Shown here piece after piece: positions 1-64,000 of a DNA stretch of 64,000 nt (position 1 is the stretch's first letter; the number at the start of each line of letters is the position of its first letter). A program made the translations under genes and the position numbers. The notes below the pieces were generated by a model that had not been told where the DNA came from, did not search any database, and worked only from the letters and a program-made list of their open reading frames with translations. This stretch comes from Neisseria wadsworthii 9715. Its GTDB lineage: Bacteria > Pseudomonadota > Gammaproteobacteria > Burkholderiales > Neisseriaceae. The stretch covers positions 1,762,151-1,826,150 of the forward strand of contig NZ_JH165159.1 in the NCBI RefSeq assembly GCF_000227765.1, read 5' to 3'.

Positions 1-420
1 AAACTTTAAAAATAAAAATCAGATATAGCCGAATCTCTCTTAAATCTTAATCTGTTTCCCACTATTTAAAATTGCACTTCATGACCGAGAAAACACCTGC
101 TTTCCTTTAGCTTCGCAAAAGAAAAGCAGGTAGGAAAGCAACTGCAGCAACCGGTTTCGCATATATACTTTTCGCTGCACGTTTATTTCCAAATTGATTC
201 ACTAAATTATAACCCTATGAATAAATTATAAAAAAATTAAACATTTCCAATATATTTTCAAAATTATGCATTTTGAATACAAATTTTGATATGTTTTTTC
301 AAAAAAACAAACACAATTAAACGAACAAATCATTTTGCATAAACTCCAACATTTAGAGAATCCGCAGTGCGGTTTCTTAAATAATGATTTTGTTTTAACT
401 GAAACTCAGGAGAAGAAATT
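1..420. promoter_or_regulatory. AT-rich leader region before the peptide array
   Basis: No convincing gene on either strand. Very AT-rich. Positions 95-103 and 123-131 form a 9-bp inverted repeat (ACCTGCTTT / AAAGCAGGT) that could end transcription of something upstream. Positions 272-284 carry TTTGAATACAAAT, the same 13-mer found at the start of the RHH-like gene near 6770. A small hairpin (GAA-t-CCGC...GCGG-t-TTC) lies at 358-376, just before the first peptide gene. A promoter for the peptide array is expected here, but I cannot place it confidently. Confidence 0.4.
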
Positions 421-534
421 ATGAAGACCCTAAATAAGCAGGAAATGGAACAAGTTGCTGGTGGTATGTTGATTCCTAATGATAACTGGCGCTGGCGACT
501 CCCTTGGTGGATACGGTATGTACCATTGGTTTAA
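421..534 (+). CDS. double-glycine leader peptide 1, Trp-rich (37 aa)
   Basis: A 37-residue ORF with a strong ribosome site (AGGAGAAG at 408-415, 5 nt before ATG). Its first 15 residues, MKTLNKQEMEQVAGG, match the double-glycine leader of class II bacteriocins and similar peptides, which are cut after GG by C39-peptidase ABC exporters. The predicted mature part is 22 residues, basic and tryptophan-rich (core WRWRLPWWIR). By eye it resembles indolicidin-type antimicrobial peptides, but no homology is claimed. It is the first of five such genes in tandem. The leader is what I see; secretion and antimicrobial activity are inferences. The gene is too short for automatic callers. Confidence 0.75.
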   Translation: MKTLNKQEMEQVAGGMLIPNDNWRWRLPWWIRYVPLV

Positions 535-572
535 CACGTAGTATTTAGTCTTAAATCACGTCAGGAGCTATC

Positions 573-686
573 ATGAGAGAAATCAATAAGCAAGAATGCG
601 AGCATGTGTCTGGCGGCCTAGCAATAAGACCCACTGGACCCATGGCTCCCGCCATTTGGATAATAAGGCTGATCTACGGTAAATAA
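573..686 (+). CDS. double-glycine leader peptide 2 (37 aa)
   Basis: A 37-residue ORF 38 bp after peptide 1, with AGGAG at 563-567 and ATG at 573. The leader MREINKQECEHVSGG follows the same pattern as its neighbours (basic residue at 2, E at 8, V two before GG). The predicted mature part is 22 residues: a Pro/Gly-containing first half (LAIRPTGPMAPA) and a hydrophobic C-terminal half with two arginines and a lysine, plausibly membrane-active. It is followed by a 16-bp perfect inverted repeat at 706-759, so peptides 1 and 2 may form one transcription unit and peptides 3 to 5 another. Function unknown. Confidence 0.72.
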   Translation: MREINKQECEHVSGGLAIRPTGPMAPAIWIIRLIYGK

Positions 687-705
687 AGCTCTTATTCGTT
701 GGCGC

Positions 706-759
706 TCATGTTTTGCCTGTCAGATTCTGGTAACCCATCTTGAGACAGGCAAAACATGA
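706..759. terminator. inverted repeat between peptide genes 2 and 3
   Basis: A perfect 16-nt inverted repeat (TCATGTTTTGCCTGTC at 706-721 against its complement at 744-759) with a 22-nt loop. Each arm carries a degenerate uptake sequence (TTGAGACAGGCA at 741-751 differs from the local DUS complement by one base). It probably attenuates or ends transcription after peptide 2. There is no T-run, so strength is uncertain. Confidence 0.55.
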
Positions 760-802
760 CAGATTATTAAATTTAAATATTAAATTTAAAAAGGAAATTT
801 TT

Positions 803-970
803 ATGAAATTATTAACAGATAAAGAAATGAACCGTATTGTAGGTGGGCTCGCTCCGATTGCTTGGCCTAAAGATCATCCAATTCACCAAAAGTTTGAAAA
901 TGGAAGGGAATTTTTCCAAGCATGGCTTAAATTTCAACAGACTAACCCCTACTGGCAGCCTTTTTACTAA
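803..970 (+). CDS. double-glycine leader peptide 3, aromatic-rich (55 aa)
   Basis: The frame is open from 740, but the ribosome site AAGGAA (791-796) and the conserved leader place the start at ATG 803, giving 55 residues. The leader is MKLLTDKEMNRIVGG. The predicted 40-residue mature part is rich in aromatics and Pro (three Trp, two Tyr, several Phe) and ends WQPFY. The leader starts MKLL like peptides 4 and 5 and unlike 1 and 2, so the array splits into two subfamilies. No Cys is present, so no disulfide or lanthionine chemistry is expected. Function unknown; probably a secreted bacteriocin-like peptide. Confidence 0.75.
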   Translation: MKLLTDKEMNRIVGGLAPIAWPKDHPIHQKFENGREFFQAWLKFQQTNPYWQPFY

Positions 971-1017
971 AATAAGGAAATGATGGAATGAAGTTGCAGG
1001 TAAAACTATAACCTCTC

Positions 1018-1123
1018 TACTGGGTTGTAGACTAAACCAAGCAAATAGAAATGATCCCCCTAACTTAAGGAGAAGTTTATGAAACTATTGCCTGAAAAAG
1101 AAATGGATTGCGTTACTGGCGGA
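1018..1123 (+). repeat. leader/5' UTR duplication unit A
   Basis: About 106 bp covering the untranslated region, ribosome site and leader codons of peptide 4. It is closely similar to 1236-1343 before and inside peptide 5 (shared blocks include GGTTGT, TAAAC, CCCTAA, TTAAGGAGAA and GAAACTATTG). Similarity stops just after the GG codons. The array seems to have grown by tandem duplication with divergence of only the mature-peptide codons. Confidence 0.65.
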
Positions 1124-1219
1124 ATTGCTTTTATACCGGAGTTACCCTTTCCGCGGCTTCCCATCCCAGGATTTCCCATTCCAGGATTCCCACGAAAGAG
1201 GACACACAAAATTGCTTGA
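1079..1219 (+). CDS. double-glycine leader peptide 4, Pro-rich (46 aa)
   Basis: A 46-residue ORF with a strong ribosome site (TTAAGGAGA at 1065-1073, 5 nt before ATG). The leader is MKLLPEKEMDCVTGG. The 31-residue mature part is proline-rich and basic at its C-end (PFPRLP, then PIPGF twice, then PRKRTHK). The repeated PIPGF comes from a 15-nt tandem duplication at 1160-1174 and 1175-1189. The composition recalls bactenecin-type proline-rich antimicrobial peptides, which act inside cells on ribosomes; this is a composition resemblance only. The leader is nearly identical to that of peptide 5, a recent paralogue. Confidence 0.75.
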   Translation: MKLLPEKEMDCVTGGIAFIPELPFPRLPIPGFPIPGFPRKRTHKIA

Positions 1220-1235
1220 ACAAAGCAATAATTGC

Positions 1236-1343
1236 TACTTGGTTGTGGCCTAAACTGTAAGCAAACCAAAATGGTTTCCCTAATTTAAGGAGAATTTAAT
1301 GAAACTATTGATTGAAAAAGAAATGAATTGTGTTACTGGTGGA
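1236..1343 (+). repeat. leader/5' UTR duplication unit B
   Basis: Partner of the unit at 1018-1123, covering the upstream region, ribosome site and leader of peptide 5. It shows the same order of conserved blocks with scattered substitutions and a small indel. The following mature-peptide codons are unrelated to those of peptide 4. Confidence 0.65.
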
Positions 1344-1478
1344 TCCACTTTTTCCATACCGTTGCCCCCTCCTATCGAAGATGTGTTGAAACAGGCGTTT
1401 CCTGCACATCATTATAGACGTGGAATACACATAATCGATCCAATAATCGAACCTCGAACACCTCCGGTATGCAAATAA
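1299..1478 (+). CDS. double-glycine leader peptide 5, Pro-rich (59 aa)
   Basis: A 59-residue ORF, the last of the array, with TTAAGGAGA at 1285-1293 and ATG at 1299. The leader MKLLIEKEMNCVTGG is almost that of peptide 4. The 44-residue mature part has a PLPPP stretch, a middle HHYRRG and an Ile/Pro-rich C-terminal half with a single Cys three residues from... its end (VCK). One Cys cannot make an intramolecular disulfide in the mature part, though a dimer is possible. The array ends about 170 bp later at the DUS stem at 1646-1685. Function unknown. Confidence 0.74.
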   Translation: MKLLIEKEMNCVTGGSTFSIPLPPPIEDVLKQAFPAHHYRRGIHIIDPIIEPRTPPVCK

Positions 1479-1802
1479 TCGAACCGATTAAACCTAAAAC
1501 AGCTTCCATCTAATCACTTGATTAGAAACGATCTGGAACTTAATATTTTGCTTTGTAACATTCAAACTAAAGATAACAACATGCTTTAGAGTGAAAATTT
1601 TTGTTCCAGAATAACTCAAGCTATGCAAAGTATTTAAACATAGTTAATAATGCCTGTTTGAAAATTTTTTCAGACAGGCATTATTGATTAAGTTCATCTT
1701 GAAATTAAGCGGTTTCTTTATTAATCTTCCTTCCCGATATAAGCCCTTATCCTATCTGCACGCTCTACTTTGTATTACAATCATTGCCGCCTACAAACCC
1801 AA
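1479..1802. other. intergenic region after peptide array
   Basis: No gene seen, and no sixth double-glycine leader. It contains the DUS-based terminator at 1646-1685. The remainder is AT-rich sequence without recognisable structure, ending where the minus-strand unknown gene stops at 1803. Confidence 0.5.
1646..1685. terminator. DUS-paired stem ending the peptide array
   Basis: Inverted repeat AATAATGCCTGTTTGAAAA / TTCAGACAGGCATTATT. The right arm holds a perfect DUS complement and the left arm has one mismatch. The loop region is T-rich. It lies between the peptide array and the convergent minus-strand gene, so it likely terminates both. Confidence 0.65.
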
Positions 1803-2831
1803 TCAAAAATAATCTTCCCGCCGCCTGCTTCTACCGAACACCGCTTCTCTAGCTTCTCTGATACACAAGCGGTTGTAGGTAGCGCGCTGCTGATGGTCAT
1901 CATCAAATATTTTCATGTTCATATCAATCGGCTGAGGCACATATTCGGCAAAATTATTCTTCAAGTTCTCCCAGTGCTCGCGTTGGATATGCACAATGGC
2001 AAACATATCGGCTGCGATGCTCACACCCACGCTCAATTGGCTTTTTGATGCCTGCAAGCAAAATCCGGTATCGGCAAAGAAGCAGCAATCAAATTTATCG
2101 TTGTAGCGGAACACTTCGATTCTTACCGCATCCGGTTCGGCAAACAAACTGGCAAACAAGCGTTCAAACAAAGATGGCTGCATCACACCATCACTAAGCA
2201 TGCCGTAAAGATTCGCCAGCCAGCGTGTGTAACCATCCGGAGAAAAAGCGAAGGTGCTCAATATCCGGCTCAAACGCTGCTGCGGCCTCCGCTCAATCAA
2301 GGTAACAAATTCGGTGCTAACTTCAGGCAACTGTGCCAACACGGCCTGATGCAAGCTGTGTACAAACAAGATGTTGTGGTTATAAGGATTACGGAAAATA
2401 CCGAGCAGCTTCAGCGGCAAGATGCGCCATAAAGCTTTCGGCACTTTTTGCCTGCCGCTGCTCACCAACCGCAAAGCATTGCAGGCCTCTTCGTAGCCGC
2501 TTTCATGGCGGCTGAACCAGCTTTCCAGATTGTATTGGCTGCCTCCGCTGCCGCCCACGAACGACAATGTATATAAATTGTTTACTTCCAAATTGTTTTC
2601 GATATTCACGCTTTCCGCTTTGGCTTTGTAAGGCCTTTGAAACATGGCAAGCGGCAACCTGTAAACATTTTGGTTCTGCGGGTTCACGCTGTGGTTAAAC
2701 GCATGCTGCCGCTGCTCGGTTTGCGCAATGAAATGATGCCCTTTGGTAACATTGGCCGTGAGCAAGGCATAAGGCTTTTCTTCGCACTCGGGCGGTTCGC
2801 AATCACTCAGAATAAACGCTCGTTTCATCAT
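1803..2831 (-). CDS. hypothetical protein, DUF4238-like N-terminus
   Basis: A 342-residue soluble protein with no signal peptide or obvious membrane segment. Not firmly recognised. Near the N-terminus the motif GHHFIAQ followed by a short basic stretch and NVYRLPL resembles the HFIPQ...L start of DUF4238 proteins, whose function is unknown; this is a weak match from memory. The middle has a Gly/Ser turn (GGSGGS, about residue 94) and the C-terminus is rich in Arg. It converges on the peptide array and could be related to it (immunity or regulation) only by position. ATG ATG at the start leaves a one-codon ambiguity. Confidence 0.6.
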   Translation of the reverse strand: MMKRAFILSDCEPPECEEKPYALLTANVTKGHHFIAQTEQRQHAFNHSVNPQNQNVYRLPLAMFQRPYKAKAESVNIENNLEVNNLYTLSFVGGSGGSQYNLESWFSRHESGYEEACNALRLVSSGRQKVPKALWRILPLKLLGIFRNPYNHNILFVHSLHQAVLAQLPEVSTEFVTLIERRPQQRLSRILSTFAFSPDGYTRWLANLYGMLSDGVMQPSLFERLFASLFAEPDAVRIEVFRYNDKFDCCFFADTGFCLQASKSQLSVGVSIAADMFAIVHIQREHWENLKNNFAEYVPQPIDMNMKIFDDDHQQRATYNRLCIREAREAVFGRSRRREDYF

Positions 2832-2910
2832 TTCAAACAGCCTGCTGTTAACTTATTTAAGTGTTGATGATAACCATGTTGTTGAAAACAATACAAGAAA
2901 TAAATAACAC

Positions 2911-2946
2911 AATGCCTGTCTGAAAACTACTTTTCAGACAGGCATT
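2911..2946. terminator. DUS inverted pair
   Basis: AATGCCTGTCTGAAAA, 4-nt loop, perfect complement. It sits just downstream (minus strand) of the broken yqiK-like gene and upstream of the unknown gene at 1803-2831. Confidence 0.7.
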
Positions 2947-2964
2947 AATACTTTCACTCAATCA

Positions 2965-3978
2965 TCATTCCGTTTTCGGGCTGATTGTTTTATCCAAGCC
3001 TTGTGTCAGCCCATTGATGTCACCATCGTTTAAACCTAGCTCTTTCAACAGGTTGTCAACCAAAGGAGCTTGGCTGCGATAGCGCAAAGCACTGTTAACC
3101 ATTTCGTCGGCCAGATTGCCTTGCGGTGTCGCGCCTTCTATACCTTCTAACGCACTTGTGCTACCGAAACCACCCAAGCCGTTGACTTGAAGAATCTTGA
3201 TATCGTCTTCACGCTCCTGCTCCAATTTGGCATATTCTTCTTCACGCAGGATTTGCAGACGTGTGCGCTCCGCTTCCAGATTTTTGGTTTTAATCGCCAA
3301 ATCCGTGTCCTGCTCAATATCGTTGCGCTTTTTGCGGCGCACTTCAATGGTTTCGGTCAGTTTGGTCAGTTTGGTCAAACCTTCGGCGTCGAACGCGTTT
3401 TGCGGATTGAAAAATTCAAACGCCGTTTGATCAAGCCGATCAGCGACACGGTTTCCAGCTCCAAGCCGTTTTTAAACAAATCTTCCGACACCACTTGCTA
3501 CACTTTCTGCACAAAATCGCCGCGTTTTTCGTGCAGCTCTTCCATGGCCACTTGGGAAGCCACCGCGCGCAGCGCATCCACAAATTTACCTTCCACCAAA
3601 TCTTTAAGCTGCTCGGGCGACATGGTTTTCATGCCCAAAGTCTGCGCCGCTGTGGCTACGCTGTCGGAAGTGGGCTTCACACGCACATAAAACTCCGCCG
3701 CCACATCCACGCACATCCGGTCGCGCGTAATCAAAGCCTGCTACGCTGCGCAGCGCACTTCCAGCCGCAAAGTATTCATATTCACCGGAATCACTTCATG
3801 GGACACCGGCAACACCAGCGCGCCGCCGTTCCATAATCACCTTTTCCTCGCCGAAACCTGTGCGCACAAACGACACCTTCTTGCTCGCACGCTGATACAA
3901 CCGCGCCAGAATCAGGCCGAGCACAAACAAAGCAACCAGCACGATACCGGCAATGCTCGCAATTGAAATCCAACCCAT
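2965..3978 (-). pseudogene. yqiK: flotillin-family YqiK-like protein, degraded
   Basis: Remnant of a YqiK-type flotillin, an inner-membrane SPFH/band 7 scaffold protein. The start (MGWISIASIAG at 3978) gives a single membrane helix followed by ARLYQRAS and the SPFH region, matching E. coli YqiK from memory in order throughout. Damage: a frameshift after KVIME (about 3808-3815), an in-frame TAG at 3741-3743, another TAG at 3498-3500 after DFVQKV, and a frameshift near 3430-3445. About 190 residues of the central coiled coil are also missing, because EYAKLEQERED is followed directly by IKILQVNGLGG. The C-terminal tail (SALRYRSQAPLVDNLLKELG) remains. Longest open pieces: 2965-3378 and 3498-3734. 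Clearly non-functional. Confidence 0.88.
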
Positions 3979-4053
3979 AAACTTTCTTTTCTTCTGTTAA
4001 TGATGACCACACAACAAAATAATTTTCAGACAGGCATATGGATGTTTTACACC

Positions 4054-4284
4054 TCAACTGACCAACAGTAACAACACGCAAAAACCGTCTACGCAATCCA
4101 CGAGAGCAAAGTATAAAACCGGATTTGCCCGGCATCCCAATCGCTTGCCCGCCACCTGATTAAAAAACTGCCAACCAACCTTCAATCTTTTCCGCGCCGG
4201 CCCATGAGAGCAGCCATTTGAAATACAGACTGACAAAACGTAAAAAGCGATTACTAAAAAATAAGCCATCATATAACCGACCAT
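4054..4284 (-). pseudogene. possible small membrane protein remnant
   Basis: Between yqiJ and yqiK. The frame starting at ATG 4284 opens with a hydrophobic segment (MMAYFLVIAFYVLSV). The neighbouring frame then gives a sensible amphipathic stretch (YFKWLLSWAGAEKIEGWLAV), as if a single-base shift split a small inner-membrane protein. I do not recognise it. Given the state of the flanking genes, a decayed third member of the operon is likely, but a non-coding origin is possible. Single DUS copies flank it near 4024 and 4294. Confidence 0.35.
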
Positions 4285-4320
4285 TTACTGCTTTTCAGAC
4301 AGGCATGATTGCTGAAACAG

Positions 4321-4977
4321 CTAATCCACCAAGCTGCCGCTCGGATTGGCAATCGCTTTAAACGTATTCCTCTCCAGCGACACCAGCAACACAGCCTCGC
4401 CTTGTTGCAACCGCTGCCGTCGTCCGGCTCGGCCATCGCATAATGCTGCTGGCCGAAGCCGTCTTTCACACGCACTTCCGCCTGGCTGCCACGTTGCGCC
4501 TCGCCCAACACCACCACGCCGACGCGGCCGGCCAGGCTTTTTTGTTCGACAGCCGTAGTTTCGTCTTTCGGCATGATTTTATAAAGCCGCCCGCCCACCA
4601 CCCGTACAACCGGCAGGCTGGCGAACCACGCTGCCGCAGCAACAAAAAAACCGTTGAGATAGAAGCCGGCAAAGTTTTCAGACAGGCCTGCAAGATATAG
4701 CCGAGCAAACCGAACACGGCCAGAAACACCACCATCAACAACGGAATCTTGCACACATAAAGCCAGCTTAAAAACCGCATCAGTGCGCCCGCATCCGCGC
4801 CGTCCAACCCGATTTCGACATGTGCCGGCTCCGTTAAACTATCGGGCAGCAGGCCGTCGAGCCAATCGCTGATACCGCCGAGCACCAGCGATAAAGTTTC
4901 ACCACACCCAGCAACACCATCAACATAATGGCAACACCGAAAATCCGGGTTTGCGGCGCATTGATTAAATCCCACAT
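4321..4977 (-). pseudogene. yqiJ: YqiJ-like OB-fold membrane protein, degraded
   Basis: YqiJ is the membrane partner normally encoded upstream of YqiK. Start ATG 4977 with AAGGA upstream gives MWDLINAPQTR. The frame shifts after LLGVV into a frame with two membrane helices (KIPLLMVVFLAVFGLLGYILQ). It shifts again near 4620-4640 into the soluble C-terminal region (KIMPKDETTAVEQ ... DGFGQQHYAMAEPDD), and a third time before QGEAVLLVSLERNTFKAI, ending at TAG 4321-4323. The order of these blocks matches E. coli YqiJ as I recall it. At least three frameshifts, so it is dead. Confidence 0.82.
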
Positions 4978-5031
4978 AGTCATTCCTTTGTGCTCTTTAA
5001 CACACTACCCGTTTGTACAAAATCTTTAATT

Positions 5032-5496
5032 TTAAAATATCTTTGACAATGCTCTTAAATTTGATTCCAATAAATCCCAAAATGCCCATGCAAAAAATAA
5101 GTATGCAACTAAGAAAGGCCTGTTCCTGAAAATATTTTTTAACTTTATCTGACTGCTACATTTTTCTTGTAACAAATTCAAAACTTCTTGCTGTTGTTCA
5201 GTCATACAATTTTTCCGAATATCTGTTTCCAACATATCAATGGCCTTTTTGATATGTATTTTCCAACCATCAATAATAAGTTCGTTCCCATATTTTTCCT
5301 TTAAGTCATTTAGCATGATAACTCTGTAAAAATAAGCTATCAGCAAGAGAGAAATTAAACCTTGTATAGGATGGCTACTCCCTAAAGACCATGCTGCAAT
5401 GGTTGCCAACAAAAACCATGGGGCATGATGATTTAAAACCTTGTGATAAAAAGCTATCTGACCGCTCAATCTTTCAATTTTATTAAAATAAAACAT
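5032..5496 (-). CDS. hypothetical membrane protein (154 aa)
   Basis: Intact ORF in the middle of a decayed operon. The frame is open to 5514 through a TTG, but ATG 5496 (MFYFNKIERLSG), with GAGGGA about 10 nt upstream, is the better start. Two adjacent hydrophobic helices lie at roughly residues 28-65 (WFLLATIAAWSLG ... LISLLLIAYFYRVIML). A Lys/Glu-rich cytoplasmic middle contains an EQQQEVLNLLQEK helix, and a third hydrophobic helix near the C-terminus contains FLVAYLFFAWAFWDLL. It is more AT-rich than the remnants around it, which suggests a later insertion. Family not recognised. Confidence 0.6.
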   Translation of the reverse strand: MFYFNKIERLSGQIAFYHKVLNHHAPWFLLATIAAWSLGSSHPIQGLISLLLIAYFYRVIMLNDLKEKYGNELIIDGWKIHIKKAIDMLETDIRKNCMTEQQQEVLNLLQEKCSSQIKLKNIFRNRPFLVAYLFFAWAFWDLLESNLRALSKIF

Positions 5497-5542
5497 TTTG
5501 TATTTTTCCCTCAATTAATCAATCAATAAGCATATATAAAAC

Positions 5543-6209
5543 TTATTTCTTCTTTACTTTCAACACAGCCAGCCGCTCTTTGATCCGGTTGCTGCGGCTT
5601 AAATCTTCCAGCTCTTTCAGCTTGGCCAGTTGCGCAGCTTCGGTGCTGTTGTAAACCGCATTTTGGCAGCCCATAACCGGGTCAAACGTGTTGCCGCTTT
5701 TTCCGGCATCACGCGCAATGCGGTTCAAATCACCGCCTACTGCATCCGCAGAACCTGCCGAACGCTGCTGCGCAGCCCTCCATTCCTACAATTGCTGCTG
5801 CATCTCGCGCTTTTTCGCCTGCAAGGCCGCAATAAAGCTTTCCAGCTCCTTTTCTTGTGCAGCGCAATCGGCAATCGTGTTTTCCAAAACCGGCAAACGC
5901 GCTTCGATATCCATTTGCTCAGCAATGCCCGCCTCGGCCAAATCATCGCGGCCGCTGTTAACTGCAGCCTGCAAACTTTCGCTCAAAGCTTCGTGGCGGT
6001 TGCTTTCATCCACCATTTTCTTAGCGACCAAATGCTTTTGCGACAGTACCTTGCCCAATTCCGCACGCACTTCATCAATCGCCCGTTTGATTTTGCACAT
6101 GCTTTCATTCATTATCGCTTCGGTGCACCCAATTTTCCACAGCATCCACTAAAGCATGAGAACCACCACCAACCAAACGCCCCGCTCTACATGCCAATGT
6201 TTCGCTCAT
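5543..6209 (-). pseudogene. PspA/IM30-family protein, degraded
   Basis: PspA/IM30 proteins are coiled-coil peripheral membrane proteins that protect the inner membrane. Start ATG 6209 (MSETLACRAGRLVGGG) with AGGAA 5-9 nt upstream. The characteristic early helix (SHALVDAVEN) is followed by a frameshift near 6135. The main coiled coil then runs in another frame (MNESMCKIKRAIDEVRAELG ... FIAALQAKKREMQQQL) to an in-frame TAG at 5786-5788, then RNRIKERLAVLKVKKK to the end. Total span equals about 222 codons plus one base, the normal length of the family. One frameshift plus one nonsense codon break it. It groups with the YqiJ/YqiK remnants as an envelope-stress operon. Confidence 0.83.
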
Positions 6210-6769
6210 ATATTCCTGTTTGTCTGTATTTACACATCTACACATTGCCACATCACCGGCCTGCTGCACAATCTGCGTCAGCTTCAGCGTGTTCTCCAAC
6301 TCGCCCAACACATTATCGTCATACGCCGCGCCTTTTCCGGTAACCACCAGCTGGAAAATACTGTCCGTCAGGCGGACAATGCGCCACATCACTTCACGTT
6401 CATATTTTTCAGCATCGCCAAATCGGCACCCTCGGGCAAATCGGCGGCCAATGTCACGCTCAAATCCGGCAGCTGTTCAAACACCCGCGCCAAAATGTGG
6501 GGGTGTACACCGTATTCTTTTTCCGCATGCAGCATATTGTGTTTGGCAGATTGGAAAAACTGCTCCATTGCATTCAGCGCCGAGCCATAGTCATGCATCT
6601 GCGTATGCGCTAAACGCGCCTGCTTCAATAATTCGCGGATTTTCTCAGAAGGTGTATTCGCATCTTCCATATTTAAATTTGCCATAAAATCAGCGTCTTC
6701 CTGAGAAATTCTCACGCTAACCGGTATTCTGTTGCCTGCATTCATTTCAAATAATTTCTTTGTATTCAT
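6210..6769 (-). pseudogene. ribbon-helix-helix-like gene, frameshifted
   Basis: First gene of the decayed operon. The open part is 6389-6769 (126 aa). Its N-terminal stretch NRIPVSVRISQEDADFMANL, followed by a helix (SEKIRELLKQAR), has the beta-strand plus two-helix look of MetJ/Arc-type DNA-binding proteins. At about 6395-6410 the sense appears to continue in another frame (KYEREVMWRIVRLTDSIFQLVV), and the original end just before pspA cannot be fixed. A perfect 22-bp palindrome covers the start codon, as expected for an autoregulated repressor. Family not identified. Confidence 0.55.
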
Positions 6770-6780
6770 TTGAATACAAA
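6759..6780. promoter_or_regulatory. palindromic operator over the RHH start codon
   Basis: Perfect inverted repeat with 10-bp arms (TTTGTATTCA and its complement) and a 2-bp centre. The start codon of the RHH-like gene (6767-6769) lies within the left arm. A further half-site-like stretch (GAATTCAAATA) follows at about 6792. Probable autoregulatory site; function inferred from position and symmetry. Confidence 0.5.
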
Positions 6781-7141
6781 TATAAAAAATCCGAATTCAA
6801 ATAGCAAAAAAATATACACTGATTGCACAAAAATTCTGTAAACAAAGAAATGCCTGTCTGAAAACCTTTCAGACAGGCATTGAAAACATCGCTTTTCAGC
6901 CATCTTTGATCATTAAGTTCCCTAACCTATTTTGCAAATAATCAAATCACTAACACAAACAAATATCGGCTTCTTGCTTGCCATTTTTCTGATTTTTTTT
7001 TACGATAAGTCTAATTTTTTATGGCATAACTTTACAAAACGCTAAAAGTAAGTCGATTTGTTTGCAACCATAAAGATAACTGTTGCCAGAAATTATTTCA
7101 TAAGCAACTGATTTACCACATATTTCATTGAGGTATTTATC
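6770..7141. other. divergent intergenic region before NSS transporter
   Basis: 372 bp between the RHH-like remnant (minus) and the transporter (plus). It holds the operator's right arm, a DUS inverted pair at 6849-6881, and AT-rich sequence that should include the transporter promoter. No gene seen. Confidence 0.4.
6849..6881. repeat. DUS inverted pair in a divergent intergenic region
   Basis: AATGCCTGTCTGAAA, 3-nt loop, complement. Unlike most pairs in the window, it lies upstream of genes on both sides and not at a gene end, so a terminator role would be odd here. Confidence 0.7.
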
Positions 7142-8665
7142 GTGTCTGATTCAAATCCGAAAAAACACCAGAGGGAAACTTTCTCCTCCCGCAAGGCGTT
7201 TATGTTTGCCGCCATCGGCTCTGCTGTGGGCTTGGGCAATATTTGGCGCTTTCCTTATATCACTTATGACAACGGCGGGGGCGCCTTTATCATTCCTTAC
7301 TTGGTCGCCCTGCTTACCGCCGGTATCCCTTTGCTTTTCTTAGATTATGCCATTGGGCATAAATACCGCGGTTCCGCGCCGCTGGCCTACCGCCGCATGA
7401 ACAAGCATTTTGAAACATTCGGCTGGTGGCAAGTGCTGATTAATGTGATTATCTCGATTTATTACGCCGTAATCATCGGCTGGGCCGCCAGCTATACTTA
7501 TTTTGCATTTTTTAGCGGCTGGGGTGCTGATCCGTCGGCTTTCTTCTTTAAAGACTATTTGCAAATGGCCGACGGTGCCTCTTTGGGCCTCGATTTTGTC
7601 GACAACATCGTCGGACCCTTAATCGGTGTTTGGGTGGTTACTTTGCTGATTCTGGCTTTAGGCGTTCAAAAAGGCGTAGGCAAATCTTCTCAATTTTTCA
7701 TGCCCTTACTGACCGTGATGTTCCTGATTCTCGTGATCAGCGCACTATTTTTACCCGGCGCAGCCAAAGGCTTGGACGCTTTGTTTACTCCTAACTGGGA
7801 AAAACTTACCGAGCCTACCGTGTGGCTTGCGGCTTACGGCCAAATCTTCTTTTCGCTTTCCATCTGCTTCGGCATCATGATTACCTATGCCTCTTATCTG
7901 AAAAAGGATACGGATTTAACCGGCACGGGTATGGTTGTGGGTTTTGCTAACAGCAGCTTTGAATTGCTGGCCGGTATCGGCGTGTTTGCCGCGTTGGGCT
8001 TTATGGCTACCGCAGCAGGCAAAGAAGTGAGCGAAGTCGCCACTTCCGGCATCGGCTTGGCGTTTATTGCTTTCCCCGCAATTATCGACAAAGCACCGTT
8101 CGGTGCTGTTATCGGCGTGTTGTTTTTCGGCTCTTTGGTGTTTGCCGGTTTAACTTCCCTGATTTCCATTTTGGAGGTGATTATTGCAGCCATCCAAGAT
8201 AAATTGCATATGCACCGTATCACGTCCACCATTATTGTGTGCCTGCCGCTGATGGTAATTTCCACCCTGCTGTTCGGCACCACCACAGGCTTGCCGGTTT
8301 TAGACGTGATGGATAAATTTGTAAACAGTTTCGGCATTGTGGCAGTAGGCTTTATTTCTATCCTCTGCATCACGCTGACCAAAAACTTTCACCAGCTCAG
8401 CAGCCACATCAACGCCACTTCATCATTGCAACTCGGCTTTTTCTGGCGTTTGTTTGCCGGCATCATCACACCGGTTATCTTGGGCTTTATGCTGTTTACC
8501 GAGGCAAAAAAAATCCTGTCTGAAGGCTATGAAGGCTACCCGGCATGGTTTGTCGGCAGCTTGGGCTGGGGCATGGCCATCGGTCTTTTGGTTATCGCGT
8601 TTATCCTTTCCCAACTCAGTTGGCCGCATGAAGACAAACCCCACCAAACAGGAGACAAATCATGA
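7142..8665 (+). CDS. sodium-dependent neurotransmitter:sodium symporter (NSS) family transporter
   Basis: A 507-residue inner-membrane sodium-coupled transporter of the NSS/SNF family, likely importing amino acids. The N-terminal signature [20 protein letters not shown] followed by WRFPY is the family's sodium and substrate-binding helix 1. About twelve hydrophobic helices follow. Start is GTG at 7142 with GAGG 8 nt upstream. The stop overlaps the start of a 30-residue membrane peptide (ATGA at 8662-8665), the arrangement of MetP-MetS of Corynebacterium, which takes up methionine and alanine. Substrate cannot be told from sequence alone; methionine/alanine is suggested by the small subunit. 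Confidence 0.9.
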
Positions 8666-8754
8666 GCACCGCTGCAATCGTTATGATGGTTATTTCAATT
8701 TTGGTTATTTGGGGCGGATTGATTGTATCTGTTCTGCGTTTGCCTAAAGAGTAA
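8662..8754 (+). CDS. MetS-like NSS transporter small subunit (30 aa)
   Basis: A 30-residue peptide starting with ATG that overlaps the transporter's stop codon by 4 bp, so translation is coupled. One transmembrane helix ([20 protein letters not shown]) and a short basic tail ending RLPKE. This is the form of MetS, the small subunit needed by some NSS transporters for methionine/alanine uptake. GGAGA lies at 8651-8655. Below usual gene-calling length. Assignment is by position and shape. Confidence 0.8.
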
Positions 8755-8772
8755 CGCATCAAACCTTAAAGA

Positions 8773-8806
8773 ATGCCTGTCTGAAAAGTAGTTTTCAGAC
8801 AGGCAT
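8773..8806. terminator. DUS inverted pair after the transporter
   Basis: ATGCCTGTCTGAAAA, 4-nt loop, complement. It lies between the convergent transporter operon and recD. Confidence 0.7.
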
Positions 8807-8862
8807 ATGAATAGCAAACTCCGTGAAATCTTATACTTAACAAAAACCTCAGCCCGCTCGGT

Positions 8863-10602
8863 TTACCCCTCCGCCAGCATCTCCCTCACCGCACTTCTGC
8901 GCGTCTCTTCCTGCAAACACGCAGCTTTAAAAGCTTCCGTTTTGCCCAAAAACACAAAACGCTCCCGCGCCCGGGTAATCGCCGTGTAAAGCAAAGCCCG
9001 GTTCAATCCGGCGCCGGCCGTTTTCGCCAAGTCATACCCCATAGGCGGCAACAGCCACACTTCTTTATATTCCGAACCCTGGCTTTTATGCACGGTCATC
9101 GCAAACGCCGTTTCGCATTCCGGCAAGCGGCTCAAGGCGATCTTGCGAAATTCATCTCCATCCGGGAAATAGGCTGCCAGCGCACCGGTATCAGATGCAT
9201 CATCACGCAGCACCAAGCCGATGTCGCCATTAAACAAGTCGAGCGTATAATCATTGCGGCTTACCATCAGCATCTGCCCTGCAAACCAATACTCTTCTTG
9301 CTTGATAATGCCGATTTTTTTCAGATAGGCCTGATAGGCTTGATTGAAATGCTCCGCATTATTGCGCCATGCGGCCAAAACCATACAGTCCGCCTGATGC
9401 CCGAAAGCCGCTTTCACATCATTTTGCGCCACGGCCTGCCAGTAGTTTTGCTGCAAGCGGTATAAAGTTTCAAGCTGCCCGTCAATATTCATATCGTGAA
9501 TACGGATTTCGTTTGGAAACCGCTCAAACTGAGCCAGCGCATCTTCCACATTTCCTTGCACAACCGCACGCGCTAAGCAGCCGATGCCGCTGTACTCGCC
9601 GAACCGGTGGCTGATGGTTAAACGCGCGATATTTGCAGCCAAAGGATCAGGCCTGTCTGAAACGGCAAACGGCTGCTCCGGCAACAAATCAGTAAGCTCC
9701 TGCGCGGTGGTTTCTGTTAGCACCGTTTGCCTGGCAAGTGCAGCCAAAACTGCGCCCGCACCCACGGAAGGCAATTGGTTTTCATCACCCAATATAATCA
9801 CCCTGCATCCGTCAGGCACGGCGGATAAAAGCTGCAACAACAGCGCCGTATCCAGCATCGACGCCTCGTCCACCACAATCATATCCAACGGAAGCGGATT
9901 ATCGGCATGATAAGCCGGCTGCATATAAGGCGGCTTGAACTTAAGCAAACGGTGCACCGTTTGCCCTTCCAAGTGTTCCAGATGCGCCTTAATCGCCGCT
10001 CCGGCATTAAACTGTCCCAACGCGCGGTGCAATGCTTTAGCCATATGCGCCGCAGCCTTGCCCGTCGGCGCCACCAAAGCAATGCGCGGCAATTTGCCCG
10101 CGTTCACACACAGCAAAGCCAGCAATTTGGCCACCGTAGTGGTCTTGCCCGTACCCGGCCCGCCGCTGATGACCATAAAATTTTGCAGCAAAGCCAACGC
10201 CGCCGCCGCTTTCTGATCCCGACTGCCGGGCTCGGAAAACCAGTCTGCCAAATGGTGCGATGCGTTCAACCAATCCACCGGCTCCGGTTTCACTGCGGCA
10301 ATACGCAGAATCTGCCGTGCCAAATCCTGCTCAAGCTGCCACATTTTGCCTAAAAAAAGCTTGTTTCCCCTTAAAATCAGCGGGCTGCCGGCATCTCCGC
10401 CTACGACGGGCCGGGCCTGTTTCAACGCGGCGATATCATGCTTATCCAGCCAAATAAATGAATGGCCTTCCGCCAAAGCTGCAAAAAGCTTATCGACAAA
10501 AGGCGACACCACACCACCCACTTCGGGCGCAACCCGCTCCAGCAAGCTCACGGCCGCTTCGGCAGCAAAACCATCAAGCACCAAAGAATCCATAACCGAC
10601 AC
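8863..10602 (-). CDS. recD: exodeoxyribonuclease V alpha subunit RecD
   Basis: The 5'-3' helicase subunit of RecBCD, which processes double-strand breaks for recombination. 579 residues, close to the neisserial norm. Walker A GGPGTGKT at residues 147-154, Walker B-like DMIVVDEASML around 240, and the C-terminal helicase motif containing FAMTVHKSQGSEYKEV and NRALLYTAITRARER, typical of superfamily 1 helicases. recB and recC are not adjacent, as is common in Neisseria. A DUS lies inside the gene at about 9650 (GGCCTGTCTGAA). Alternative start at M4 would shorten it by three residues. Confidence 0.93.
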   Translation of the reverse strand: MSVMDSLVLDGFAAEAAVSLLERVAPEVGGVVSPFVDKLFAALAEGHSFIWLDKHDIAALKQARPVVGGDAGSPLILRGNKLFLGKMWQLEQDLARQILRIAAVKPEPVDWLNASHHLADWFSEPGSRDQKAAAALALLQNFMVISGGPGTGKTTTVAKLLALLCVNAGKLPRIALVAPTGKAAAHMAKALHRALGQFNAGAAIKAHLEHLEGQTVHRLLKFKPPYMQPAYHADNPLPLDMIVVDEASMLDTALLLQLLSAVPDGCRVIILGDENQLPSVGAGAVLAALARQTVLTETTAQELTDLLPEQPFAVSDRPDPLAANIARLTISHRFGEYSGIGCLARAVVQGNVEDALAQFERFPNEIRIHDMNIDGQLETLYRLQQNYWQAVAQNDVKAAFGHQADCMVLAAWRNNAEHFNQAYQAYLKKIGIIKQEEYWFAGQMLMVSRNDYTLDLFNGDIGLVLRDDASDTGALAAYFPDGDEFRKIALSRLPECETAFAMTVHKSQGSEYKEVWLLPPMGYDLAKTAGAGLNRALLYTAITRARERFVFLGKTEAFKAACLQEETRRSAVREMLAEG

Positions 10603-10802
10603 CCACCATCAACACTTCACAGGAACAAATCCCGTATTTTATAACCAAATATCCCGGGCACGCCATTTTCAGACAGGCATCAAGCCTATGTTTTTACATT
10701 TTGATTTTTTGTAAATCCTCCATTACAATAAATCGTTTCCCGCCTTAATCCAAAACCACTAAGGCTCTCTTTTTTCCACTCATCAAGGAATGATAACCCA
10801 TC

Positions 10803-11945
10803 ATGAAAAAATCATTATTGACCGCACTGATTGCCTTCGCGCTGGCCGCCTGCGGCGGACAAAAAGCCGAACAACCAACCAACGGCCAAGCGGCTTCTGC
10901 CACATCTGCCGGCAGCAACCTGCCGCAAACTGACACCTTAAACATCTACAACTGGTCAAACTACGTTGACGAAAGCACCGTAGACGACTTCAAAAAACAA
11001 AACAACCTGAAGCTCACCTACGACCTTTACGAAAACAATGAAACCTTGGAAACCAAAGTGTTAACCGGCAAATCCGGCTATGATTTAGTGGTGCCGGGCA
11101 TCGCATTTTTGCCGCGCCAAATCAAAGCGGGTGCCTATCAAAAAGTCAATAAAGATTTAATCCCCAACTATAAAAACATCGACCCCGAGCTTCTGAAAAT
11201 GCTCGAAACCGCCGACCCGGGCAATGAATACGCCGTGCCCTATTTCTCGGGCGTCAACACACTGGCCATTACCGCAAAAGGCAAAGAAATCTTGGGCGGC
11301 CAGCTGCCTGAAAACGGCTGGGATTTATTGTTCAAACCCGAATACACCAACAAGCTGAAACAATGCGGCATTGCCTTGTGGGACACTCCGAGCGAAATGT
11401 TCCCCATCGTATTGAACTACTTAGGCAAAGATCCTGCCGGCTCCAACCCTGCCGATATTGACGAAGCCGCCAAAGTTTTGGAAAAAATCCGCCCCGATGT
11501 GAAACGTTTCAGCCCCTCTTATATCGACGAGCTGGCGCGCGGCGACTTCTGTATCGCAGCGGGTAACGGCGGCGATTTGAACATGGCGAAGAAACGCGCC
11601 GAAGAAGTGGGCAGCACAGTCGGCATCGAAGTGCTCAACCCTAAAGGCATGGGCTTCTGGATTGAATCGTGGCTGATTCCGGCCGATGCCAAAAACATCG
11701 TCAACGCCCACAAATATATCGACTGGACGCTGAACCCGGATGTAGCAGCCAAAAACGCTTTGGAAGTAACTTTCGCACCGGCCAGCCTGCCTGCACGTGA
11801 AAAACTGCCGAAAGAGCTGGTGGAAACCCGCTCCATCTTCCCGAATGCCGAAGATATGAAAAACGGTTTTGTTATGCCGCAAATGAGCGACAAAGCGAAA
11901 AAACAAACCGTTGCTTTGTGGCAGAAGCTCAAAGCGGGCAAATAA
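10803..11945 (+). CDS. polyamine ABC transporter substrate-binding lipoprotein (PotD/PotF type)
   Basis: A 380-residue periplasmic binding protein for spermidine or putrescine. The N-terminus is a lipoprotein signal with lipobox LAAC at residues 14-17, so it is anchored by Cys17. The mature region begins TLNIYNWSNYVDESTVDDF, the standard start of PotD/PotF proteins. The rest follows the fold, including the SGVNTLAIT and CGIALWDTPSEM segments. No permease or ATPase genes are adjacent, as often for the extra potD/F copies of Neisseria. Own unit: ends in a DUS stem at 11971-12003. PotD versus PotF substrate preference is not resolved. Confidence 0.88.
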   Translation: MKKSLLTALIAFALAACGGQKAEQPTNGQAASATSAGSNLPQTDTLNIYNWSNYVDESTVDDFKKQNNLKLTYDLYENNETLETKVLTGKSGYDLVVPGIAFLPRQIKAGAYQKVNKDLIPNYKNIDPELLKMLETADPGNEYAVPYFSGVNTLAITAKGKEILGGQLPENGWDLLFKPEYTNKLKQCGIALWDTPSEMFPIVLNYLGKDPAGSNPADIDEAAKVLEKIRPDVKRFSPSYIDELARGDFCIAAGNGGDLNMAKKRAEEVGSTVGIEVLNPKGMGFWIESWLIPADAKNIVNAHKYIDWTLNPDVAAKNALEVTFAPASLPAREKLPKELVETRSIFPNAEDMKNGFVMPQMSDKAKKQTVALWQKLKAGK

Positions 11946-11970
11946 TCCGCAGCGCTTATCCCGTGCATAC

Positions 11971-12003
11971 AATGCCTGTCTGAAAACTTTTCAGACAGGC
12001 ATT
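11971..12003 (+). terminator. DUS inverted pair after potD/F-like gene
   Basis: AATGCCTGTCTGAAAA, 1-nt loop, complement, followed by GCTTTTATTT. Good terminator form. Confidence 0.75.
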
Positions 12004-12178
12004 GCTTTTATTTGCAGCCATAGAATGCTAATATCGTGCAGTTAAAACGCGGCTGTTGCCGCGCAAAATATAGCCGTGAACTTGTACCGCCTGCGCCTCA
12101 CAGCCCTTGTATAAAAATTTCATTTTCACAGCTATACGCAAAACCTAAATGAATAAAACAACCAAGGAGAATCTTTTC

Positions 12179-13306
12179 ATGAGCAACACCCTGCCCCGCC
12201 CCGAAGTTGACGAAAACGGCTTACTGGAATATTCAGTGGTTTATACCGACCGCGCGTTGAACCACATGTCGCAAAAATTCCGCTCCGCGCTCAACCACAT
12301 ATCCGCCACACTCAAAAAAGTTTACCGCGCCCAACACGTTGCCGTGATCCCCGGCAGCGGCACCTCCGGCATGGAAGCCGTAGCCCGCCAGCTTGCGCGC
12401 GGTGAAAAATGCCTGATTGTGCGCAACGGCTTTTTCAGCTTCCGCTGGACTCAGATTCTCGAAAAAGGCGGCTTCGCAGCCGATACCAAAGTGCTTACCG
12501 CGCGCCAAGAAGATGCCGCCCAAGCCCCGTTTGCCCCTGCACCGATTGACGAAGTGTGCGCAGAAATTGCCACCTACAAGCCCGCAATTGTGTTTGCACC
12601 CCATGTTGAAACCGCATCCGGCATCATGCTGCCCGACAATTACATCCGAAAGCTGGCAGAAGCCACCCACGCAGCCGGCGGCCTGCTGGTTATCGACTGC
12701 ATCGCATCCGGCTGTATCTGGCTGAATATGGAAGCACTCGGCATCGACATCCTGATTTCCGCCCCGCAAAAAGGCTGGAGCGGCTCGCCCGGCTGCGGCT
12801 TGGTTATGCTCAACCAAAAAGCTTACGATAAAGTGCAAACCACCGAATCCGACAGTTTCGCATTAGATTTGAAAAAATGGCTGCAAATTATGGAAGCTTT
12901 TGAAAACGGCGGCCATGCTTACCACGCCACCCCGCCCACCGACGCGCTGTTCCAACTCTATGAAGTGATGCAGGAAGCCGAAAGCGCCGGCTTTGAAAAC
13001 CTGCGCGAAAAACAGCTTGAGCTGGGAAAAAAAATCCGTACTCTACTGATAGAAAAAGGCTATCCGAGCGTTGCCGCACCGGGCTTCGAAGCACCCGGCG
13101 TGGTAGTGAGCTACACCACCGATCCCGATATCCAAAGCGGCAAAGCCTTTATCGGCCACGGCCTGCAAATCGCATCCGGCGTGCCGCTGCAATGCGGCGA
13201 ACGCAGCGATTTCCAAACCTTCCGCCTCGGCCTGTTCGGCTTGGACAAGCTGCAAAATGTCGAACGTACAGTTCAAACTTTCGCCGAAGCCTTAAACAAA
13301 CTTTAA
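12179..13306 (+). CDS. class V aminotransferase (serine-pyruvate/alanine-glyoxylate type)
   Basis: A 375-residue PLP enzyme. The frame opens at ATG 12149, but AAGGAG at 12164-12169 points to ATG 12179. N-terminal GSGTSGMEAVARQL binds the cofactor phosphate. The lysine in ISAPQKGWSGSPGCG, near residue 197, is the likely Schiff-base residue, and D in LLVIDCIASG contacts the PLP ring. Family members move amino groups between alanine or serine and glyoxylate or pyruvate; the real substrate here is unknown. It stands alone between DUS stem 11971-12003 and a strong GC-rich terminator at 13320-13354. Confidence 0.85.
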   Translation: MSNTLPRPEVDENGLLEYSVVYTDRALNHMSQKFRSALNHISATLKKVYRAQHVAVIPGSGTSGMEAVARQLARGEKCLIVRNGFFSFRWTQILEKGGFAADTKVLTARQEDAAQAPFAPAPIDEVCAEIATYKPAIVFAPHVETASGIMLPDNYIRKLAEATHAAGGLLVIDCIASGCIWLNMEALGIDILISAPQKGWSGSPGCGLVMLNQKAYDKVQTTESDSFALDLKKWLQIMEAFENGGHAYHATPPTDALFQLYEVMQEAESAGFENLREKQLELGKKIRTLLIEKGYPSVAAPGFEAPGVVVSYTTDPDIQSGKAFIGHGLQIASGVPLQCGERSDFQTFRLGLFGLDKLQNVERTVQTFAEALNKL

Positions 13307-13319
13307 ATTTTTCATACAC

Positions 13320-13354
13320 AAGGCCGCCCGAAACTCTGCTTTCGGGCGGCCTTT
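13320..13354 (+). terminator. GC-rich intrinsic terminator
   Basis: Stem AGGCCGCCCGAAA / TTTCGGGCGGCCT with a 6-nt loop, then TTTC. A strong hairpin not built from the local DUS. Confidence 0.85.
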
Positions 13355-13383
13355 CAGTCTGATAAAATATGTGCTTGATATAT

Positions 13384-13431
13384 TTTCAGACAGGCATCGC
13401 TTCAGATTAAGCTTCGAATGCCTGTCTGAAA
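13384..13431. repeat. outward-facing DUS pair upstream of queH
   Basis: TTTCAGACAGGCAT at 13384-13397 and ATGCCTGTCTGAAA at 13418-13431, with a 20-nt spacer. It can fold into a stem just before the queH ribosome site. Confidence 0.65.
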
Positions 13432-13449
13432 CCATTAAGGCACACCATC

Positions 13450-14130
13450 ATGAGCAAACCACAAAACGATAAACCTTTCGAGCGTCCCATCCTCACCCCG
13501 CCGGGCGGCCACAAAAAAGTGCTGCTGCATTCTTGCTGCGCGCCCTGCTCCGGCGAAGTGATGGAAGCCATGCTCGCTTCTGGTATTGATTTCACTATTT
13601 ATTTTTACAACCCGAATATCCACCCGAAAAAAGAATACGAAATCCGCAAAAACGAAAACATCGCCTTTGCCGAAAAACACGGCATCCCCTTTATTGACGC
13701 GGATTATGACGTAGACAATTGGTTCGAACGCGCCAAAGGCATGGAAATGGATCCGGAACGCGGCCGCCGCTGCACCATGTGTTTCGACATGCGTTTCGAG
13801 CGCACCGCACTTTATGCTCACGAACACGGCTTTCCGGTAATTACCAGCTCCCTCGGCATTTCACGCTGGAAAAACATGAACCAAATCAACGACTGCGGCG
13901 TACGCGCAGCAGAAAAATACCCCAATCTGGTTTACTGGGAATACAACTGGCGCAAAGGTGGCGGCAGCGCGCGCATGATTGAAATCAGCAAACGCGAACA
14001 TTTCTACCAGCAAGAATATTGCGGCTGCGCTTATTCACTTCGTGACACAAACCATCACCGTAAATCCCAAGGTCGCGCTCCGATTAAAATCGGTGTGAAA
14101 TATTACGGTGACGAAGAAACCGGCGAATAA
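13450..14130 (+). CDS. queH: epoxyqueuosine reductase QueH
   Basis: Last step of queuosine synthesis: reduces epoxyqueuosine to queuosine in tRNA, replacing the cobalamin-dependent QueG. 226 residues of the DUF208 family. Conserved cysteines are visible: HSCCAPC at 28-33, CTMC near 111-114, and CGC near 197. They hold the iron-sulfur cluster and metal site. AAGG lies 9 nt before ATG. Single-gene unit ended by a DUS stem at 14157-14187. Confidence 0.92.
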
Positions 14131-14156
14131 ATACAGCTTTCAACCACCCCTTTACA

Positions 14157-14187
14157 ATGCCTGTCTGAAAACTTTTCAGACAGGCAT
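14157..14187 (+). terminator. DUS inverted pair after queH
   Basis: ATGCCTGTCTGAAAA, 1-nt loop, complement. Confidence 0.72.
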
Positions 14188-14329
14188 CACATTTAGAAAA
14201 CTGACATTGTATACACAAGGCGTATCCCGTAATAAATCAACTTATATAAACCATGCTTATGCCACGCCCGCGCTTAAGCCAAAGATGACGATACTGCTCA
14301 ATTGGTTCAACTATCTATATCACCCTATA

Positions 14330-15178
14330 TCACCTCAAAGCATTCTGCCAATTCCGCCGTTGGCCGCCCGCTTTCATGCTGTTTTCAAAATCCTCTAGCA
14401 TATCCAGCTCAAATCGGCTGAAACCCGCCCGCTCTCTTGCTTCTAAATTTACATAACCGCGAAAAATAAACATATCGTAACGCGCCAGCAAATTACGGAA
14501 CAGCGCCATAGGTTCCAAACCCCGCTGCTCGCAAAGCCACACATACCAATGGTTGCCGATCTGTACATGCCCCACTTCATCGCGGTAAATAATATCCAGC
14601 ACCTCGCAAGTTTCATCATCTCCCCGCTGCGCCACCTTAGCACGGATACCCGGCGTTACATCCAAACCCCGCGCCTCCAAAACCCTCGGCACCAAAGCCA
14701 TACGCAACAACGGGTCAAAAGCCGTTTTATAAGCCATGTCCCACAAGTGGTTGTGCGCTTTGAAATCTCCGTAATCAAAGCCGTGTGCACGCAGCCGATC
14801 GCGCATCAGCACAAAATGATAGGCCTCCTCTTTCGCCACACGCAGCCAGTCGGCGGTGTATTGCGATGGCAAGCTGCGGAAGCGGTAAGCCGCATCCAGC
14901 GCAAGGTTGATGGCATTAAATTCAATATGGCATACCGCATGCAGCATGGCAGCATAACCTTCCGGCGTATTCATTTTGCGTTGAGTCACTTCAGACGGCG
15001 GCACCAGCTCCGGCTTTGCCGGATGCCCTGCCACACGAAAATCACGCGGCGGCTCGTCAGCCGAAGCGGTTAAACTGCCTACCGCCCAAGCATCGAATGC
15101 TTCGTTGGTCAGTTTACATTTTTCGTCGGCATCATTCGCTGAAAGCGCGGAATAAAGAAGAGAATAAATGCTGTTCAT
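14330..15178 (-). CDS. DUF455 ferritin-like protein
   Basis: A 282-residue protein of the DUF455 family, which has a ferritin-like four-helix bundle related to tRNA hydroxylase MiaE. Probable metal ligands: HIEFNAINLALDAAYRF (E and H near 115), VAKEEAYHF (E and H near 145), and DEVGHVQIG (E and H near 222). These E..H pairs fit a di-iron site. Biological role is not established. It is transcribed away from lolA, with a 275-bp divergent spacer. A lone GCCGTCTGAA core (reverse) lies at 14990-14999 within codons. Confidence 0.82.
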   Translation of the reverse strand: MNSIYSLLYSALSANDADEKCKLTNEAFDAWAVGSLTASADEPPRDFRVAGHPAKPELVPPSEVTQRKMNTPEGYAAMLHAVCHIEFNAINLALDAAYRFRSLPSQYTADWLRVAKEEAYHFVLMRDRLRAHGFDYGDFKAHNHLWDMAYKTAFDPLLRMALVPRVLEARGLDVTPGIRAKVAQRGDDETCEVLDIIYRDEVGHVQIGNHWYVWLCEQRGLEPMALFRNLLARYDMFIFRGYVNLEARERAGFSRFELDMLEDFENSMKAGGQRRNWQNALR

Positions 15179-15267
15179 TGCCGTATTATAGCGGATTTGC
15201 TTATTCTATCCGGCGCTAAAGAGATTATTTGAAACACTGTTGTATTTAGCATAGGTAAAAGGGTTTT

Positions 15268-15306
15268 AAATTCAAGTTAAAGCAATTTTTATTGCCGCTT
15301 GAATTT
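15268..15306. repeat. two-part hairpin in the divergent DUF455/lolA spacer
   Basis: AAATTCAAG at 15268-15276 pairs with CTTGAATTT at 15298-15306. Inside it GCAAT pairs with ATTGC around a TTTT loop (15282-15295). Direct repeats of GGGTTTTAA flank it. Role unknown; it could be a terminator or leader structure. Confidence 0.45.
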
Positions 15307-15453
15307 TCAAGGGTTTTAATTTAAAACGTGTCTTTACAATTAAACAATGCCTGGCTGAAAAGCAGCCAAGCCCTTGTAAATTCTGCTGAATCGCTTAATA
15401 TGCTTTGCCAAGCAAACAATAAAATTTATCCGAACAGAGAAAGGATACCCCCA

Positions 15454-16062
15454 ATGAAAAAACTCTTTACCGCTGCCACTATTTTTAGCTTAAGTATCGG
15501 CGCAGCCCATGCGGGCGCAATTGATGCCTTGAAGCAGTTTAACAATGATTCCGACGGTATCAGCGGCAACTTCACTCAAACCGTGAAAAGCAAAAAGAAA
15601 ACCCAATCCGCCAGCGGCTCTTTCCAAATCCGCCGCCCGGGTTTATTTCGTTGGGAATACACCAAGCCTTACAAGCAAACCATCGTAGGTGACGGCAAAA
15701 CCATTTGGCTATATGATATTGATTTAAAACAAGTTACCAAATCCAACCAAAACCAAACCATTGGCGACAGCCCGGCAGCTATCTTATCCAACAAAACCGC
15801 GCTTGAGAGCAGCTATGCCTTGAAAGAAGACGGCTCATCCGACGGCATTGATTATGTGCTCGCCACGCCTAAAAAGAATAATGCCGGCTATCAATATATC
15901 CGAATTGGTTTTAAAGGCTCCGCTTTGAGCAATATGCAGCTTAAAGACAGCTTCGGCAACCAAACCACTATTCAATTCAGCAACTTAAATAACAAACCCT
16001 CTTTTTCAGGCAACACTTTCACCTTCACGCCGCCTAAAGGCGTAGATGTATTAAGCAACTGA
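15454..16062 (+). CDS. lolA: outer-membrane lipoprotein carrier LolA
   Basis: Periplasmic chaperone that carries lipoproteins from the LolCDE exporter to LolB at the outer membrane. The frame is open from 15328, but the signal peptide MKKLFTAATIFSLSIGAAHA and the ribosome site AAAGGA place the start at 15454, giving 202 residues with cleavage after AHA. Typical LolA features: GNFTQTV near residue 42, and RPGLFRWEYTKPYKQTIV GDGKTIWLYD, whose Arg and hydrophobic cavity bind acyl chains. Terminated by a DUS stem at 16075-16107. Confidence 0.94.
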   Translation: MKKLFTAATIFSLSIGAAHAGAIDALKQFNNDSDGISGNFTQTVKSKKKTQSASGSFQIRRPGLFRWEYTKPYKQTIVGDGKTIWLYDIDLKQVTKSNQNQTIGDSPAAILSNKTALESSYALKEDGSSDGIDYVLATPKKNNAGYQYIRIGFKGSALSNMQLKDSFGNQTTIQFSNLNNKPSFSGNTFTFTPPKGVDVLSN

Positions 16063-16074
16063 TTCAGTAAGCAG

Positions 16075-16107
16075 AATGCCTGTCTGAAAACATTTCAGAC
16101 AGGCATT
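16075..16107 (+). terminator. DUS inverted pair after lolA
   Basis: AATGCCTGTCTGAAA, 3-nt loop, complement, then TTTTGG. It is upstream of ratA as well. Confidence 0.75.
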
Positions 16108-16157
16108 TTGGTTTATAATCGCGCTTTTGTTTAATTTGCCGAAGCACGCTTTCCTTT

Positions 16158-16589
16158 ATGAAAACCGTAGAAAAAAATGTACTCGTTCTGCACTCGGCCG
16201 AGCAGATGTTCGAGCTGGTCGACCGCGTTGAAGATTATCCGGATTTCCTGCCTTGGTACGGCAAAACCGAAATCATCTCACGCGAAGGCAACGAATTAAA
16301 AGCCCGCCTGTTCATGGATTACAAAGGCGTTAAGCAGTCTTTCGCCACCCACAACCACAACATCCCCGGACGCGAAATCCATATGAATTTACTGGAAGGC
16401 CCGTTCAAAACGCTAAACGGCACATGGAAATTCATCCCGTTGGGCGATGATGCCTGCAAAATCGAATTTAAGCTGCAATATGATTTTTCAAACCCATTGC
16501 TCGCCACCCTTATCAGCCCGGTTTTCCATCATCTGAGCGGGAAACTGGTAGATTCTTTTATCGAAGAAGCTAATCGCCGCCATGGATAA
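16158..16589 (+). CDS. ratA: RatA-family START-domain protein
   Basis: A 143-residue START/SRPBCC-fold protein. Named RatA in E. coli, where overproduction blocks 70S formation; the mitochondrial relative Coq10 binds ubiquinone, and a lipid or quinone role is just as likely. Visible motifs: YPDFLPWY near residue 27 and WKFIPL with FKLQYDF in the second half. It overlaps rnfH by 8 bp (16582-16589), the usual ratA-rnfH gene pair. The toxin name should not be taken as proof of a toxin-antitoxin system. Confidence 0.88.
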   Translation: MKTVEKNVLVLHSAEQMFELVDRVEDYPDFLPWYGKTEIISREGNELKARLFMDYKGVKQSFATHNHNIPGREIHMNLLEGPFKTLNGTWKFIPLGDDACKIEFKLQYDFSNPLLATLISPVFHHLSGKLVDSFIEEANRRHG

Positions 16590-16884
16590 AATCACCGTTG
16601 AAATCGTTTACGGCACCGCGCAACAACAGCATCTTCAACGCATGCAGGTTGATTCCGGCACAACTGCACGCCAAGCTGTGCTGCAAAGCGAAATAGCAGA
16701 AATCTTTCCCCAAGCTGATTTAACCAATGCGCCCTTGGGCATTTTCGGCAAGGAAGTGAAAGATAATACGGTTTTGCGTGATAAAGACCGTGTAGAAATT
16801 TACCGGCCATTGCAGATTGATCCGAAAGAAGCGCGTCGTTTACGCGTTTCCGGCAATCAGGCCGCAAAAAATAGTGGCAAATAA
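16582..16884 (+). CDS. rnfH: RnfH-family ubiquitin-like protein
   Basis: A 100-residue beta-grasp protein of the RnfH (RatB) family. It starts with the strand ITVEIVYGT and ends with the conserved VEIYRPLQIDPKEARRLR. Translation is coupled to ratA by overlap. Role unclear; the name comes from Rnf electron-transport clusters, which are absent here. It is followed 22 bp later by pth. Confidence 0.9.
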   Translation: MDKITVEIVYGTAQQQHLQRMQVDSGTTARQAVLQSEIAEIFPQADLTNAPLGIFGKEVKDNTVLRDKDRVEIYRPLQIDPKEARRLRVSGNQAAKNSGK

Positions 16885-16906
16885 AACCATTAATACAGGA
16901 TAAAAG

Positions 16907-17482
16907 ATGACCATCAAAATGATTGTCGGCCTGGGCAATCCGGGCAAAGAATACGAACATACCCGTCATAATGCGGGTTTTTGGCTATTAGACGAGTTGG
17001 CTTGGGCATGGAAAGTCCAGTTTAAAGAAGAAAAAAAATTCTTCGGTGATGTGGCTCGTGTCAGCCTGCCTGAAAGTGGTGAAGTGTGGCTGCTGAAACC
17101 CAATACATTTATGAATCTCTCCGGTAAAGCCGTAGGCGCGCTTGCGCAGTTTTATAAAATCAAACCAGATGAAATTTTAGTCGTACACGACGAATTGGAT
17201 ATCGCCTGCGGCCGCATCCGTTTCAAGCTTGGCGGCGGCAATGGCGGACACAACGGCTTAAAAGACATTCAAGCCAAACTCAGTACAGCCGATTTTTATC
17301 GCTTGCGTCTAGGCATCGGCCATCCGGGAGACCGGAATCTTGTTACCGGCTACGTGCTAAACAAACCAAGCAGCGAAGACAAACAATTGATTGATGAAGC
17401 GGTTCATAAATCCATCAAAGGGCTGCCTTTGATTATGTCTGGCAATTTGGAAGAAGCCGTACGCTTTCTGCATAGCGGTTAA
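16907..17482 (+). CDS. pth: peptidyl-tRNA hydrolase
   Basis: Recycles peptidyl-tRNA released from stalled ribosomes by cleaving the ester bond. 191 residues with the N-terminal signature MIVGLGNPGKEYEHTRHNAGF; the catalytic His is the one in TRHNAG (about residue 22). Also visible are NTFMNLSG (about 67-74) and the conserved VVHDELDIACGRIRFKLGGG stretch near 92-111. Likely co-transcribed with ratA-rnfH. Ends at the strong bidirectional stem 17511-17558. Confidence 0.95.
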   Translation: MTIKMIVGLGNPGKEYEHTRHNAGFWLLDELAWAWKVQFKEEKKFFGDVARVSLPESGEVWLLKPNTFMNLSGKAVGALAQFYKIKPDEILVVHDELDIACGRIRFKLGGGNGGHNGLKDIQAKLSTADFYRLRLGIGHPGDRNLVTGYVLNKPSSEDKQLIDEAVHKSIKGLPLIMSGNLEEAVRFLHSG

Positions 17483-17510
17483 GCTCGATCGATAGTGTTT
17501 CGACTAATTA

Positions 17511-17558
17511 AAAACACCATGCCTGTCTGAAAAAATTTTCAGACAGGCATGGTGTTTT
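17511..17558. terminator. long bidirectional DUS stem between pth and kinase
   Basis: Stem of about 23 bp: AAAACACC plus the DUS arm on each side, 2-nt centre, ending in GGTGTTTT. It serves both convergent genes. Confidence 0.82.
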
Positions 17559-17572
17559 AAGCAAAACCTTTA

Positions 17573-18613
17573 TTAATCGTCAAACAAACCGTTTAGAGAA
17601 GAAGCTTTTTTGTAATAAGGCAATCGGATATGAATGCGAAACACCGTATCGGTTTTCTCGGTTCTCGCCGTAGCATCGTTGTCATACATCAATGCCAACC
17701 GTTCTTTCAAATTTTTCAAAGCCATCGAATTGCCCTTGTGCGGCTTAATGTTCAATTCACTTTCTTGCGGCACATAAGGATTTTCAATGGTAATGTAGAT
17801 CCAACGGTTTTTTAATTCTGTAATCACGGTGATGCAACCGGGACGGTGGGTTGACTCGATACCGTGGAATACCGCATTCTCCAGCAGCGGTTGTAGCAAC
17901 AAGTGTGGCGTTTCGGCATCGTTCGGCGCATTATGGTGCCACATCACCTGTACCCGTGTAGGCCCCATGCGAATTTGCTCAATCGCCATATATTCTTGTG
18001 CCCATTCAATTTCCTGCCCAAGTGTACTGCTCTGACTACCATCACGTAATTGTGCACGGAATAGATTAGCCAAATTCTCCAACAGCGTTTCCGCATCATA
18101 AGGGCGCAGACGAATTAAACTGATAGCGGCGTTCAAACTGTTAAATAAAAAATGGGGGCGGATACGTGCAGTTAACGCAGTCAATCTTGCTTCTGCCAAT
18201 GCCGGTTGCAACGACTGTCTTCTATTGGCTTCGTAGAACATCAATGCAAATACAGTCATATTAAACTGCCAAAAATGCACCCAAAAATTATCGTGAACTT
18301 GCAATAGCACATAATTTATCAAAACAAAAATCAGCAGATTAGTAAGATAAGATATAACGACTTCCTGCTCTCTCGGCAACTTGCTGATATAGTCATACAT
18401 CAGATAGCCTTTAATCAGAATAGCCAGCAATGTCGGTGCCACCCAGTTAGTCAAATCCAAAATCTGATCAAAATAAGGCCTGTCTGAAATGGTAATCAGC
18501 GGCAAAAACAAAACGGACACGGCAATAGTCAGGATAATCCGAACCTGCGAGGCCAGATTCCGCATATTGGGCACCGCGAATTTTAACAGAAAGTGACGTA
18601 TAATATTGGGCAT
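17573..18613 (-). CDS. LytS/AlgZ-type membrane sensor histidine kinase
   Basis: 346 residues. Four to five N-terminal hydrophobic helices (about residues 22-130), then the His_kinase region. The phospho-acceptor His is in RIRPHFLFNSLNAAISLIR (about residue 173), and an ATPase domain has LLLQPLLENAVFHGI (N box) and a degenerate G box near KGNSMALKNLKERL. It resembles AlgZ/FimS, which in Pseudomonas also sits beside argH and controls type IV pili and alginate. No response regulator gene is adjacent here, so it is an orphan within the window. Divergent from argH. Confidence 0.83.
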   Translation of the reverse strand: MPNIIRHFLLKFAVPNMRNLASQVRIILTIAVSVLFLPLITISDRPYFDQILDLTNWVAPTLLAILIKGYLMYDYISKLPREQEVVISYLTNLLIFVLINYVLLQVHDNFWVHFWQFNMTVFALMFYEANRRQSLQPALAEARLTALTARIRPHFLFNSLNAAISLIRLRPYDAETLLENLANLFRAQLRDGSQSSTLGQEIEWAQEYMAIEQIRMGPTRVQVMWHHNAPNDAETPHLLLQPLLENAVFHGIESTHRPGCITVITELKNRWIYITIENPYVPQESELNIKPHKGNSMALKNLKERLALMYDNDATARTEKTDTVFRIHIRLPYYKKASSLNGLFDD

Positions 18614-18671
18614 GAGTTTGGCAGTCTGCTTCGTGACGTTTCTTTAATAATTCATCATTATGGAAGTAAAA

Positions 18672-20054
18672 ATGAATAATAGCAAAACTTGGTCAGGTCG
18701 TTTTAACGAACCTGTGTCAGAATTGGTAAAAAAATACACCGGTTCAATTGATTTTGATAAAAGGCTCGCCAAATGGGACATCCAAGGCTCCTTAGCCCAT
18801 GCCGAAATGCTTCGACAGGCAGGCGTTTTGAGCGATGAAGATGTAACCAACATACAACAAGGCATGACTGAAATCCTTAATGAGATAAAAGCCGGTACGA
18901 TGCCATGGTCGCTTGACCTTGAAGATGTCCATATGAATATTGAGCGACGCCTGACCGATAAAATCGGTGATGCCGGAAAACGCCTACACACCGGACGAAG
19001 CCGTAACGACCAAGTTGCAACCGATATCCGCCTTTGGCTTCGCGATGAAATCAGCGAAATCCGTTTACTCATTCAAGCTTTACAATCTGCTTTGTTAGAT
19101 TTGGCCGAAGCGCATGCCAATACCGTGATGCCGGGGTTTACCCACTTGCAAGTAGCACAGCCGGTAAGTTTCGGTCATCATATGCTGGCTTACGTTGAAA
19201 TGCTTGGACGTGATGACGAACGTATGGCCGATTGCCGTAAACGGGTCAATCGCATGCCATTAGGTTCTGCTGCCCTAGCAGGGACTACCTACCCTATCAA
19301 ACGTGAAATTACTGCACAACTCTTAGGCTTTGAACAAATTTGCCAAAATTCACTTGATGCCGTATCTGACCGCGATTTTGCTATTGAATTCACAGCAGCA
19401 GCCTCTTTGCTGATGGTTCATTTGAGCCGTTTGAGTGAAGAATTGATTTTATGGATCAGCCCGCGTTTCGGTTTTATTGATATTGCCGACCGTTTCTGTA
19501 CCGGTTCCTCCATTATGCCGCAGAAGAAGAATCCGGATGTACCTGAGTTGGTAAGAGGGAAATCCGGACGCGTAATCGGCCATCTTACTGCTCTGATTAT
19601 GCTGATGAAATCGCAACCGCTTGCTTACAATAAAGACAATCAGGAAGACAAAGAACCTTTATTCGACACAGTAGATACTTTGGTTGACACCTTACGAATT
19701 TATGCAGATATGGTGCGCGGCATTACAGTTAAACCCGAAAATATGCGTGCCGCAGTGATGCAGGGATTTGCTACTGCCACAGATCTGGCAGATTATCTGG
19801 TTAAAAAAGGCATGCCATTCCGCGACAGCCATGAAGTGGTCGCACAAGCAGTGCGTTATGCGGATGAAAAGAATGTTGATTTAAGCGAATTGCCGCTAAA
19901 CGTGCTACAAAGCTTTTCTGCTCTGATAGCGGAAGATGTGTATGAAGTGCTCACACCTGAAGGTAGCCTGAATACCCGCAACCATTTGGGGGGCACAGCG
20001 CCGGAGCAGGTTCTCTTTCAAGTTGCCCGTTGGAGAAAATTACTGGCAAATTAA
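18672..20054 (+). CDS. argH: argininosuccinate lyase
   Basis: Last step of arginine synthesis: argininosuccinate to arginine and fumarate. The frame opens at ATG 18660, but GGAAG at 18662-18666 and family length favour ATG 18672 (460 residues). Signature [12 protein letters not shown], the fumarase/aspartase superfamily loop with the catalytic Ser, is near residue 280. Catalytic TGRSRNDQ is near residue 113. The TAA stop shares its last base with the downstream DUS (20054 on). Divergent from the LytS-type kinase. Confidence 0.95.
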
Positions 20055-20124
20055 TGCCTGTCTGAAAACATCATAGAAAAACTGCAAGCTTTTAATAAAG
20101 CTTGTAGTTTTTTTCAGACAGGCA
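20054..20124 (+). terminator. compound DUS terminator overlapping argH stop
   Basis: Outer arms are perfect DUS copies (20055-20066 and 20113-20124). Nested inside is a second stem, ACTGCAAGCTTT / AAAGCTTGTAGT (one G-T type mismatch), followed by a run of T. The inner hairpin plus T-run is the true intrinsic terminator. Confidence 0.8.
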
Positions 20125-20133
20125 CTCAGCAAC

Positions 20134-20502
20134 TTAACGACGTAACAGCTGATCGGTTGCTCTCTGTGCTCTGACCTTAATATCTTCAGTCATATAAGCT
20201 TTCATCTGCGCATAGACCAAAGCAATTACTGCGATATCATCAGTAAAACCCAACGGGCCTAATAAATCAGGAATACTATCGATCGGACTAAAAAAATAGA
20301 TTAATGCCCCGGCAATAATCAGCTTAGCACGCTTAGGCACGGCTGGTGATTTGTATAGAAAGTATAATGCATAAAGCTGCTTGACCGCAGGCCCGCCAAG
20401 TCGGGCGGCAAATCGCGCCAGTTTTCTTAAAAAGCCAGGCTCATCAAGCTGGCGCCGACGAAATGAAGGAATAAAATCTTCCGGCTTTTTAGTATGGTTC
20501 AT
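20134..20502 (-). CDS. DUF1232 (YkvA-family) membrane protein
   Basis: A 122-residue protein of the YkvA/DUF1232 family. The conserved core is IIAGALIYFFSPIDSIPDLL followed by GFTDDIAVI, around residues 64-93, which gives one or two short hydrophobic segments. No assigned function. Basic N-terminus (PSFRRRQLDEPGFLRKLARF). Convergent with argH; its own unit. Confidence 0.85.
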   Translation of the reverse strand: MNHTKKPEDFIPSFRRRQLDEPGFLRKLARFAARLGGPAVKQLYALYFLYKSPAVPKRAKLIIAGALIYFFSPIDSIPDLLGPLGFTDDIAVIALVYAQMKAYMTEDIKVRAQRATDQLLRR

Positions 20503-20692
20503 TTACTATCCTCTGTATGGTGTTGAACTTAAAATAATGCCCCTAATAAGTAGCGTTTCAAGCATTGTATTTCAAGTTTAAAATATTAAATTTATTAAAA
20601 ATTCACAAAGCCTTACATAATTATTTAGGGACTTAGGAGGCAAAATTCAACGTCATATTGTATACTGATTTTTTACTATACTTATCCAACAG

Positions 20693-20725
20693 AATGCCTG
20701 TCTGAAAACTTTTCAGACAGGCATT
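20693..20725. terminator. DUS inverted pair after mdh
   Basis: AATGCCTGTCTGAAAA, 1-nt loop, complement, immediately downstream of mdh (minus). The T-run is on the plus strand, so termination for mdh relies on the stem. Confidence 0.65.
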
Positions 20726-20752
20726 TTTTAATTTCTAAAAATTATCGGAAAA

Positions 20753-21730
20753 TTACAGCAAGTGAGCCACACCGGCTTTTTCTTCTTCCAATTCTTTAAG
20801 GGTAATGTCAATGCGTTCTTGGCTGAAGCTGTCAATGTCGAGACCTTGAACAATTTTGTATTCGCCATTTTCACAAGTTACCGGGAAGCCAAACATAGTG
20901 CCTTCAGGAATACCATAAGAACCATCAGAAGGAATACCCATAGTAACCCATTTTCCGTTTGTGCCCAAAACCCAATCACGGATGTGGTCGATAGCGGCGT
21001 TCGCAGCAGAAGCTGCGGAAGATAATCCTCGTGCCTCAATGATTGCAGCTCCGCGTTTGCCCACGGTAGGCAAGAACACTTCTGCATTCCAAACTTGATC
21101 GTTAATCATATCTTTTACGCTCTCACCATTGATAGTGGCAAAACGATAATCTGCATACATGGTTGGAGAGTGATTACCCCATACACACAGTTTCTCAATA
21201 TCTTTAACTGATTTGCCGGTTTTCTCAGCAATTTGGCTAGCTGCACGGTTATGATCCAAACGCAACATTGCAGTAAAATTTTTCGCAGGCAGCTCCGGAG
21301 CTGATTTCATAGCAATATAAGCGTTGGTATTCGCAGGATTACCCACTACCAAAACTTTTACATCACGGCTGGCAACTTTATTCAATGCAGCGCCTTGAAC
21401 AGTGAAAATCTCGGCATTGGCCTGCAACAAATCAGCACGTTCCATACCTTTGCTTCTCGGACGCGCACCCACCAAAATAGCGATATCCGCATCTTTAAAC
21501 GCCACTTCCGGATCGTCAGAAGCCACCATACCTTCCAGCAGCGGGAATGCACAATCTTGCAGCTCCATCATTACACCCTTAACCGCATTTTGTGCTTGCG
21601 GCAAATCCAACAGCTGCAAAATTACTGGTTGGTCTTTACCCAACATCTCACCACTGGCAATGCGGAACAACAGGCTGTAACCAATCTGACCAGCAGCACC
21701 GGTAATGGCAACACGAACGGCTTTTTTCAT
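20753..21730 (-). CDS. mdh: malate dehydrogenase
   Basis: NAD-dependent oxidation of malate to oxaloacetate. 325 residues, the cytosolic-type MDH without a signal. Nucleotide-binding [10 protein letters not shown] at residues 10-19, substrate arginines in [15 protein letters not shown], catalytic Asp in LRLDHNRA and His in WGNHSPTMY. From memory, N. meningitidis lacks this gene and relies on the membrane quinone-linked Mqo, so its presence separates this species. Divergent from the sdh operon across a 629-bp spacer. Confidence 0.94.
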
Positions 21731-22359
21731 TTAAAACTCTCCTGAGTAAATACTGTTTATTTTGAAAGGCACAAAGCTCAGAACCATAAGCTCTGTCATA
21801 TGTTAATGGTAATTATGTCAATAGATAAAGAAATTTAAGCAGCAATCACAATCCGCCGCAGCTAAAAATAGTTGAGCCGGCATCCAATTTCCATTTCATT
21901 TTGACGATAACGAATAGTCATAGGCTGAAAACACACAGCCTATCCGACGGTGTGTATCATACCAATAAATGTAGGCACTTGTAATTTAATTTTTAACAAA
22001 ATTATTCAAACACCTTCAATCACACCATTTTGCAACCGACTGAAAAAAATAATATTTATGCCGAATAAACACATCCACCAAATCTATCTGCCCAATTGCT
22101 TAAATTTTGCTAAAAATATTGTAAATTATTATGCTCATTAAGCTTTTTTTTAATTCAGCAAGATAACAACATTAAGTTTTTAATGCTGTTGGTAAATTTC
22201 ATAAAATTATTTACCAAAAAAGACTACACAATCTCACTTAAACAGAGTAAATTACGCCTCAACGTAGTTTATTGTAATTTTCCGGTTGCTGTGAAACTGC
22301 GTGGTTTTGAGTGTGTTGAGTATTAATTAGATAGAGAGTTAATTTTAAGAGGAATTGAG
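21731..22359. promoter_or_regulatory. long divergent spacer between mdh and sdhC
   Basis: 629 bp, very AT-rich. No convincing gene; a 63-codon ORF at 21950-22141 lacks a good ribosome site and coding character. It must hold promoters for mdh and the sdh operon. One weak candidate for sdh is TTGCTA at 22107-22112, 17 bp, TATGCT at 22130-22135, which would leave a leader of over 200 nt, long enough for small-RNA control as known for neisserial sdh transcripts. No DUS inside. Confidence 0.35.
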
Positions 22360-22737
22360 ATGCAGACGAAAAAACGACCTGTGTTTCTGGATTTACAGCA
22401 AATCAAGCTGCCAATTCCAGGGATTGTTTCGATTTTGCACCGGATCAGCGGCGTTATTCTGTTTATTATGTTGCCGATTCTACTGGCATTATTAAGCGGT
22501 TCATTAAGCAGCGGAGAAACCTTTGAAACTTATAAGGCATTTGCCGATAATTTCTTTGTTAAGCTTATTCTAATCGGCGTATTATGGGCTTTGATGCATC
22601 ATTTGATCGCAGGCGTTCGCTTCTTATTATTGGATGCCCATAAAGGCTTAGAGCTGCAAACTGCCCGCAAAACGGCTCGAATCGCACTCTATTCAGGCAT
22701 TGCGTCTGCTTTGGTATTGGGAGTTGCATTATGGTAA
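22360..22737 (+). CDS. sdhC: succinate dehydrogenase cytochrome b556 subunit
   Basis: Membrane anchor of complex II, binding heme b and ubiquinone with SdhD. 125 residues, three hydrophobic helices, the conserved SILHRISGV (His-Arg-Ser near residues 27-30, quinone/heme side) and LMHHLIAGVRFLLLD (heme-ligand His region). Ribosome site AGAGGAA. It overlaps sdhD by 7 bp, first gene of sdhCDAB-sdhE. Confidence 0.93.
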   Translation: MQTKKRPVFLDLQQIKLPIPGIVSILHRISGVILFIMLPILLALLSGSLSSGETFETYKAFADNFFVKLILIGVLWALMHHLIAGVRFLLLDAHKGLELQTARKTARIALYSGIASALVLGVALW

Positions 22738-23078
22738 ACCGTAAACTAGCCGGAGCTCATTACGGCCTGCGCGATTGGGCAATGCAGCGTATTACCGCTG
22801 TAGTGATGTTGGTTTATACCGTCATCTTTTTCTTTTTTCTGTTAAGTATGTTTGGTGCTGATGACTACACCGAATGGCAACAGTTTTTTGGCAAAACTTG
22901 GGTTAAAGTCTTTACCCAAACCACTTTTATTGCAGTGTTTTTACATGCATGGGTAGGTATCCGCGACCTTTGGATGGACTATATCAAACCGTTTGGTCTG
23001 CGCCTGTTCCTGCAATCTACAACCATCGTTTGGTTGGTAGGCTGCGCCGTTTATTCAATTAAAGTGATTTGGGGTTAA
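22731..23078 (+). CDS. sdhD: succinate dehydrogenase hydrophobic anchor subunit
   Basis: Second membrane anchor of complex II. 115 residues, three helices, starting after [20 protein letters not shown] (Arg and Trp typical of the quinone site) with the heme-side [15 protein letters not shown] near residue 71. It overlaps sdhC's end and stops 2 bp before the sdhA ATG. Confidence 0.93.
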
Positions 23079-23080
23079 TA

Positions 23081-24844
23081 ATGACTTTTCCTGTACGCAA
23101 ATTTGATGCCGTTATCGTAGGCGGCGGTGGTGCTGGTTTACGCGCGGCACTTCAATTATCAAAAGCCGGTTTAAATACTGCGGTTTTATCAAAAGTATTC
23201 CCTACTCGTTCACATACTGTTGCTGCACAAGGCGGTATTTCTGCTTCATTAGGCAATGTACAAGAAGATCGTTGGGATTGGCACATGTACGACACAGTTA
23301 AAGGCTCTGACTGGTTAGGAGACCAAGATGCCATTGAATTTATGTGTCGCCGTGCTCCTGAAGCCGTAATTGAATTAGAACATATGGGCATGCCTTTTGA
23401 CCGTGTAGAAAGCGGCAAAATTTACCAACGCCCTTTCGGAGGTCATACTGCCGAACACGGGAAACGTGCCGTTGAACGCGCTTGTGCCGTAGCTGACCGA
23501 ACAGGTCATGCCATGTTGCATACACTCTATCAGCAAAATGTACGTGCCAATACCCAATTCTTTGTTGAGTGGACTGCTCTCGATCTGATTCGCGATGAAA
23601 ACGGGGATGTTGTGGGTGTAACTGTAATGGAAATGGAAACCGGTGACGTATATATTTTCCATGCAAAAGCCGTATTATTCGCTACCGGTGGCGCGGGGCG
23701 TATTTACGCTTCATCAACCAATGCTTTCATGAATACAGGTGACGGCCTAGGTATCTGTGCACGTGCCGGTATTCCACTTGAAGATATGGAATTCTGGCAA
23801 TTCCACCCCACAGGTGTAGCCGGGGCCGGCGTATTGATTACAGAAGGCGTTCGCGGCGAAGGTGGCATCCTTCTGAACTGTGACGGCGAACGCTTTATGG
23901 AACGCTATGCGCCAACTGTAAAAGACTTGGCTTCACGTGACGTCGTATCTCGTGCTATGGCTATGGAGATTTACGAGGGTCGCGGTTGCGGTAAAAACAA
24001 AGACCACGTTCTTCTAAAAATTGATCACATTGGTGCTGAAAAAATTATGGAAAAATTGCCGGGAATCCGCGAAATTTCCATTCAATTTGCAGGCATCGAT
24101 CCAATTAAAGATCCAATTCCCGTTGTTCCTACCACGCACTACATGATGGGCGGTATTCCTACCAACTATTTAGGTGAAGTAGTTGTTCCAGAAAACGGCA
24201 ATCCTGAAGTTGTTGTGAAAGGCTTGTACGCAGCTGGCGAATGTGCTTGTGCCTCCGTGCACGGCGCTAACCGTTTAGGAACCAACTCCTTGTTGGACTT
24301 GGTAGTATTTGGCAAGTCTGCCGGTGACAGCATGATTGAATTCATTAGTAATCAATCAGATTGGAAACCCCTACCAGAAAATGCAGGCGAGTTTACCAAA
24401 CAACGTTTGTATCGCTTGAATAATCAATCTGGCGGCGAAAACGTTGATGAGTTACGCCGTGAACTCCAACGCACTGTGCAGTTGCACGCGGGCGTTTTCC
24501 GTACCGATGCAATTCTGAAAGAAGGCGTAGACAAAGTTTTGGCTCTGTATGAACGCAGTAAGAACACAGAAATCAAAGATAAAAGCCAAGTTTGGAATAC
24601 AGCCCGAATCGAAGCTTTAGAGCTGGACAACCTGATGGAAGTAGCCAAGGCTACATTGCTCTCAGCAGAGGCCCGCAAAGAATCTCGAGGGGCTCACGCA
24701 TCTGATGACCACCCTGAACGCGATGACGAAAACTGGATGAAGCATACCCTGTTTTATTCAGCGGACAACAGCCTCCATTACAAACCGGTTCACACCAAAC
24801 CACTTACCGTAGATTATATCGAGCCGGCTAAACGCGTTTACTAA
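23081..24844 (+). CDS. sdhA: succinate dehydrogenase flavoprotein subunit
   Basis: Catalytic subunit, oxidising succinate to fumarate with covalently bound FAD. An in-frame TTG lies at 23069, but ATG 23081 gives the normal 587 residues. FAD-binding [18 protein letters not shown] (about 8-25), FAD-linking His in [13 protein letters not shown] (about 45), catalytic Arg in [11 protein letters not shown], and HPTGVAG and the [16 protein letters not shown] segment near 395. Cytoplasmic face of the inner membrane. Confidence 0.97.
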
Positions 24845-24856
24845 GGAACACACAAC

Positions 24857-25561
24857 ATGGAAAAAGTACGTTTCAAAGTGTACCGCTATAATCCTGATGT
24901 GGATGCTAAGCCGTACATGAAAGATTATGAGATTGAAATTGAACCAACCGACGTTAAGCTGTTAGATGCAATGGTTAAAATCAAAGCTCAAGATGACAGT
25001 TTTTCTTTCCGTCGCTCATGCCGTGAAGGTATTTGCGGCTCAGACGGCATGAACATTAACGGTAAAAATGGTTTGGCTTGTTTAACAGATATCCGTAGCC
25101 TGCCACAACCTATCGTACTCCGCCCACTACCGGGTTTACCTGTGATTCGTGATTTGATTGTGGATATGACCCAATTCTTCAAACAATATCACTCTATCAA
25201 ACCATATGTAGTGAATGATACGCCTGCACCTGAGCGTGAACGTTTACAATCTCAGGAAGAGCGTAAAGAATTAGATGGTCTATATGAATGTATCCTCTGC
25301 GCTTGCTGCTCAACGGCCTGCCCTTCTTTTTGGTGGAACCCTGACAAATTTGTCGGTCCTTCAGGTTTGTTAAACGCTTATCGTTTTATCGCAGATAGCC
25401 GTGACACTATTACCAACGAGCGTTTGGATAATTTAAATGACCCATATCGATTGTTTCGTTGCCACACAATTATGAATTGTGTAGACGTTTGTCCGAAGCA
25501 TCTCAACCCTACACGTGCTATCGGTAAGATTAAAGAAATAATGTTGAAACGAGCCATCTAA
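24857..25561 (+). CDS. sdhB: succinate dehydrogenase iron-sulfur subunit
   Basis: Carries electrons from FAD to quinone through three clusters. 234 residues. Cysteines for the 2Fe-2S centre: SCREGICGSDGMNINGKNGL followed by C. The 4Fe-4S and 3Fe-4S sites are in ECILCACCSTACPSFWW and CHTIMNCVDVCPKHLNP. 12 bp after sdhA and 2 bp before sdhE. Confidence 0.96.
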   Translation: MEKVRFKVYRYNPDVDAKPYMKDYEIEIEPTDVKLLDAMVKIKAQDDSFSFRRSCREGICGSDGMNINGKNGLACLTDIRSLPQPIVLRPLPGLPVIRDLIVDMTQFFKQYHSIKPYVVNDTPAPERERLQSQEERKELDGLYECILCACCSTACPSFWWNPDKFVGPSGLLNAYRFIADSRDTITNERLDNLNDPYRLFRCHTIMNCVDVCPKHLNPTRAIGKIKEIMLKRAI

Positions 25562-25563
25562 AT

Positions 25564-25812
25564 ATGGTAACTTTTGACGAATCTGCGAAACGGCGCATCC
25601 GTTTCCTCACACGCCGTGGACTGCTTGAGCTAGATATCTTGCTTGGGCGGTTCATGGAAACAGAATTCCAGCACTTAAGTGATGAAGAACTTGTGATATT
25701 TGTGGAAATCTTAGATTTGCCAGATCAAGAATTCTTAGCTTTGGTTAATCAAAAAGAGCAAACAGATCGCGATGATTTCAAACTGATTCTGGAAAAAATC
25801 AGAAATGCTTGA
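25564..25812 (+). CDS. sdhE: SdhE, FAD assembly factor for succinate dehydrogenase
   Basis: 82-residue helical protein that helps attach FAD to SdhA. The family RGxxE motif is present as RRGLLELD (about 18-25). Placement at the end of sdhCDAB supports the role. Some databases call the family antitoxin CptB; that label is not supported by context here. Confidence 0.92.
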   Translation: MVTFDESAKRRIRFLTRRGLLELDILLGRFMETEFQHLSDEELVIFVEILDLPDQEFLALVNQKEQTDRDDFKLILEKIRNA

Positions 25813-25907
25813 TTTGGCATATATAAATAAATTGTATATTTATATACATCCAAGCGGCTTTCTGAGGTTTCAACAAAACCCGAAGATAAGAATAAAGGAG
25901 TTAAGAG

Positions 25908-27191
25908 ATGTCTAAAACCGTTAAAGTACAAATTGAAGGCAAAGAAACCTTAGAGTTACCTGTATTGCAAGGTACTTTAGGACATGATGTAGTAGACATC
26001 AGAACCTTCACAAAAGGCTCAAATATGTTTACTTTTGACCCCGGCTTTGTATCTACTGCAAGCTGTGAATCAAAGATCACCTTCATCGACGGAGAAAAAG
26101 GTCAACTCTATTACCGTGGCTATCCCATTGAGCAACTCGCTGAACATAGCGATTACCTTGAAACCTGCTATCTACTGATTTACGGCGAACTTCCAACTGC
26201 AGAACAAAAAGAGAAGTTCGTTAACACAGTAACGAAACATACCATGTTGCATGAACAGCTAACTTGGTTCTTCCGTGGTTTCCGTCGTGATGCACACCCG
26301 ATGGCCATGATGGTTGGTGTAGTAGGCGCATTATCTGCCTTCTACCAAGACAGCTTGGAAATTTCTGATCCAGAACACCGTAAAATTGCAATCTATCGAT
26401 TAATTTCCAAGATTCCAACGATCGCTGCAATGTGCTACCGTTATTCCAATGGTTTACCTTTTAACTATCCTCGCAATGACTTGTCTTATACTGCTAATTT
26501 CATGTATATGACATTCGCTACTCCTTGTGAGCCTTACGAGCCAAATCCTGTTTTGGTAAAAGCTTTGGATCGCATCTTCATTCTGCACGCAGATCATGAG
26601 CAAAACGCCTCTACTTCAACTGTGCGTTTGGCTGGTTCGTCCGGCGCCAACCCATTTGCATGTATCGCCGCCGGCATCGCAAGCTTGTGGGGTCCTGCTC
26701 ACGGTGGTGCCAATGAAGCCGTGCTGAAAATGCTGGATGAAATCGGTGACGTATCTAATGTGGCTGCTTTCATGGAAGGTGTGAAAGAGCGTAAATACCG
26801 CTTAATGGGTTTTGGTCACCGTGTATATCGCAATATGGATCCACGAGCCAGCATTATGCGCGAAACTTGTTATGAAGTTTTGAAAGAGCTTGGCTTAGAG
26901 AACGATCCGAAGTTCAAGTTGGCTATGGAATTAGAGAAAATCGCTCTGAACGATCCATTCTTCATTGAACGTAAACTCTATCCGAACGTAGACTTCTACT
27001 CCGGTATCGTACTGTCTGCTTTAGGTATCCCAGTATCCATGTTTACTGTAATCTTCGCTTTGGCTCGTACCGTAGGCTGGATTTCACACTGGCATGAAAT
27101 GATTAGCGACCCGAACCAAAAAATCGGCCGTCCACGCCAACTGTACACAGGCTCAGCCCGTCGTGACTTCGTTCCAGTAGACAAACGTTAA
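25908..27191 (+). CDS. gltA: citrate synthase (type II)
   Basis: Condenses oxaloacetate and acetyl-CoA. 427 residues, the hexameric Gram-negative type with an extra N-terminal domain. Catalytic residues: His in [16 protein letters not shown] (about 227), His in [15 protein letters not shown] (about 265), and Asp in the [20 protein letters not shown] region (about 363). [14 protein letters not shown] is also typical. AAGGAG precedes the ATG. Followed by a DUS inverted pair at 27205-27251. Confidence 0.96.
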
Positions 27192-27204
27192 TTTTTTACC
27201 GATA

Positions 27205-27251
27205 AGTTTTCAGACAGGCACTCTCAAATCATCAATGCCTGTCTGAAAACT
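27205..27251 (+). terminator. DUS inverted pair after gltA
   Basis: AGTTTTCAGACAGGCA at 27205-27220 and TGCCTGTCTGAAAACT at 27236-27251, 15-nt loop. It separates gltA from sucA. Confidence 0.62.
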
Positions 27252-27384
27252 AACTTATATTTAACATCAAAATACACTCAAACTTTAGCAGCGTATCGCA
27301 TTCACACATTTACCACTCCCCTAACGGATAAACCAATTTTTAGATTTATTCTAATTTTTTCACTTTCAATGCAAAGACATAGCT

Positions 27385-30219
27385 ATGATGGATGAACAAC
27401 AAAGTTTTTCATATCTGTTTGGTTCCAATGCTCCCTATATTGAAGAGCTTTATGAGAACTATCTGAACGACCCAGATTCGGTTAACGATCATTGGAAGCA
27501 ATACTTCTCTCAACTAGCAGCCCAGCCTGGTGCAGTTGAACGTGATATTGCTCATCGACCAATTCAGGAGTCTTTCGCTAATTTGGCAAAACAAAAAACC
27601 ACTGCAGCCATTGTTGGCGGCTTGGATGAAACCCTGCTAAAAAAACAAGTTGGTGTATTACGTTTGATGTCTGCATACCGTATTCAAGGTGTCGGTGCTG
27701 CTCAGCTGGATCCACTCAATCGTATGCCACCTCGCAATCTTGATGCACTCGACCCGAAATTTCACGGTTTAAGCGATGCCGATATGGCTGTACGCTTTAG
27801 CGTCGGAGAAGGTGATTTCTCTGGCGACGATAAAATGACTTTGTCTGATATCGTCAGCAAACTCAAACAAACCTATTGCGGGCATATCGGTGTGGAATAT
27901 ATGTATATTGCCAACACAGAAGAACGCCGCTGGATCCGTAATTATTTTGAAGGAACATTATCTACTCCTTCTTTTAATACCGAACAAAAACGCTATATTC
28001 TAAAACAAGTTACTGCTGCTGAAACTTTGGAGCGCTACCTACATACTAAATATGTCGGTCAAAAACGCTTTTCTGTTGAAGGTGGTGAAAGCTCAATCGC
28101 CGGTTTAAATTATTTAATTCAAAATGCAGGTAGAGACGGTGTAGAAGAGGTCATCATCGGCATGGCACACCGTGGCCGTTTAAATGTATTGGTTAATACA
28201 TTAGGTAAAAAACCAAGCGACCTATTTGCGGAATTCGAAGGCAAAGCTGCAATTACATTGCCAAGTGGTGACGTGAAATACCACATGGGTTTTAGCTCCG
28301 ACATTGCCACACCCAACGGCCCTATGCATGTTTCACTCGCATTTAACCCTTCCCACTTGGAAATTGTAAATCCGGTAGTAGAAGGCTCAACGCGCGCAAA
28401 ACAACGTCGCCGCGGCGAAAACGGCCAAGAACAAGTTCTTCCTGTTTTGATTCACGGTGACTCTGCATTTATCGGTCTAGGCGTTAACCAAGCAACATTT
28501 AACCTTTCTAAAACCCGCGGTTATACCACAGGTGGTACTATCCATTTGGTTATCAACAACCAGATCGGCTTTACCACATCAGACACACGAGATGTGCGCT
28601 CTACCGTTTATTGTACGGACATCGCAAAAATGGTGGAAGCACCAGTATTCCATGTAAACGGAGATGATCCCGAAGCAGTGTGTTTCGTTGTACAGGCTGC
28701 TTTAGACTACCGAAAACAATTCAAAAAAGATGTGGTTATCGATTTAGTATGTTATCGCAAACTTGGTCATAATGAAGGCGACGATCCGACATTAACCCAA
28801 CCGATGATGTATAAAAAAGTTAGCCAGCATCCAGGCACTCGTGCTTTATACGCAGATAAGCTGATCAACGAAGGCGTTGTAACTAAAGAAGAAGCAGAAA
28901 GCTATATTCAAACATACCGCGACGCATTAGATAAAGGCGAGCATGTAGAGCAAACTCGTTTGACCGACTACGAAAGCAAACACCGTATTGATTGGTCTAA
29001 ATACCAAAGCAAAGATTGGCGTGAAAAAGTTGAAAGTGGTTTACCTGCAGCCGATATTAAACGCTTAACAGATAAATTTACTGAAATACCTGACAATTTT
29101 GCTTTGCACAACACCATTAAACGAGTTATCGATACCCGTAAAGCCATGGCTTCCGGCGAGCAACCAATCGATTGGGGTATGGCTGAAACTTTAGCTTACG
29201 CAAGTTTGGTTACTAATGGTATCGGTGTCCGTATTTCAGGAGAAGACTCCGGTCGAGGTACATTCTCTCACCGCCATGCAGTATTCCACGATCAAAATCG
29301 TGAAAAGTCAGATGGCGGCACATACATTCCTCTGCGCAATATGAGTGAGGGCCAAGCAAGTTTCTCCGTTATTGATTCCATTCTTAACGAAGAAGCAGTA
29401 ATGGCCTACGAGTACGGCTACGCATGTTCTGCACCTAATAAACTTGTTATTTGGGAAGCTCAGTTCGGTGACTTTGCCAATGGCGCGCAAGTGGTTATTG
29501 ATCAGTTTATTTCTTCAGGCGAAACCAAGTGGGGACGTTTGTGCGGCTTAACGACTATTCTGCCACACGGCTATGACGGACAAGGCCCCGAGCACTCATC
29601 TGCGCGTTTAGAGCGCTGGTTACAACTATGCTCAGAAGAAAACATGCAAATTGTTATGCTTTCAGAAGCCTCTCAAATGTTCCATGTTTTGAGACGCCAA
29701 TCTTTAAGATCTCTTCGCAGACCGCTTGTAATCTTTATGTCTAAACGCTTACTGCGCTTTAAAGATTCAATGAGCCCGCTTGAAAACTTTACTGAAAGCT
29801 CTGAATTCCGCCCTCTTATCGGCGATGTGGTTCAACGTAAAGACAATAACAGCGTGCAGCGCATCATTCTGTGCGCAGGTCAGGTGTATTATGACTTGGC
29901 CGCCGCTCGAGAAGAGCGTAAATTGCTTGATAATATCGCCATCGTTCGTGTTGAGCAGCTTTATCCATTCCCATATGAAGAAATTCAAGCTGAACTAGCT
30001 AAATATCCAAATGCAAAAGAAGTTATGTGGGCACAGGAAGAACCCCGCAATCAAGGGGCCTTCCACCAAATTCGCCACCGCATTGAACGCGTATTAAATG
30101 GTTCACAAAAACTATCTTATGCAGGTCGACCAACCAGTGCCTCACCGGCTGTTGGCTATATGAGCAAGCACGTTGCCCAACTTAAACAGTTGGTTGATGA
30201 TGCAATGAACCTGAATTAA
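27385..30219 (+). CDS. sucA: 2-oxoglutarate dehydrogenase E1 component
   Basis: Thiamine-diphosphate E1 of the 2-oxoglutarate dehydrogenase complex. 944 residues. The N-terminal tail FSYLFGSNAPYIEELYENYL contacts the E2 core. HRGRLNVLVN (about 257) and the ThDP motif region HVNGDDPEAV with KLGHNEGDDPTLTQP (about 425-475) are visible. The transketolase-like C-terminal domain has SGEDSGRGTFSHRHAVFHD near 618. The MM start leaves a one-codon choice. E2 (sucB) follows after a DUS pair. Confidence 0.96.
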   Translation: MMDEQQSFSYLFGSNAPYIEELYENYLNDPDSVNDHWKQYFSQLAAQPGAVERDIAHRPIQESFANLAKQKTTAAIVGGLDETLLKKQVGVLRLMSAYRIQGVGAAQLDPLNRMPPRNLDALDPKFHGLSDADMAVRFSVGEGDFSGDDKMTLSDIVSKLKQTYCGHIGVEYMYIANTEERRWIRNYFEGTLSTPSFNTEQKRYILKQVTAAETLERYLHTKYVGQKRFSVEGGESSIAGLNYLIQNAGRDGVEEVIIGMAHRGRLNVLVNTLGKKPSDLFAEFEGKAAITLPSGDVKYHMGFSSDIATPNGPMHVSLAFNPSHLEIVNPVVEGSTRAKQRRRGENGQEQVLPVLIHGDSAFIGLGVNQATFNLSKTRGYTTGGTIHLVINNQIGFTTSDTRDVRSTVYCTDIAKMVEAPVFHVNGDDPEAVCFVVQAALDYRKQFKKDVVIDLVCYRKLGHNEGDDPTLTQPMMYKKVSQHPGTRALYADKLINEGVVTKEEAESYIQTYRDALDKGEHVEQTRLTDYESKHRIDWSKYQSKDWREKVESGLPAADIKRLTDKFTEIPDNFALHNTIKRVIDTRKAMASGEQPIDWGMAETLAYASLVTNGIGVRISGEDSGRGTFSHRHAVFHDQNREKSDGGTYIPLRNMSEGQASFSVIDSILNEEAVMAYEYGYACSAPNKLVIWEAQFGDFANGAQVVIDQFISSGETKWGRLCGLTTILPHGYDGQGPEHSSARLERWLQLCSEENMQIVMLSEASQMFHVLRRQSLRSLRRPLVIFMSKRLLRFKDSMSPLENFTESSEFRPLIGDVVQRKDNNSVQRIILCAGQVYYDLAAAREERKLLDNIAIVRVEQLYPFPYEEIQAELAKYPNAKEVMWAQEEPRNQGAFHQIRHRIERVLNGSQKLSYAGRPTSASPAVGYMSKHVAQLKQLVDDAMNLN

Positions 30220-30229
30220 TCTTACAAAT

Positions 30230-30261
30230 GCCTGTCTGAAAAACATCATTTTCAGACAGGC
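30230..30261 (+). repeat. DUS inverted pair between sucA and sucB
   Basis: GCCTGTCTGAAAA, 6-nt loop, TTTTCAGACAGGC in the 63-bp spacer of an otherwise tight operon. It may cause partial termination, or it may be only an uptake site. Confidence 0.65.
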
Positions 30262-30282
30262 CTACCCAAACCGGAGAATAAA

Positions 30283-31476
30283 ATGATTGTTGAAGTAAAT
30301 GTTCCTGTATTTGCCGAAAGCATTACTGAAGGTACCTTATTATCTTGGCACAAAAAAGTTGGAGAGCCTGTTGCTCGTGATGAAGTATTGGTAGATATCG
30401 AAACGGATAAAGTTGTATTAGAAGTACCTGCCCCTCAAGCAGGCGTACTGGTAGAAATTATCGTACAAGACGGTGAAACCGTTGAAACTCAACAACTCTT
30501 AGCTAAAATTGATACCGAAGCTGCTGCTTCTACTCAAGAAGCACCCGCACAAGAAGCTCCACCAGCAGCAGCGCAAACAAGTGCGGCACCAGCTTCATCT
30601 TCACAATCTGGTGTTGCCATGCCAGCTGCAGCCAAGTTGGCGGCAGAAAAAGGGGTGGACATCAGCAACGTACAAGGTTCGGGTCGTGACGGTCGAGTTT
30701 TGAAAGAAGATGTACAAAACGCAGCACCTTCTACACCTAAAGCCACCCCTGCGACTGCACCTCTACCTGTCGGCGAACGTCCTGAACAACGTGTTCCGAT
30801 GAGCCGACTACGTGCCCGAGTTGCCGAACGTCTACTGGCATCACAACAAGAAAATGCAATCTTAACCACCTTCAATGAAGTGAACATGAAGCCGGTGATG
30901 GATTTGCGCAATAAATACAAAGAAAAATTTGAAAAAGAACATGGAGTCAAACTTGGCTTTATGTCATTCTTTGTTAAAGCAGCTGTTGCAGCTTTGAAGA
31001 AATTCCCAGTTGTAAATGCATCCGTTGACGGTAAAGATATCGTTTATCATGGTTACTTCGATATCGGTATCGCTATCGGCAGCCCACGTGGTTTGGTTGT
31101 ACCTATCCTGCGAGATGCGGATCAAATGAGCATCGCCGATATTGAAAGAGCTATTGTTGATTACGCCGTAAAAGCCAAAGACGGTAAAATTGCTATTGAA
31201 GATTTAACCGGTGGCACGTTCAGCATCACCAATGGTGGTACTTTCGGTTCCATGATGTCTACCCCTATCATCAACCCGCCACAATCTGCTATTTTGGGTA
31301 TGCACGCAACCAAAGAGCGAGCAGTAGTGGAAAACGGCCAGGTCGTTGTACGTCCGATGATGTACTTAGCTTTATCTTACGACCACCGAATCATCGATGG
31401 TAGAGAAGCTGTGTTGACGCTTGTTACCATCAAAGATTTATTGGAAGATCCTGCTCGCCTGCTGCTTGATTTATAA
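30283..31476 (+). CDS. sucB: 2-oxoglutarate dehydrogenase E2 (dihydrolipoyl succinyltransferase)
   Basis: Core acyltransferase of the complex. 397 residues. Lipoyl domain 1-75 with the lipoylated Lys43 in ETDKVVLE, then an Ala/Pro-rich linker (about 80-110). The E3-binding domain near 112-150 ([32 protein letters not shown]) follows, and then the catalytic domain with [17 protein letters not shown] near 365-380 (active His and Asp). Ends at a 20-bp perfect stem at 31481-31521. Confidence 0.96.
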
Positions 31477-31480
31477 GAGC

Positions 31481-31521
31481 AATTTCAGACAGGCATATTT
31501 GAAATATGCCTGTCTGAAATT
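31481..31521 (+). terminator. 20-bp perfect DUS stem after sucB
   Basis: Left arm AATTTCAGACAGGCATATTT and exact complement, with one unpaired base between. Perfect uptake sequence in each arm. Directly upstream of the broken lipoprotein gene. Confidence 0.7.
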
Positions 31522-31541
31522 CCACGTAAGGGAGTGCAAGC

Positions 31542-31838
31542 ATGAAATATTTAACTTTATTATTCACCGGCCTAACCTTAGTTGCCTGCGCAACACCAAA
31601 CCCCGCATATACGCTCACGGCTTAAACAGCCAAAGGTAAAATATTAGGAAAAAAAGTCGAACTTTCCTCGAATAAGGCGGGTATTCCGATGATGCGTGAT
31701 ACATTATGCAAAACCTATCCCAACGCCATCATTCATGTCCGGGATAAAAATGGTAATGAAGCTCGGAATATAGCCCTTATGTTTGCCGTTAAATTTCATG
31801 CTGCAAAATATCAAAAACCAATATTTAAAATATCTTAA
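31542..31838 (+). pseudogene. small lipoprotein gene interrupted by a stop codon
   Basis: ATG 31542 with AAGGGAG upstream opens a lipoprotein signal with lipobox LVAC (MKYLTLLFTGLTLVACAT). TAA at 31623-31625 stops it after 27 residues. The same frame then stays open for another 70 codons of plausible protein (GKKVELSSNKAGIPMMRD, ending FHAAKYQKPIFKIS) to TAA 31836-31838, ten bases before lpdA. Best read as a roughly 98-residue lipoprotein broken by a single nonsense codon. Family not recognised. Confidence 0.65.
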
Positions 31839-31847
31839 GGATAAACT

Positions 31848-33281
31848 ATGTCTCAATATGATGTTGTTGTAATCGGCGCTGGCCCTGGTGGTTATATTGC
31901 TGCTATCCGAGCCGCACAACTTGGCTTCAAAACTGCCTGTATTGATGCTGGTGTCAATAAAGCCGGCGATGCACCCGCACTTGGTGGAACTTGTTTAAAT
32001 GTCGGATGCATTCCTTCTAAAGCACTTTTACAATCAAGCGAACATTTTCATGCTGCGCAACATGATTTTGCCGAACACGGTATCAATATAGGCAGCGTTA
32101 AGTTTGATGCAGCTAAGATGATTGAACGCAAGGATGCCATCGTTACCAAACTTACCGGTGGCATCTCATTCCTCTTCAAAAAAAATAAAGTCGAGAGCAT
32201 TCATGGCAAAGGATCATTTAAGGGTAAAAACGGTGATCTGTATCAAATTGAAGTGGACAATAAAGGCGAAAAAAGCTTGGTTGAAGCTAAAAATGTTATC
32301 GTTGCTACCGGCTCTGTGCCACGCCCACTGCCTCAAATTGCTATCGATAACATCAATGTATTGGATAATGAAGGCGCCCTCAATTTAACAAAAATACCCA
32401 AAAAGCTTGGTATCATCGGTGCCGGCGTGATTGGCTTGGAAATGGGTTCTGTTTGGAAACGAGTGGGGTCGGATGTAACTATTTTAGAAGTACTCCCCAC
32501 ATTCTTGGCCGCAGCAGACCAACAGATTGCTAAAGAGGCATTCAAATACTTCACCAAAGAGCAAGACTTAGATATTCAACTGGGCGTAAAAATCGGTGAA
32601 ATCGAAAGTAAAAAGCAAGGTGTAACCATCAATTATGAAACTGCCGATAGTCAGGCCAAAAAAGAAACCTTTGATAAACTTATCGTTTCTATTGGTCGCA
32701 TTCCTAATACAGACGGTTTGAATGTCGAAGCCGTAGGTTTGGAAAAGGACGAACGTGGTTTTGTGAAGGTAGATGATGAATGCCGCACCAATTTACCGAA
32801 TGTTTGGGCAATCGGAGATGTCGTACGCGGTCCTATGCTGGCGCATAAAGCAAGCGAAGAAGGCGTTGCTGTCGCAGAAAGAATTGCTGGTCAAAAGCCT
32901 CATTTAGATGCTAATACCATTCCTTTCGTTATCTACACCGACCCCGAAATTGCATGGGTAGGAAAAACTGAAGAACAGCTTAAAGCTGAAGGTATCGAAT
33001 ATAAAAAAGGAACTTCAGGCTTTGGAGCGAATGGTCGAGCTTTGGGGCTAGGCAAAGCAAAAGGCACAGTAAAAATTCTCTCTGACGCAAAAACTGACCG
33101 TATTTTAGGTGTACATATGGTTGGGCCAATGGTTAGCGAATTAATAACCGAAGGTGTTATAGGTTTAGAATTCAAAGCATCCAGTGAAGATATTGCCCGT
33201 ATTATTCACGCACACCCAACTTTATCTGAAGTATTGCATGAAGCAGCGCTAGCTGTAGATAAACGCGCTTTACATGGATAA
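31848..33281 (+). CDS. lpdA: dihydrolipoyl dehydrogenase (E3)
   Basis: Flavoprotein that reoxidises the lipoyl groups of E2 using NAD. 477 residues. FAD-binding [20 protein letters not shown] at 7-26, redox disulfide [13 protein letters not shown] (Cys at about 49 and 54), NAD-binding [16 protein letters not shown] near 188, and the C-terminal [13 protein letters not shown] with the His-Glu pair. No extra lipoyl domain at the N-terminus, unlike the neisserial pyruvate-complex E3. Followed by a strong intrinsic terminator. Confidence 0.96.
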
Positions 33282-33299
33282 TTTACATTCTTTCATTAT

Positions 33300-33328
33300 A
33301 AAAGACCGTTCAATGAACGGTCTTTTTT
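33300..33328 (+). terminator. intrinsic terminator after lpdA
   Basis: AAAAGACCGTTC, 3-nt loop, GAACGGTCTTTT then T. Classic form, no DUS. Confidence 0.88.
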
Positions 33329-33369
33329 GTCAGCTAGGAAAGGTAGACTTAATGGGCTGTTGAAATAAT

Positions 33370-33413
33370 AAAAATCGCTGAAAGTCTTATCTTATAGACT
33401 TACAACGATTTTT
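33370..33413. terminator. stem ending nrdA
   Basis: AAAAATCG...AAGTCT / AGACTT...CGATTTTT with two mismatches and a short loop, about 85 bp past the nrdA stop (minus). It has A and T runs on both sides, so it could work in both directions. Confidence 0.65.
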
Positions 33414-33497
33414 TCCAATGAATGAAAAAGAACATTTAACCTGATTATCAAGTGTAGTTTTTATCTTTGTCATTCAATCAAACATACTATAATGCCA

Positions 33498-35777
33498 TCA
33501 AATTTTACAAGCACCGCCCGCACAACCATCATCTTGTAAATCCACTTGCGTATCATCCGCACCATCGCGCGTATTATGATAATACAATGTTTTCAAACCA
33601 TATTTATATGCTGTCAACAAATCTTTAAGCATTTGCTTCATAGGCACGCGACCGCCTTCAAAACGCTGTGGGTCATAGCTGGTATTAGCAGAAATAGCTT
33701 GATCAACAAACTTCTGCATAATCCCCACTAATTTTATGTACCCATCATTATTTTTCATCTGCCATAACAGTTCATAATCATTCTTTAAACGCTGAAATTC
33801 AGGTACAACCTGTTTCAATATTCCGTCTTTAGAAGCTTTGATTGAAACCAGTCCGCGCGGGGGCTCAATACCATTGGTTGCATTCGCTATTTGGCTGGAG
33901 GTTTCTGACGGCATCAAAGCAGTTAATGTAGAATTACGTAAACCATATTTTAAAATTTCAGAACGCAAGCCCCCCCAATCTAAATGGAGCGGCTCATTAC
34001 AAATACTGTCTAAATCTTTTTTGTAAGTATCAATTGGCAACTTTCCTTGAGAATAAGTGGTCTCTTTAAACAAAGGACACGCACCATATTCTTTAGCCAA
34101 CGCAACTGAAGCTTTCAATAAATAATATTGGATGGCTTCAAAAGTTCTGTGTGTTAAATCAATGGCAGAATCATCGCTGTATCTCACACCGTTTTTAGCC
34201 AAATAATAAGCATAGTTAATTACACCAATACCCAAGGTTCGGCGGTTCATTGTGGCATTATAAGCAGCTTTCACAGGGTAATCCTGATAATCAAGCAAAG
34301 CATCTAATGCGCGAACTGCCAAATCAGCCAAGCTTTCCAGCTCATCCAAACTTTCCAATGCGCCAAGATTAAATGCAGATAACGTGCACAGGGCAATTTC
34401 ACCATTTTCATCATTGATGTCATTCAATGGTTTGGTTGGTAATGCTATTTCTAAACACAAATTTGATTGGCGAACCGGAGCTACTTTGGGGTCAAATGGG
34501 CTATGCGTATTGCAATGATCCACATTCTGAATGTAAATACGTCCGGTACTTGCTCGCTCTTGCATCAATAAGGAGAATAAGTCCGTCGCTGGAATAACAC
34601 GTTTACGGATATTTTCATCTTGCTCATACTTAGTATAAAGCCGCTCAAATTCATCCTGATCTTCAAAGAATGCATCATACAAGCCAGGAACTTCGTGAGG
34701 AGAAAATAAAGCAATATTTGCTCCCTTAATCAAACGTGTATAGAGCAAACGGTTGATCTGCACACCATAATCGAGATGCCGCACACGGTTATCTTCTACG
34801 CCCCGATTGTTTTTCAAGACTAAGAGACTTTCCACTTCAAGATGCCAAAGCGGATAAAACAATGTTGCTGCACCACCGCGCACACCTCCTTGAGAACACG
34901 ATTTCACGGCCGCCTGAAACATTTTAAAGAAAGGAATACAGCCCGTATGCTGAGCCTCTCCTCCGCGAATCGCACTACCTAATCCACGGATACGACCGGC
35001 ATTAATGCCGATCCCTGCACGTTGGGAAACATATTTAACAATTGAGCTGGTAGTAGCATTAATACTGTCTAAACTGTCGTCACACTCGATTAACACGCAT
35101 GAACTAAATTGGCGTGTTGGCGTACGCACGCCGCTCATTATTGGTGTGGGCAATGAAATTTTAAATTGACTGGTAGCATCGTAAAAACGCTTAACATAAT
35201 TTAAGCGGCTTTCTTTAGGATATCTGGCAAATAAACACATGGAGACCAACACGTACAAAAACTGAGGTGTTTCATAAATTTCGCGTGTTACCCGGTTTTG
35301 TACCAGATATTTGCCTTCAAGCTGCTTCACAGCAGCATATGAAAAAGTCATATCCCGCTCATGATCTATATAATCATTCAGCTCGTTAAATTCTGCTTCG
35401 GTATAGTCTTCTAGAAGGTGTTTGTCATATTTACCTTCTGCCACCAGTTTAGAAACATGAGTGAATAAGTGTGGGGGCTCATATTGGCCGTAAGCAATTT
35501 TGCGTAAATGGAAAATGGCCAAACGCGCAGCTAAATATTGATAGTCGGGAGATTCTTCCGAAATTAAATCCGCTGCCGCCTTGATGATGGTTTCATGAAT
35601 ATCGTCTGTACGTATTCCATTATAGAACTGGATGTGCGATTTCAATTCAACCTGAGAAACAGAAACGTTATCCAAACCTTCCGCCGCCCAAGTAATAACA
35701 CGGTGGATTTTGTCTAAATTCAGTTCTTCTAAACGACCATCTCGCTTTGTCACTTTCAGGTTGCTTGTTGCATTCAT
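33498..35777 (-). CDS. nrdA: class Ia ribonucleoside-diphosphate reductase alpha subunit
   Basis: Makes deoxyribonucleotides aerobically. 759 residues. N-terminal ATP-cone (VTKRDGRLEELNLDKIHRVI, about 9-28) for allosteric activity control. Active-site cysteine in IYIQNVDHCNTHSPF (about 435), partner Cys in RQFSSCVLIE (about 228), and the C-terminal redox pair in DDGCAGGACKI. The beta subunit gene nrdB is not next to it in this window. A candidate NrdR box lies upstream at 35842-35853. Confidence 0.96.
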   Translation of the reverse strand: MNATSNLKVTKRDGRLEELNLDKIHRVITWAAEGLDNVSVSQVELKSHIQFYNGIRTDDIHETIIKAAADLISEESPDYQYLAARLAIFHLRKIAYGQYEPPHLFTHVSKLVAEGKYDKHLLEDYTEAEFNELNDYIDHERDMTFSYAAVKQLEGKYLVQNRVTREIYETPQFLYVLVSMCLFARYPKESRLNYVKRFYDATSQFKISLPTPIMSGVRTPTRQFSSCVLIECDDSLDSINATTSSIVKYVSQRAGIGINAGRIRGLGSAIRGGEAQHTGCIPFFKMFQAAVKSCSQGGVRGGAATLFYPLWHLEVESLLVLKNNRGVEDNRVRHLDYGVQINRLLYTRLIKGANIALFSPHEVPGLYDAFFEDQDEFERLYTKYEQDENIRKRVIPATDLFSLLMQERASTGRIYIQNVDHCNTHSPFDPKVAPVRQSNLCLEIALPTKPLNDINDENGEIALCTLSAFNLGALESLDELESLADLAVRALDALLDYQDYPVKAAYNATMNRRTLGIGVINYAYYLAKNGVRYSDDSAIDLTHRTFEAIQYYLLKASVALAKEYGACPLFKETTYSQGKLPIDTYKKDLDSICNEPLHLDWGGLRSEILKYGLRNSTLTALMPSETSSQIANATNGIEPPRGLVSIKASKDGILKQVVPEFQRLKNDYELLWQMKNNDGYIKLVGIMQKFVDQAISANTSYDPQRFEGGRVPMKQMLKDLLTAYKYGLKTLYYHNTRDGADDTQVDLQDDGCAGGACKI

Positions 35778-36035
35778 CAGTTCATCCTAAGTCACTTCAA
35801 ATATTAATTTAATAGGTCTCTAGTGGGTACACTATTTTTCAACAATATATAATATTTTTCTGGCTTTAGACAGTCTTGACAAAACCTTGTAATCCTAGTT
35901 AGACATTCCCTTGCACAATACCAATACATCAATACTTTGATAGTTCTTGCCATACACGAATATTTGCTCAGCAAAACAATAACTGTTAATTTTTGAAAAT
36001 CAAAAATTATGTCGCGTCATGCACTATAAAAAGTA
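35778..36035. other. intergenic region upstream of nrdA
   Basis: AT-rich spacer holding the nrdA promoter region and the possible NrdR box at 35842-35853. No gene seen. Confidence 0.4.
35842..35853 (-). promoter_or_regulatory. possible NrdR box upstream of nrdA
   Basis: On the minus strand ATTATATATTGT, which agrees with 11 of 12 core positions of the NrdR box (ACWATATATWGT) as I recall it. It lies 65 bp before the nrdA start. NrdR normally binds two boxes about 31 bp apart, and I do not find the second, so support is weak. Confidence 0.3.
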
Positions 36036-36063
36036 AAAACCTTGTCGATAGACAAGGTTTTTT
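36036..36063 (-). terminator. intrinsic terminator after hfq
   Basis: Stem AAAACCTTGTC / GACAAGGTTTT with a 4-nt loop and a following T-rich tract on the minus strand. 14 bp past the hfq stop. Confidence 0.82.
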
Positions 36064-36077
36064 ATTGACATCAATCT

Positions 36078-36362
36078 TTATTCTGCTGCTGGCGTTTCTG
36101 CCGGGGCAGCAGCTTGTTGCTGTGCCGCTTGTTTATTCTCGTGTTGTAGGCTTACTGCGCGCGCAGGAACAATTGTTGAGATCGCATGTTTGTAAACCAT
36201 TTGAGTTACAGAAGTGTTACGCAATAACACAACATATTGGTCGAACGATTCAACTTGGCCTTGTAATTTAATGCCGTTCACCAAATAAATAGATACAGGA
36301 ACATGTTCCTTACGAAGTGCATTCAAGAAAGGATCTTGTAGCATTTGTCCTTTAGCTGTCAT
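36078..36362 (-). CDS. hfq: RNA chaperone Hfq
   Basis: Hexameric Sm-fold protein that pairs small RNAs with mRNAs. The frame is open to 36485, but the family N-terminus [19 protein letters not shown] with GGAG 10 nt upstream places the start at 36362 (94 residues). Sm1 [20 protein letters not shown] (about 21-40), Sm2 motif YKHAIST (about 55-61), and a disordered Gln/Ala-rich tail. Downstream of der, as in many proteobacteria; hflX does not follow. Confidence 0.96.
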
Positions 36363-36521
36363 ATTTAATACTCCATTTTTATGATTTTTGATTGTAATAA
36401 TTTGTACTACGTTGGAATTGTAGCCTTGAATGCTCATTTTTACCAATCTTTTTCGGTAAGAATGTGCAAAACATTTATTCGGCATTTGAATTAACCATAA
36501 TCAGTCTGCCGGATAAATCTC

Positions 36522-36554
36522 TTTTCAGACAGGCATTAAATGCCTGTCTGAAAA
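36522..36554. terminator. DUS inverted pair between der and hfq
   Basis: TTTTCAGACAGGCAT, 3-nt loop, ATGCCTGTCTGAAAA. Immediately downstream of der (minus). Confidence 0.7.
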
Positions 36555-36556
36555 TC

Positions 36557-38020
36557 TTAGTTTGCGCTTTGTTTTTTCTTGATGCTTACTTGACGCTTTT
36601 TCTTTAGACGGTTTTTTTCTACTTTTTTACCTTCTCGTTTTTCAATCCTATTGCTTAATTGTACTCGTCGCAACGGTTTGTTCTTCGGCTTCTCATCCGC
36701 ATTTTCATAAGGGTTATCTGACACATTGTATTGAATACGCAGAGGTGTGCCTTGCAGATTAAAAGCTTTTCTAAAAGTCTGTGTCAAATATCGGGTATAG
36801 GCCTCAGGTATATGTTGCAAGGCATTGCCGTGTATAACGATAACAGGCGGGTTCATACCGCCTTGATGGGCATAACGCATCTTTGGTCGAACCAATCCGG
36901 CACGTGGCGGGGCTTGACGCTCAATCGCACTTTGTAAAACACGGGTAATTTTCGGTGTTGGCATTTTTATCATGGCAGCATCATAAGCCGCCTGAATACT
37001 TGCAAACAAACCGTCGATACCTTTTTCTTTTAATGCTGAAATATAGTGAAATTTGGCAAAGTCTAAAAAATACAGTTTGCGTGCAATATCGCGTTTGATT
37101 TGAGCCTTTCTATCTTCATCAATATCATCCCATTTATTGACCGCTACGACCAAGGCCCGCCCCGCTTCTAGTGCAAAACCTGCAATGGTGGCATCTTGAT
37201 CTGCAATATCTTGCTGTGCATCTAATACCAACACGGCTACATTAGATGCTTCCACTGCTTGCATAGCTTTAATCACCGAAAATTTTTCAACGGCTTCTTC
37301 AACTTTTCCGCGCCTGCGTACACCTGCGGTATCGATAATGGTAAAAGGTTTGCCTTCACGCTCAAAATCAATATGAATACTGTCTCGCGTGGTGCCCGCC
37401 ATATCAAAAGCAATTACCCGCTCTTCGCCCAAAATGGCATTAACCAAAGTAGATTTTCCAACATTGGGTCTACCTATTACAGCAAATACAGGATGTTTGG
37501 CAATTTCTTCAGTTTCTTCAGCATGTGGAAATTTTTCCAGCACGTCTTCAATCAAACCGTATACACCGTCGCCATGCGCGCCGGATACCACATAAGGATC
37601 GCCCAAAGCCAGTTCGTAAAACTCCGCTGCCAATACACTCCTGTTTGCTCCTTCACCTTTATTGACTGCCAGAAACACCGGACGAGGACTTTGCCGCAAA
37701 CGGTCGGCAATAATTTTATCTTGTGGTGTTAAACCTGTTCGACCGTCTACCAGAAAAACAACAGCATCTGCTTCGTCAATCGCTTGCAATGTATGCTTGG
37801 CCATTTCGTGCAGAATACCACTATCCACCACAGGTTCAAATCCTCCGGTATCAACAACCAGATAGGGTTTGCTGCCGACTTTCCCATGGCCGTAATGACG
37901 ATCACGGGTAAGACCGGGCATATCTGCGACCAAAGCGTCTTTAGTACGGGTCAGCCGATTAAATAAAGTGGATTTTCCGACATTGGGTCGGCCGACAAGT
38001 GCGATTGTGGGTTTCATCAA
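36557..38020 (-). CDS. der: ribosome biogenesis GTPase Der (EngA)
   Basis: Double GTPase needed for 50S assembly. 487 residues. Two tandem G domains, each with P-loop GRPNVGKST (about 10-18 and 188-196). NKxD elements are NKGEG in domain 1 and NKWDD in domain 2. The C-terminal KH-like domain ([18 protein letters not shown]) is followed by a very basic tail ending [15 protein letters not shown]. Upstream lies a Correia-like element in place of the bamB gene usual in other proteobacteria. Confidence 0.96.
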
Positions 38021-38098
38021 GATATTCTCTAACAGCCGGTTTTAATACCCTTATTCAGTATGATCGGCTGCTTTATTAAAATCAGTAAGGTTACCTTC

Positions 38099-38207
38099 TA
38101 TAGCAAATAAACTTATTTTTGATACAAGGCAGCAAGCCGCAGATAGTACAAGTAGTACGGCAAGGCGCAGCAACGGCGTAGCAGAAATAAAGTTTATTTG
38201 CGATATA
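38099..38207. mobile_element. Correia-like MITE (CREE)
   Basis: 109-bp element bounded by TATA with near-perfect terminal inverted repeats (AGCAAATAAACTT left; AAGTTTATTTGC right). The interior carries ACAAGGC, AAGCCGCAGA, AGTACAAGTAGTACGG and CAAGGCG...CAACGGCGTA, in the order of the short Correia repeat of N. meningitidis and N. gonorrhoeae as I recall it. Only the outer ends differ. A non-autonomous mobile element; known copies can supply promoters or RNase III sites. It sits 79 bp upstream of der. Confidence 0.82.
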
Positions 38208-38256
38208 ACGACAAATTAACATGAACTTTCGTTTTTCAGACAGGCATTAAATGATC

Positions 38257-38284
38257 AAGGGCTTACAGATTAGTGTAAGCCTTT
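38257..38284 (-). terminator. stem after yfgM
   Basis: GGCTTACA / TGTAAGCC with a 6-nt loop, just downstream of the yfgM stop on the minus strand. No strong T-run. A single DUS copy follows at 38235-38246. Confidence 0.55.
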
Positions 38285-38290
38285 GAATGT

Positions 38291-38920
38291 TTATTTCAAT
38301 TGATCAAGCTTGAACTGGAGCAATTCACGTGCTGCCGCTTCCTTCGGCAGTTTGTTCAGTGCATCTTCATAAGCGGCAACGGCTTCTTTGCCCTTACCTT
38401 GCGCAACCAGCACATCGCCTTTTAGCTCCAACAATACCGGCTGGAAAGCTTCGTCAACAGGAGTATTCAAAGTAGCCAATGCTTCATCAAATTTTTGCTG
38501 TTGCAACTGAACGGTTGCTAAGCGTTGGGCGGCAAGCGCCTGTACCAAAGAAGCTTTTTGATTCTTCAAAACCCAATTCAAATGCTTGGTTGCTGCATCA
38601 TAATTACCTTTGTCGAACTCAGCAGCCGCAGCCATAAAGGTTGCTTGGGCAGCGGCGATGGTTTTCGGGTAGTTTTGCTGCAGATTCAGCAAATCAACAT
38701 GCAGTATCTTTGGATCTTTACTCGTTTGCGCCTTAGATGCCATCTGCGACAAAATTTCTGCCGCCTCTTCATTTTTCCCGGCTTGATAATTTTTGTAGAG
38801 TACGAGACCTAAATAAGCCAAGCTACACGCTACCAATAAGGCAAAAATCCAACGCCCCCAACCTTTCCAGAAATGTTTGAAATTCTCTAATTCTTGTTGT
38901 TCTTCAAGATGTGCTGCCAT
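38291..38920 (-). CDS. yfgM: YfgM-family TPR protein, SecYEG/periplasmic chaperone partner
   Basis: 209-residue inner-membrane protein: cytoplasmic N-terminus, one helix (WIFALLVACSLAYLGLVLY, about 23-41), then a periplasmic TPR domain (YDAATKHLNWVL, FDEALATLNTP, EAVAAYEDALNKLP). In E. coli YfgM binds SecYEG and PpiD and helps hand proteins to periplasmic chaperones. Its ATG directly follows the hisS stop codon, so they are co-transcribed. Confidence 0.9.
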   Translation of the reverse strand: MAAHLEEQQELENFKHFWKGWGRWIFALLVACSLAYLGLVLYKNYQAGKNEEAAEILSQMASKAQTSKDPKILHVDLLNLQQNYPKTIAAAQATFMAAAAEFDKGNYDAATKHLNWVLKNQKASLVQALAAQRLATVQLQQQKFDEALATLNTPVDEAFQPVLLELKGDVLVAQGKGKEAVAAYEDALNKLPKEAAARELLQFKLDQLK

Positions 38921-40216
38921 TTATGTATTCTTCCATTCTTGTAAAGTTGTCAATAATTGTTCGGCATTTATTGTTTGTTGGCCGAAATTACCCTGCATAT
39001 CTTTCAGAGTAACCGAGCCGCTTTCCATTTCGCTTTGCGCCACAATCAATACAAAACGTGCGCCGCTCGCATCGGCTTTTTTTATTTGCGCCTTCAAACT
39101 TTGGTTGCCCGAATGCTGCAACACACAAAATCCGTTTTCACGTAATAAATGCGAATATTGCATTGATTTCAATGCAGTGCCCTCACCTTGATGCATGCTG
39201 TAAACATCAGGTGCCGATTCACTTTTCAGACAACCGTATTCATTAACCAATAGCAATAACCGCTCAATACCCATAGCGAAACCGATGGAAGGAGTGTGTT
39301 TTCCGCCAAGCTCTTCGATCAAACCATCATAGCGGCCGCCACCACAAACAGTGGCCTGAGCGCCAAGTTTATCGGTTGTCCACTCAAAGACTGTTTGGTT
39401 GTAATAATCCAAACCGCGAACCAAGCGGGAATTCTCTACATATCGGATACCCAAACCGTCGAGCATGCTTTTCAGCTCGTTGTAATGTGCCAGTGAAGCT
39501 TCGCCCAAATAGTCGGTAAGTCGTGGCGCGGCATTGCAAATTTCTTGCAAATCGGGATTTTTACTGTCTAAAACACGCAAAGGATTAGTATGCAAACGCC
39601 GCTTGCTGTCTTCATCCAACCTGTTTTCATATTGGCTTAAATAATCAACCAATGCGCTGCGGTGAGCTGCCCGCTCTTCCCTATTGCCCAGATTATTTAA
39701 TTCCAATGTCAAATACTGGCTGATACCTAATTCTTTCCACAAGTCGGCGCACATGGCTATCATCTCGGCGTCAACATCAGGCCCTTCGAAACCTAGCGCT
39801 TCAACCCCTACTTGGTGAAACTGACGGTAACGGCCTTTCTGCGGGCGTTCGCGACGGAACATCGGCCCCATATACCAAAGCTTCTGAGGACTGTTGTAAA
39901 GCAAATTGTGCTCAACCACCGCACGTAAACAAGAGGCTGTGCCTTCAGGGCGTAAACTCAAGCTGATGGAATCGTTGGAATCGGAAAAGGTGTACATTTC
40001 TTTGCCAACCACATCGGTTTCTTCACCGATAGAACGCACAAATAAACCGGTTTGTTCCAAAATCGGCGTACGGATTTGCTTGTAACCGAAACGCTTCGTC
40101 CAACGGACAATCACCTCTTCGAACGCCTGCCAGAATGCCGAAGTCAGCTTGAAATCTTTTTGCTCCACCGGCAATAAATCGTTCATACCTTTTACGGCTT
40201 GAATTTTGTTACCCAT
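38921..40216 (-). CDS. hisS: histidyl-tRNA synthetase
   Basis: Class II synthetase, 431 residues. Motif 2 region [20 protein letters not shown] (about 113-132), the histidine A signature [15 protein letters not shown] (about 263-277), motif 3 [12 protein letters not shown] (about 306), and a C-terminal anticodon-binding domain. ispG lies 90 bp upstream, with a DUS stem between at 40249-40278. Confidence 0.96.
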
Positions 40217-40248
40217 TTTATTTCTTTTTTGATAAAACTTGTTTTTAA

Positions 40249-40278
40249 ATGCCTGTCTGAATGTTTTCAGACAGGCAT
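40249..40278. repeat. DUS inverted pair between ispG and hisS
   Basis: ATGCCTGTCTGAA, 4-nt loop, complement, inside the operon spacer. Confidence 0.66.
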
Positions 40279-40306
40279 CACTCTATCTGCGAACCCTTCA
40301 ATAGGT

Positions 40307-41581
40307 TTACCGGGCTGCCCGAATCGGAATAATGCGGTTTACAGAACGTTTTTTACCGTTTTCGCCATAATTGGTTTCCACATATTCTTTCACAATCTCG
40401 AGGAACTCAACGGCCATATTGTCCCCTTTCAAGGTCACTTTCCGCTCGCCGTCGACATACACCGGTGCAACCGGGGTTTCACCCGTGCCCGGCAAGCTGA
40501 TACCGATGTCGGCCAGCTTGCTCTCGCCCGGACCGTTAACCACACAGCCCATAACTGCTACATTGAGGTTTTCAACTCCGGGATATTGAAAACGCCAAAC
40601 AGCCATTTGCTCCCGCAGATAGCGTTGGATATCTTGCGCCAACTCTTGAAACACGGTACTGGTTGTCCTGCCGCAGCCCGGACAGGCGGTAACCATAGGC
40701 GTAAACGAACGCAAACCCATGGTTTGCAGAATCTCCTGAGCCACCACAACTTCCTGCGTTCTCGAGCTGCCCGGCTCGGGCGTTAAAGAGATGCGGATGG
40801 TATCGCCTATTCCTTCTTGCAAAAGTACGGCAAGCGCTGCCGTTGAAGCTACGATACCTTTGCTGCCCATTCCTGCTTCGGTTAAACCCAAGTGTAGGGG
40901 ATATTGGCAACGGCTGCCTAAATCCCGATAAACCTGAATCAAATCCTGCACGGCACTCACTTTGCAGGAAAGAATGATTTTGTTTTCAGACAGGCCTAAA
41001 TCTACTGCTTTTTGAGCGGATTCCAAAGCAGAAACAATTAAGGCTTCTTTCATTACCTCGTCGGGCGTTTTCGGCAAACCGGCTGCGATGTTTTCATCCA
41101 TCATCCGCTTGGCCAAGCTTTGATCAAGCGAGCCCCAGTTAACACCGATGCGCACAGCTTTATCGTATTCTGCGGCCGTGCGGATCATATAAGCAAATTT
41201 TTCGTCTCCTTTGGCACCTTTACCTACATTACCGGGATTAATCCGGTATTTAGACAAAGCTTTCGCGCAATCCGGAAATTCAGCCAGCAAACGTTCGCCG
41301 TTAAAGTGAAAATCGCCGATTAACGGAGTGTTACAGCCCATATCGTCCAAACGTTGACGAATTTCTGCTACTTTTGATGCTGCTTCCGGGCTATTGACCG
41401 TGATACGCACCATTTCAGAGCCGGCATCAGAAAGCTCTTTAACCTGCAACGCAGTGGCTTCTGCATCCGCCGTATCGGTGTTGGTCATAGACTGTACGAC
41501 CACCGGCGCATCGGAACCGACTGTTATATGATCAATTTGAACTTGATGTGTTTTTCGACGTTTTATTGTGTATTGGTTCAT
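40307..41581 (-). CDS. ispG: HMB-PP synthase IspG (GcpE)
   Basis: Penultimate step of the non-mevalonate isoprenoid pathway, making HMBPP from the cyclic diphosphate with a 4Fe-4S cluster. 424 residues: N-terminal TIM barrel ([18 protein letters not shown] near 25) and C-terminal cluster domain with ACPGCGRTT (about 298) and [13 protein letters not shown] (about 343). A DUS lies inside at about 40984. Two bases separate it from rodZ. Confidence 0.96.
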
Positions 41582-41583
41582 GT

Positions 41584-42444
41584 TTATTGACCTACTTTAA
41601 ATACTGCCGTTGTGCGGCCGACCAGATAGGGTGCCCAGTTAATTTCCTGCCCACCGAAATTAACAATGCTGCCGTGTACCACACCGATGCGCACATCATA
41701 CGGAGCATTACCCTTGAAGCGATGCTCGCTGGCTGCCGGCACAATCTGATTAACCAGTTCGGCGCCTGTTTTATCTTTTACAACCAATTTGGTTCGATAA
41801 CGAACTTTGATGTATAACTCATCCGCAGCTACCACCAATGTTTCTTGCTCATCACTTGGTGCCGACGCTGCTGAAGCTGCCGACACCGCCGGGGCTGATG
41901 CGGCAGATGCAGCCGATGCTGCTACATTACCTTCTTCCATCGGTACAACTGTGACATTTTTCTGCTTCAGCTCCGTGGCCTGCTGCATAACCTGCTCAGT
42001 AGAAGATTGCGCCTGCATATCATCTGCCGCTTTCTGAGTGGCAGATTTACTCTGCCAAATAAACACACCGCCTACCGCAACCGCCGCAGCACATACTGCG
42101 ACAATCCAGCCGGGAAAGCTTTTTTTCTCTTCCAGATAGGCATAGCGCTCTTTATCACTCTTTTTATAACCGCTGAAAATATTTTTTTCAGAAACCGGAG
42201 CCACTTTATCCAAAAGTCCGGTTAACACGGCTTCATCCGCTTGAACCAAACGACCGTATGCACGTAGAAAACCCCGTACAAACACCATATCCGGCAGCTG
42301 ACGGTAATCGCCCATTTCCAAAGCGGCAACCTTATCCACCGGCAATTTCAAACGCTCCGCCACTTCGGCCAAGGTCATACCTTTTTGCTCCCTCAGAGCA
42401 ATCAACATTTTGCCCAGTTCTTGAGCATCCGGATTAATGTTCAT
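41584..42444 (-). CDS. rodZ: cytoskeleton protein RodZ
   Basis: Bitopic protein linking MreB to the cell-wall machinery. 286 residues: N-terminal helix-turn-helix ([20 protein letters not shown], about 18-37), one membrane helix ([18 protein letters not shown], about 111-128), an Ala/Ser-rich linker (ASAASAAS repeats about 175-200), and a C-terminal DUF4115 beta domain (KDKTGAELV ... [12 protein letters not shown]). Fits with the mre operon in the same window and suggests a rod-shaped or rod-derived neisserial cell. Confidence 0.92.
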
Positions 42445-42455
42445 TTATGATTCTC

Positions 42456-43223
42456 TCACTTTATTTCGCCACCGGTAACCGACTGCAACTCTTCCGAATA
42501 AGGATACAAAGCACGTAGCTGCGCTTCATATTCATAAGCAGCCTGACCGTTACCTAATGCTTTGGCCAATTTCCATCCGAGCAACAAATCATCAGCAGAA
42601 AGCATTTCAACCCTGCTTTGATATTGCCGGAAATACATATCGGCTTCGTTTAATTCGCCAGCCAGTAATTTGGTGCGCGCCAACTCTTTAACAGCCGGAA
42701 CAAAATTGGGAGCCGCCGCAATGGAGCGCTCCAAATAAGCTTGCGCTAAAGAATATTGACCCATTTTCGCACTACATACCCCTTTATTCAGATAGGCGAT
42801 AAAAGGGCTTGGATAAGTTGGGTCTGCCAAAGCCTTATCAAAGTAAGGTAGGGCAGCATTCGGATTATTTTTTACACTGCACAAAAACCAGCCGTAGTTG
42901 TTATTGATTTCAGCGCTGTCCGGTTTAATCGCCAATCCCTGCAAAAAACTTTCTTCAGCGCGCTCGGGCACTTTCAAAAATTGATAAATCTGGGCGCGAA
43001 TCAGCCAAGCCATCTCATTTTTACTGTTGGCTTTCAATGCTTCTTCGATACTGGCCGTTGCCAAACGGTAATCTTTGGCACGCATGTATTCCACTGCCAG
43101 CTGAGTCTGAATTTGTGACACTTCTACTGCCCGCTCTTTAGCAGTTGGTTTTTTAAACCCTTTGCTTGAACATGCACCCAACATCACAGCCAATAAAACA
43201 GGAGCCCATAATTGCTTCATCAC
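42456..43223 (-). CDS. pilW: type IV pilus stability lipoprotein PilW/PilF
   Basis: Outer-membrane TPR lipoprotein needed for secretin PilQ assembly and pilus stability, hence also for DNA uptake. 255 residues. Lipobox LGAC with Cys18, then about six TPR units (for example YRLATASIEEALKANSKNEM; AEINNNYGWFLCSVKNNPNA; YSLAQAYLERSIAAAPNFVP). Start could be the second Met. Lies in the conserved rlmN-pilW-rodZ-ispG-hisS order. Confidence 0.93.
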   Translation of the reverse strand: MMKQLWAPVLLAVMLGACSSKGFKKPTAKERAVEVSQIQTQLAVEYMRAKDYRLATASIEEALKANSKNEMAWLIRAQIYQFLKVPERAEESFLQGLAIKPDSAEINNNYGWFLCSVKNNPNAALPYFDKALADPTYPSPFIAYLNKGVCSAKMGQYSLAQAYLERSIAAAPNFVPAVKELARTKLLAGELNEADMYFRQYQSRVEMLSADDLLLGWKLAKALGNGQAAYEYEAQLRALYPYSEELQSVTGGEIK

Positions 43224-43244
43224 ACTTACCTTAATTATCTAAAT

Positions 43245-44342
43245 TTATTGTTGCACCAGCAATTGCTGCCACTTCTGCTGGCGGCGTGTTTTATCTTGAA
43301 CCTGCCCTGCCAGTTGGCCGCATGCAGCGTCAATATCGTCACCTCTGGTTTTACGCACCGTCACCACAAAACCGGCTTCTTGGAGAATCTCTTTAAACAC
43401 ACGGATAGCATCGTTACTCGAACGATCATATCCCGAATTCGGAAACGGATTAAACGGAATCAGATTAAACTTACATGGCACATCTTTTACCAATTCAATC
43501 AATTCTTTGGCATGCTGCGGTTTATCATTGATGCCATCAAGCATAACATATTCAAATGTTACAAAATCACGCGGCGCTTTAACCAGATAACGCTGACAAG
43601 CCGCCATCAATTCCTTCAACGGATATTTTTTATTCAATGGCACAATCTCATCACGCACCGCATCATTTGAAGCATGTAAAGACACAGCCAACGCAACCGG
43701 CATTGCTTCTTTCAAACGATCCATTTGCGGCACCATGCCGGAAGTAGAAACGGTAACACGACGGCGGGATAGGCCATAACCATGGTCATCCAGCATAATG
43801 CTCAAAGCCGTAACCACATTATCAAAGTTGGCCAAAGGCTCGCCCATACCCATCATCACCACATTGGAAATAACGCGCTCATTTTTCGGGGTTACGCCCA
43901 TTGCCTTATTCGCCCACCAAAGCTGGCCGATAATTTCTGCCGCACTCAGATTGCGGTTAAAGCCCTGCCGGCCGGTTGAGCAGAATGTGCATTCCAACGC
44001 ACAGCCTACCTGAGAGGAGATACATAAAGTGCCGCGTTCGGCTTCAGGTATAAATACAGTTTCCACACCATTTCCGGTACCTACATCCAGTAACCATTTT
44101 CGGGTACCGTCTCTCGATTCTTGTGCGGCCATCAATGCAGGCACGCCGACTTCTGCCTTGTCCTGCAATTTTGCACGCAAAGATTTTGCCAAATCGGTCA
44201 TTTCATCAAAATCAGACGCACCCGCTTGGTGCATCCAACGCATAACCTGTTTGGCACGGAACGGTTTTTCACCCATTTCAGCAAAATGTTGGGTTAAACC
44301 GCTTAAATCATAATTTAATAAATTGGCTTTCATATATTTCAA
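43245..44342 (-). CDS. rlmN: dual-specificity RNA methyltransferase RlmN
   Basis: Radical SAM enzyme that makes m2A2503 in 23S rRNA and m2A37 in some tRNAs. 365 residues. Radical SAM CxxxCxxC in [12 protein letters not shown] (about 120), acceptor cysteines near the C-terminal [15 protein letters not shown] and in the second conserved site, and GGMGEPL-like [13 protein letters not shown]. The 56-bp gap to ndk holds a different hairpin at 44351-44377. Confidence 0.95.
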
Positions 44343-44350
44343 AAACCTTT

Positions 44351-44377
44351 AGGCTGCCCGAACCATTCAGGCAGCCT
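44351..44377 (-). terminator. hairpin between ndk and rlmN with Simonsiella-type DUS
   Basis: On the minus strand AGGCTGCCTGAA, 3-nt loop, TTCGGGCAGCCT, then AAAGGTTTTTG. The left arm is an exact match to what I recall as the AG-simDUS dialect. Likely a terminator or attenuator between ndk and rlmN. Confidence 0.6.
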
Positions 44378-44398
44378 TTGGCATTTCAATGCGCTGAT

Positions 44399-44824
44399 TC
44401 AGCGTGAGCAAATTTCGCTTTGGCTGAAGAAGTAAGCAATTTCGATTGCTGCGTTTTCAAGGCTGTCTGAACCGTGTACGGCGTTCTCGCCGACAGAAGC
44501 AGCGAAATCTGCGCGGATGGTGCCGGCAGCAGCTTCGGCAGGATTGGTGGCGCCCATGATTTCACGGTTTTTGGCTACGGCATTTTCGCCTTCTAAAACT
44601 TGCAGCATTACAGGACCACTGATCATGAACTCTACCAACTCTTGGAAGAAAGGACGCTCTTTATGAATGGCGTAAAAATCTTCCGCTTCTTTTTTGCTCA
44701 ATTGCTTCATTTTGGCAGCAACGATGCGCAAACCGTTTTCTTCGAAACGGTTGTAAATTGCGCCGATATTGTTTTTACCTACTGCATCGGGTTTAACGAT
44801 AGAGAAAGTACGTTGGATACTCAT
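44399..44824 (-). CDS. ndk: nucleoside diphosphate kinase
   Basis: Balances NTP pools. 141 residues from ATG 44824 (AAGGAG 7 nt upstream); the upstream open frame to 44881 is not used. The active His lies in the [20 protein letters not shown] segment (about 117). N-terminal [18 protein letters not shown] is standard. First gene of the ndk-rlmN-pilW-rodZ-ispG-hisS-yfgM series. Confidence 0.95.
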
Positions 44825-44937
44825 GTAATGCTCCTTAATATTGAATGACTTGGTAAAAAAGCAAAGTTCTATATTGTACAAGATTGCAGATGCATTCTGT
44901 AATATTTTTTGTAAATTTATTTATCTGATTTAATAAG

Positions 44938-46071
44938 CTATTTAAGAGTTAAATGCGGTAACGCCAAATATTCTTCCGACTGCATTTCCACCATACGGCT
45001 TACCGTGCGCACAAATTCGTTGGCAAAATCACCTTCTATATAAATTTCTTCGGCAGGTACTTCACTGGTGGCGCATACTTTTACGCGATAATCATAAAAC
45101 ACGTCTATCAACCAAGTTAAGCGGCGTGCTTCCGAGCGTTCTGCAGGCGTGAGTTTTTCCAAGCCCGAGATGAACACCATCTGGTAATGCTCGGCCAAAT
45201 AAAGATAATCGGCTTGCGAGCGCGGGCCGAAACATAAGGTTCTGAAATCAAACCAAATCACCCGTTCGGTACGCCCCTTGCATTCCAGCTCCCGGCCGTG
45301 AATGGTAATTTTTTTATCGAGCTGTTTTTGCGAAGCAGTAACTTGGGCAAACAACGCACCCAGTTTCTGCTCGTTTTCGTCATTGGCGGGCACATAAAAC
45401 ACCTCGGCCGGGCTTAATGTGCGCAAACGGTAGTCCTCACCACCATCCACATTCAAAATTGTCAGCTTATCTTCCAGCAAAGCAATGGTAGGCAGAAAAC
45501 TGCTGCGGTTTTGCCCTTGCGGATAAAGCTCCGCAGGCGCATAGTTGGAAGTGGCAACCAGCACCACGCCTTCGTTGAACAGGTTTTCCAGCAAACGGCC
45601 GAGAATCATGGCATCGGCAATGTCGCTCACATGGAATTCGTCAAAACACAATACCCGCGTTTCCCGGGCGATTTCCGAAGCAACTGCTTTTAAAGGATTG
45701 GCTTCGCTTTTCAAGCCGCGCAGGCGCTGGTGGATTTCCGCCATAAAGGCATGAAAGTGCACGCGGCGCTTACGGCGATAAGGCAGGCAGCCGTAAAACA
45801 CATCCATCAAAAAGCTTTTGCCTCGTCCTACGCCGCCATAAAAATAAAGCCCTTTCGGCAATTGCGGCGAGCGCAGGCTGCGCCCGAGAAAACGGTTGCG
45901 CTTGCGTTTGAACATCATCAATTCCGTCCATAAACGGTCGAGGTGCTCGATGGCTTTTTTCTGTGCATCATCACGGATAAAGCCCGGTTTGGTCGATGCC
46001 GCCTGATACCAGGTAAGCGGGCTGTGGTTTGCGTAATCCGGCGCAATAAAACGTTCGTTTTGCTGTGTCAT
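44938..46071 (-). CDS. zapE: ZapE/AFG1-family ATPase
   Basis: Cell-division-associated ATPase of the AFG1 family; in E. coli ZapE acts at the Z-ring under stress. The frame opens at a TTG (46083), but ATG 46071 is preferred, giving 377 residues. Walker A YFYGGVGRGKSFLMD (about 78-92), Walker B VLCFDEFHVSDIADA, and sensor-like ATSNYAPAELYP. Own unit; AAGGAA lies 13 nt before the ATG. Confidence 0.88.
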   Translation of the reverse strand: MTQQNERFIAPDYANHSPLTWYQAASTKPGFIRDDAQKKAIEHLDRLWTELMMFKRKRNRFLGRSLRSPQLPKGLYFYGGVGRGKSFLMDVFYGCLPYRRKRRVHFHAFMAEIHQRLRGLKSEANPLKAVASEIARETRVLCFDEFHVSDIADAMILGRLLENLFNEGVVLVATSNYAPAELYPQGQNRSSFLPTIALLEDKLTILNVDGGEDYRLRTLSPAEVFYVPANDENEQKLGALFAQVTASQKQLDKKITIHGRELECKGRTERVIWFDFRTLCFGPRSQADYLYLAEHYQMVFISGLEKLTPAERSEARRLTWLIDVFYDYRVKVCATSEVPAEEIYIEGDFANEFVRTVSRMVEMQSEEYLALPHLTLK

Positions 46072-46194
46072 AGAGGTAGTCAATTTCCTTATAATGTCGG
46101 CATTATAGTGGATTTAATCTGAAGTTAGAAAGCTGCTGAAACCGTGAAAGCGGCAGCCCGCCTGAATTGGCGGATTTTGGCGCAGGATATTCCA

Positions 46195-46242
46195 ACAATG
46201 CCTGTCTGAAAGCGTAAAAACTTCTTTTCAGACAGGCATTGT
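46195..46242. terminator. DUS inverted pair after gatB
   Basis: ACAATGCCTGTCTGAAA / TTTCAGACAGGCATTGT with a 14-nt loop, 18 bp past the gatB stop on the minus strand. Confidence 0.68.
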
Positions 46243-46259
46243 GTTAACAAGCGGCATTA

Positions 46260-47687
46260 TCAAGCCAATTTCGCTTTCAGCAATTCCTGTACCTGCTGCG
46301 GATTGGCTTTGCCTTTGCTGGCTTTCATTACTTGACCCACCAGCGCATTAAAGGCTTTTTCCTTGCCGGCTTTGAATTCTTCCACCGATTTAGCGTTGCC
46401 CGCCAATACTTCATCAATGATTTTTTCAATCGCACCGGTATCGGTCATCTGTTTCAAACCGTCGCGCTCGATAATGGCTTCGGCATCCAAATCGCTGTCC
46501 CACATCGCTTCAAACACCTGTTTGGCTAGTTTGTTGCTTAATGTGCCGTCGGCGATTTTTGCTACCAATCCGGCTAGGCGGTCGGCCTGAATCGGGCTTT
46601 CAGACAGGCTTAAGCCTTCTTTGTTCAAGGTAGCGGCCAACTCGCCGTTCATCCAGTTTGCCACCAGTTTGCCTTGCCCGCTGGCTTGTGCGGCTGTTTC
46701 AAAGAAAGCGGCTTGAGCGTGGCTGGCGGTTAACAAACGGGCATCGTAGTCGCTCACGCCGAAATCACGGATAAAGCGTTGCGCCATTTCAGACGGCAGC
46801 TCCGGCATTTCGCTGCGGGCGCGTTCCATTTGTTCGTCGGAAATGATCACCGGCAGCAAGTCAGGGTCGGGGAAATAGCGGTAATCGTGCGCATCTTCTT
46901 TCAGGCGCATCACGCGGGTTTCGCCTTTATCGGGGTCGAACAGCATCGTTGCCTGCTGCACTTTGCCGCCGTCTTCCAAAATCTCAATCTGGCTTTCCAC
47001 TTCATAGTTAATCGCTTGCTCTAAGAAGCGGAAAGAGTTTAAGTTTTTGATTTCACGTCGCGTACCGAACTCCTGCTGGCCTTTCGGGCGCACCGATACG
47101 TTGGCATCGATACGGAACGAGCCTTCCGCCATATTGCCGTCACAAATATCCAGCCACGTTACCAAGCCGTGCAAAGCTTTGGCATAAGCCACGGCCTCGG
47201 CAGCGGAACGCATTTCCGGCTCGGAAACCACCTCCAGCAGAGGCGTACCTGCGCGGTTGAGGTCGATGCCCGTTGCACCGCTCAAGCCTTCATGCACCGA
47301 TTTGCCCGCATCTTCTTCCATGTGCGCACGGGTAACGTTGATGGTTTTGACTTCATCGCCCACCACAATCTCCAATTTGCCGTGTTCCACAATCGGCAAA
47401 TCCAACTGACTGATTTGATAGCCTTTGGGCAAATCGGGGTAGAAGTAGTTTTTACGGTCGAACACGTTTTTGCGGTTGATTTTCGCATCCAAAGCTAAAC
47501 CGAGTTTGATGGCTTTTTCCACCACTTCACGGTTCATTACCGGCAACACGCCCGGCAAAGCACACTCCACCACACTGGCATGCGCATTCGGCTCGGCACC
47601 GAAAGCGGTAGAAGCACCGCTGAAAATTTTGGATTTGGTATTTAATTGGACGTGGATTTCCAGTCCGATTACGGTTTCCCAGGTCAT
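46260..47687 (-). CDS. gatB: aspartyl/glutamyl-tRNA amidotransferase subunit B
   Basis: Kinase and tRNA-binding subunit of GatCAB, which turns Glu-tRNAGln and Asp-tRNAAsn into Gln- and Asn-tRNA. 475 residues from ATG 47687 ([20 protein letters not shown]). Signature DFNRAGTPL-type segment [16 protein letters not shown] (about 147) and the C-terminal YqeY-like domain ending [11 protein letters not shown]. The gene is split from gatA by the R-M island. No clear Shine-Dalgarno before the ATG (upstream is GACCTCCT). A DUS of the local type lies inside at about 46608; an 11/12 AT-DUS match is at 46788-46799. Confidence 0.94.
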
Positions 47688-47803
47688 AGGAGGTCTTTCT
47701 CTAAAATAGTAATGATAAATAGTGAATCTGAAATGAAACCATTTCTTTAAATTGATACTTATTGTATGTGGAAATGGCTTTCTAAACAATCAAAATATCC
47801 AAC
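47688..47803. promoter_or_regulatory. divergent spacer gatB / C-protein gene
   Basis: 116 bp, AT-rich. It must hold the start signals of the controller gene and, since the island separates gatB from gatA, probably a promoter for gatB. I could not recognise a clear C-box palindrome. Confidence 0.4.
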
Positions 47804-48043
47804 ATGAAAACAGATGATTTAAAACTATTTGGCACTCATGTCAAAACCCTTCGGTTAAGTAAAAACTTAAGTCAAGAAGAGTTGGCTGAACGTGCAGGTA
47901 TGCATAGAACATATATCGGTATGATTGAGCGTGGGGAACGAAATCCTGCATTGCTCAATCTCATCCGCTTAGCTAAAGCTCTACATATTCCCTTATCCCA
48001 ACTTGTTAATTTTCTAGACAAGGAAAATCATGAAACTTATTGA
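47804..48043 (+). CDS. controller-type HTH (XRE) protein of the R-M system
   Basis: 79-residue single-domain regulator. Helix-turn-helix LSQEELAERAGMHRTYIGMI (about 23-42) followed by ERGERNPALLNLIRLAKAL, the common layout of R-M controller (C) proteins. It overlaps the endonuclease gene by 14 bp (48030-48043), so the two are translationally linked, as C and R genes usually are. Likely times nuclease expression after entry into a new host. No Shine-Dalgarno of note; possibly leaderless. Confidence 0.85.
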   Translation: MKTDDLKLFGTHVKTLRLSKNLSQEELAERAGMHRTYIGMIERGERNPALLNLIRLAKALHIPLSQLVNFLDKENHETY

Positions 48044-48734
48044 TGCTTATCCATTTTTACAAGAAAATCAAGGTCGTCCGCTGATTGACTTAAAAACAGA
48101 GTATCAAAATCGCTTTCCCGAATACTTACCTTTTGATATGAAGATCAACAAAGGTGGTGTAGGCCAATTTCTAGAAAAACTTATTGGATTGAAAAACACT
48201 TCTTCCCTTACCGATTTTACAGACGGTGAACTGAAAACCAATAAATCGGATATTTCAGGCAAGCCTTTGGAAACAATGTTTATTTCTCAAATATCCAGTT
48301 CATTTGATGAGTTAATCAATGATGAGCTAACTTTTAAAAACAGCTGGGTTTACCAAAAAATCCGCAATATGTTATATGTACCCATCTGCAAAGTTAATGA
48401 TAATCCTGATAATTGGTTTATCCACTCTGCGTATCATATTTGCTTGGATCATAATCCTATGGTTTACCAACAACTTGAAAAAGATTTTCTTGTTATTCGC
48501 AAACTGCTAAATCAAGATATACGGAAATTAAGTGATGGGTTTATCCATACATCAAATGGAGAATTCATTCAAATCCGATCAAAAGATTCCAAACGTTCAG
48601 ATGGCACTTATAATCCGATTTTTTCAACCACTCACAATCGCTACGTTTCCAATAAAAATCATGCCTTTTATTTTAAAAAGGAATTTATGAGAGCTATTCA
48701 GACTGGCACTTGGGTAGTTCATAAAATCATTTAA
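48030..48734 (+). CDS. MutH/Sau3AI-family restriction endonuclease
   Basis: 234-residue nuclease. Catalytic motif TDFTDGELKTNK (Asp62 or 65, Glu67, Lys69), then GKPLETMF. Further MutH-like blocks: SDGFIHTSNGEFIQIRSKDS (about 171-190) and NHAFYFKKEFMRAIQ near the C-end. MutH and Sau3AI act at GATC. Size equals single-domain MutH, about half of Sau3AI. With Dam-type and DpnA-type methylases next door, GATC cleavage is very likely. Not MutH proper: overlap with the C gene, low GC and partner methylases mark it as a restriction enzyme. Confidence 0.85.
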   Translation: MKLIDAYPFLQENQGRPLIDLKTEYQNRFPEYLPFDMKINKGGVGQFLEKLIGLKNTSSLTDFTDGELKTNKSDISGKPLETMFISQISSSFDELINDELTFKNSWVYQKIRNMLYVPICKVNDNPDNWFIHSAYHICLDHNPMVYQQLEKDFLVIRKLLNQDIRKLSDGFIHTSNGEFIQIRSKDSKRSDGTYNPIFSTTHNRYVSNKNHAFYFKKEFMRAIQTGTWVVHKII

Positions 48735-48750
48735 TCATATTAACGGTAGA

Positions 48751-49566
48751 TTATTTTGCCGTTAATTTCTTCTTTGCCAATTCAAAAAATCCCGTTTCTA
48801 ACTCACACCCGCAAAATTTCCGCTCGTTTTTTAATGTGACTATCCCGGTTGTGCCGCTTCCCATAAACGGGTCAAAAATCAAATCGCCCACATTTGAAGC
48901 TGCCTGAATGCACCTCTCAACCAAAGCCAACGGTTTTTGTGTCGGATGCTTGCCCAATGCTTTTTCTGCTTTACTTGGTGGTGCAATTTGCCAGACACAT
49001 TTCATTTGTTTATCGTTGTTTTGTGCTTTCATTACATCATAATGAAAAGTATGTTTGGCCTTTTTGCTTTTCTTCGCCCATAGCAGTGTTTCAGTTGAAT
49101 GTGTGAAAAAACGGCAGGATAAATTTGGTGGTGGATTGGGTTTTTCCCATGTAATGTTGTTCAAAATATGGTAGCCGATGATTTGCATCAGATAGCCTAT
49201 CAAATAAATATTATGATAAGTACCGCATACCCATATTGTGCCGTTTGGTTTCAATAGTGCGTAAGATAGGCGTAACCACTCTTCATAAAATTCTAAATCG
49301 GCAGACAATCCTTGAGATTTATCCCATCGGCCTTTATTTACCGAAACCATTTGCCCGTTTTGGCAGGTAAAACCATCATTGGACAAAAAATAAGGCGGGT
49401 CTGCAAAAATCATATCGAAGCAGCCGTTTGGATATTTATCCAAAATACGGCGCATAACAGTTAAAGCATTTTCGTTATAAATCACGAGGCCGTCTGAAAT
49501 ATATTTTTTGAGACCGGTATGGTAAGCCACTGCTTCTTCTTTTAGCCGGTTAAATTCACTCGCCAT
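48751..49566 (-). CDS. DpnA-like adenine DNA methyltransferase
   Basis: 271 residues of the beta class: catalytic DPPY first (IFADPPYFLSN, about 55-65), SAM motif later (DPFMGSGTTG, about 237-246). Long stretches agree with pneumococcal DpnA as I recall it (QMVSVNKGRWDK, LKPNGTIWVCG, HNIY, ILNNITWEK, PNLSCRFFTHSTETLLWA). DpnA methylates GATC also on single strands and protects incoming transforming DNA. It overlaps the other methylase by 11 bp and converges on the nuclease gene. It contains an AG-DUS (AGGCCGTCTGAA at 49487-49498). Confidence 0.88.
   Translation of the reverse strand: MASEFNRLKEEAVAYHTGLKKYISDGLVIYNENALTVMRRILDKYPNGCFDMIFADPPYFLSNDGFTCQNGQMVSVNKGRWDKSQGLSADLEFYEEWLRLSYALLKPNGTIWVCGTYHNIYLIGYLMQIIGYHILNNITWEKPNPPPNLSCRFFTHSTETLLWAKKSKKAKHTFHYDVMKAQNNDKQMKCVWQIAPPSKAEKALGKHPTQKPLALVERCIQAASNVGDLIFDPFMGSGTTGIVTLKNERKFCGCELETGFFELAKKKLTAK
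49487..49498 (+). repeat. AG-DUS copy, foreign dialect
   Basis: AGGCCGTCTGAA, perfect, inside the DpnA-like gene. Differs from the window's usual TGCCTGTCTGAA. Confidence 0.85.
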
Positions 49567-50374
49567 ATATCGCCAACAATTCGCCTACTTTTTGTCTACT
49601 ACTGCCTTTAGCTGCAATATTTCTTTGTACATCAATGGTTTCTAGCCGTGCTTCTTTGTAAATTTCCCGTGTAAAAGCTGTATCATGATTGGAAATTAAC
49701 ACGCCTTGAGATTGTATCGAAATTTGCTTTGCCGTTTCGGCTAAGCGGGTTTGGTCATTTAAATCAAATCCGCCTTTAGCATAAGCGGTAAATGAAGCTG
49801 TTTCACTCAAGGGCACATAAGGCGGATCGCAATACACGATATCGTCTCCATTTGCCAAACTTAAGGCCGTCTGAAAATCAGCACACATCAATTCAATACG
49901 ATTGGCTTTTTCGATAAATGCCAACATTTCCATTTCAGGGAAATAAGGTGTTTTGTATCGACCGAAAGGTACATTGAAAGCACCTTTGTTGTTATATCTG
50001 CACAAACCATTAAACGCGTGCCGATTTAAATAAATAAATAAAGCGGAACGTTCGCTTAATTCCTGAGAAGCATTAAATCTTCCCCGTAATTCGTAAAAGC
50101 GGCTTTCCTGATTATTTTCTACGGTAAAAAACGAACGCGCATAATCAATAAACTGTTGTTTTTCTTCTTTGAGTATGCGGAACAAACCAATTAAATCAGG
50201 ATTGGTGTCGTTTAACAAATAGGCTTCAAAATCCAAAGCCATAGACACGGCAGCAGAACCCGCAAACGGCTCGATAAGACGTTTGCGGGGTTGTTTGGGC
50301 AGATTAAATTCAATAAAAGATGCAAGTTTGAATTTCCCACCAGCCCATTTTAAAAAAGGTTTAGAAGAAGCCAT
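49556..50374 (-). CDS. DpnM/Dam-like adenine DNA methyltransferase
   Basis: 272 residues of the alpha class (D12): N-terminal FLKWAGGKFKL and SAM motif EPFAGSAAVSMAL (about 36-48), catalytic DPPY in DIVYCDPPYVPLSE (about 176-189). Gives N6-methyladenine at GATC on duplex DNA. NGLCRYNNKGAFNVPFGRYK is typical of Dam/DpnM target recognition. Preceded by 5 bp from the acidic small gene. An AG-DUS lies inside at 49864-49875. Confidence 0.9.
   Translation of the reverse strand: MASSKPFLKWAGGKFKLASFIEFNLPKQPRKRLIEPFAGSAAVSMALDFEAYLLNDTNPDLIGLFRILKEEKQQFIDYARSFFTVENNQESRFYELRGRFNASQELSERSALFIYLNRHAFNGLCRYNNKGAFNVPFGRYKTPYFPEMEMLAFIEKANRIELMCADFQTALSLANGDDIVYCDPPYVPLSETASFTAYAKGGFDLNDQTRLAETAKQISIQSQGVLISNHDTAFTREIYKEARLETIDVQRNIAAKGSSRQKVGELLAIYGE
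49864..49875 (+). repeat. AG-DUS copy, foreign dialect
   Basis: AGGCCGTCTGAA, perfect, inside the DpnM-like gene. Confidence 0.85.
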
Positions 50375-50379
50375 TAGAA

Positions 50380-50586
50380 TTAAGCGGCAATAAGCAATTT
50401 GTAGTTTTGGGCTAATTCCAAAGCTTCTTCAAAATTTTCACATTCAAATGTTTCAATATACGCTTGGTCTTTGTCAGAAATTTGAGCATTGAAGATATCG
50501 ACTACATATTCTTCAGTTTCCTCATCAAAAGAGATAAAGAAATCTACGGTTCTATCAAAGTTTAAGCCTTCTTGGTAAATGCTCAT
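50380..50586 (-). CDS. small acidic protein of the R-M island
   Basis: 68 residues, roughly 17 acidic and only 3 basic (net charge about -14). No membrane segment and no known motif. It is the first gene of the methylase unit and ends 5 bp before the DpnM-like gene. Possible roles: DNA mimic, regulator or a passenger of the island. Ribosome site AAGGTATTTAACC is modest. Unknown function. Confidence 0.62.
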   Translation of the reverse strand: MSIYQEGLNFDRTVDFFISFDEETEEYVVDIFNAQISDKDQAYIETFECENFEEALELAQNYKLLIAA

Positions 50587-50639
50587 GGTTAAATACCTTG
50601 TTAAATCGAATGAATCATATCAAAGGCGGACTGAGGTTT

Positions 50640-50670
50640 TTCAGACGGCCTCATTATTTTCAGGTAGCCC
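50640..50670 (-). repeat. two foreign-dialect DUS copies at the gatA/R-M junction
   Basis: 50640-50651 is a perfect AG-DUS (reverse of AGGCCGTCTGAA). 50659-50670 reads GGGCTACCTGAA on the minus strand, 11 of 12 to what I recall as the Eikenella dialect AGGCTACCTGAA. Directly beyond the gatA stop. Confidence 0.75.
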
Positions 50671-50673
50671 TTT

Positions 50674-52128
50674 TTAAACACCAGCAGGCATCTTAATATG
50701 CCAATCGCTTTCCAACTGCATCTGATGCGCCACGCCCAGCAATTTCGCTTCGGCAAAGTAATTGCCAATCAATTGCACGCCAATCGGCAGGCCCTCTGAA
50801 GAGAAGCCTGCGGGCAGGGTCATGGCGGGGAGGCCGGCGAGGTTGACGGCGATGGTGTAGATGTCGCTCAGATACATTTGCACGGGGTCGTTGATGTCGC
50901 TACCCAGTTTAGGTGCGGCGGTCGGTGCGGTTGGTGCAAGGATGATGTCGCATTGCTGTAAGGCCGTCTGAAAATCGTTGGCGACCAGGCGGCGCAGTTT
51001 TTGGGCTTTCAGGTAGTAGGCGTCGTAATAGCCGTGGCTGAGTACATAGGTGCCGATCATGATGCGGCGTTTGACTTCGCTGCCGAAGCCTTCGGCTCGG
51101 GTGTTGCTGTACAGCTCTTCCAAGTTGCCGAACTGCTCGGCGCGGTGGCCGTAGCGCACGCCGTCGTAGCGCGATAGGTTGGTGCTGGCTTCGGCGGAGG
51201 CAAGCACGTAGTAAGCGGGGATGGAAAGCTCGGTTTGCGGCAGGCTCACTTCTACCATTTCCGCGCCTTGTGCTTTTAATAGGTCAATGGCCGTCTGAAC
51301 GGTTTTTTGTACGTCTGCGCTCATGCCTTCGCCGAAATATTCTTTGGGCAGGCCGACTTTCAAGCCTTTGAGGGGTTGGTTCAGATCGCGGGTGTAGTCT
51401 TCTTTGGCGCGTTCCAAGCTGGTGGAATCGCGTTCGTCAAAGCTTGCCATGGCGTTGAGCAGAATGGCGCAATCTTCGGCGGTTTGCGCCATCGGGCCGG
51501 CTTGGTCGAAGCTGGAGGCGTAAGCCACCATGCCGAAACGGGAAACGACGCCGTAAGTGGGTTTCAGGCCGGTGATGCCGCAATGTGAGGCGGGTTGGCG
51601 TATGGAGCCGCCAGTGTCGGAGCCTAAAGCTGCCGGTGCCAAACGGGCCGCTACCACGGCTGCGGAACCGCCGGAAGAGCCGCCGGGCACGTTTTCTAAA
51701 TTCCACGGGTTTTGGGTGGCGCCGTAGAACGAAGTTTCGTTGGTCGAACCCATGGCAAATTCGTCCATATTGGTACGGCCGAGGGTTACCATGCCTTCGT
51801 TAAGCAGGTTTTGCACCACTGTGGCGGTGTAGGGGGAAATGAAGTTGTCGAGCATTTTGCTGGAGCAGGCACTTTTCCAGCCTTTTTGGCAGAAGATGTC
51901 TTTGTAAGCAATCGGTACGCCGGTGAGAATGCCTGCGTTGCCGGCGGCGATGCGCTCGTCTGCGGCTTTGGCTTCGGCGAGGGTGAGGTCTTGGTCTAAA
52001 GTGATGTAGCCGTTGATGGCGGGGTTTCGGGCATCAATGGCATTCAGGTATTCTTGCGCCAGCTCGGTGGCGGAGATTTTTTTGCTGTGCAGCAGTTCGC
52101 TGGCTTGTTTTAAGGTGTATTGGGTCAT
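50674..52128 (-). CDS. gatA: aspartyl/glutamyl-tRNA amidotransferase subunit A
   Basis: Amidase subunit of GatCAB that frees ammonia from glutamine. 484 residues. Ser-cisSer-Lys triad: Lys in [10 protein letters not shown] (about 77), Ser in [12 protein letters not shown] (about 151-158) and in [12 protein letters not shown] (about 172-183). Clearly GC-richer, especially at third positions, than gatB and the R-M genes. It carries AG-type DUS copies at 50961-50972 and 51288-51299 (one mismatch), unlike the rest of the window. Probably imported by transformation together with the island. Confidence 0.95.
50961..50972 (+). repeat. AG-DUS copy in gatA
   Basis: AGGCCGTCTGAA, perfect. A second copy with one mismatch (TGGCCGTCTGAA) is at 51288-51299. 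Confidence 0.85.
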
Positions 52129-52166
52129 GGGTATCTGCTTGTCTTGTGTCAGATGTATTTAAAACC

Positions 52167-52214
52167 TTTTCAGACAGGCATATTCCATAGAGTTTGCGAA
52201 TGCCTGTCTGAAAA
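52167..52214. repeat. outward-facing DUS pair between gatC and gatA
   Basis: TTTTCAGACAGGCAT at 52167-52181 and ATGCCTGTCTGAAAA at 52200-52214. Local dialect resumes here, marking the right edge of the foreign-dialect block. Confidence 0.68.
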
Positions 52215-52228
52215 GCATTTATCTTACT

Positions 52229-52519
52229 TTACTCTTCAATCACTTGCGGCACGATATACAAGCGGTTGCGCACTTCCGGGGCAACGGCCTGATACTCTGC
52301 TGCGTGATCGGTTTCGGTAACCGTATCTTCGCGCAGTCGCAAAGCCACTTCGTGAGGATGAGCCATTGGTTCTACGCCTTCAGTGTCAACAGTTTGCATT
52401 TTTTCAACCATGGCGAAGATATCGTTTAATTCTTGCAGATTTTGCGCTTTTTCTTCTTCTGAGAGGCTTAGGCGTGAAAGTTTGGCTATTTTTTCCACAT
52501 CAGCTAATGTCAAGGCCAT
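52229..52519 (-). CDS. gatC: aspartyl/glutamyl-tRNA amidotransferase subunit C
   Basis: 96-residue clamp that stabilises GatA-GatB. Conserved start MALTLADVEKIAKLSRLSLS and middle VEKMQTVDTEGVEPMAHP. First gene of gatC-gatA; 100 bp spacer before gatA with a DUS pair. Divergent from mreB. Confidence 0.93.
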   Translation of the reverse strand: MALTLADVEKIAKLSRLSLSEEEKAQNLQELNDIFAMVEKMQTVDTEGVEPMAHPHEVALRLREDTVTETDHAAEYQAVAPEVRNRLYIVPQVIEE

Positions 52520-52759
52520 TTAAAGTAAATCCTTAAAAATAATAATTAGCAAAATTACCTTCAGTGAGGTATTATTCAGCATAATACGTTTTAACCACGG
52601 CACCCTAACTGAATCGGGCACGTGAATTGCGGATTATAAACGAAAACCAGTCGTCCGGCATGGTGTTTTTCAGACAGGCATCACATGTTAAAACCTGTCA
52701 AAACGCCATGCCTTATCATGTTTTTAATATATAACCTCAAGATAGACAAAAGGCTTTTC

Positions 52760-53788
52760 ATGTTTGGCTTTTTCAACCGTTTTTTGTCCCACGACCTGGC
52801 TATCGATCTGGGTACGGCCAATACGCTTATCTATGCCAAAGACAAAGGCGTGATACTCAACGAACCCTCTATTATCTCGGTTCAGGAAAATGAGCATCAC
52901 CAAGAATCCACCATTGCCATCGGCACCGAAGCGAAGAAAATGCTGGGCCGCACACCTGCGTCCATCCGCGTTGTTCGCCCGATGAAAGACGGCGTAATTG
53001 CCGACTTTGAACTTACCGGAAAAATGCTCAAACATTTCATCCGTAAAGCCACGGAAGGCCGCCCTTCCCGCGTTGTCATCTGTGTGCCTTACGGGGCTAC
53101 CCAAGTGGAACGCAAAACCATTGCTGAATCTGCCAAAGCTGCAGGCGCGTCGGATGTGTTTTTGATTGAAGAGCCTATGGCTGCCGCTCTAGGCGCAGGC
53201 CTGCCTGTAAACGAAGCCGCCGGCTGCATGATTGTCGATATCGGCGGCGGCACAACCGAAATCGGCATTTTGGCTATGAACGAAGTGGTTTATGCCAACT
53301 CGATCCGCACCGCAGGCAACGCTTTTGATGAAGCCATCACTCTATATGCGCGGCGCGAATTCGGCGTCATCATCGGAGACGTTACTGCGGAAAACATCAA
53401 ACAAACCATCGGAACCGCCTATCCTGTTGAAAATGTGGAAAGTATGATTATTACCGGACGCAGCATTTCCAGAGGTACGCCCCGCACATTTTCTATCAAT
53501 TCGAATGAAGTGTTTGAAGCGCTCAAAGACCCGCTAAACAGAATCATTCAAGCCATTATCACCTCTCTTGAGCTGACTCCCCCCGAGCTTGCCTCAGACA
53601 TCATCAGCCGCGGGCTGGTATTGGCCGGAGGCGGCGCGCTCTTGAGCAATATGGATCGTTTATTGTCAGAAGCTACCGGCTTGCCGGTAATAATTGCAGA
53701 AAATCCTTTATGTTGCGTAGCACGTGGAACAGGCTACGCATTGGATTTAATCGGAACCCAACATCCGATTTTGTCACAAATCCCTTAA
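52760..53788 (+). CDS. mreB: rod shape-determining protein MreB
   Basis: Bacterial actin that guides lateral wall synthesis. The frame is open from 52685, but AAAGG upstream and the family start MFGFFNRFLSHDLAIDLGTA place the ATG at 52760 (342 residues). Phosphate-1 DLGTANTLIY (about 16-25), phosphate-2 IVDIGGGTTEIG (about 161), and adenosine motif LAGGGALLSN (about 290). N. meningitidis, a coccus, lacks mreB as I recall, so this species should be rod-shaped. First gene of mreBCD-pbp2-rodA. Confidence 0.96.
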   Translation: MFGFFNRFLSHDLAIDLGTANTLIYAKDKGVILNEPSIISVQENEHHQESTIAIGTEAKKMLGRTPASIRVVRPMKDGVIADFELTGKMLKHFIRKATEGRPSRVVICVPYGATQVERKTIAESAKAAGASDVFLIEEPMAAALGAGLPVNEAAGCMIVDIGGGTTEIGILAMNEVVYANSIRTAGNAFDEAITLYARREFGVIIGDVTAENIKQTIGTAYPVENVESMIITGRSISRGTPRTFSINSNEVFEALKDPLNRIIQAIITSLELTPPELASDIISRGLVLAGGGALLSNMDRLLSEATGLPVIIAENPLCCVARGTGYALDLIGTQHPILSQIP

Positions 53789-53809
53789 TAAAAAATTTTG
53801 TTATACATC

Positions 53810-54664
53810 ATGGCAAAACCGTCTTTCAGCTTCGACCGCCCCAAGCGCGTGCCCGTTGGCAAGTTTTTCACACTCTGCCTGACCAGCATCGCGCTTTTGA
53901 TGCTGGATCAAAAGTTTGAAGCGGTACAGCATGTTCGCAGCATTGCAGCTTCTTTCACTTTCCCCTTGCAATGGATTGCAGCCAAGCCTGTTGAGCTATA
54001 TGAACACATCAGCCTGTTGGCTCGCTCACAAGCCGAATTAAAAAGCCAAAACCAAACTTTGCAAACAGAAAATATCAAATTGCAGATAGCTTCACATAGA
54101 AACGAAGCATTGGAAAAAGAATTAGGCGAATTGAAAAGCGTTTTGAATTTAAAGCAGATTAACTTTACTGATTCAGTGGCCGCCGAAGTGGTATCAAACG
54201 GCAGCAATCCTTTCTCCGACCTGTTGGTCATCGACAAAGGCAGCGAAAGCGGTATCCGTGCAGGAGATGCCGTGATTGACCGCAATGGCTTAGTAGGCCA
54301 AATCACACAAGCGCGCCGCTACAGCGCCGATTTGCGCCTGATCTCTGCTAATGAATTGCTTGTGCCCGTAGCCGTGGCGCGCACAGGTGTGCGCAGCCTG
54401 ACTTTTGGTGACGGCAACCGCATTTCCCTCCGCTATTTTCCCACTGATGCCGATCTAAAAGCCGGCGACATATTGCTCACTTCCGGCATCGACAGTGTTT
54501 ATCCTGGCGGTATTCCCGTGGCTCGGGTAAAAGAAGCTTCGAAAGCTTCAGGAACACCTTACTACCAAACAAAACTTGAAGCATCTTCCGGTTTGCAATC
54601 CAGCAAATATCTTTTGGTTTTATCTCAAAAACCGGCAGCTTCCACCGCAACTGACCAACCATGA
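53810..54664 (+). CDS. mreC: rod shape-determining protein MreC
   Basis: Periplasmic scaffold of the elongasome. 284 residues from ATG 53810 (a TTG at 53798 extends the frame). One membrane helix (KFFTLCLTSIALLMLD, about 18-33), a coiled coil (LLARSQAELKSQNQTLQTEN, continuing to about 110), then two beta-barrel domains (LLVIDKGSESGIRAGDAVID, VLLTSGIDSVYPGGIPVA-type). It overlaps mreD by ATGA (54661-54664). Confidence 0.93.
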   Translation: MAKPSFSFDRPKRVPVGKFFTLCLTSIALLMLDQKFEAVQHVRSIAASFTFPLQWIAAKPVELYEHISLLARSQAELKSQNQTLQTENIKLQIASHRNEALEKELGELKSVLNLKQINFTDSVAAEVVSNGSNPFSDLLVIDKGSESGIRAGDAVIDRNGLVGQITQARRYSADLRLISANELLVPVAVARTGVRSLTFGDGNRISLRYFPTDADLKAGDILLTSGIDSVYPGGIPVARVKEASKASGTPYYQTKLEASSGLQSSKYLLVLSQKPAASTATDQP

Positions 54665-55158
54665 GTAATCTCAGTCTTTCCCAAACCCGCCTGCCGATTG
54701 TACCTGTTGTTTTAACATTAGCAGGGGCATTATTGCTGGATTTTATACCGCTTCCTGCCGATATTTTTTTCTGGCTGCCCAAATTCAGCGCCTTAGTGTT
54801 GATTTTTCTTGCGCTTTACCGCCCGCAAACATTCGGCCTGTTTACCGCTTTTTTAATCGGGCTCGCTGTTGATGCCGGCACAGCCACGCCGCTGGGGCAA
54901 TATGCTCTAGCCTACGTTACGGGCATTTTTTTGCTTCAACTTCCAGGCTTTATGAGCAGACTTAATACACCCGCGCGGCAGCTTATCGGCGTACTGGTTG
55001 TCTTGTTGCTTATCCACGTATTGTTACTGTTTATCCATGCAGTCAATCAACGGCAATTGGTTCACTTAGAAAGTATGCTCGCAGCATTAAGCGGCATGTT
55101 GCTTTGGCCTTTAATTGATAAGATTTTGAAATATTTCTTTAACCGCTTCACAAAATGA
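54661..55158 (+). CDS. mreD: rod shape-determining protein MreD
   Basis: Five-helix inner-membrane protein, 165 residues, strongly hydrophobic throughout (LPIVPVVLTLAGALLLDFIP, FLIGLAVDAGTATPLGQYAL). The PLGQYA segment is typical. Start overlaps mreC and stop overlaps the next start, both as ATGA. Confidence 0.92.
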   Translation: MSNLSLSQTRLPIVPVVLTLAGALLLDFIPLPADIFFWLPKFSALVLIFLALYRPQTFGLFTAFLIGLAVDAGTATPLGQYALAYVTGIFLLQLPGFMSRLNTPARQLIGVLVVLLLIHVLLLFIHAVNQRQLVHLESMLAALSGMLLWPLIDKILKYFFNRFTK

Positions 55159-57191
55159 AAGAAACAGCTACCCAACAGGCAACTGAAACACGCATGCCCA
55201 ATAAAGACTTCAACCGCCGCTTGGGGGTTGCTTTTTGCGTTATTGTTCTTTCATTTTGCATACTGGCAGCCAATTTCTTTTATCTTCAAATATTTAAGCA
55301 CGAAGAATATTCGGTTCAAGCAGCTTCCAACCGTATTTCCCTGATTCCCACCCCGCCTGTACGTGGTGAAATCGTGGATGCCAACGGTGTGGTTCTGGCA
55401 CGCAATTATCCCGTGTTTTCTCTGGAACTCAGTCCCAAAACCATTGGCAACAAACACATTGATGCCACTATCGAAGCGTTGAAATCCTATGTTGATATTA
55501 CTGAAGCCGATTTAACCCGCTTCAAGAAATTCCGCTCCGAATTCCGTTCGTATGAAAAAGTGCCGCTCAAGCTTAGATTATCTATAGATGAAGCTTCGCG
55601 CCTGGCTCCACACCTTTCACAGTTTCAAGGAGTGGAAATCAATACCCGTACATTCCGCGAATATCCTTACGGCGCGCTCACAGCCCATTTCTTGGGCTAC
55701 ATCGGCCGCATCAGCGACCGAGACCAGGAAAAGCTCAATGAAAACAACCGCCGCGCACTTTATCGAGGCAGCACGCACATCGGCAAAACAGGCTTGGAAA
55801 ATTATTATGAAAACCAGCTTCACGGTGCGCCCGGTTACCAACGTGTAGAAAAAGATGCCCACGGCAATATCGTGCGCGTTTTAAACAATGAGGAACCTAA
55901 AAACGGCCTCACCCTCAAACTGGCCATGGATATCCGCTTGCAGCAAGAAGTTGACCGCATTTTTTCAGACAGGCGTGGTGCAGCCATTGCCATCGACCCG
56001 CAAACCGGCGGCGTGTTGGCTTTCGTATCCAAACCTTCTTTCGACCCCAACCTGTTTATCGACGGCATTGATTCAACCACATGGAAAGAGTTGAATGAAG
56101 ACTGGCGACGCCCGCTGCTAAACCGGGTTACACAAGGCCTCTATCCCCCGGGTTCGACCTTCAAACCCTTCATGGGCATGGCTTTGCTTGAGAGCGGAAA
56201 AATCACGCAAACAACCGTCATCCCCGCGCCCGGAGCGTGGAGTATTCCGGGCAGCCGCCACGTGTTCCGCGATTCCGTGCGCAGAGGGCATGGCTCTGCC
56301 AATTTAAGCAAGGCCATCCAAGTTTCATCCGACACTTTTTTCTACCGACTGGGTTATGAAGCGGGCATTGAAAAATTGGGCAAATACTTGGCAGAATTCG
56401 GTTTCGGCCAGCAAACCGGCATCGATATTCCTAATGAATACCGCGGCATTCTGCCCTCCCCTGAATGGAAGGAAAAACGCTTCGCCAAACTGCCTGCCAC
56501 TGAACGGAAATGGAGACCCGGAGAAATGGTGTCGGTCAGCATCGGCCAAGGTTATAACGCCTATACGCCATTGCAGCTGGCGCATGCCACAGCTTCATTA
56601 GCCAATAACGGTAAAGTGTTCCGCCCTCATCTGGTCAAAGAAATTCTGGATTATGCCAACAAAGAAAAATTTGTGATTGAGCCGCAGGCGAGCAGACAGA
56701 TTCCGTTTAAGCAGGAAAACTTTGAATATGTGAAACAGGCCATGCAAAAGGTAACACGTCCTGGCGGCACCGCTTGGCGCATCGGCGGCGCACCTTATCC
56801 GCTCGCCGGGAAAACAGGTACTGCACAAGTTGTGCAAATCAAACAAGGAGCACGCTACAATGCCGCCACTTTGCGCGAACAACACCGCGACCATGCATGG
56901 TTTATTGCATTTGCGCCGATAGAAAACCCTAAAATCGCCGTTGCCTTGATTTTGGAAAACGGCGGCTGGGGCGCGCACGCCGCGCCTTTAGTACGCCGTT
57001 TGATGGATTATTATCTTTTGAATCTTAATGGCTTGGGCAATCAAACGGCTATCGAAACAGCTGCAGCCAATCAGCCTCCGGCATCTGCACCGGCTCTCAA
57101 CGGCCAAGCAAAAACAACACCGCTGACACCACTGCCCGGTTTTCAGACAGGCATTTTTCCCGAAGACAATCCGGGATCAACATTACCATGA
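55155..57191 (+). CDS. mrdA: penicillin-binding protein 2 (elongation transpeptidase)
   Basis: Cross-links peptidoglycan during elongation. 678 residues. N-terminal membrane helix (LGVAFCVIVLSFCILAANFF, about 23-42) and dimerisation domain with RGEIVDANGVVLARN. Transpeptidase motifs are STFK at 334-337, SSD near 392, and KTGT in LAGKTGTAQVV near 553. Pro/Ala-rich tail contains a local DUS (57142-57153) translated in frame. Overlaps mreD and rodA by ATGA. Confidence 0.95.
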   Translation: MKETATQQATETRMPNKDFNRRLGVAFCVIVLSFCILAANFFYLQIFKHEEYSVQAASNRISLIPTPPVRGEIVDANGVVLARNYPVFSLELSPKTIGNKHIDATIEALKSYVDITEADLTRFKKFRSEFRSYEKVPLKLRLSIDEASRLAPHLSQFQGVEINTRTFREYPYGALTAHFLGYIGRISDRDQEKLNENNRRALYRGSTHIGKTGLENYYENQLHGAPGYQRVEKDAHGNIVRVLNNEEPKNGLTLKLAMDIRLQQEVDRIFSDRRGAAIAIDPQTGGVLAFVSKPSFDPNLFIDGIDSTTWKELNEDWRRPLLNRVTQGLYPPGSTFKPFMGMALLESGKITQTTVIPAPGAWSIPGSRHVFRDSVRRGHGSANLSKAIQVSSDTFFYRLGYEAGIEKLGKYLAEFGFGQQTGIDIPNEYRGILPSPEWKEKRFAKLPATERKWRPGEMVSVSIGQGYNAYTPLQLAHATASLANNGKVFRPHLVKEILDYANKEKFVIEPQASRQIPFKQENFEYVKQAMQKVTRPGGTAWRIGGAPYPLAGKTGTAQVVQIKQGARYNAATLREQHRDHAWFIAFAPIENPKIAVALILENGGWGAHAAPLVRRLMDYYLLNLNGLGNQTAIETAAANQPPASAPALNGQAKTTPLTPLPGFQTGIFPEDNPGSTLP

Positions 57192-58360
57192 ATAAAGCAA
57201 AATCAACCCCGGAATTGCAGAATAAGCTGCAAAAAGCATTACACTTCATTTGGCAGCCGCTAGATGCCTGGCTGCTGTATGCCATGCTCGCCATTTATAT
57301 TATGAGCATGTTTCTACTTTATTCTGCCGACGGTCAGACCTTCGGCCAGCTTGAAAACAAAACAGTGCATACCGTTATCGGTTTTATCCTGCTTTGGATC
57401 ATAGCCTGGCAACAGCCTAAAACCTTGTCGAAGTTTGCTTTACCGATTTATATCACCGGGGTGCTGATGCTGGTGGGTGTGGAACTCTTCGGCATTACCG
57501 TAAACGGCTCCACCCGTTGGCTTGATTTGGGTTTTACCCGCATACAGCCTTCCGAAATCATGAAAATCGGCCTCCCTATGACCATTGCATGGTTTTTGCA
57601 GCATTATGAAGATAGATTGCGCTGGTTTCATTATTTAGCCGCCCTTCTGATCACAGCCATACCTGTTACACTGATTCTCAAACAACCGGATTTAGGTACC
57701 GCCGTTTTAATTATGGCCTCGGGCGTATTCGTAATTTTCTTCGCCGGCCTGCCCTGGAAAATCATCTTACTGGCGCTTGCCGGTTTTGCCGCATCACTCC
57801 CATTAATTTGGAATTACGGCTTACATGACTACCAGCGTACCCGGATTCTAACGCTGCTTGACCCAACCAAAGACCCGCTCGGTGCCGGCTACCATATATT
57901 GCAATCCATGATTGCCATCGGTTCCGGCGGCATATGGGGAAAAGGCTGGCTAAACGGTTCACAAACCCATCTCGACTACATCCCCGAAGCCACCACCGAT
58001 TTTATTTTAGCGGCTTACGGCGAAGAATTCGGTTTGGTCGGTAATTTGCTACTGCTGTTGGTTTATCTGCTGATACTTGGCCGCGGGCTTTATATTGCCG
58101 CACAAGCAGATTCACTTTACAGCCGCACATTGGCAGCAGCGCTGACGATGACATTTTTTTGCTACGCCTTTGTCAATATGGGCATGGTTAGCGGCATTCT
58201 GCCCGTAGTTGGAGTACCGCTGCCTTTGGTGAGTTACGGCGGCACCGCCACTCTTTCTGTCATGATCATTCTGGCGATTCTGATGGGTATTTCTAAAGAA
58301 TGCAAAGATCAGGCTCGAAGCCAAACTGAAAACAATAAGGAACAATTTAGGAATCATTAA
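57188..58360 (+). CDS. rodA: RodA, SEDS peptidoglycan polymerase
   Basis: Membrane glycosyltransferase paired with PBP2. 390 residues, about ten helices. SEDS signatures: FGITVNGSTRWLDLGFTRIQ PSEIMKI (about 98-125), LKQPDLGTAVLI (about 161), GVPLPLVSYGGTATLSVMI near the C-terminus. Last gene of the mre operon; the start overlaps the mrdA stop. Confidence 0.95.
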   Translation: MNKAKSTPELQNKLQKALHFIWQPLDAWLLYAMLAIYIMSMFLLYSADGQTFGQLENKTVHTVIGFILLWIIAWQQPKTLSKFALPIYITGVLMLVGVELFGITVNGSTRWLDLGFTRIQPSEIMKIGLPMTIAWFLQHYEDRLRWFHYLAALLITAIPVTLILKQPDLGTAVLIMASGVFVIFFAGLPWKIILLALAGFAASLPLIWNYGLHDYQRTRILTLLDPTKDPLGAGYHILQSMIAIGSGGIWGKGWLNGSQTHLDYIPEATTDFILAAYGEEFGLVGNLLLLLVYLLILGRGLYIAAQADSLYSRTLAAALTMTFFCYAFVNMGMVSGILPVVGVPLPLVSYGGTATLSVMIILAILMGISKECKDQARSQTENNKEQFRNH

Positions 58361-58362
58361 AA

Positions 58363-59022
58363 ATGGGCATGGAAATCGGCAAACTCATACTCGCCTTTAT
58401 GGTTTTGATTAACCCGTTCAGCGCACTGGCGATTTTTCTCGACCTCACCCGCAATAACAGTACACGAGAGCGGAAAAAAGTGGCGCAAATTGCCTCACTG
58501 AGCGTGTTTATCGTGATTGCAGTATTCGCTTTTTCAGGCAACTGGATTCTGCGTCTTTTCGGCATCAGCACAGGTGCTTTCCAAGTGGGTGGCGGGCTTT
58601 TGGTCTTTTTAATCGCCATTTCCATGATGAGCGCCGGCAGTAACCCGGCCAAACCGGAAATCGGTGTAGAAGAAAGCAATGAAATTACCGTCAAACCCAA
58701 GCACCCCACCCAAAGCGCCGCCTCGGTTGCCGTGGTGCCGCTGGCAATCCCCATGATGATTGGCCCCGGCGGCATCTCTACCGTAGTGATTTACGCCTCG
58801 GCAGCAAAAAGCCTGCACGACACTTTGTTTATCGTTGCGGCCGGCGCGATTATCAGTATTATCTGTTTCATTACCCTGCTGGCCGCCAGCAAAATCAGTA
58901 ACGTGTTAGGAGAAACCGGTTTAACCATTCTCAACCGTATCATGGGCATGCTGCTGGCCGCGGTGTCTGTGGAAATTGTGGTGGCGGGTTTGAAAGGCTT
59001 GTTTCCCCAGCTTGCCGGATAA
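58363..59022 (+). CDS. MarC-family membrane protein
   Basis: 219 residues with six hydrophobic helices. The family start, ILAFMVLINPFSALAIFLDL, and the conserved VPLAIPMMIGPGGISTVVIY (about 125-144) are clear. MarC proteins were once tied to multidrug resistance, but that link was not upheld; function is unknown. It follows rodA by 2 bp and may be co-transcribed. Confidence 0.9.
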   Translation: MGMEIGKLILAFMVLINPFSALAIFLDLTRNNSTRERKKVAQIASLSVFIVIAVFAFSGNWILRLFGISTGAFQVGGGLLVFLIAISMMSAGSNPAKPEIGVEESNEITVKPKHPTQSAASVAVVPLAIPMMIGPGGISTVVIYASAAKSLHDTLFIVAAGAIISIICFITLLAASKISNVLGETGLTILNRIMGMLLAAVSVEIVVAGLKGLFPQLAG

Positions 59023-59054
59023 GCTTTAGGGAAATCCCGGAAACCGTCACAATA

Positions 59055-59085
59055 ATGCCTGTCTGAAAAAGTTTCAGACAGGCAT
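59055..59085. terminator. DUS inverted pair between marC and trkH
   Basis: ATGCCTGTCTGAAA, 3-nt loop, complement; serves the convergent marC and trkH genes. Confidence 0.72.
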
Positions 59086-59115
59086 CTATCTAAATTAATC
59101 CTACCGCAAGCAAAC

Positions 59116-60579
59116 TTATTTCTTCCAATAAGCCGGTGTAAACAAAATAAACACGGTAAAAATTTCCAAACGCCCGAGCAGCATCACAATGCAGCACAGC
59201 CACTTCTGCACCACGGTTAAATCCGCATAATTGTGCGCGGGGCCCACGCTGCCCAAACCCGGGCCGGCATTGGTGATGCAGGCAATGGTTGCGGTAAACG
59301 CAGTGATAAAGTCTAATCCGGCAACCATTTGCGCAAATGTGAAGAAAATCACCGTCATGAAATAAACAAAAATAAACGCCATCACGGCCAGCGCCGTTCG
59401 CTCGGAAATCAGGCGTTTGTTCACTTTTACTGTGCGCACTGCATTCGGGTGCAGCAGCAGCAGCATTTCGCGCAGGCTGAATTTCGCCAGAGCAACCACG
59501 CGCGCCATCTTTACACCGCCGCCCATAGAGCCGGTGTTGGCCAGAATATTGGAGAGGAAAAACATCCAAAGTGATACGATTAGCGGCCATTTGGCAAAAT
59601 CATAATTGGCATAACCATTGGCCAGACCGATAGAAACAAAGTTAAAGCTAACGAAGCGAAGTGCTTCTTCAAAGCTCGCATAGTAATTTTTGTACCACAA
59701 ATACAGGCTCGATGCGATGATGCTTACGGCCATCAACACCAGCATGACCCGGCTTTCTTGGTTACTCCAATAACTTTTAAGCGAACGCTCTCGCACCACG
59801 GCAAAATGGCAGGCAAAATTAATGCCGCCCAAAATGGTTACTACGATCAACACGCTTTCAATGACCACCGAATTAAAATAAGCAATGCTGCTATCGTGTG
59901 TAGAAAAACCGCCCAAAGACGTGGCAGATAAAGCGTGGCACAGCGCGTCAAACCAGCTCATGCCCGCCCAACGCAATGCAAAAAAAGCGGAAACGGTAAT
60001 CACGGAATACGAAATCCACAATTTTTTCGCCACTTGCGAAATGCGCGGTGCCATTTTACTGTCTTTGTCTATGCCCGGAATCTCGGCTTTAAAAAGCTGT
60101 GTTCCCCCCAAACCCAACATGGGCAATACGGCCACAGCCAACACGATAATCCCCATCCCGCCCAACCAATTGAGCATATGGCGCCAGAAATTCAAAGTGG
60201 GAGCCAGCGTATCCAAGCTAGAGATAACGGTTGCGCCGGTGGTGGTGAGGCCGGACATGGCTTCGAAAAAAGCTTCGTTATAGCTCATGCCTGGCAGGTA
60301 AAGATAAAAAGGGACGGCGGAAATGGCTGCAAATCCGAGCCAAAGCATCACCACCAATGTAAAGCCGTCACGCGGGCGCAATTCACGCTGGAAATTCAAC
60401 GTTGCCATCCAAGCAAGCGCCGAACCGATAAGCGTAACAAATGCGGTTTTGGCGAAAGCGGAGAAAGTGCCGTCCACATAAAAATAGGAAAACAGCGTGG
60501 GTATCATCAAAATCAGCGAGTAAAACACGCCGAGTTTCGACAACACATGGATAATGGGTAAAATTTTGCGGTTTTGCAT
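59116..60579 (-). CDS. trkH: Trk potassium uptake protein TrkH
   Basis: Potassium channel-like subunit, 487 residues with four pseudo-repeats of helix-pore-helix. Filter-type segments: AMSGLTTTGATVISSL (about 109), HALSATSLGGFSTHD (about 216), ANTGSMGGGVKMAR (about 351), and ACITNAGPGLGSVGPAHNYA (about 438). Works with cytoplasmic TrkA, encoded just upstream on the same strand. Confidence 0.94.
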   Translation of the reverse strand: MQNRKILPIIHVLSKLGVFYSLILMIPTLFSYFYVDGTFSAFAKTAFVTLIGSALAWMATLNFQRELRPRDGFTLVVMLWLGFAAISAVPFYLYLPGMSYNEAFFEAMSGLTTTGATVISSLDTLAPTLNFWRHMLNWLGGMGIIVLAVAVLPMLGLGGTQLFKAEIPGIDKDSKMAPRISQVAKKLWISYSVITVSAFFALRWAGMSWFDALCHALSATSLGGFSTHDSSIAYFNSVVIESVLIVVTILGGINFACHFAVVRERSLKSYWSNQESRVMLVLMAVSIIASSLYLWYKNYYASFEEALRFVSFNFVSIGLANGYANYDFAKWPLIVSLWMFFLSNILANTGSMGGGVKMARVVALAKFSLREMLLLLHPNAVRTVKVNKRLISERTALAVMAFIFVYFMTVIFFTFAQMVAGLDFITAFTATIACITNAGPGLGSVGPAHNYADLTVVQKWLCCIVMLLGRLEIFTVFILFTPAYWKK

Positions 60580-60592
60580 GGTGGTTGGTGTG

Positions 60593-60656
60593 TTCAGACA
60601 GGCATGGTTTAAATGCCTGTCTGAAAGAATAAATTAGGATGTAATGCCTGTCTGAA
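60593..60656. repeat. three DUS copies between trkA and trkH
   Basis: TTCAGACAGGCA at 60593-60604, TGCCTGTCTGAA at 60614-60625 and again at 60645-60656. The first two can form a stem with a 9-nt loop; the third is a direct repeat. Densest DUS cluster in the window. Confidence 0.8.
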
Positions 60657-60668
60657 AATGCGGATACA

Positions 60669-62063
60669 TCAGCCGAAGAAGCCTACTTTCACCTGAATCA
60701 GCTTTTCCAGCTCGCGCAACACGCGGCGGCGGGATACGAAGAAAATAATGTGGTCGCCGTCGGCCATTACCGCGTCTTCTTTGTGCCCCATGGTTACTTC
60801 GTCACCGCGAACCAAAGCGGCAAAGTGGCAGCCGTTGGGCCATTTCACCTCGGAAACACGCCTGCCGACCAGCGCCGAAGTTTCCGGCGTGCCGTGTACC
60901 ACCACTTCAATCGCCTCGGCCGAACCGCGCCGTAAAGGATACACCGCCACCACGTCGCCGCGGCGGATATGGGCCAAGATATGGCCGATAGTAATCAGAT
61001 TCGGCGACACCACGGTATCGATTTGGTTACCTTCGAGCAAATCCACATAGCGCGAGCGGTTGATGATGGTCAGCACCCTTCTCGCGCCCAAGTCTTTGGC
61101 CAAAAGGCTCGACATAATATTGTTTTCATCATCATTGGTTAACGCACAAAACACATCAATTTCGTCGATATATTCGTGTGCCAGCAGGTTTTCATCCGTG
61201 GCCGAACCCGACAGCACCAAAGCGTTATCCAGATTTTCAGCCAGCCATTCGGCGCGCTTTGCCCTGTTTTCAATGATTTTGATGTCGTAAATATTTTCCA
61301 CTTGCTTAGCCAGCCGATAACCGATATTGCCGCCGCCGGCAATCATCACCCTTTTCGTGGGCTGAGCCAAAGGCCGTAATTCGCGCAAAATGGTTTTCAC
61401 ATAACGGCTGTCTGCCACAAAACACACTTCATCGCCTTCAATAATGATGGTCTTGGCCGAGGGTACGATTAAGCGGTTGTTGCGGTAAATCGCACAAATT
61501 TGGCAATCCACGCCTTCCGGCAGATGGCTGTTGATTTCGGAAATTTCCTTATTTACCAGCAAGCCGCCGTTATGCGCTTCCACCACCAGCATTTTTGCCC
61601 GTTCGTCGGCAAACGTGAGCACTTGCAAGGCATTGTTATAACTGAGCAAAGCAACCAACCGATCGGTTACCAGCTCTTCGGGGTGGATAGAATCGGTTAC
61701 GCCGAAAATCTGCAGGCTGTTTTCCAGATCGTCTTTATCCAAAGCGTATTCCATATAATCACTTTGGCGTACACGGGCGATCCGGTCGGGGATATTGAAC
61801 ACATCCGCGGCGATTTTACAGGCCAGAAGATTGGTTTCATCACTGCGCGTTACCGCCAGCAGTAAATCCGCATCCGCCGCACCCGCCATTTCCAGCACCA
61901 CCGGCGAAGCGCCGTTGCCCACAATGGTTTGCACATCCAGCTTGCTGCCTATCTTTTTCAGGGCCTGTTCGTCCACATCAATGATGGTTACATCATTATC
62001 CTGAGCCAAATTGGTGGCGATGGTTGAGCCGACTTGTCCGCTGCCAAGAATCAAAATTTTCAC
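60669..62063 (-). CDS. trkA: Trk system potassium regulator TrkA
   Basis: Peripheral subunit that gates TrkH. 464 residues made of two halves, each with a Rossmann RCK domain (ILILGSGQVGSTIATNL at 2-18 and VMIAGGGNIGYRLAKQVE near 234) and a C-terminal TrkA_C domain. It forms one unit with trkH. Confidence 0.95.
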   Translation of the reverse strand: MKILILGSGQVGSTIATNLAQDNDVTIIDVDEQALKKIGSKLDVQTIVGNGASPVVLEMAGAADADLLLAVTRSDETNLLACKIAADVFNIPDRIARVRQSDYMEYALDKDDLENSLQIFGVTDSIHPEELVTDRLVALLSYNNALQVLTFADERAKMLVVEAHNGGLLVNKEISEINSHLPEGVDCQICAIYRNNRLIVPSAKTIIIEGDEVCFVADSRYVKTILRELRPLAQPTKRVMIAGGGNIGYRLAKQVENIYDIKIIENRAKRAEWLAENLDNALVLSGSATDENLLAHEYIDEIDVFCALTNDDENNIMSSLLAKDLGARRVLTIINRSRYVDLLEGNQIDTVVSPNLITIGHILAHIRRGDVVAVYPLRRGSAEAIEVVVHGTPETSALVGRRVSEVKWPNGCHFAALVRGDEVTMGHKEDAVMADGDHIIFFVSRRRVLRELEKLIQVKVGFFG

Positions 62064-62302
62064 GTTTAATTATTTTGTTTACTCGAATAGCGTTATTGTA
62101 AACCAAAACGGAAAAGCAATAGCAAAGAAACGAATGCCCCTATATGAAATATTAATCCGTTTCAGACAGGCATCTGCTTATCAAATACCTGAAATATGAT
62201 GTAATATAATGCTCTGCCGAACATGCTTTGCGCGCATCATGCAATGCCTGTCTGAAACATTAAATCGCAATAACAAATAACCACCGCAAAGGAACACAAT
62301 CA

Positions 62303-63826
62303 ATGACCGTTATCAAACAAGAAGATTTCATTCAAAGCATTGCCGATGCTTTCCAATTTATCAGCTATTACCATCCCGTTGATTACATTCAAGCTTTATA
62401 CAAAGCCTGGCAAAAAGAGGAAAACCCTGCCGCTAAAGACGCGATGACGCAGATTTTGGTCAACAGCCGTATGTGTGCCGAAGGCCACCGCCCGATTTGT
62501 CAAGATACCGGTATTGCCACCGTGTTTTTAAAAGTGGGCATGAACGTGCAGTGGGACGCGCAAATGAGCGTGGCCGATATGGTAAACGAAGGCGTGCGCC
62601 GCGCTTATACCCATCCCGACAACACCTTGCGCGCTTCCGTTTTGGCCGATCCTGCCGGCAAACGCCAAAACACCAAAGACAACACGCCGGCGGTGATCCA
62701 CATGGAAATCGTAGCGGGCGACAAAGTGGAAGTAACCTGCGCGGCCAAAGGCGGCGGTTCGGAAAACAAATCCAAGCTCGCCATGCTCAACCCTTCCGAT
62801 TCCATCGTTGATTGGGTGCTGAAAACCATCCCCACTATGGGCGCGGGCTGGTGTCCGCCCGGCATCTTGGGTATCGGCATCGGCGGTACGCCTGAAAAAG
62901 CAATGTTGCTGGCCAAAGAATCTCTAATGAGCCACGCCGATATTCACGAATTACAGGAAAAAGCCGCTTCCGGTGCAGAACTGTCCACCACCGAAGCCTT
63001 GCGTTTGGAATTGTTTGAGAAAGTGAACGCGCTGGGCATCGGTGCGCAGGGTTTGGGCGGGCTAACCACCGTATTAGACGTAAAAATCCTGGATTATCCG
63101 ACACACGCCGCGTCCAAACCCGTGGCCATGATTCCGAACTGCGCCGCCACCCGCCACGTTGAATTTGAGTTGGACGGATCAGGTCCGGTACACCTCGAAC
63201 CGCCTTCATTGGAAGATTGGCCCGACATTACCTACAATCCTGAAAACGGCAAACGTGTCAATGTAGATACGCTCACCAAAGAGGAAGTGGCCACATGGAA
63301 AATGGGCGACGTGCTGCTCTTAAACGGCAAAATCTACACCGGCCGCGATGCCGCCCACAAACGTATGGTCGATATGCTCAATAAAGGCGAAAAACTACCG
63401 GTAGACTTCACCAACAAGTTGATTTACTACGTCGGCCCGGTTGACCCCGTACGCGACGAAGTGGTCGGCCCTGCCGGCCCCACCACCGCCACACGCATGG
63501 ATAAATTCACCCGCCAAATGCTGGAACAAACCGGCTTGCTCGGCATGATCGGCAAATCCGAACGTGGTGCCGCCGCCTGCGAAGCCATTGCCGACAATAA
63601 AGCGGTTTATCTGATGGCGGTAGGCGGTTCGGCCTACTTGGTGGCCAAAGCCATCAAAAAAGCCAAAGTCGTGGCCTTTGAAGACTTGGGCATGGAAGCG
63701 ATTTACGAATTTGAAGTGAAAGACATGCCCGTTACCGTGGCGGTGGACAGCAGCGGCCAATCCGTACATGCCATTGCCCCGAAAAAATGGCAGGCGAAAA
63801 TCGGCATTATTCCGGTTGAATCTTAA
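62303..63826 (+). CDS. class I fumarate hydratase
   Basis: Iron-sulfur fumarase (FumA/FumB type) converting fumarate to malate, complementing sdh and mdh of this window. 507 residues, alpha and beta domains fused. Cluster cysteines in HRPICQDTG (about 66), IPNCAATRHVEF (about 277), and near GAAACEAIADN (about 425); substrate segment AAKGGGSENKS (about 150). AAAGGAACAC precedes the ATG. Ends with the stem at 63845-63874. Confidence 0.94.
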   Translation: MTVIKQEDFIQSIADAFQFISYYHPVDYIQALYKAWQKEENPAAKDAMTQILVNSRMCAEGHRPICQDTGIATVFLKVGMNVQWDAQMSVADMVNEGVRRAYTHPDNTLRASVLADPAGKRQNTKDNTPAVIHMEIVAGDKVEVTCAAKGGGSENKSKLAMLNPSDSIVDWVLKTIPTMGAGWCPPGILGIGIGGTPEKAMLLAKESLMSHADIHELQEKAASGAELSTTEALRLELFEKVNALGIGAQGLGGLTTVLDVKILDYPTHAASKPVAMIPNCAATRHVEFELDGSGPVHLEPPSLEDWPDITYNPENGKRVNVDTLTKEEVATWKMGDVLLLNGKIYTGRDAAHKRMVDMLNKGEKLPVDFTNKLIYYVGPVDPVRDEVVGPAGPTTATRMDKFTRQMLEQTGLLGMIGKSERGAAACEAIADNKAVYLMAVGGSAYLVAKAIKKAKVVAFEDLGMEAIYEFEVKDMPVTVAVDSSGQSVHAIAPKKWQAKIGIIPVES

Positions 63827-63844
63827 AGCGGCATTTGTTTAAAT

Positions 63845-63874
63845 AAGGCTGTCTGAATCATTTCTGACAGCCTT
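63845..63874 (+). terminator. stem after fumarase gene
   Basis: AAGGCTGTC...GACAGCCTT with a 12-nt interior, followed by CATTTT. It includes AGGCTGTCTGAA, a hybrid between known DUS dialects. Confidence 0.7.
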
Positions 63875-63901
63875 CATTTTATCAATACAAAGGAGAAAAC
63901 C

Positions 63902-64000
63902 ATGCCCATCACCAAAGGATTTAAAACGCTGGTGGAAGAAGCCATGAGCCAGATTACCACCCACAGCGTTGACGAAGCGCGCCGCCGTGCGGAAGCAGGC
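63902..64000 (+). CDS. probable rhodanese-like protein, N-terminal part only
   Basis: Open from ATG 63902 (AAGGAGA upstream) to the window's edge: 33 codons reading MPITKGFKTLVEEAMSQITT then HSVDEARRRAEAG. This N-terminus looks like the short rhodanese-domain proteins of Neisseria, from memory. The catalytic loop lies outside the window, so the call is tentative. Confidence 0.5.
   Translation, partial: MPITKGFKTLVEEAMSQITTHSVDEARRRAEAG

Follow-up and report, generated by a model that had tools for sequence, protein, structure and literature searches.

Five double-glycine-leader peptide genes in Neisseria wadsworthii, probably served by a distant C39 exporter

The window, by which we mean the whole 64-kb stretch of Neisseria wadsworthii DNA analysed here, carries near its start five small open reading frames (ORFs) that follow one another on one strand. 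The array and its repeats are laid out as follows, with net charge counted as K/R minus D/E.

421 to 534, + strand: ORF1, 37 aa; leader MKTLNKQEMEQVAGG (leader E 5.6e-7); mature part of 22 aa with four Trp and three Pro, net +2.
573 to 686, + strand: ORF2, 37 aa; leader MREINKQECEHVSGG (leader E 2.5e-6); mature part of 22 aa with one Trp and three Pro, net +3.
706 to 759, no strand: perfect 16-nt inverted repeat in the gap between ORF2 and ORF3, its arms 22 nt apart; resembles the DNA uptake sequence (DUS) in part.
803 to 970, + strand: ORF3, 55 aa; leader MKLLTDKEMNRIVGG (leader E 1.3e-5); mature part of 40 aa with three Trp and five Pro, net +1.
1039 to 1132, + strand: 94-nt direct repeat, 81% identical to 1259-1352; the 5' flank, SD site and leader are duplicated in ORF4 and ORF5.
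1079 to 1219, + strand: ORF4, 46 aa; leader MKLLPEKEMDCVTGG (leader E 1.8e-6); mature part of 31 aa with eight Pro, net +4.
1299 to 1478, + strand: ORF5, 59 aa; leader MKLLIEKEMNCVTGG (leader E 2.8e-6); mature part of 44 aa with nine Pro and one Cys, net +1.
1637 to 1694, no strand: DUS inverted repeat, one arm exact and the other imperfect, which closes the array segment.

These lengths agree with the original prediction of five consecutive tiny ORFs, each with its own ribosome site; an SD-like AGGAG or AAGGA indeed lies 5-8 bases before the ATG in all five. For ORF3, a longer in-frame start (TTG at 740) is also possible. Despite the 94-nt duplication, the mature parts of ORF4 and ORF5 have no common sequence, a pattern indicating that the leader module was retained and the product changed. 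The array is poorer in GC than the window (39.8% versus 45.9%). The inverted repeat at 706-759 is a possible terminator candidate that is absent from the terminator-scan output; promoter and terminator scans of the array region gave signals not above those of shuffles. Rfam returned ten matches in positions 1-1800, every one below its gathering score, plasmid and phage collections had no match to positions 1-1700, and none of the five peptides had a Pfam match above cut-off. Some of the sequence upstream of the array reads N, so elements there could be missed.

The leader comprises 15 residues in all five ORFs, ends in GG, and has the hydrophobic, acidic and Gly-Gly positions of a GG leader. 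The predicted pattern, M(K/R)xLxxxExxxVxGG, holds strictly in ORF1, ORF4 and ORF5 and proved slightly too narrow for ORF2, where position 4 has I instead of L, and ORF3, where position 12 has I instead of V. Synonymous variation is seen in the leader codons. The NCBIfam signal TIGR01847 (cut-off 15.7 bits) scored 16.1 in ORF3, above the cut-off, 15.7 in ORF1, at it, and 13.2 in ORF4, below it, with no match in ORF2 or ORF5. This 15-residue signal in ORF3 and ORF1 is the only curated bacteriocin-type match over or at cut-off; Pfam Bacteriocin_IIc reached 12.9 bits on ORF1 against a cut-off of 27.1. A leader matrix made from 29 leaders at the exporters of five other genomes (score threshold at least 12; their choice used an earlier matrix built on this genome's leaders, a mild circularity) picked out the five array ORFs alone within the 64-kb window, with scores of 30.9, 17.2, 18.3, 13.5 and 12.7. 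Forty dinucleotide-shuffled windows yielded 0.075 matches per window, with a maximum of one and a top score of 15.4. ORF4 (13.5) and ORF5 (12.7) do not singly exceed the best shuffle, but five consecutive matches on the same strand do.

The mature parts are rich in Pro (17.6%) and Trp (5.0%) compared with 4.4% and 1.2% in 40 mechanically picked large ORFs (18,150 residues). None of 2000 base shuffles reached the in-frame Pro and Trp values, and the two other frames of the array hold 7.1% and 4.5% Pro, 1.3% and 1.9% Trp, and nine stops each. As one query against 82 other Neisseriaceae genomes, the mature parts had no orthologue, in a search that may miss very short peptides. The lone outside match (G041, 30% identity) spanned four stop codons and was taken as chance. 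No immunity gene was recognised by eye in the ORF list for 421-1478, where small unfamiliar proteins could escape notice.

The genome (2,467,075 bases in 16 contigs) contains one C39 match (C1:2241900-2242286, E 2.1e-36). It falls outside the window, in which the original prediction had rightly recognised no exporter, and the accompanying suggestion that the exporter might be unlinked was borne out: a C39-ABC transporter with an HlyD partner is encoded on the same contig, at a distance of about 477 kb. Its gene (C1:2240238-2242331 of this genome, G000) specifies a 698-aa protein in which a C39 domain is combined with ABC membrane and ATPase domains; the closest solved structure to the C39 domain is 6mpz, an AMS/PCAT protease domain (E 4.1e-20). 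Q21, C27, H100 and D116, which we take to be the C39 active-site set, are identical in all 20 aligned exporters. The end of the HlyD-like gene overlaps the exporter start (TIGR01843, 131 bits, below the 209-bit cut-off), and a TolC-like gene lies nearby on the opposite strand (TIGR01844, 230.6 over a cut-off of 225.15). TIGR03796, for the NHLP/NHLM export system, gave 498 bits where 853 are required. Seven GG-leader ORFs flank the exporter. Among the ORFs of the locus that were scanned were the three exporter parts, five peptides, a TonB receptor and a LysR-type ORF about 4 kb past TolC; none of them was a sensor kinase.

A leader profile, A2, was trained on ten leaders of this genome, five from the array and five linked to the exporter, and it recovers both sets together, as its training on both would favour. 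In the genome it found 19 places at E <=10, and the 11 at E <1e-4 are the ten training leaders and C1:1711340. Five weaker places can be read as small leader ORFs: C1:378462, 247412 (ending GA), 1314233 (a 28-aa ORF), 2243922 (at the exporter) and 695922 (ending GS); three further places cannot. One extra ORF of 43 aa at the exporter locus was found apart from these places. Thus, the genome has about 17 GG-leader ORFs: five make up the array, seven surround the exporter and five stand alone, the weakest of the last group being uncertain. Because a C39-ABC/HlyD/TolC set with linked peptides bearing the same type of leader exists in the genome, that part of the original prediction which spoke of a secreted multi-peptide system of Neisseria is well supported by sequence insofar as it concerns secreted GG-leader peptides.

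The exporter-linked peptides are all net negative (7 of 7, -1 to -4) against +1 to +4 in the array, so the substrates would not be uniform. Compared with G006, the closest relative, six exporter-linked pairs have pN/pS values of 0.23, 0.11, 0.09, 0.24, 0.13 and 0.84; the pooled value is 0.15 for five pairs, omitting the sixth (0.84; 25 of 48 residues alike), and the seventh ORF (L003 12061-12225) is unpaired. Relative to G006, the exporter-linked peptides look to be under purifying selection.

At 1e-60, 15 of 46 genus genomes, the present one included, have a match to the exporter. Twelve of the 46 have it at >=65% identity over its length, one of them with an internal TGA; two others hold fragments, and one merely another ABC protein. 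In the exporter tree, clade A comprises the present genome, G006, G008, G011, G021, G022 and G043a (support 0.999), and clade B comprises G012, G015, G029, G035, G039 and G043b (support 0.906). At a threshold of 0.001, 10 of 46 genomes have leader matches: 7/7 of clade A versus 3/39 others (Fisher p 2.2e-6), a grouping drawn after the leader matches were known and including the genome that trained the profile, without which the count is 6/6. The association is weaker for all 12 full-length exporters (7/12 versus 3/34, p 0.0012) and when fragments are counted too (7/14 versus 3/32, p 0.0046). Matrix matches at clade B loci (5 of 6, with none at one) are mostly in longer peptides of 72-125 aa, which are Gly-rich (20-23%) at the three loci checked. 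Together, the association with clade A and the peptide type of clade B identify the array leaders as of the clade A type. The original prediction had staked itself on a C39 exporter somewhere in the genome and on leaders conserved in relatives; clade A exporters and leaders do co-occur in the genus, but the mature parts are not conserved.

Other genomes of the genus have their own sets. In G008 the exporter is at 1110 kb and nine GG ORFs fall at roughly 528-540 kb, so an array is unlinked there too; this remote array (L174 5453-16767) is cassette-like, spans 11 kb, and includes a 40-aa precursor in three identical copies, with other peptides downstream. G021 and G022 have additional GG ORFs, single or paired. 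In G011 (L165 3104-8493), 16 GG-leader ORFs lie beside one exporter, several with Trp/Pro-rich mature parts of 13-25 residues. GG-leader ORFs, with one or two leader matches, are also present in G026, G030 and G042 (L179, L180 and L181), three genomes that lack this type of exporter; the peptide of G026 looks, by eye, like the one encoded at C1:378462 in the present genome. Ten genus genomes, the present one not among them, have short-frame C39 proteins of about 167-260 aa, a length at which an ABC part is not expected. These are possibly NapP-like, and such peptidases may thus extend beyond the nap island of N. gonorrhoeae.

The array occupies the stretch between mfd, on its upstream side, and a 342-aa gene, on its downstream side, and DUS inverted repeats bound the segment. 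In G006, which has an exporter 98% identical to the present one, the two flanks and the DUS hairpins are the same and surround other genes and no GG peptide: a disrupted reading frame for a trypsin-like protease and an ORF resembling a transposase, each identified by eye. These conserved flanks around different content, found in one relative, are the arrangement of a minimal mobile element, and the array site fits an exchangeable islet on the strength of that one difference. mfd is present in 45 of 46 genus genomes, ours included, and no GG ORF at a matrix score of at least 12 lies past it in 40 loci, which represent 40 of the 44 other mfd genomes and of which two hold <800 bases. The uptake sequence TGCCTGTCTGAA, presumably the wadDUS dialect, occurs 47 times in the window versus 0.01 expected. 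In the available part of the source, wadDUS is ascribed to N. wadsworthii (PMC3630211); a literature search for the letters themselves turned up no paper. The 342-aa gene itself (1803-2831, - strand) matches no Pfam or NCBIfam family over cut-off; it is kept in G006, where a transposase-like ORF interrupts it. Just downstream of the array, at 2965-6145 on the - strand, lies what appears to be a membrane-stress operon in decay. It consists of fragments of a flotillin (Flot, Band_7), of YqiJ, whose N and OB parts fall in different frames, and of a PspA/IM30-like protein, whose 25 bits stay under the cut-off.

On balance, and with modest confidence, we favour reading the locus as an exchangeable cassette of bacteriocin-like peptides that are secreted by an unlinked, shared type I system and act antagonistically. 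From these sequences we infer translation, export, cleavage, exchange by transformation, the unmodified state and antagonism. The array would encode five precursors of short, unmodified, cationic peptides, each leader docking on the distant C39-ABC protein, whose C39 domain would cut after Gly-Gly. The mature peptides would then leave across both membranes via the HlyD adaptor and the TolC-like channel. That this particular machine exports the array peptides seems to us highly probable. The same machine would serve the seven exporter-linked peptides and several single genes; given its position elsewhere on the chromosome, it probably serves a scattered, exchangeable stock. The cassette between the DUS hairpins would be exchanged by natural transformation, and its peptides would most likely target neighbouring cells, as a mixture of bacteriocin-like agents that perhaps damage membranes.

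The strongest rival has the peptides weaken the organism's own population in stationary phase, as agents of autolysis or sibling lysis that release DNA for transformation. It owes this rank to the gonococcal Naps, small cationic GG peptides that promote stationary-phase autolysis; in the available part of that report, antimicrobial activity was not detected and competitors were not inhibited (PMC11798529), which counts against a bacteriocin reading. All five array peptides are likewise cationic, and no immunity gene was recognised among them. However, the island of the Naps also encodes NapP, a C39 peptidase, and a channel of the FapF type, and the present genome has no second C39 match; the array leaders go with a full ABC system, and the short C39 proteins belong to ten relatives. 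We consider a role in autolysis unlikely.

Next in rank is decay: the array might consist of duplicated leader cassettes with randomly read 3' parts, little expressed and without function. Such leftovers would account for the lack of orthologues, for the unrelated 3' parts of the duplicated ORF4 and ORF5, for a promoter signal not above chance and for the broken flotillin/YqiJ/PspA-like block just downstream, but hardly for five ORFs that are all open behind SD-like sites, for a frame-specific Pro/Trp enrichment or for leader residues kept through synonymous codons. We find this explanation quite improbable. Last, and less probable again, comes signalling, in which the peptides would be pheromones sensed by other Neisseria cells; for the meningococcal GG peptides it was one of two options put forward, and the less likely one, in the part of the report available (PMC2784325). 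Five unrelated, unconserved mature sequences are a poor fit with a signal-receptor pair that is kept, and the scanned ORFs of the exporter locus include no sensor kinase.

Several known systems come close to the array. Class II microcins of the colicin V type are unmodified GG-leader peptides secreted by C39 ABC type I systems; the array products are shorter, and no immunity gene was recognised with them. In the prochlorosins of Prochlorococcus and the competence-linked bacteriocins of pneumococci, one C39 exporter serves dispersed GG precursors, a layout like the present one, although these are other peptide classes, the prochlorosins being modified lanthipeptides. The comparisons that follow draw on the available parts of the cited reports. 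GG peptides and C39 exporters are already known in Neisseria (PMC2784325, PMC11798529), and the variant here is an unlinked, DUS-bounded array with Pro/Trp-rich products. N. meningitidis 8013 has five GG peptides and two C39-ABC/adaptor units, and resembles the present genome, from the same genus, in having several peptides, leaders ending in GG or GA, and a C39-ABC protein with an adaptor (PMC2784325). Its mature peptides are described as Gly-rich and very basic or acidic (PMC2784325), whereas those of the array are Pro/Trp-rich, 22-44 aa long and encoded about 477 kb from the exporter. The nap island is similar in its several small cationic GG peptides and in being a low-GC islet, but NapP and the channel NapF adjoin the peptides there (PMC11798529), and the present genome has an unlinked full ABC transporter instead. 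A nap-type C39 peptidase stands apart from any ABC part and with the peptides, and the sole C39 domain here lies inside the 698-aa ABC protein. The mcbABCI bacteriocin system of Moraxella catarrhalis also combines a GG peptide, a C39-ABC protein and an adaptor, but unlike the array has a single 101-aa precursor and an immunity gene in one operon (PMC2761928). The exporter of the present genome shares 55-56% identity with exporters from Moraxella and Acinetobacter, M. catarrhalis not being among the species matched. In the open full-text literature on such peptides and on the uptake sequence, this array is unnamed in titles and abstract beginnings among the matches listed.

A broader proposal, which we hold possible but rather doubtful, is that some Neisseria maintain a varying stock of very short, secreted, Pro/Trp-rich cationic peptides in arrays apart from a shared C39 exporter, swapped through transformation as DUS-bounded cassettes, so that leader and exporter stay fixed and the active parts change; in the present genome, the cationic array and the anionic exporter-linked set may even work in pairs. 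Indolicidin, a host peptide, has a similar Pro/Trp-rich cationic make-up. If the favoured reading is true, one exporter with scattered, exchangeable cassettes would explain the quick renewal of secreted peptides in some Neisseria. Further, the array would supply short peptides as candidates for antimicrobial or lytic activity, as would relatives such as G011, with its 16 beside the exporter. The array peptides could then be set directly against those that promote autolysis in the gonococcus, which bears on whether the GG peptides of Neisseria serve as weapons, lysis agents or signals.
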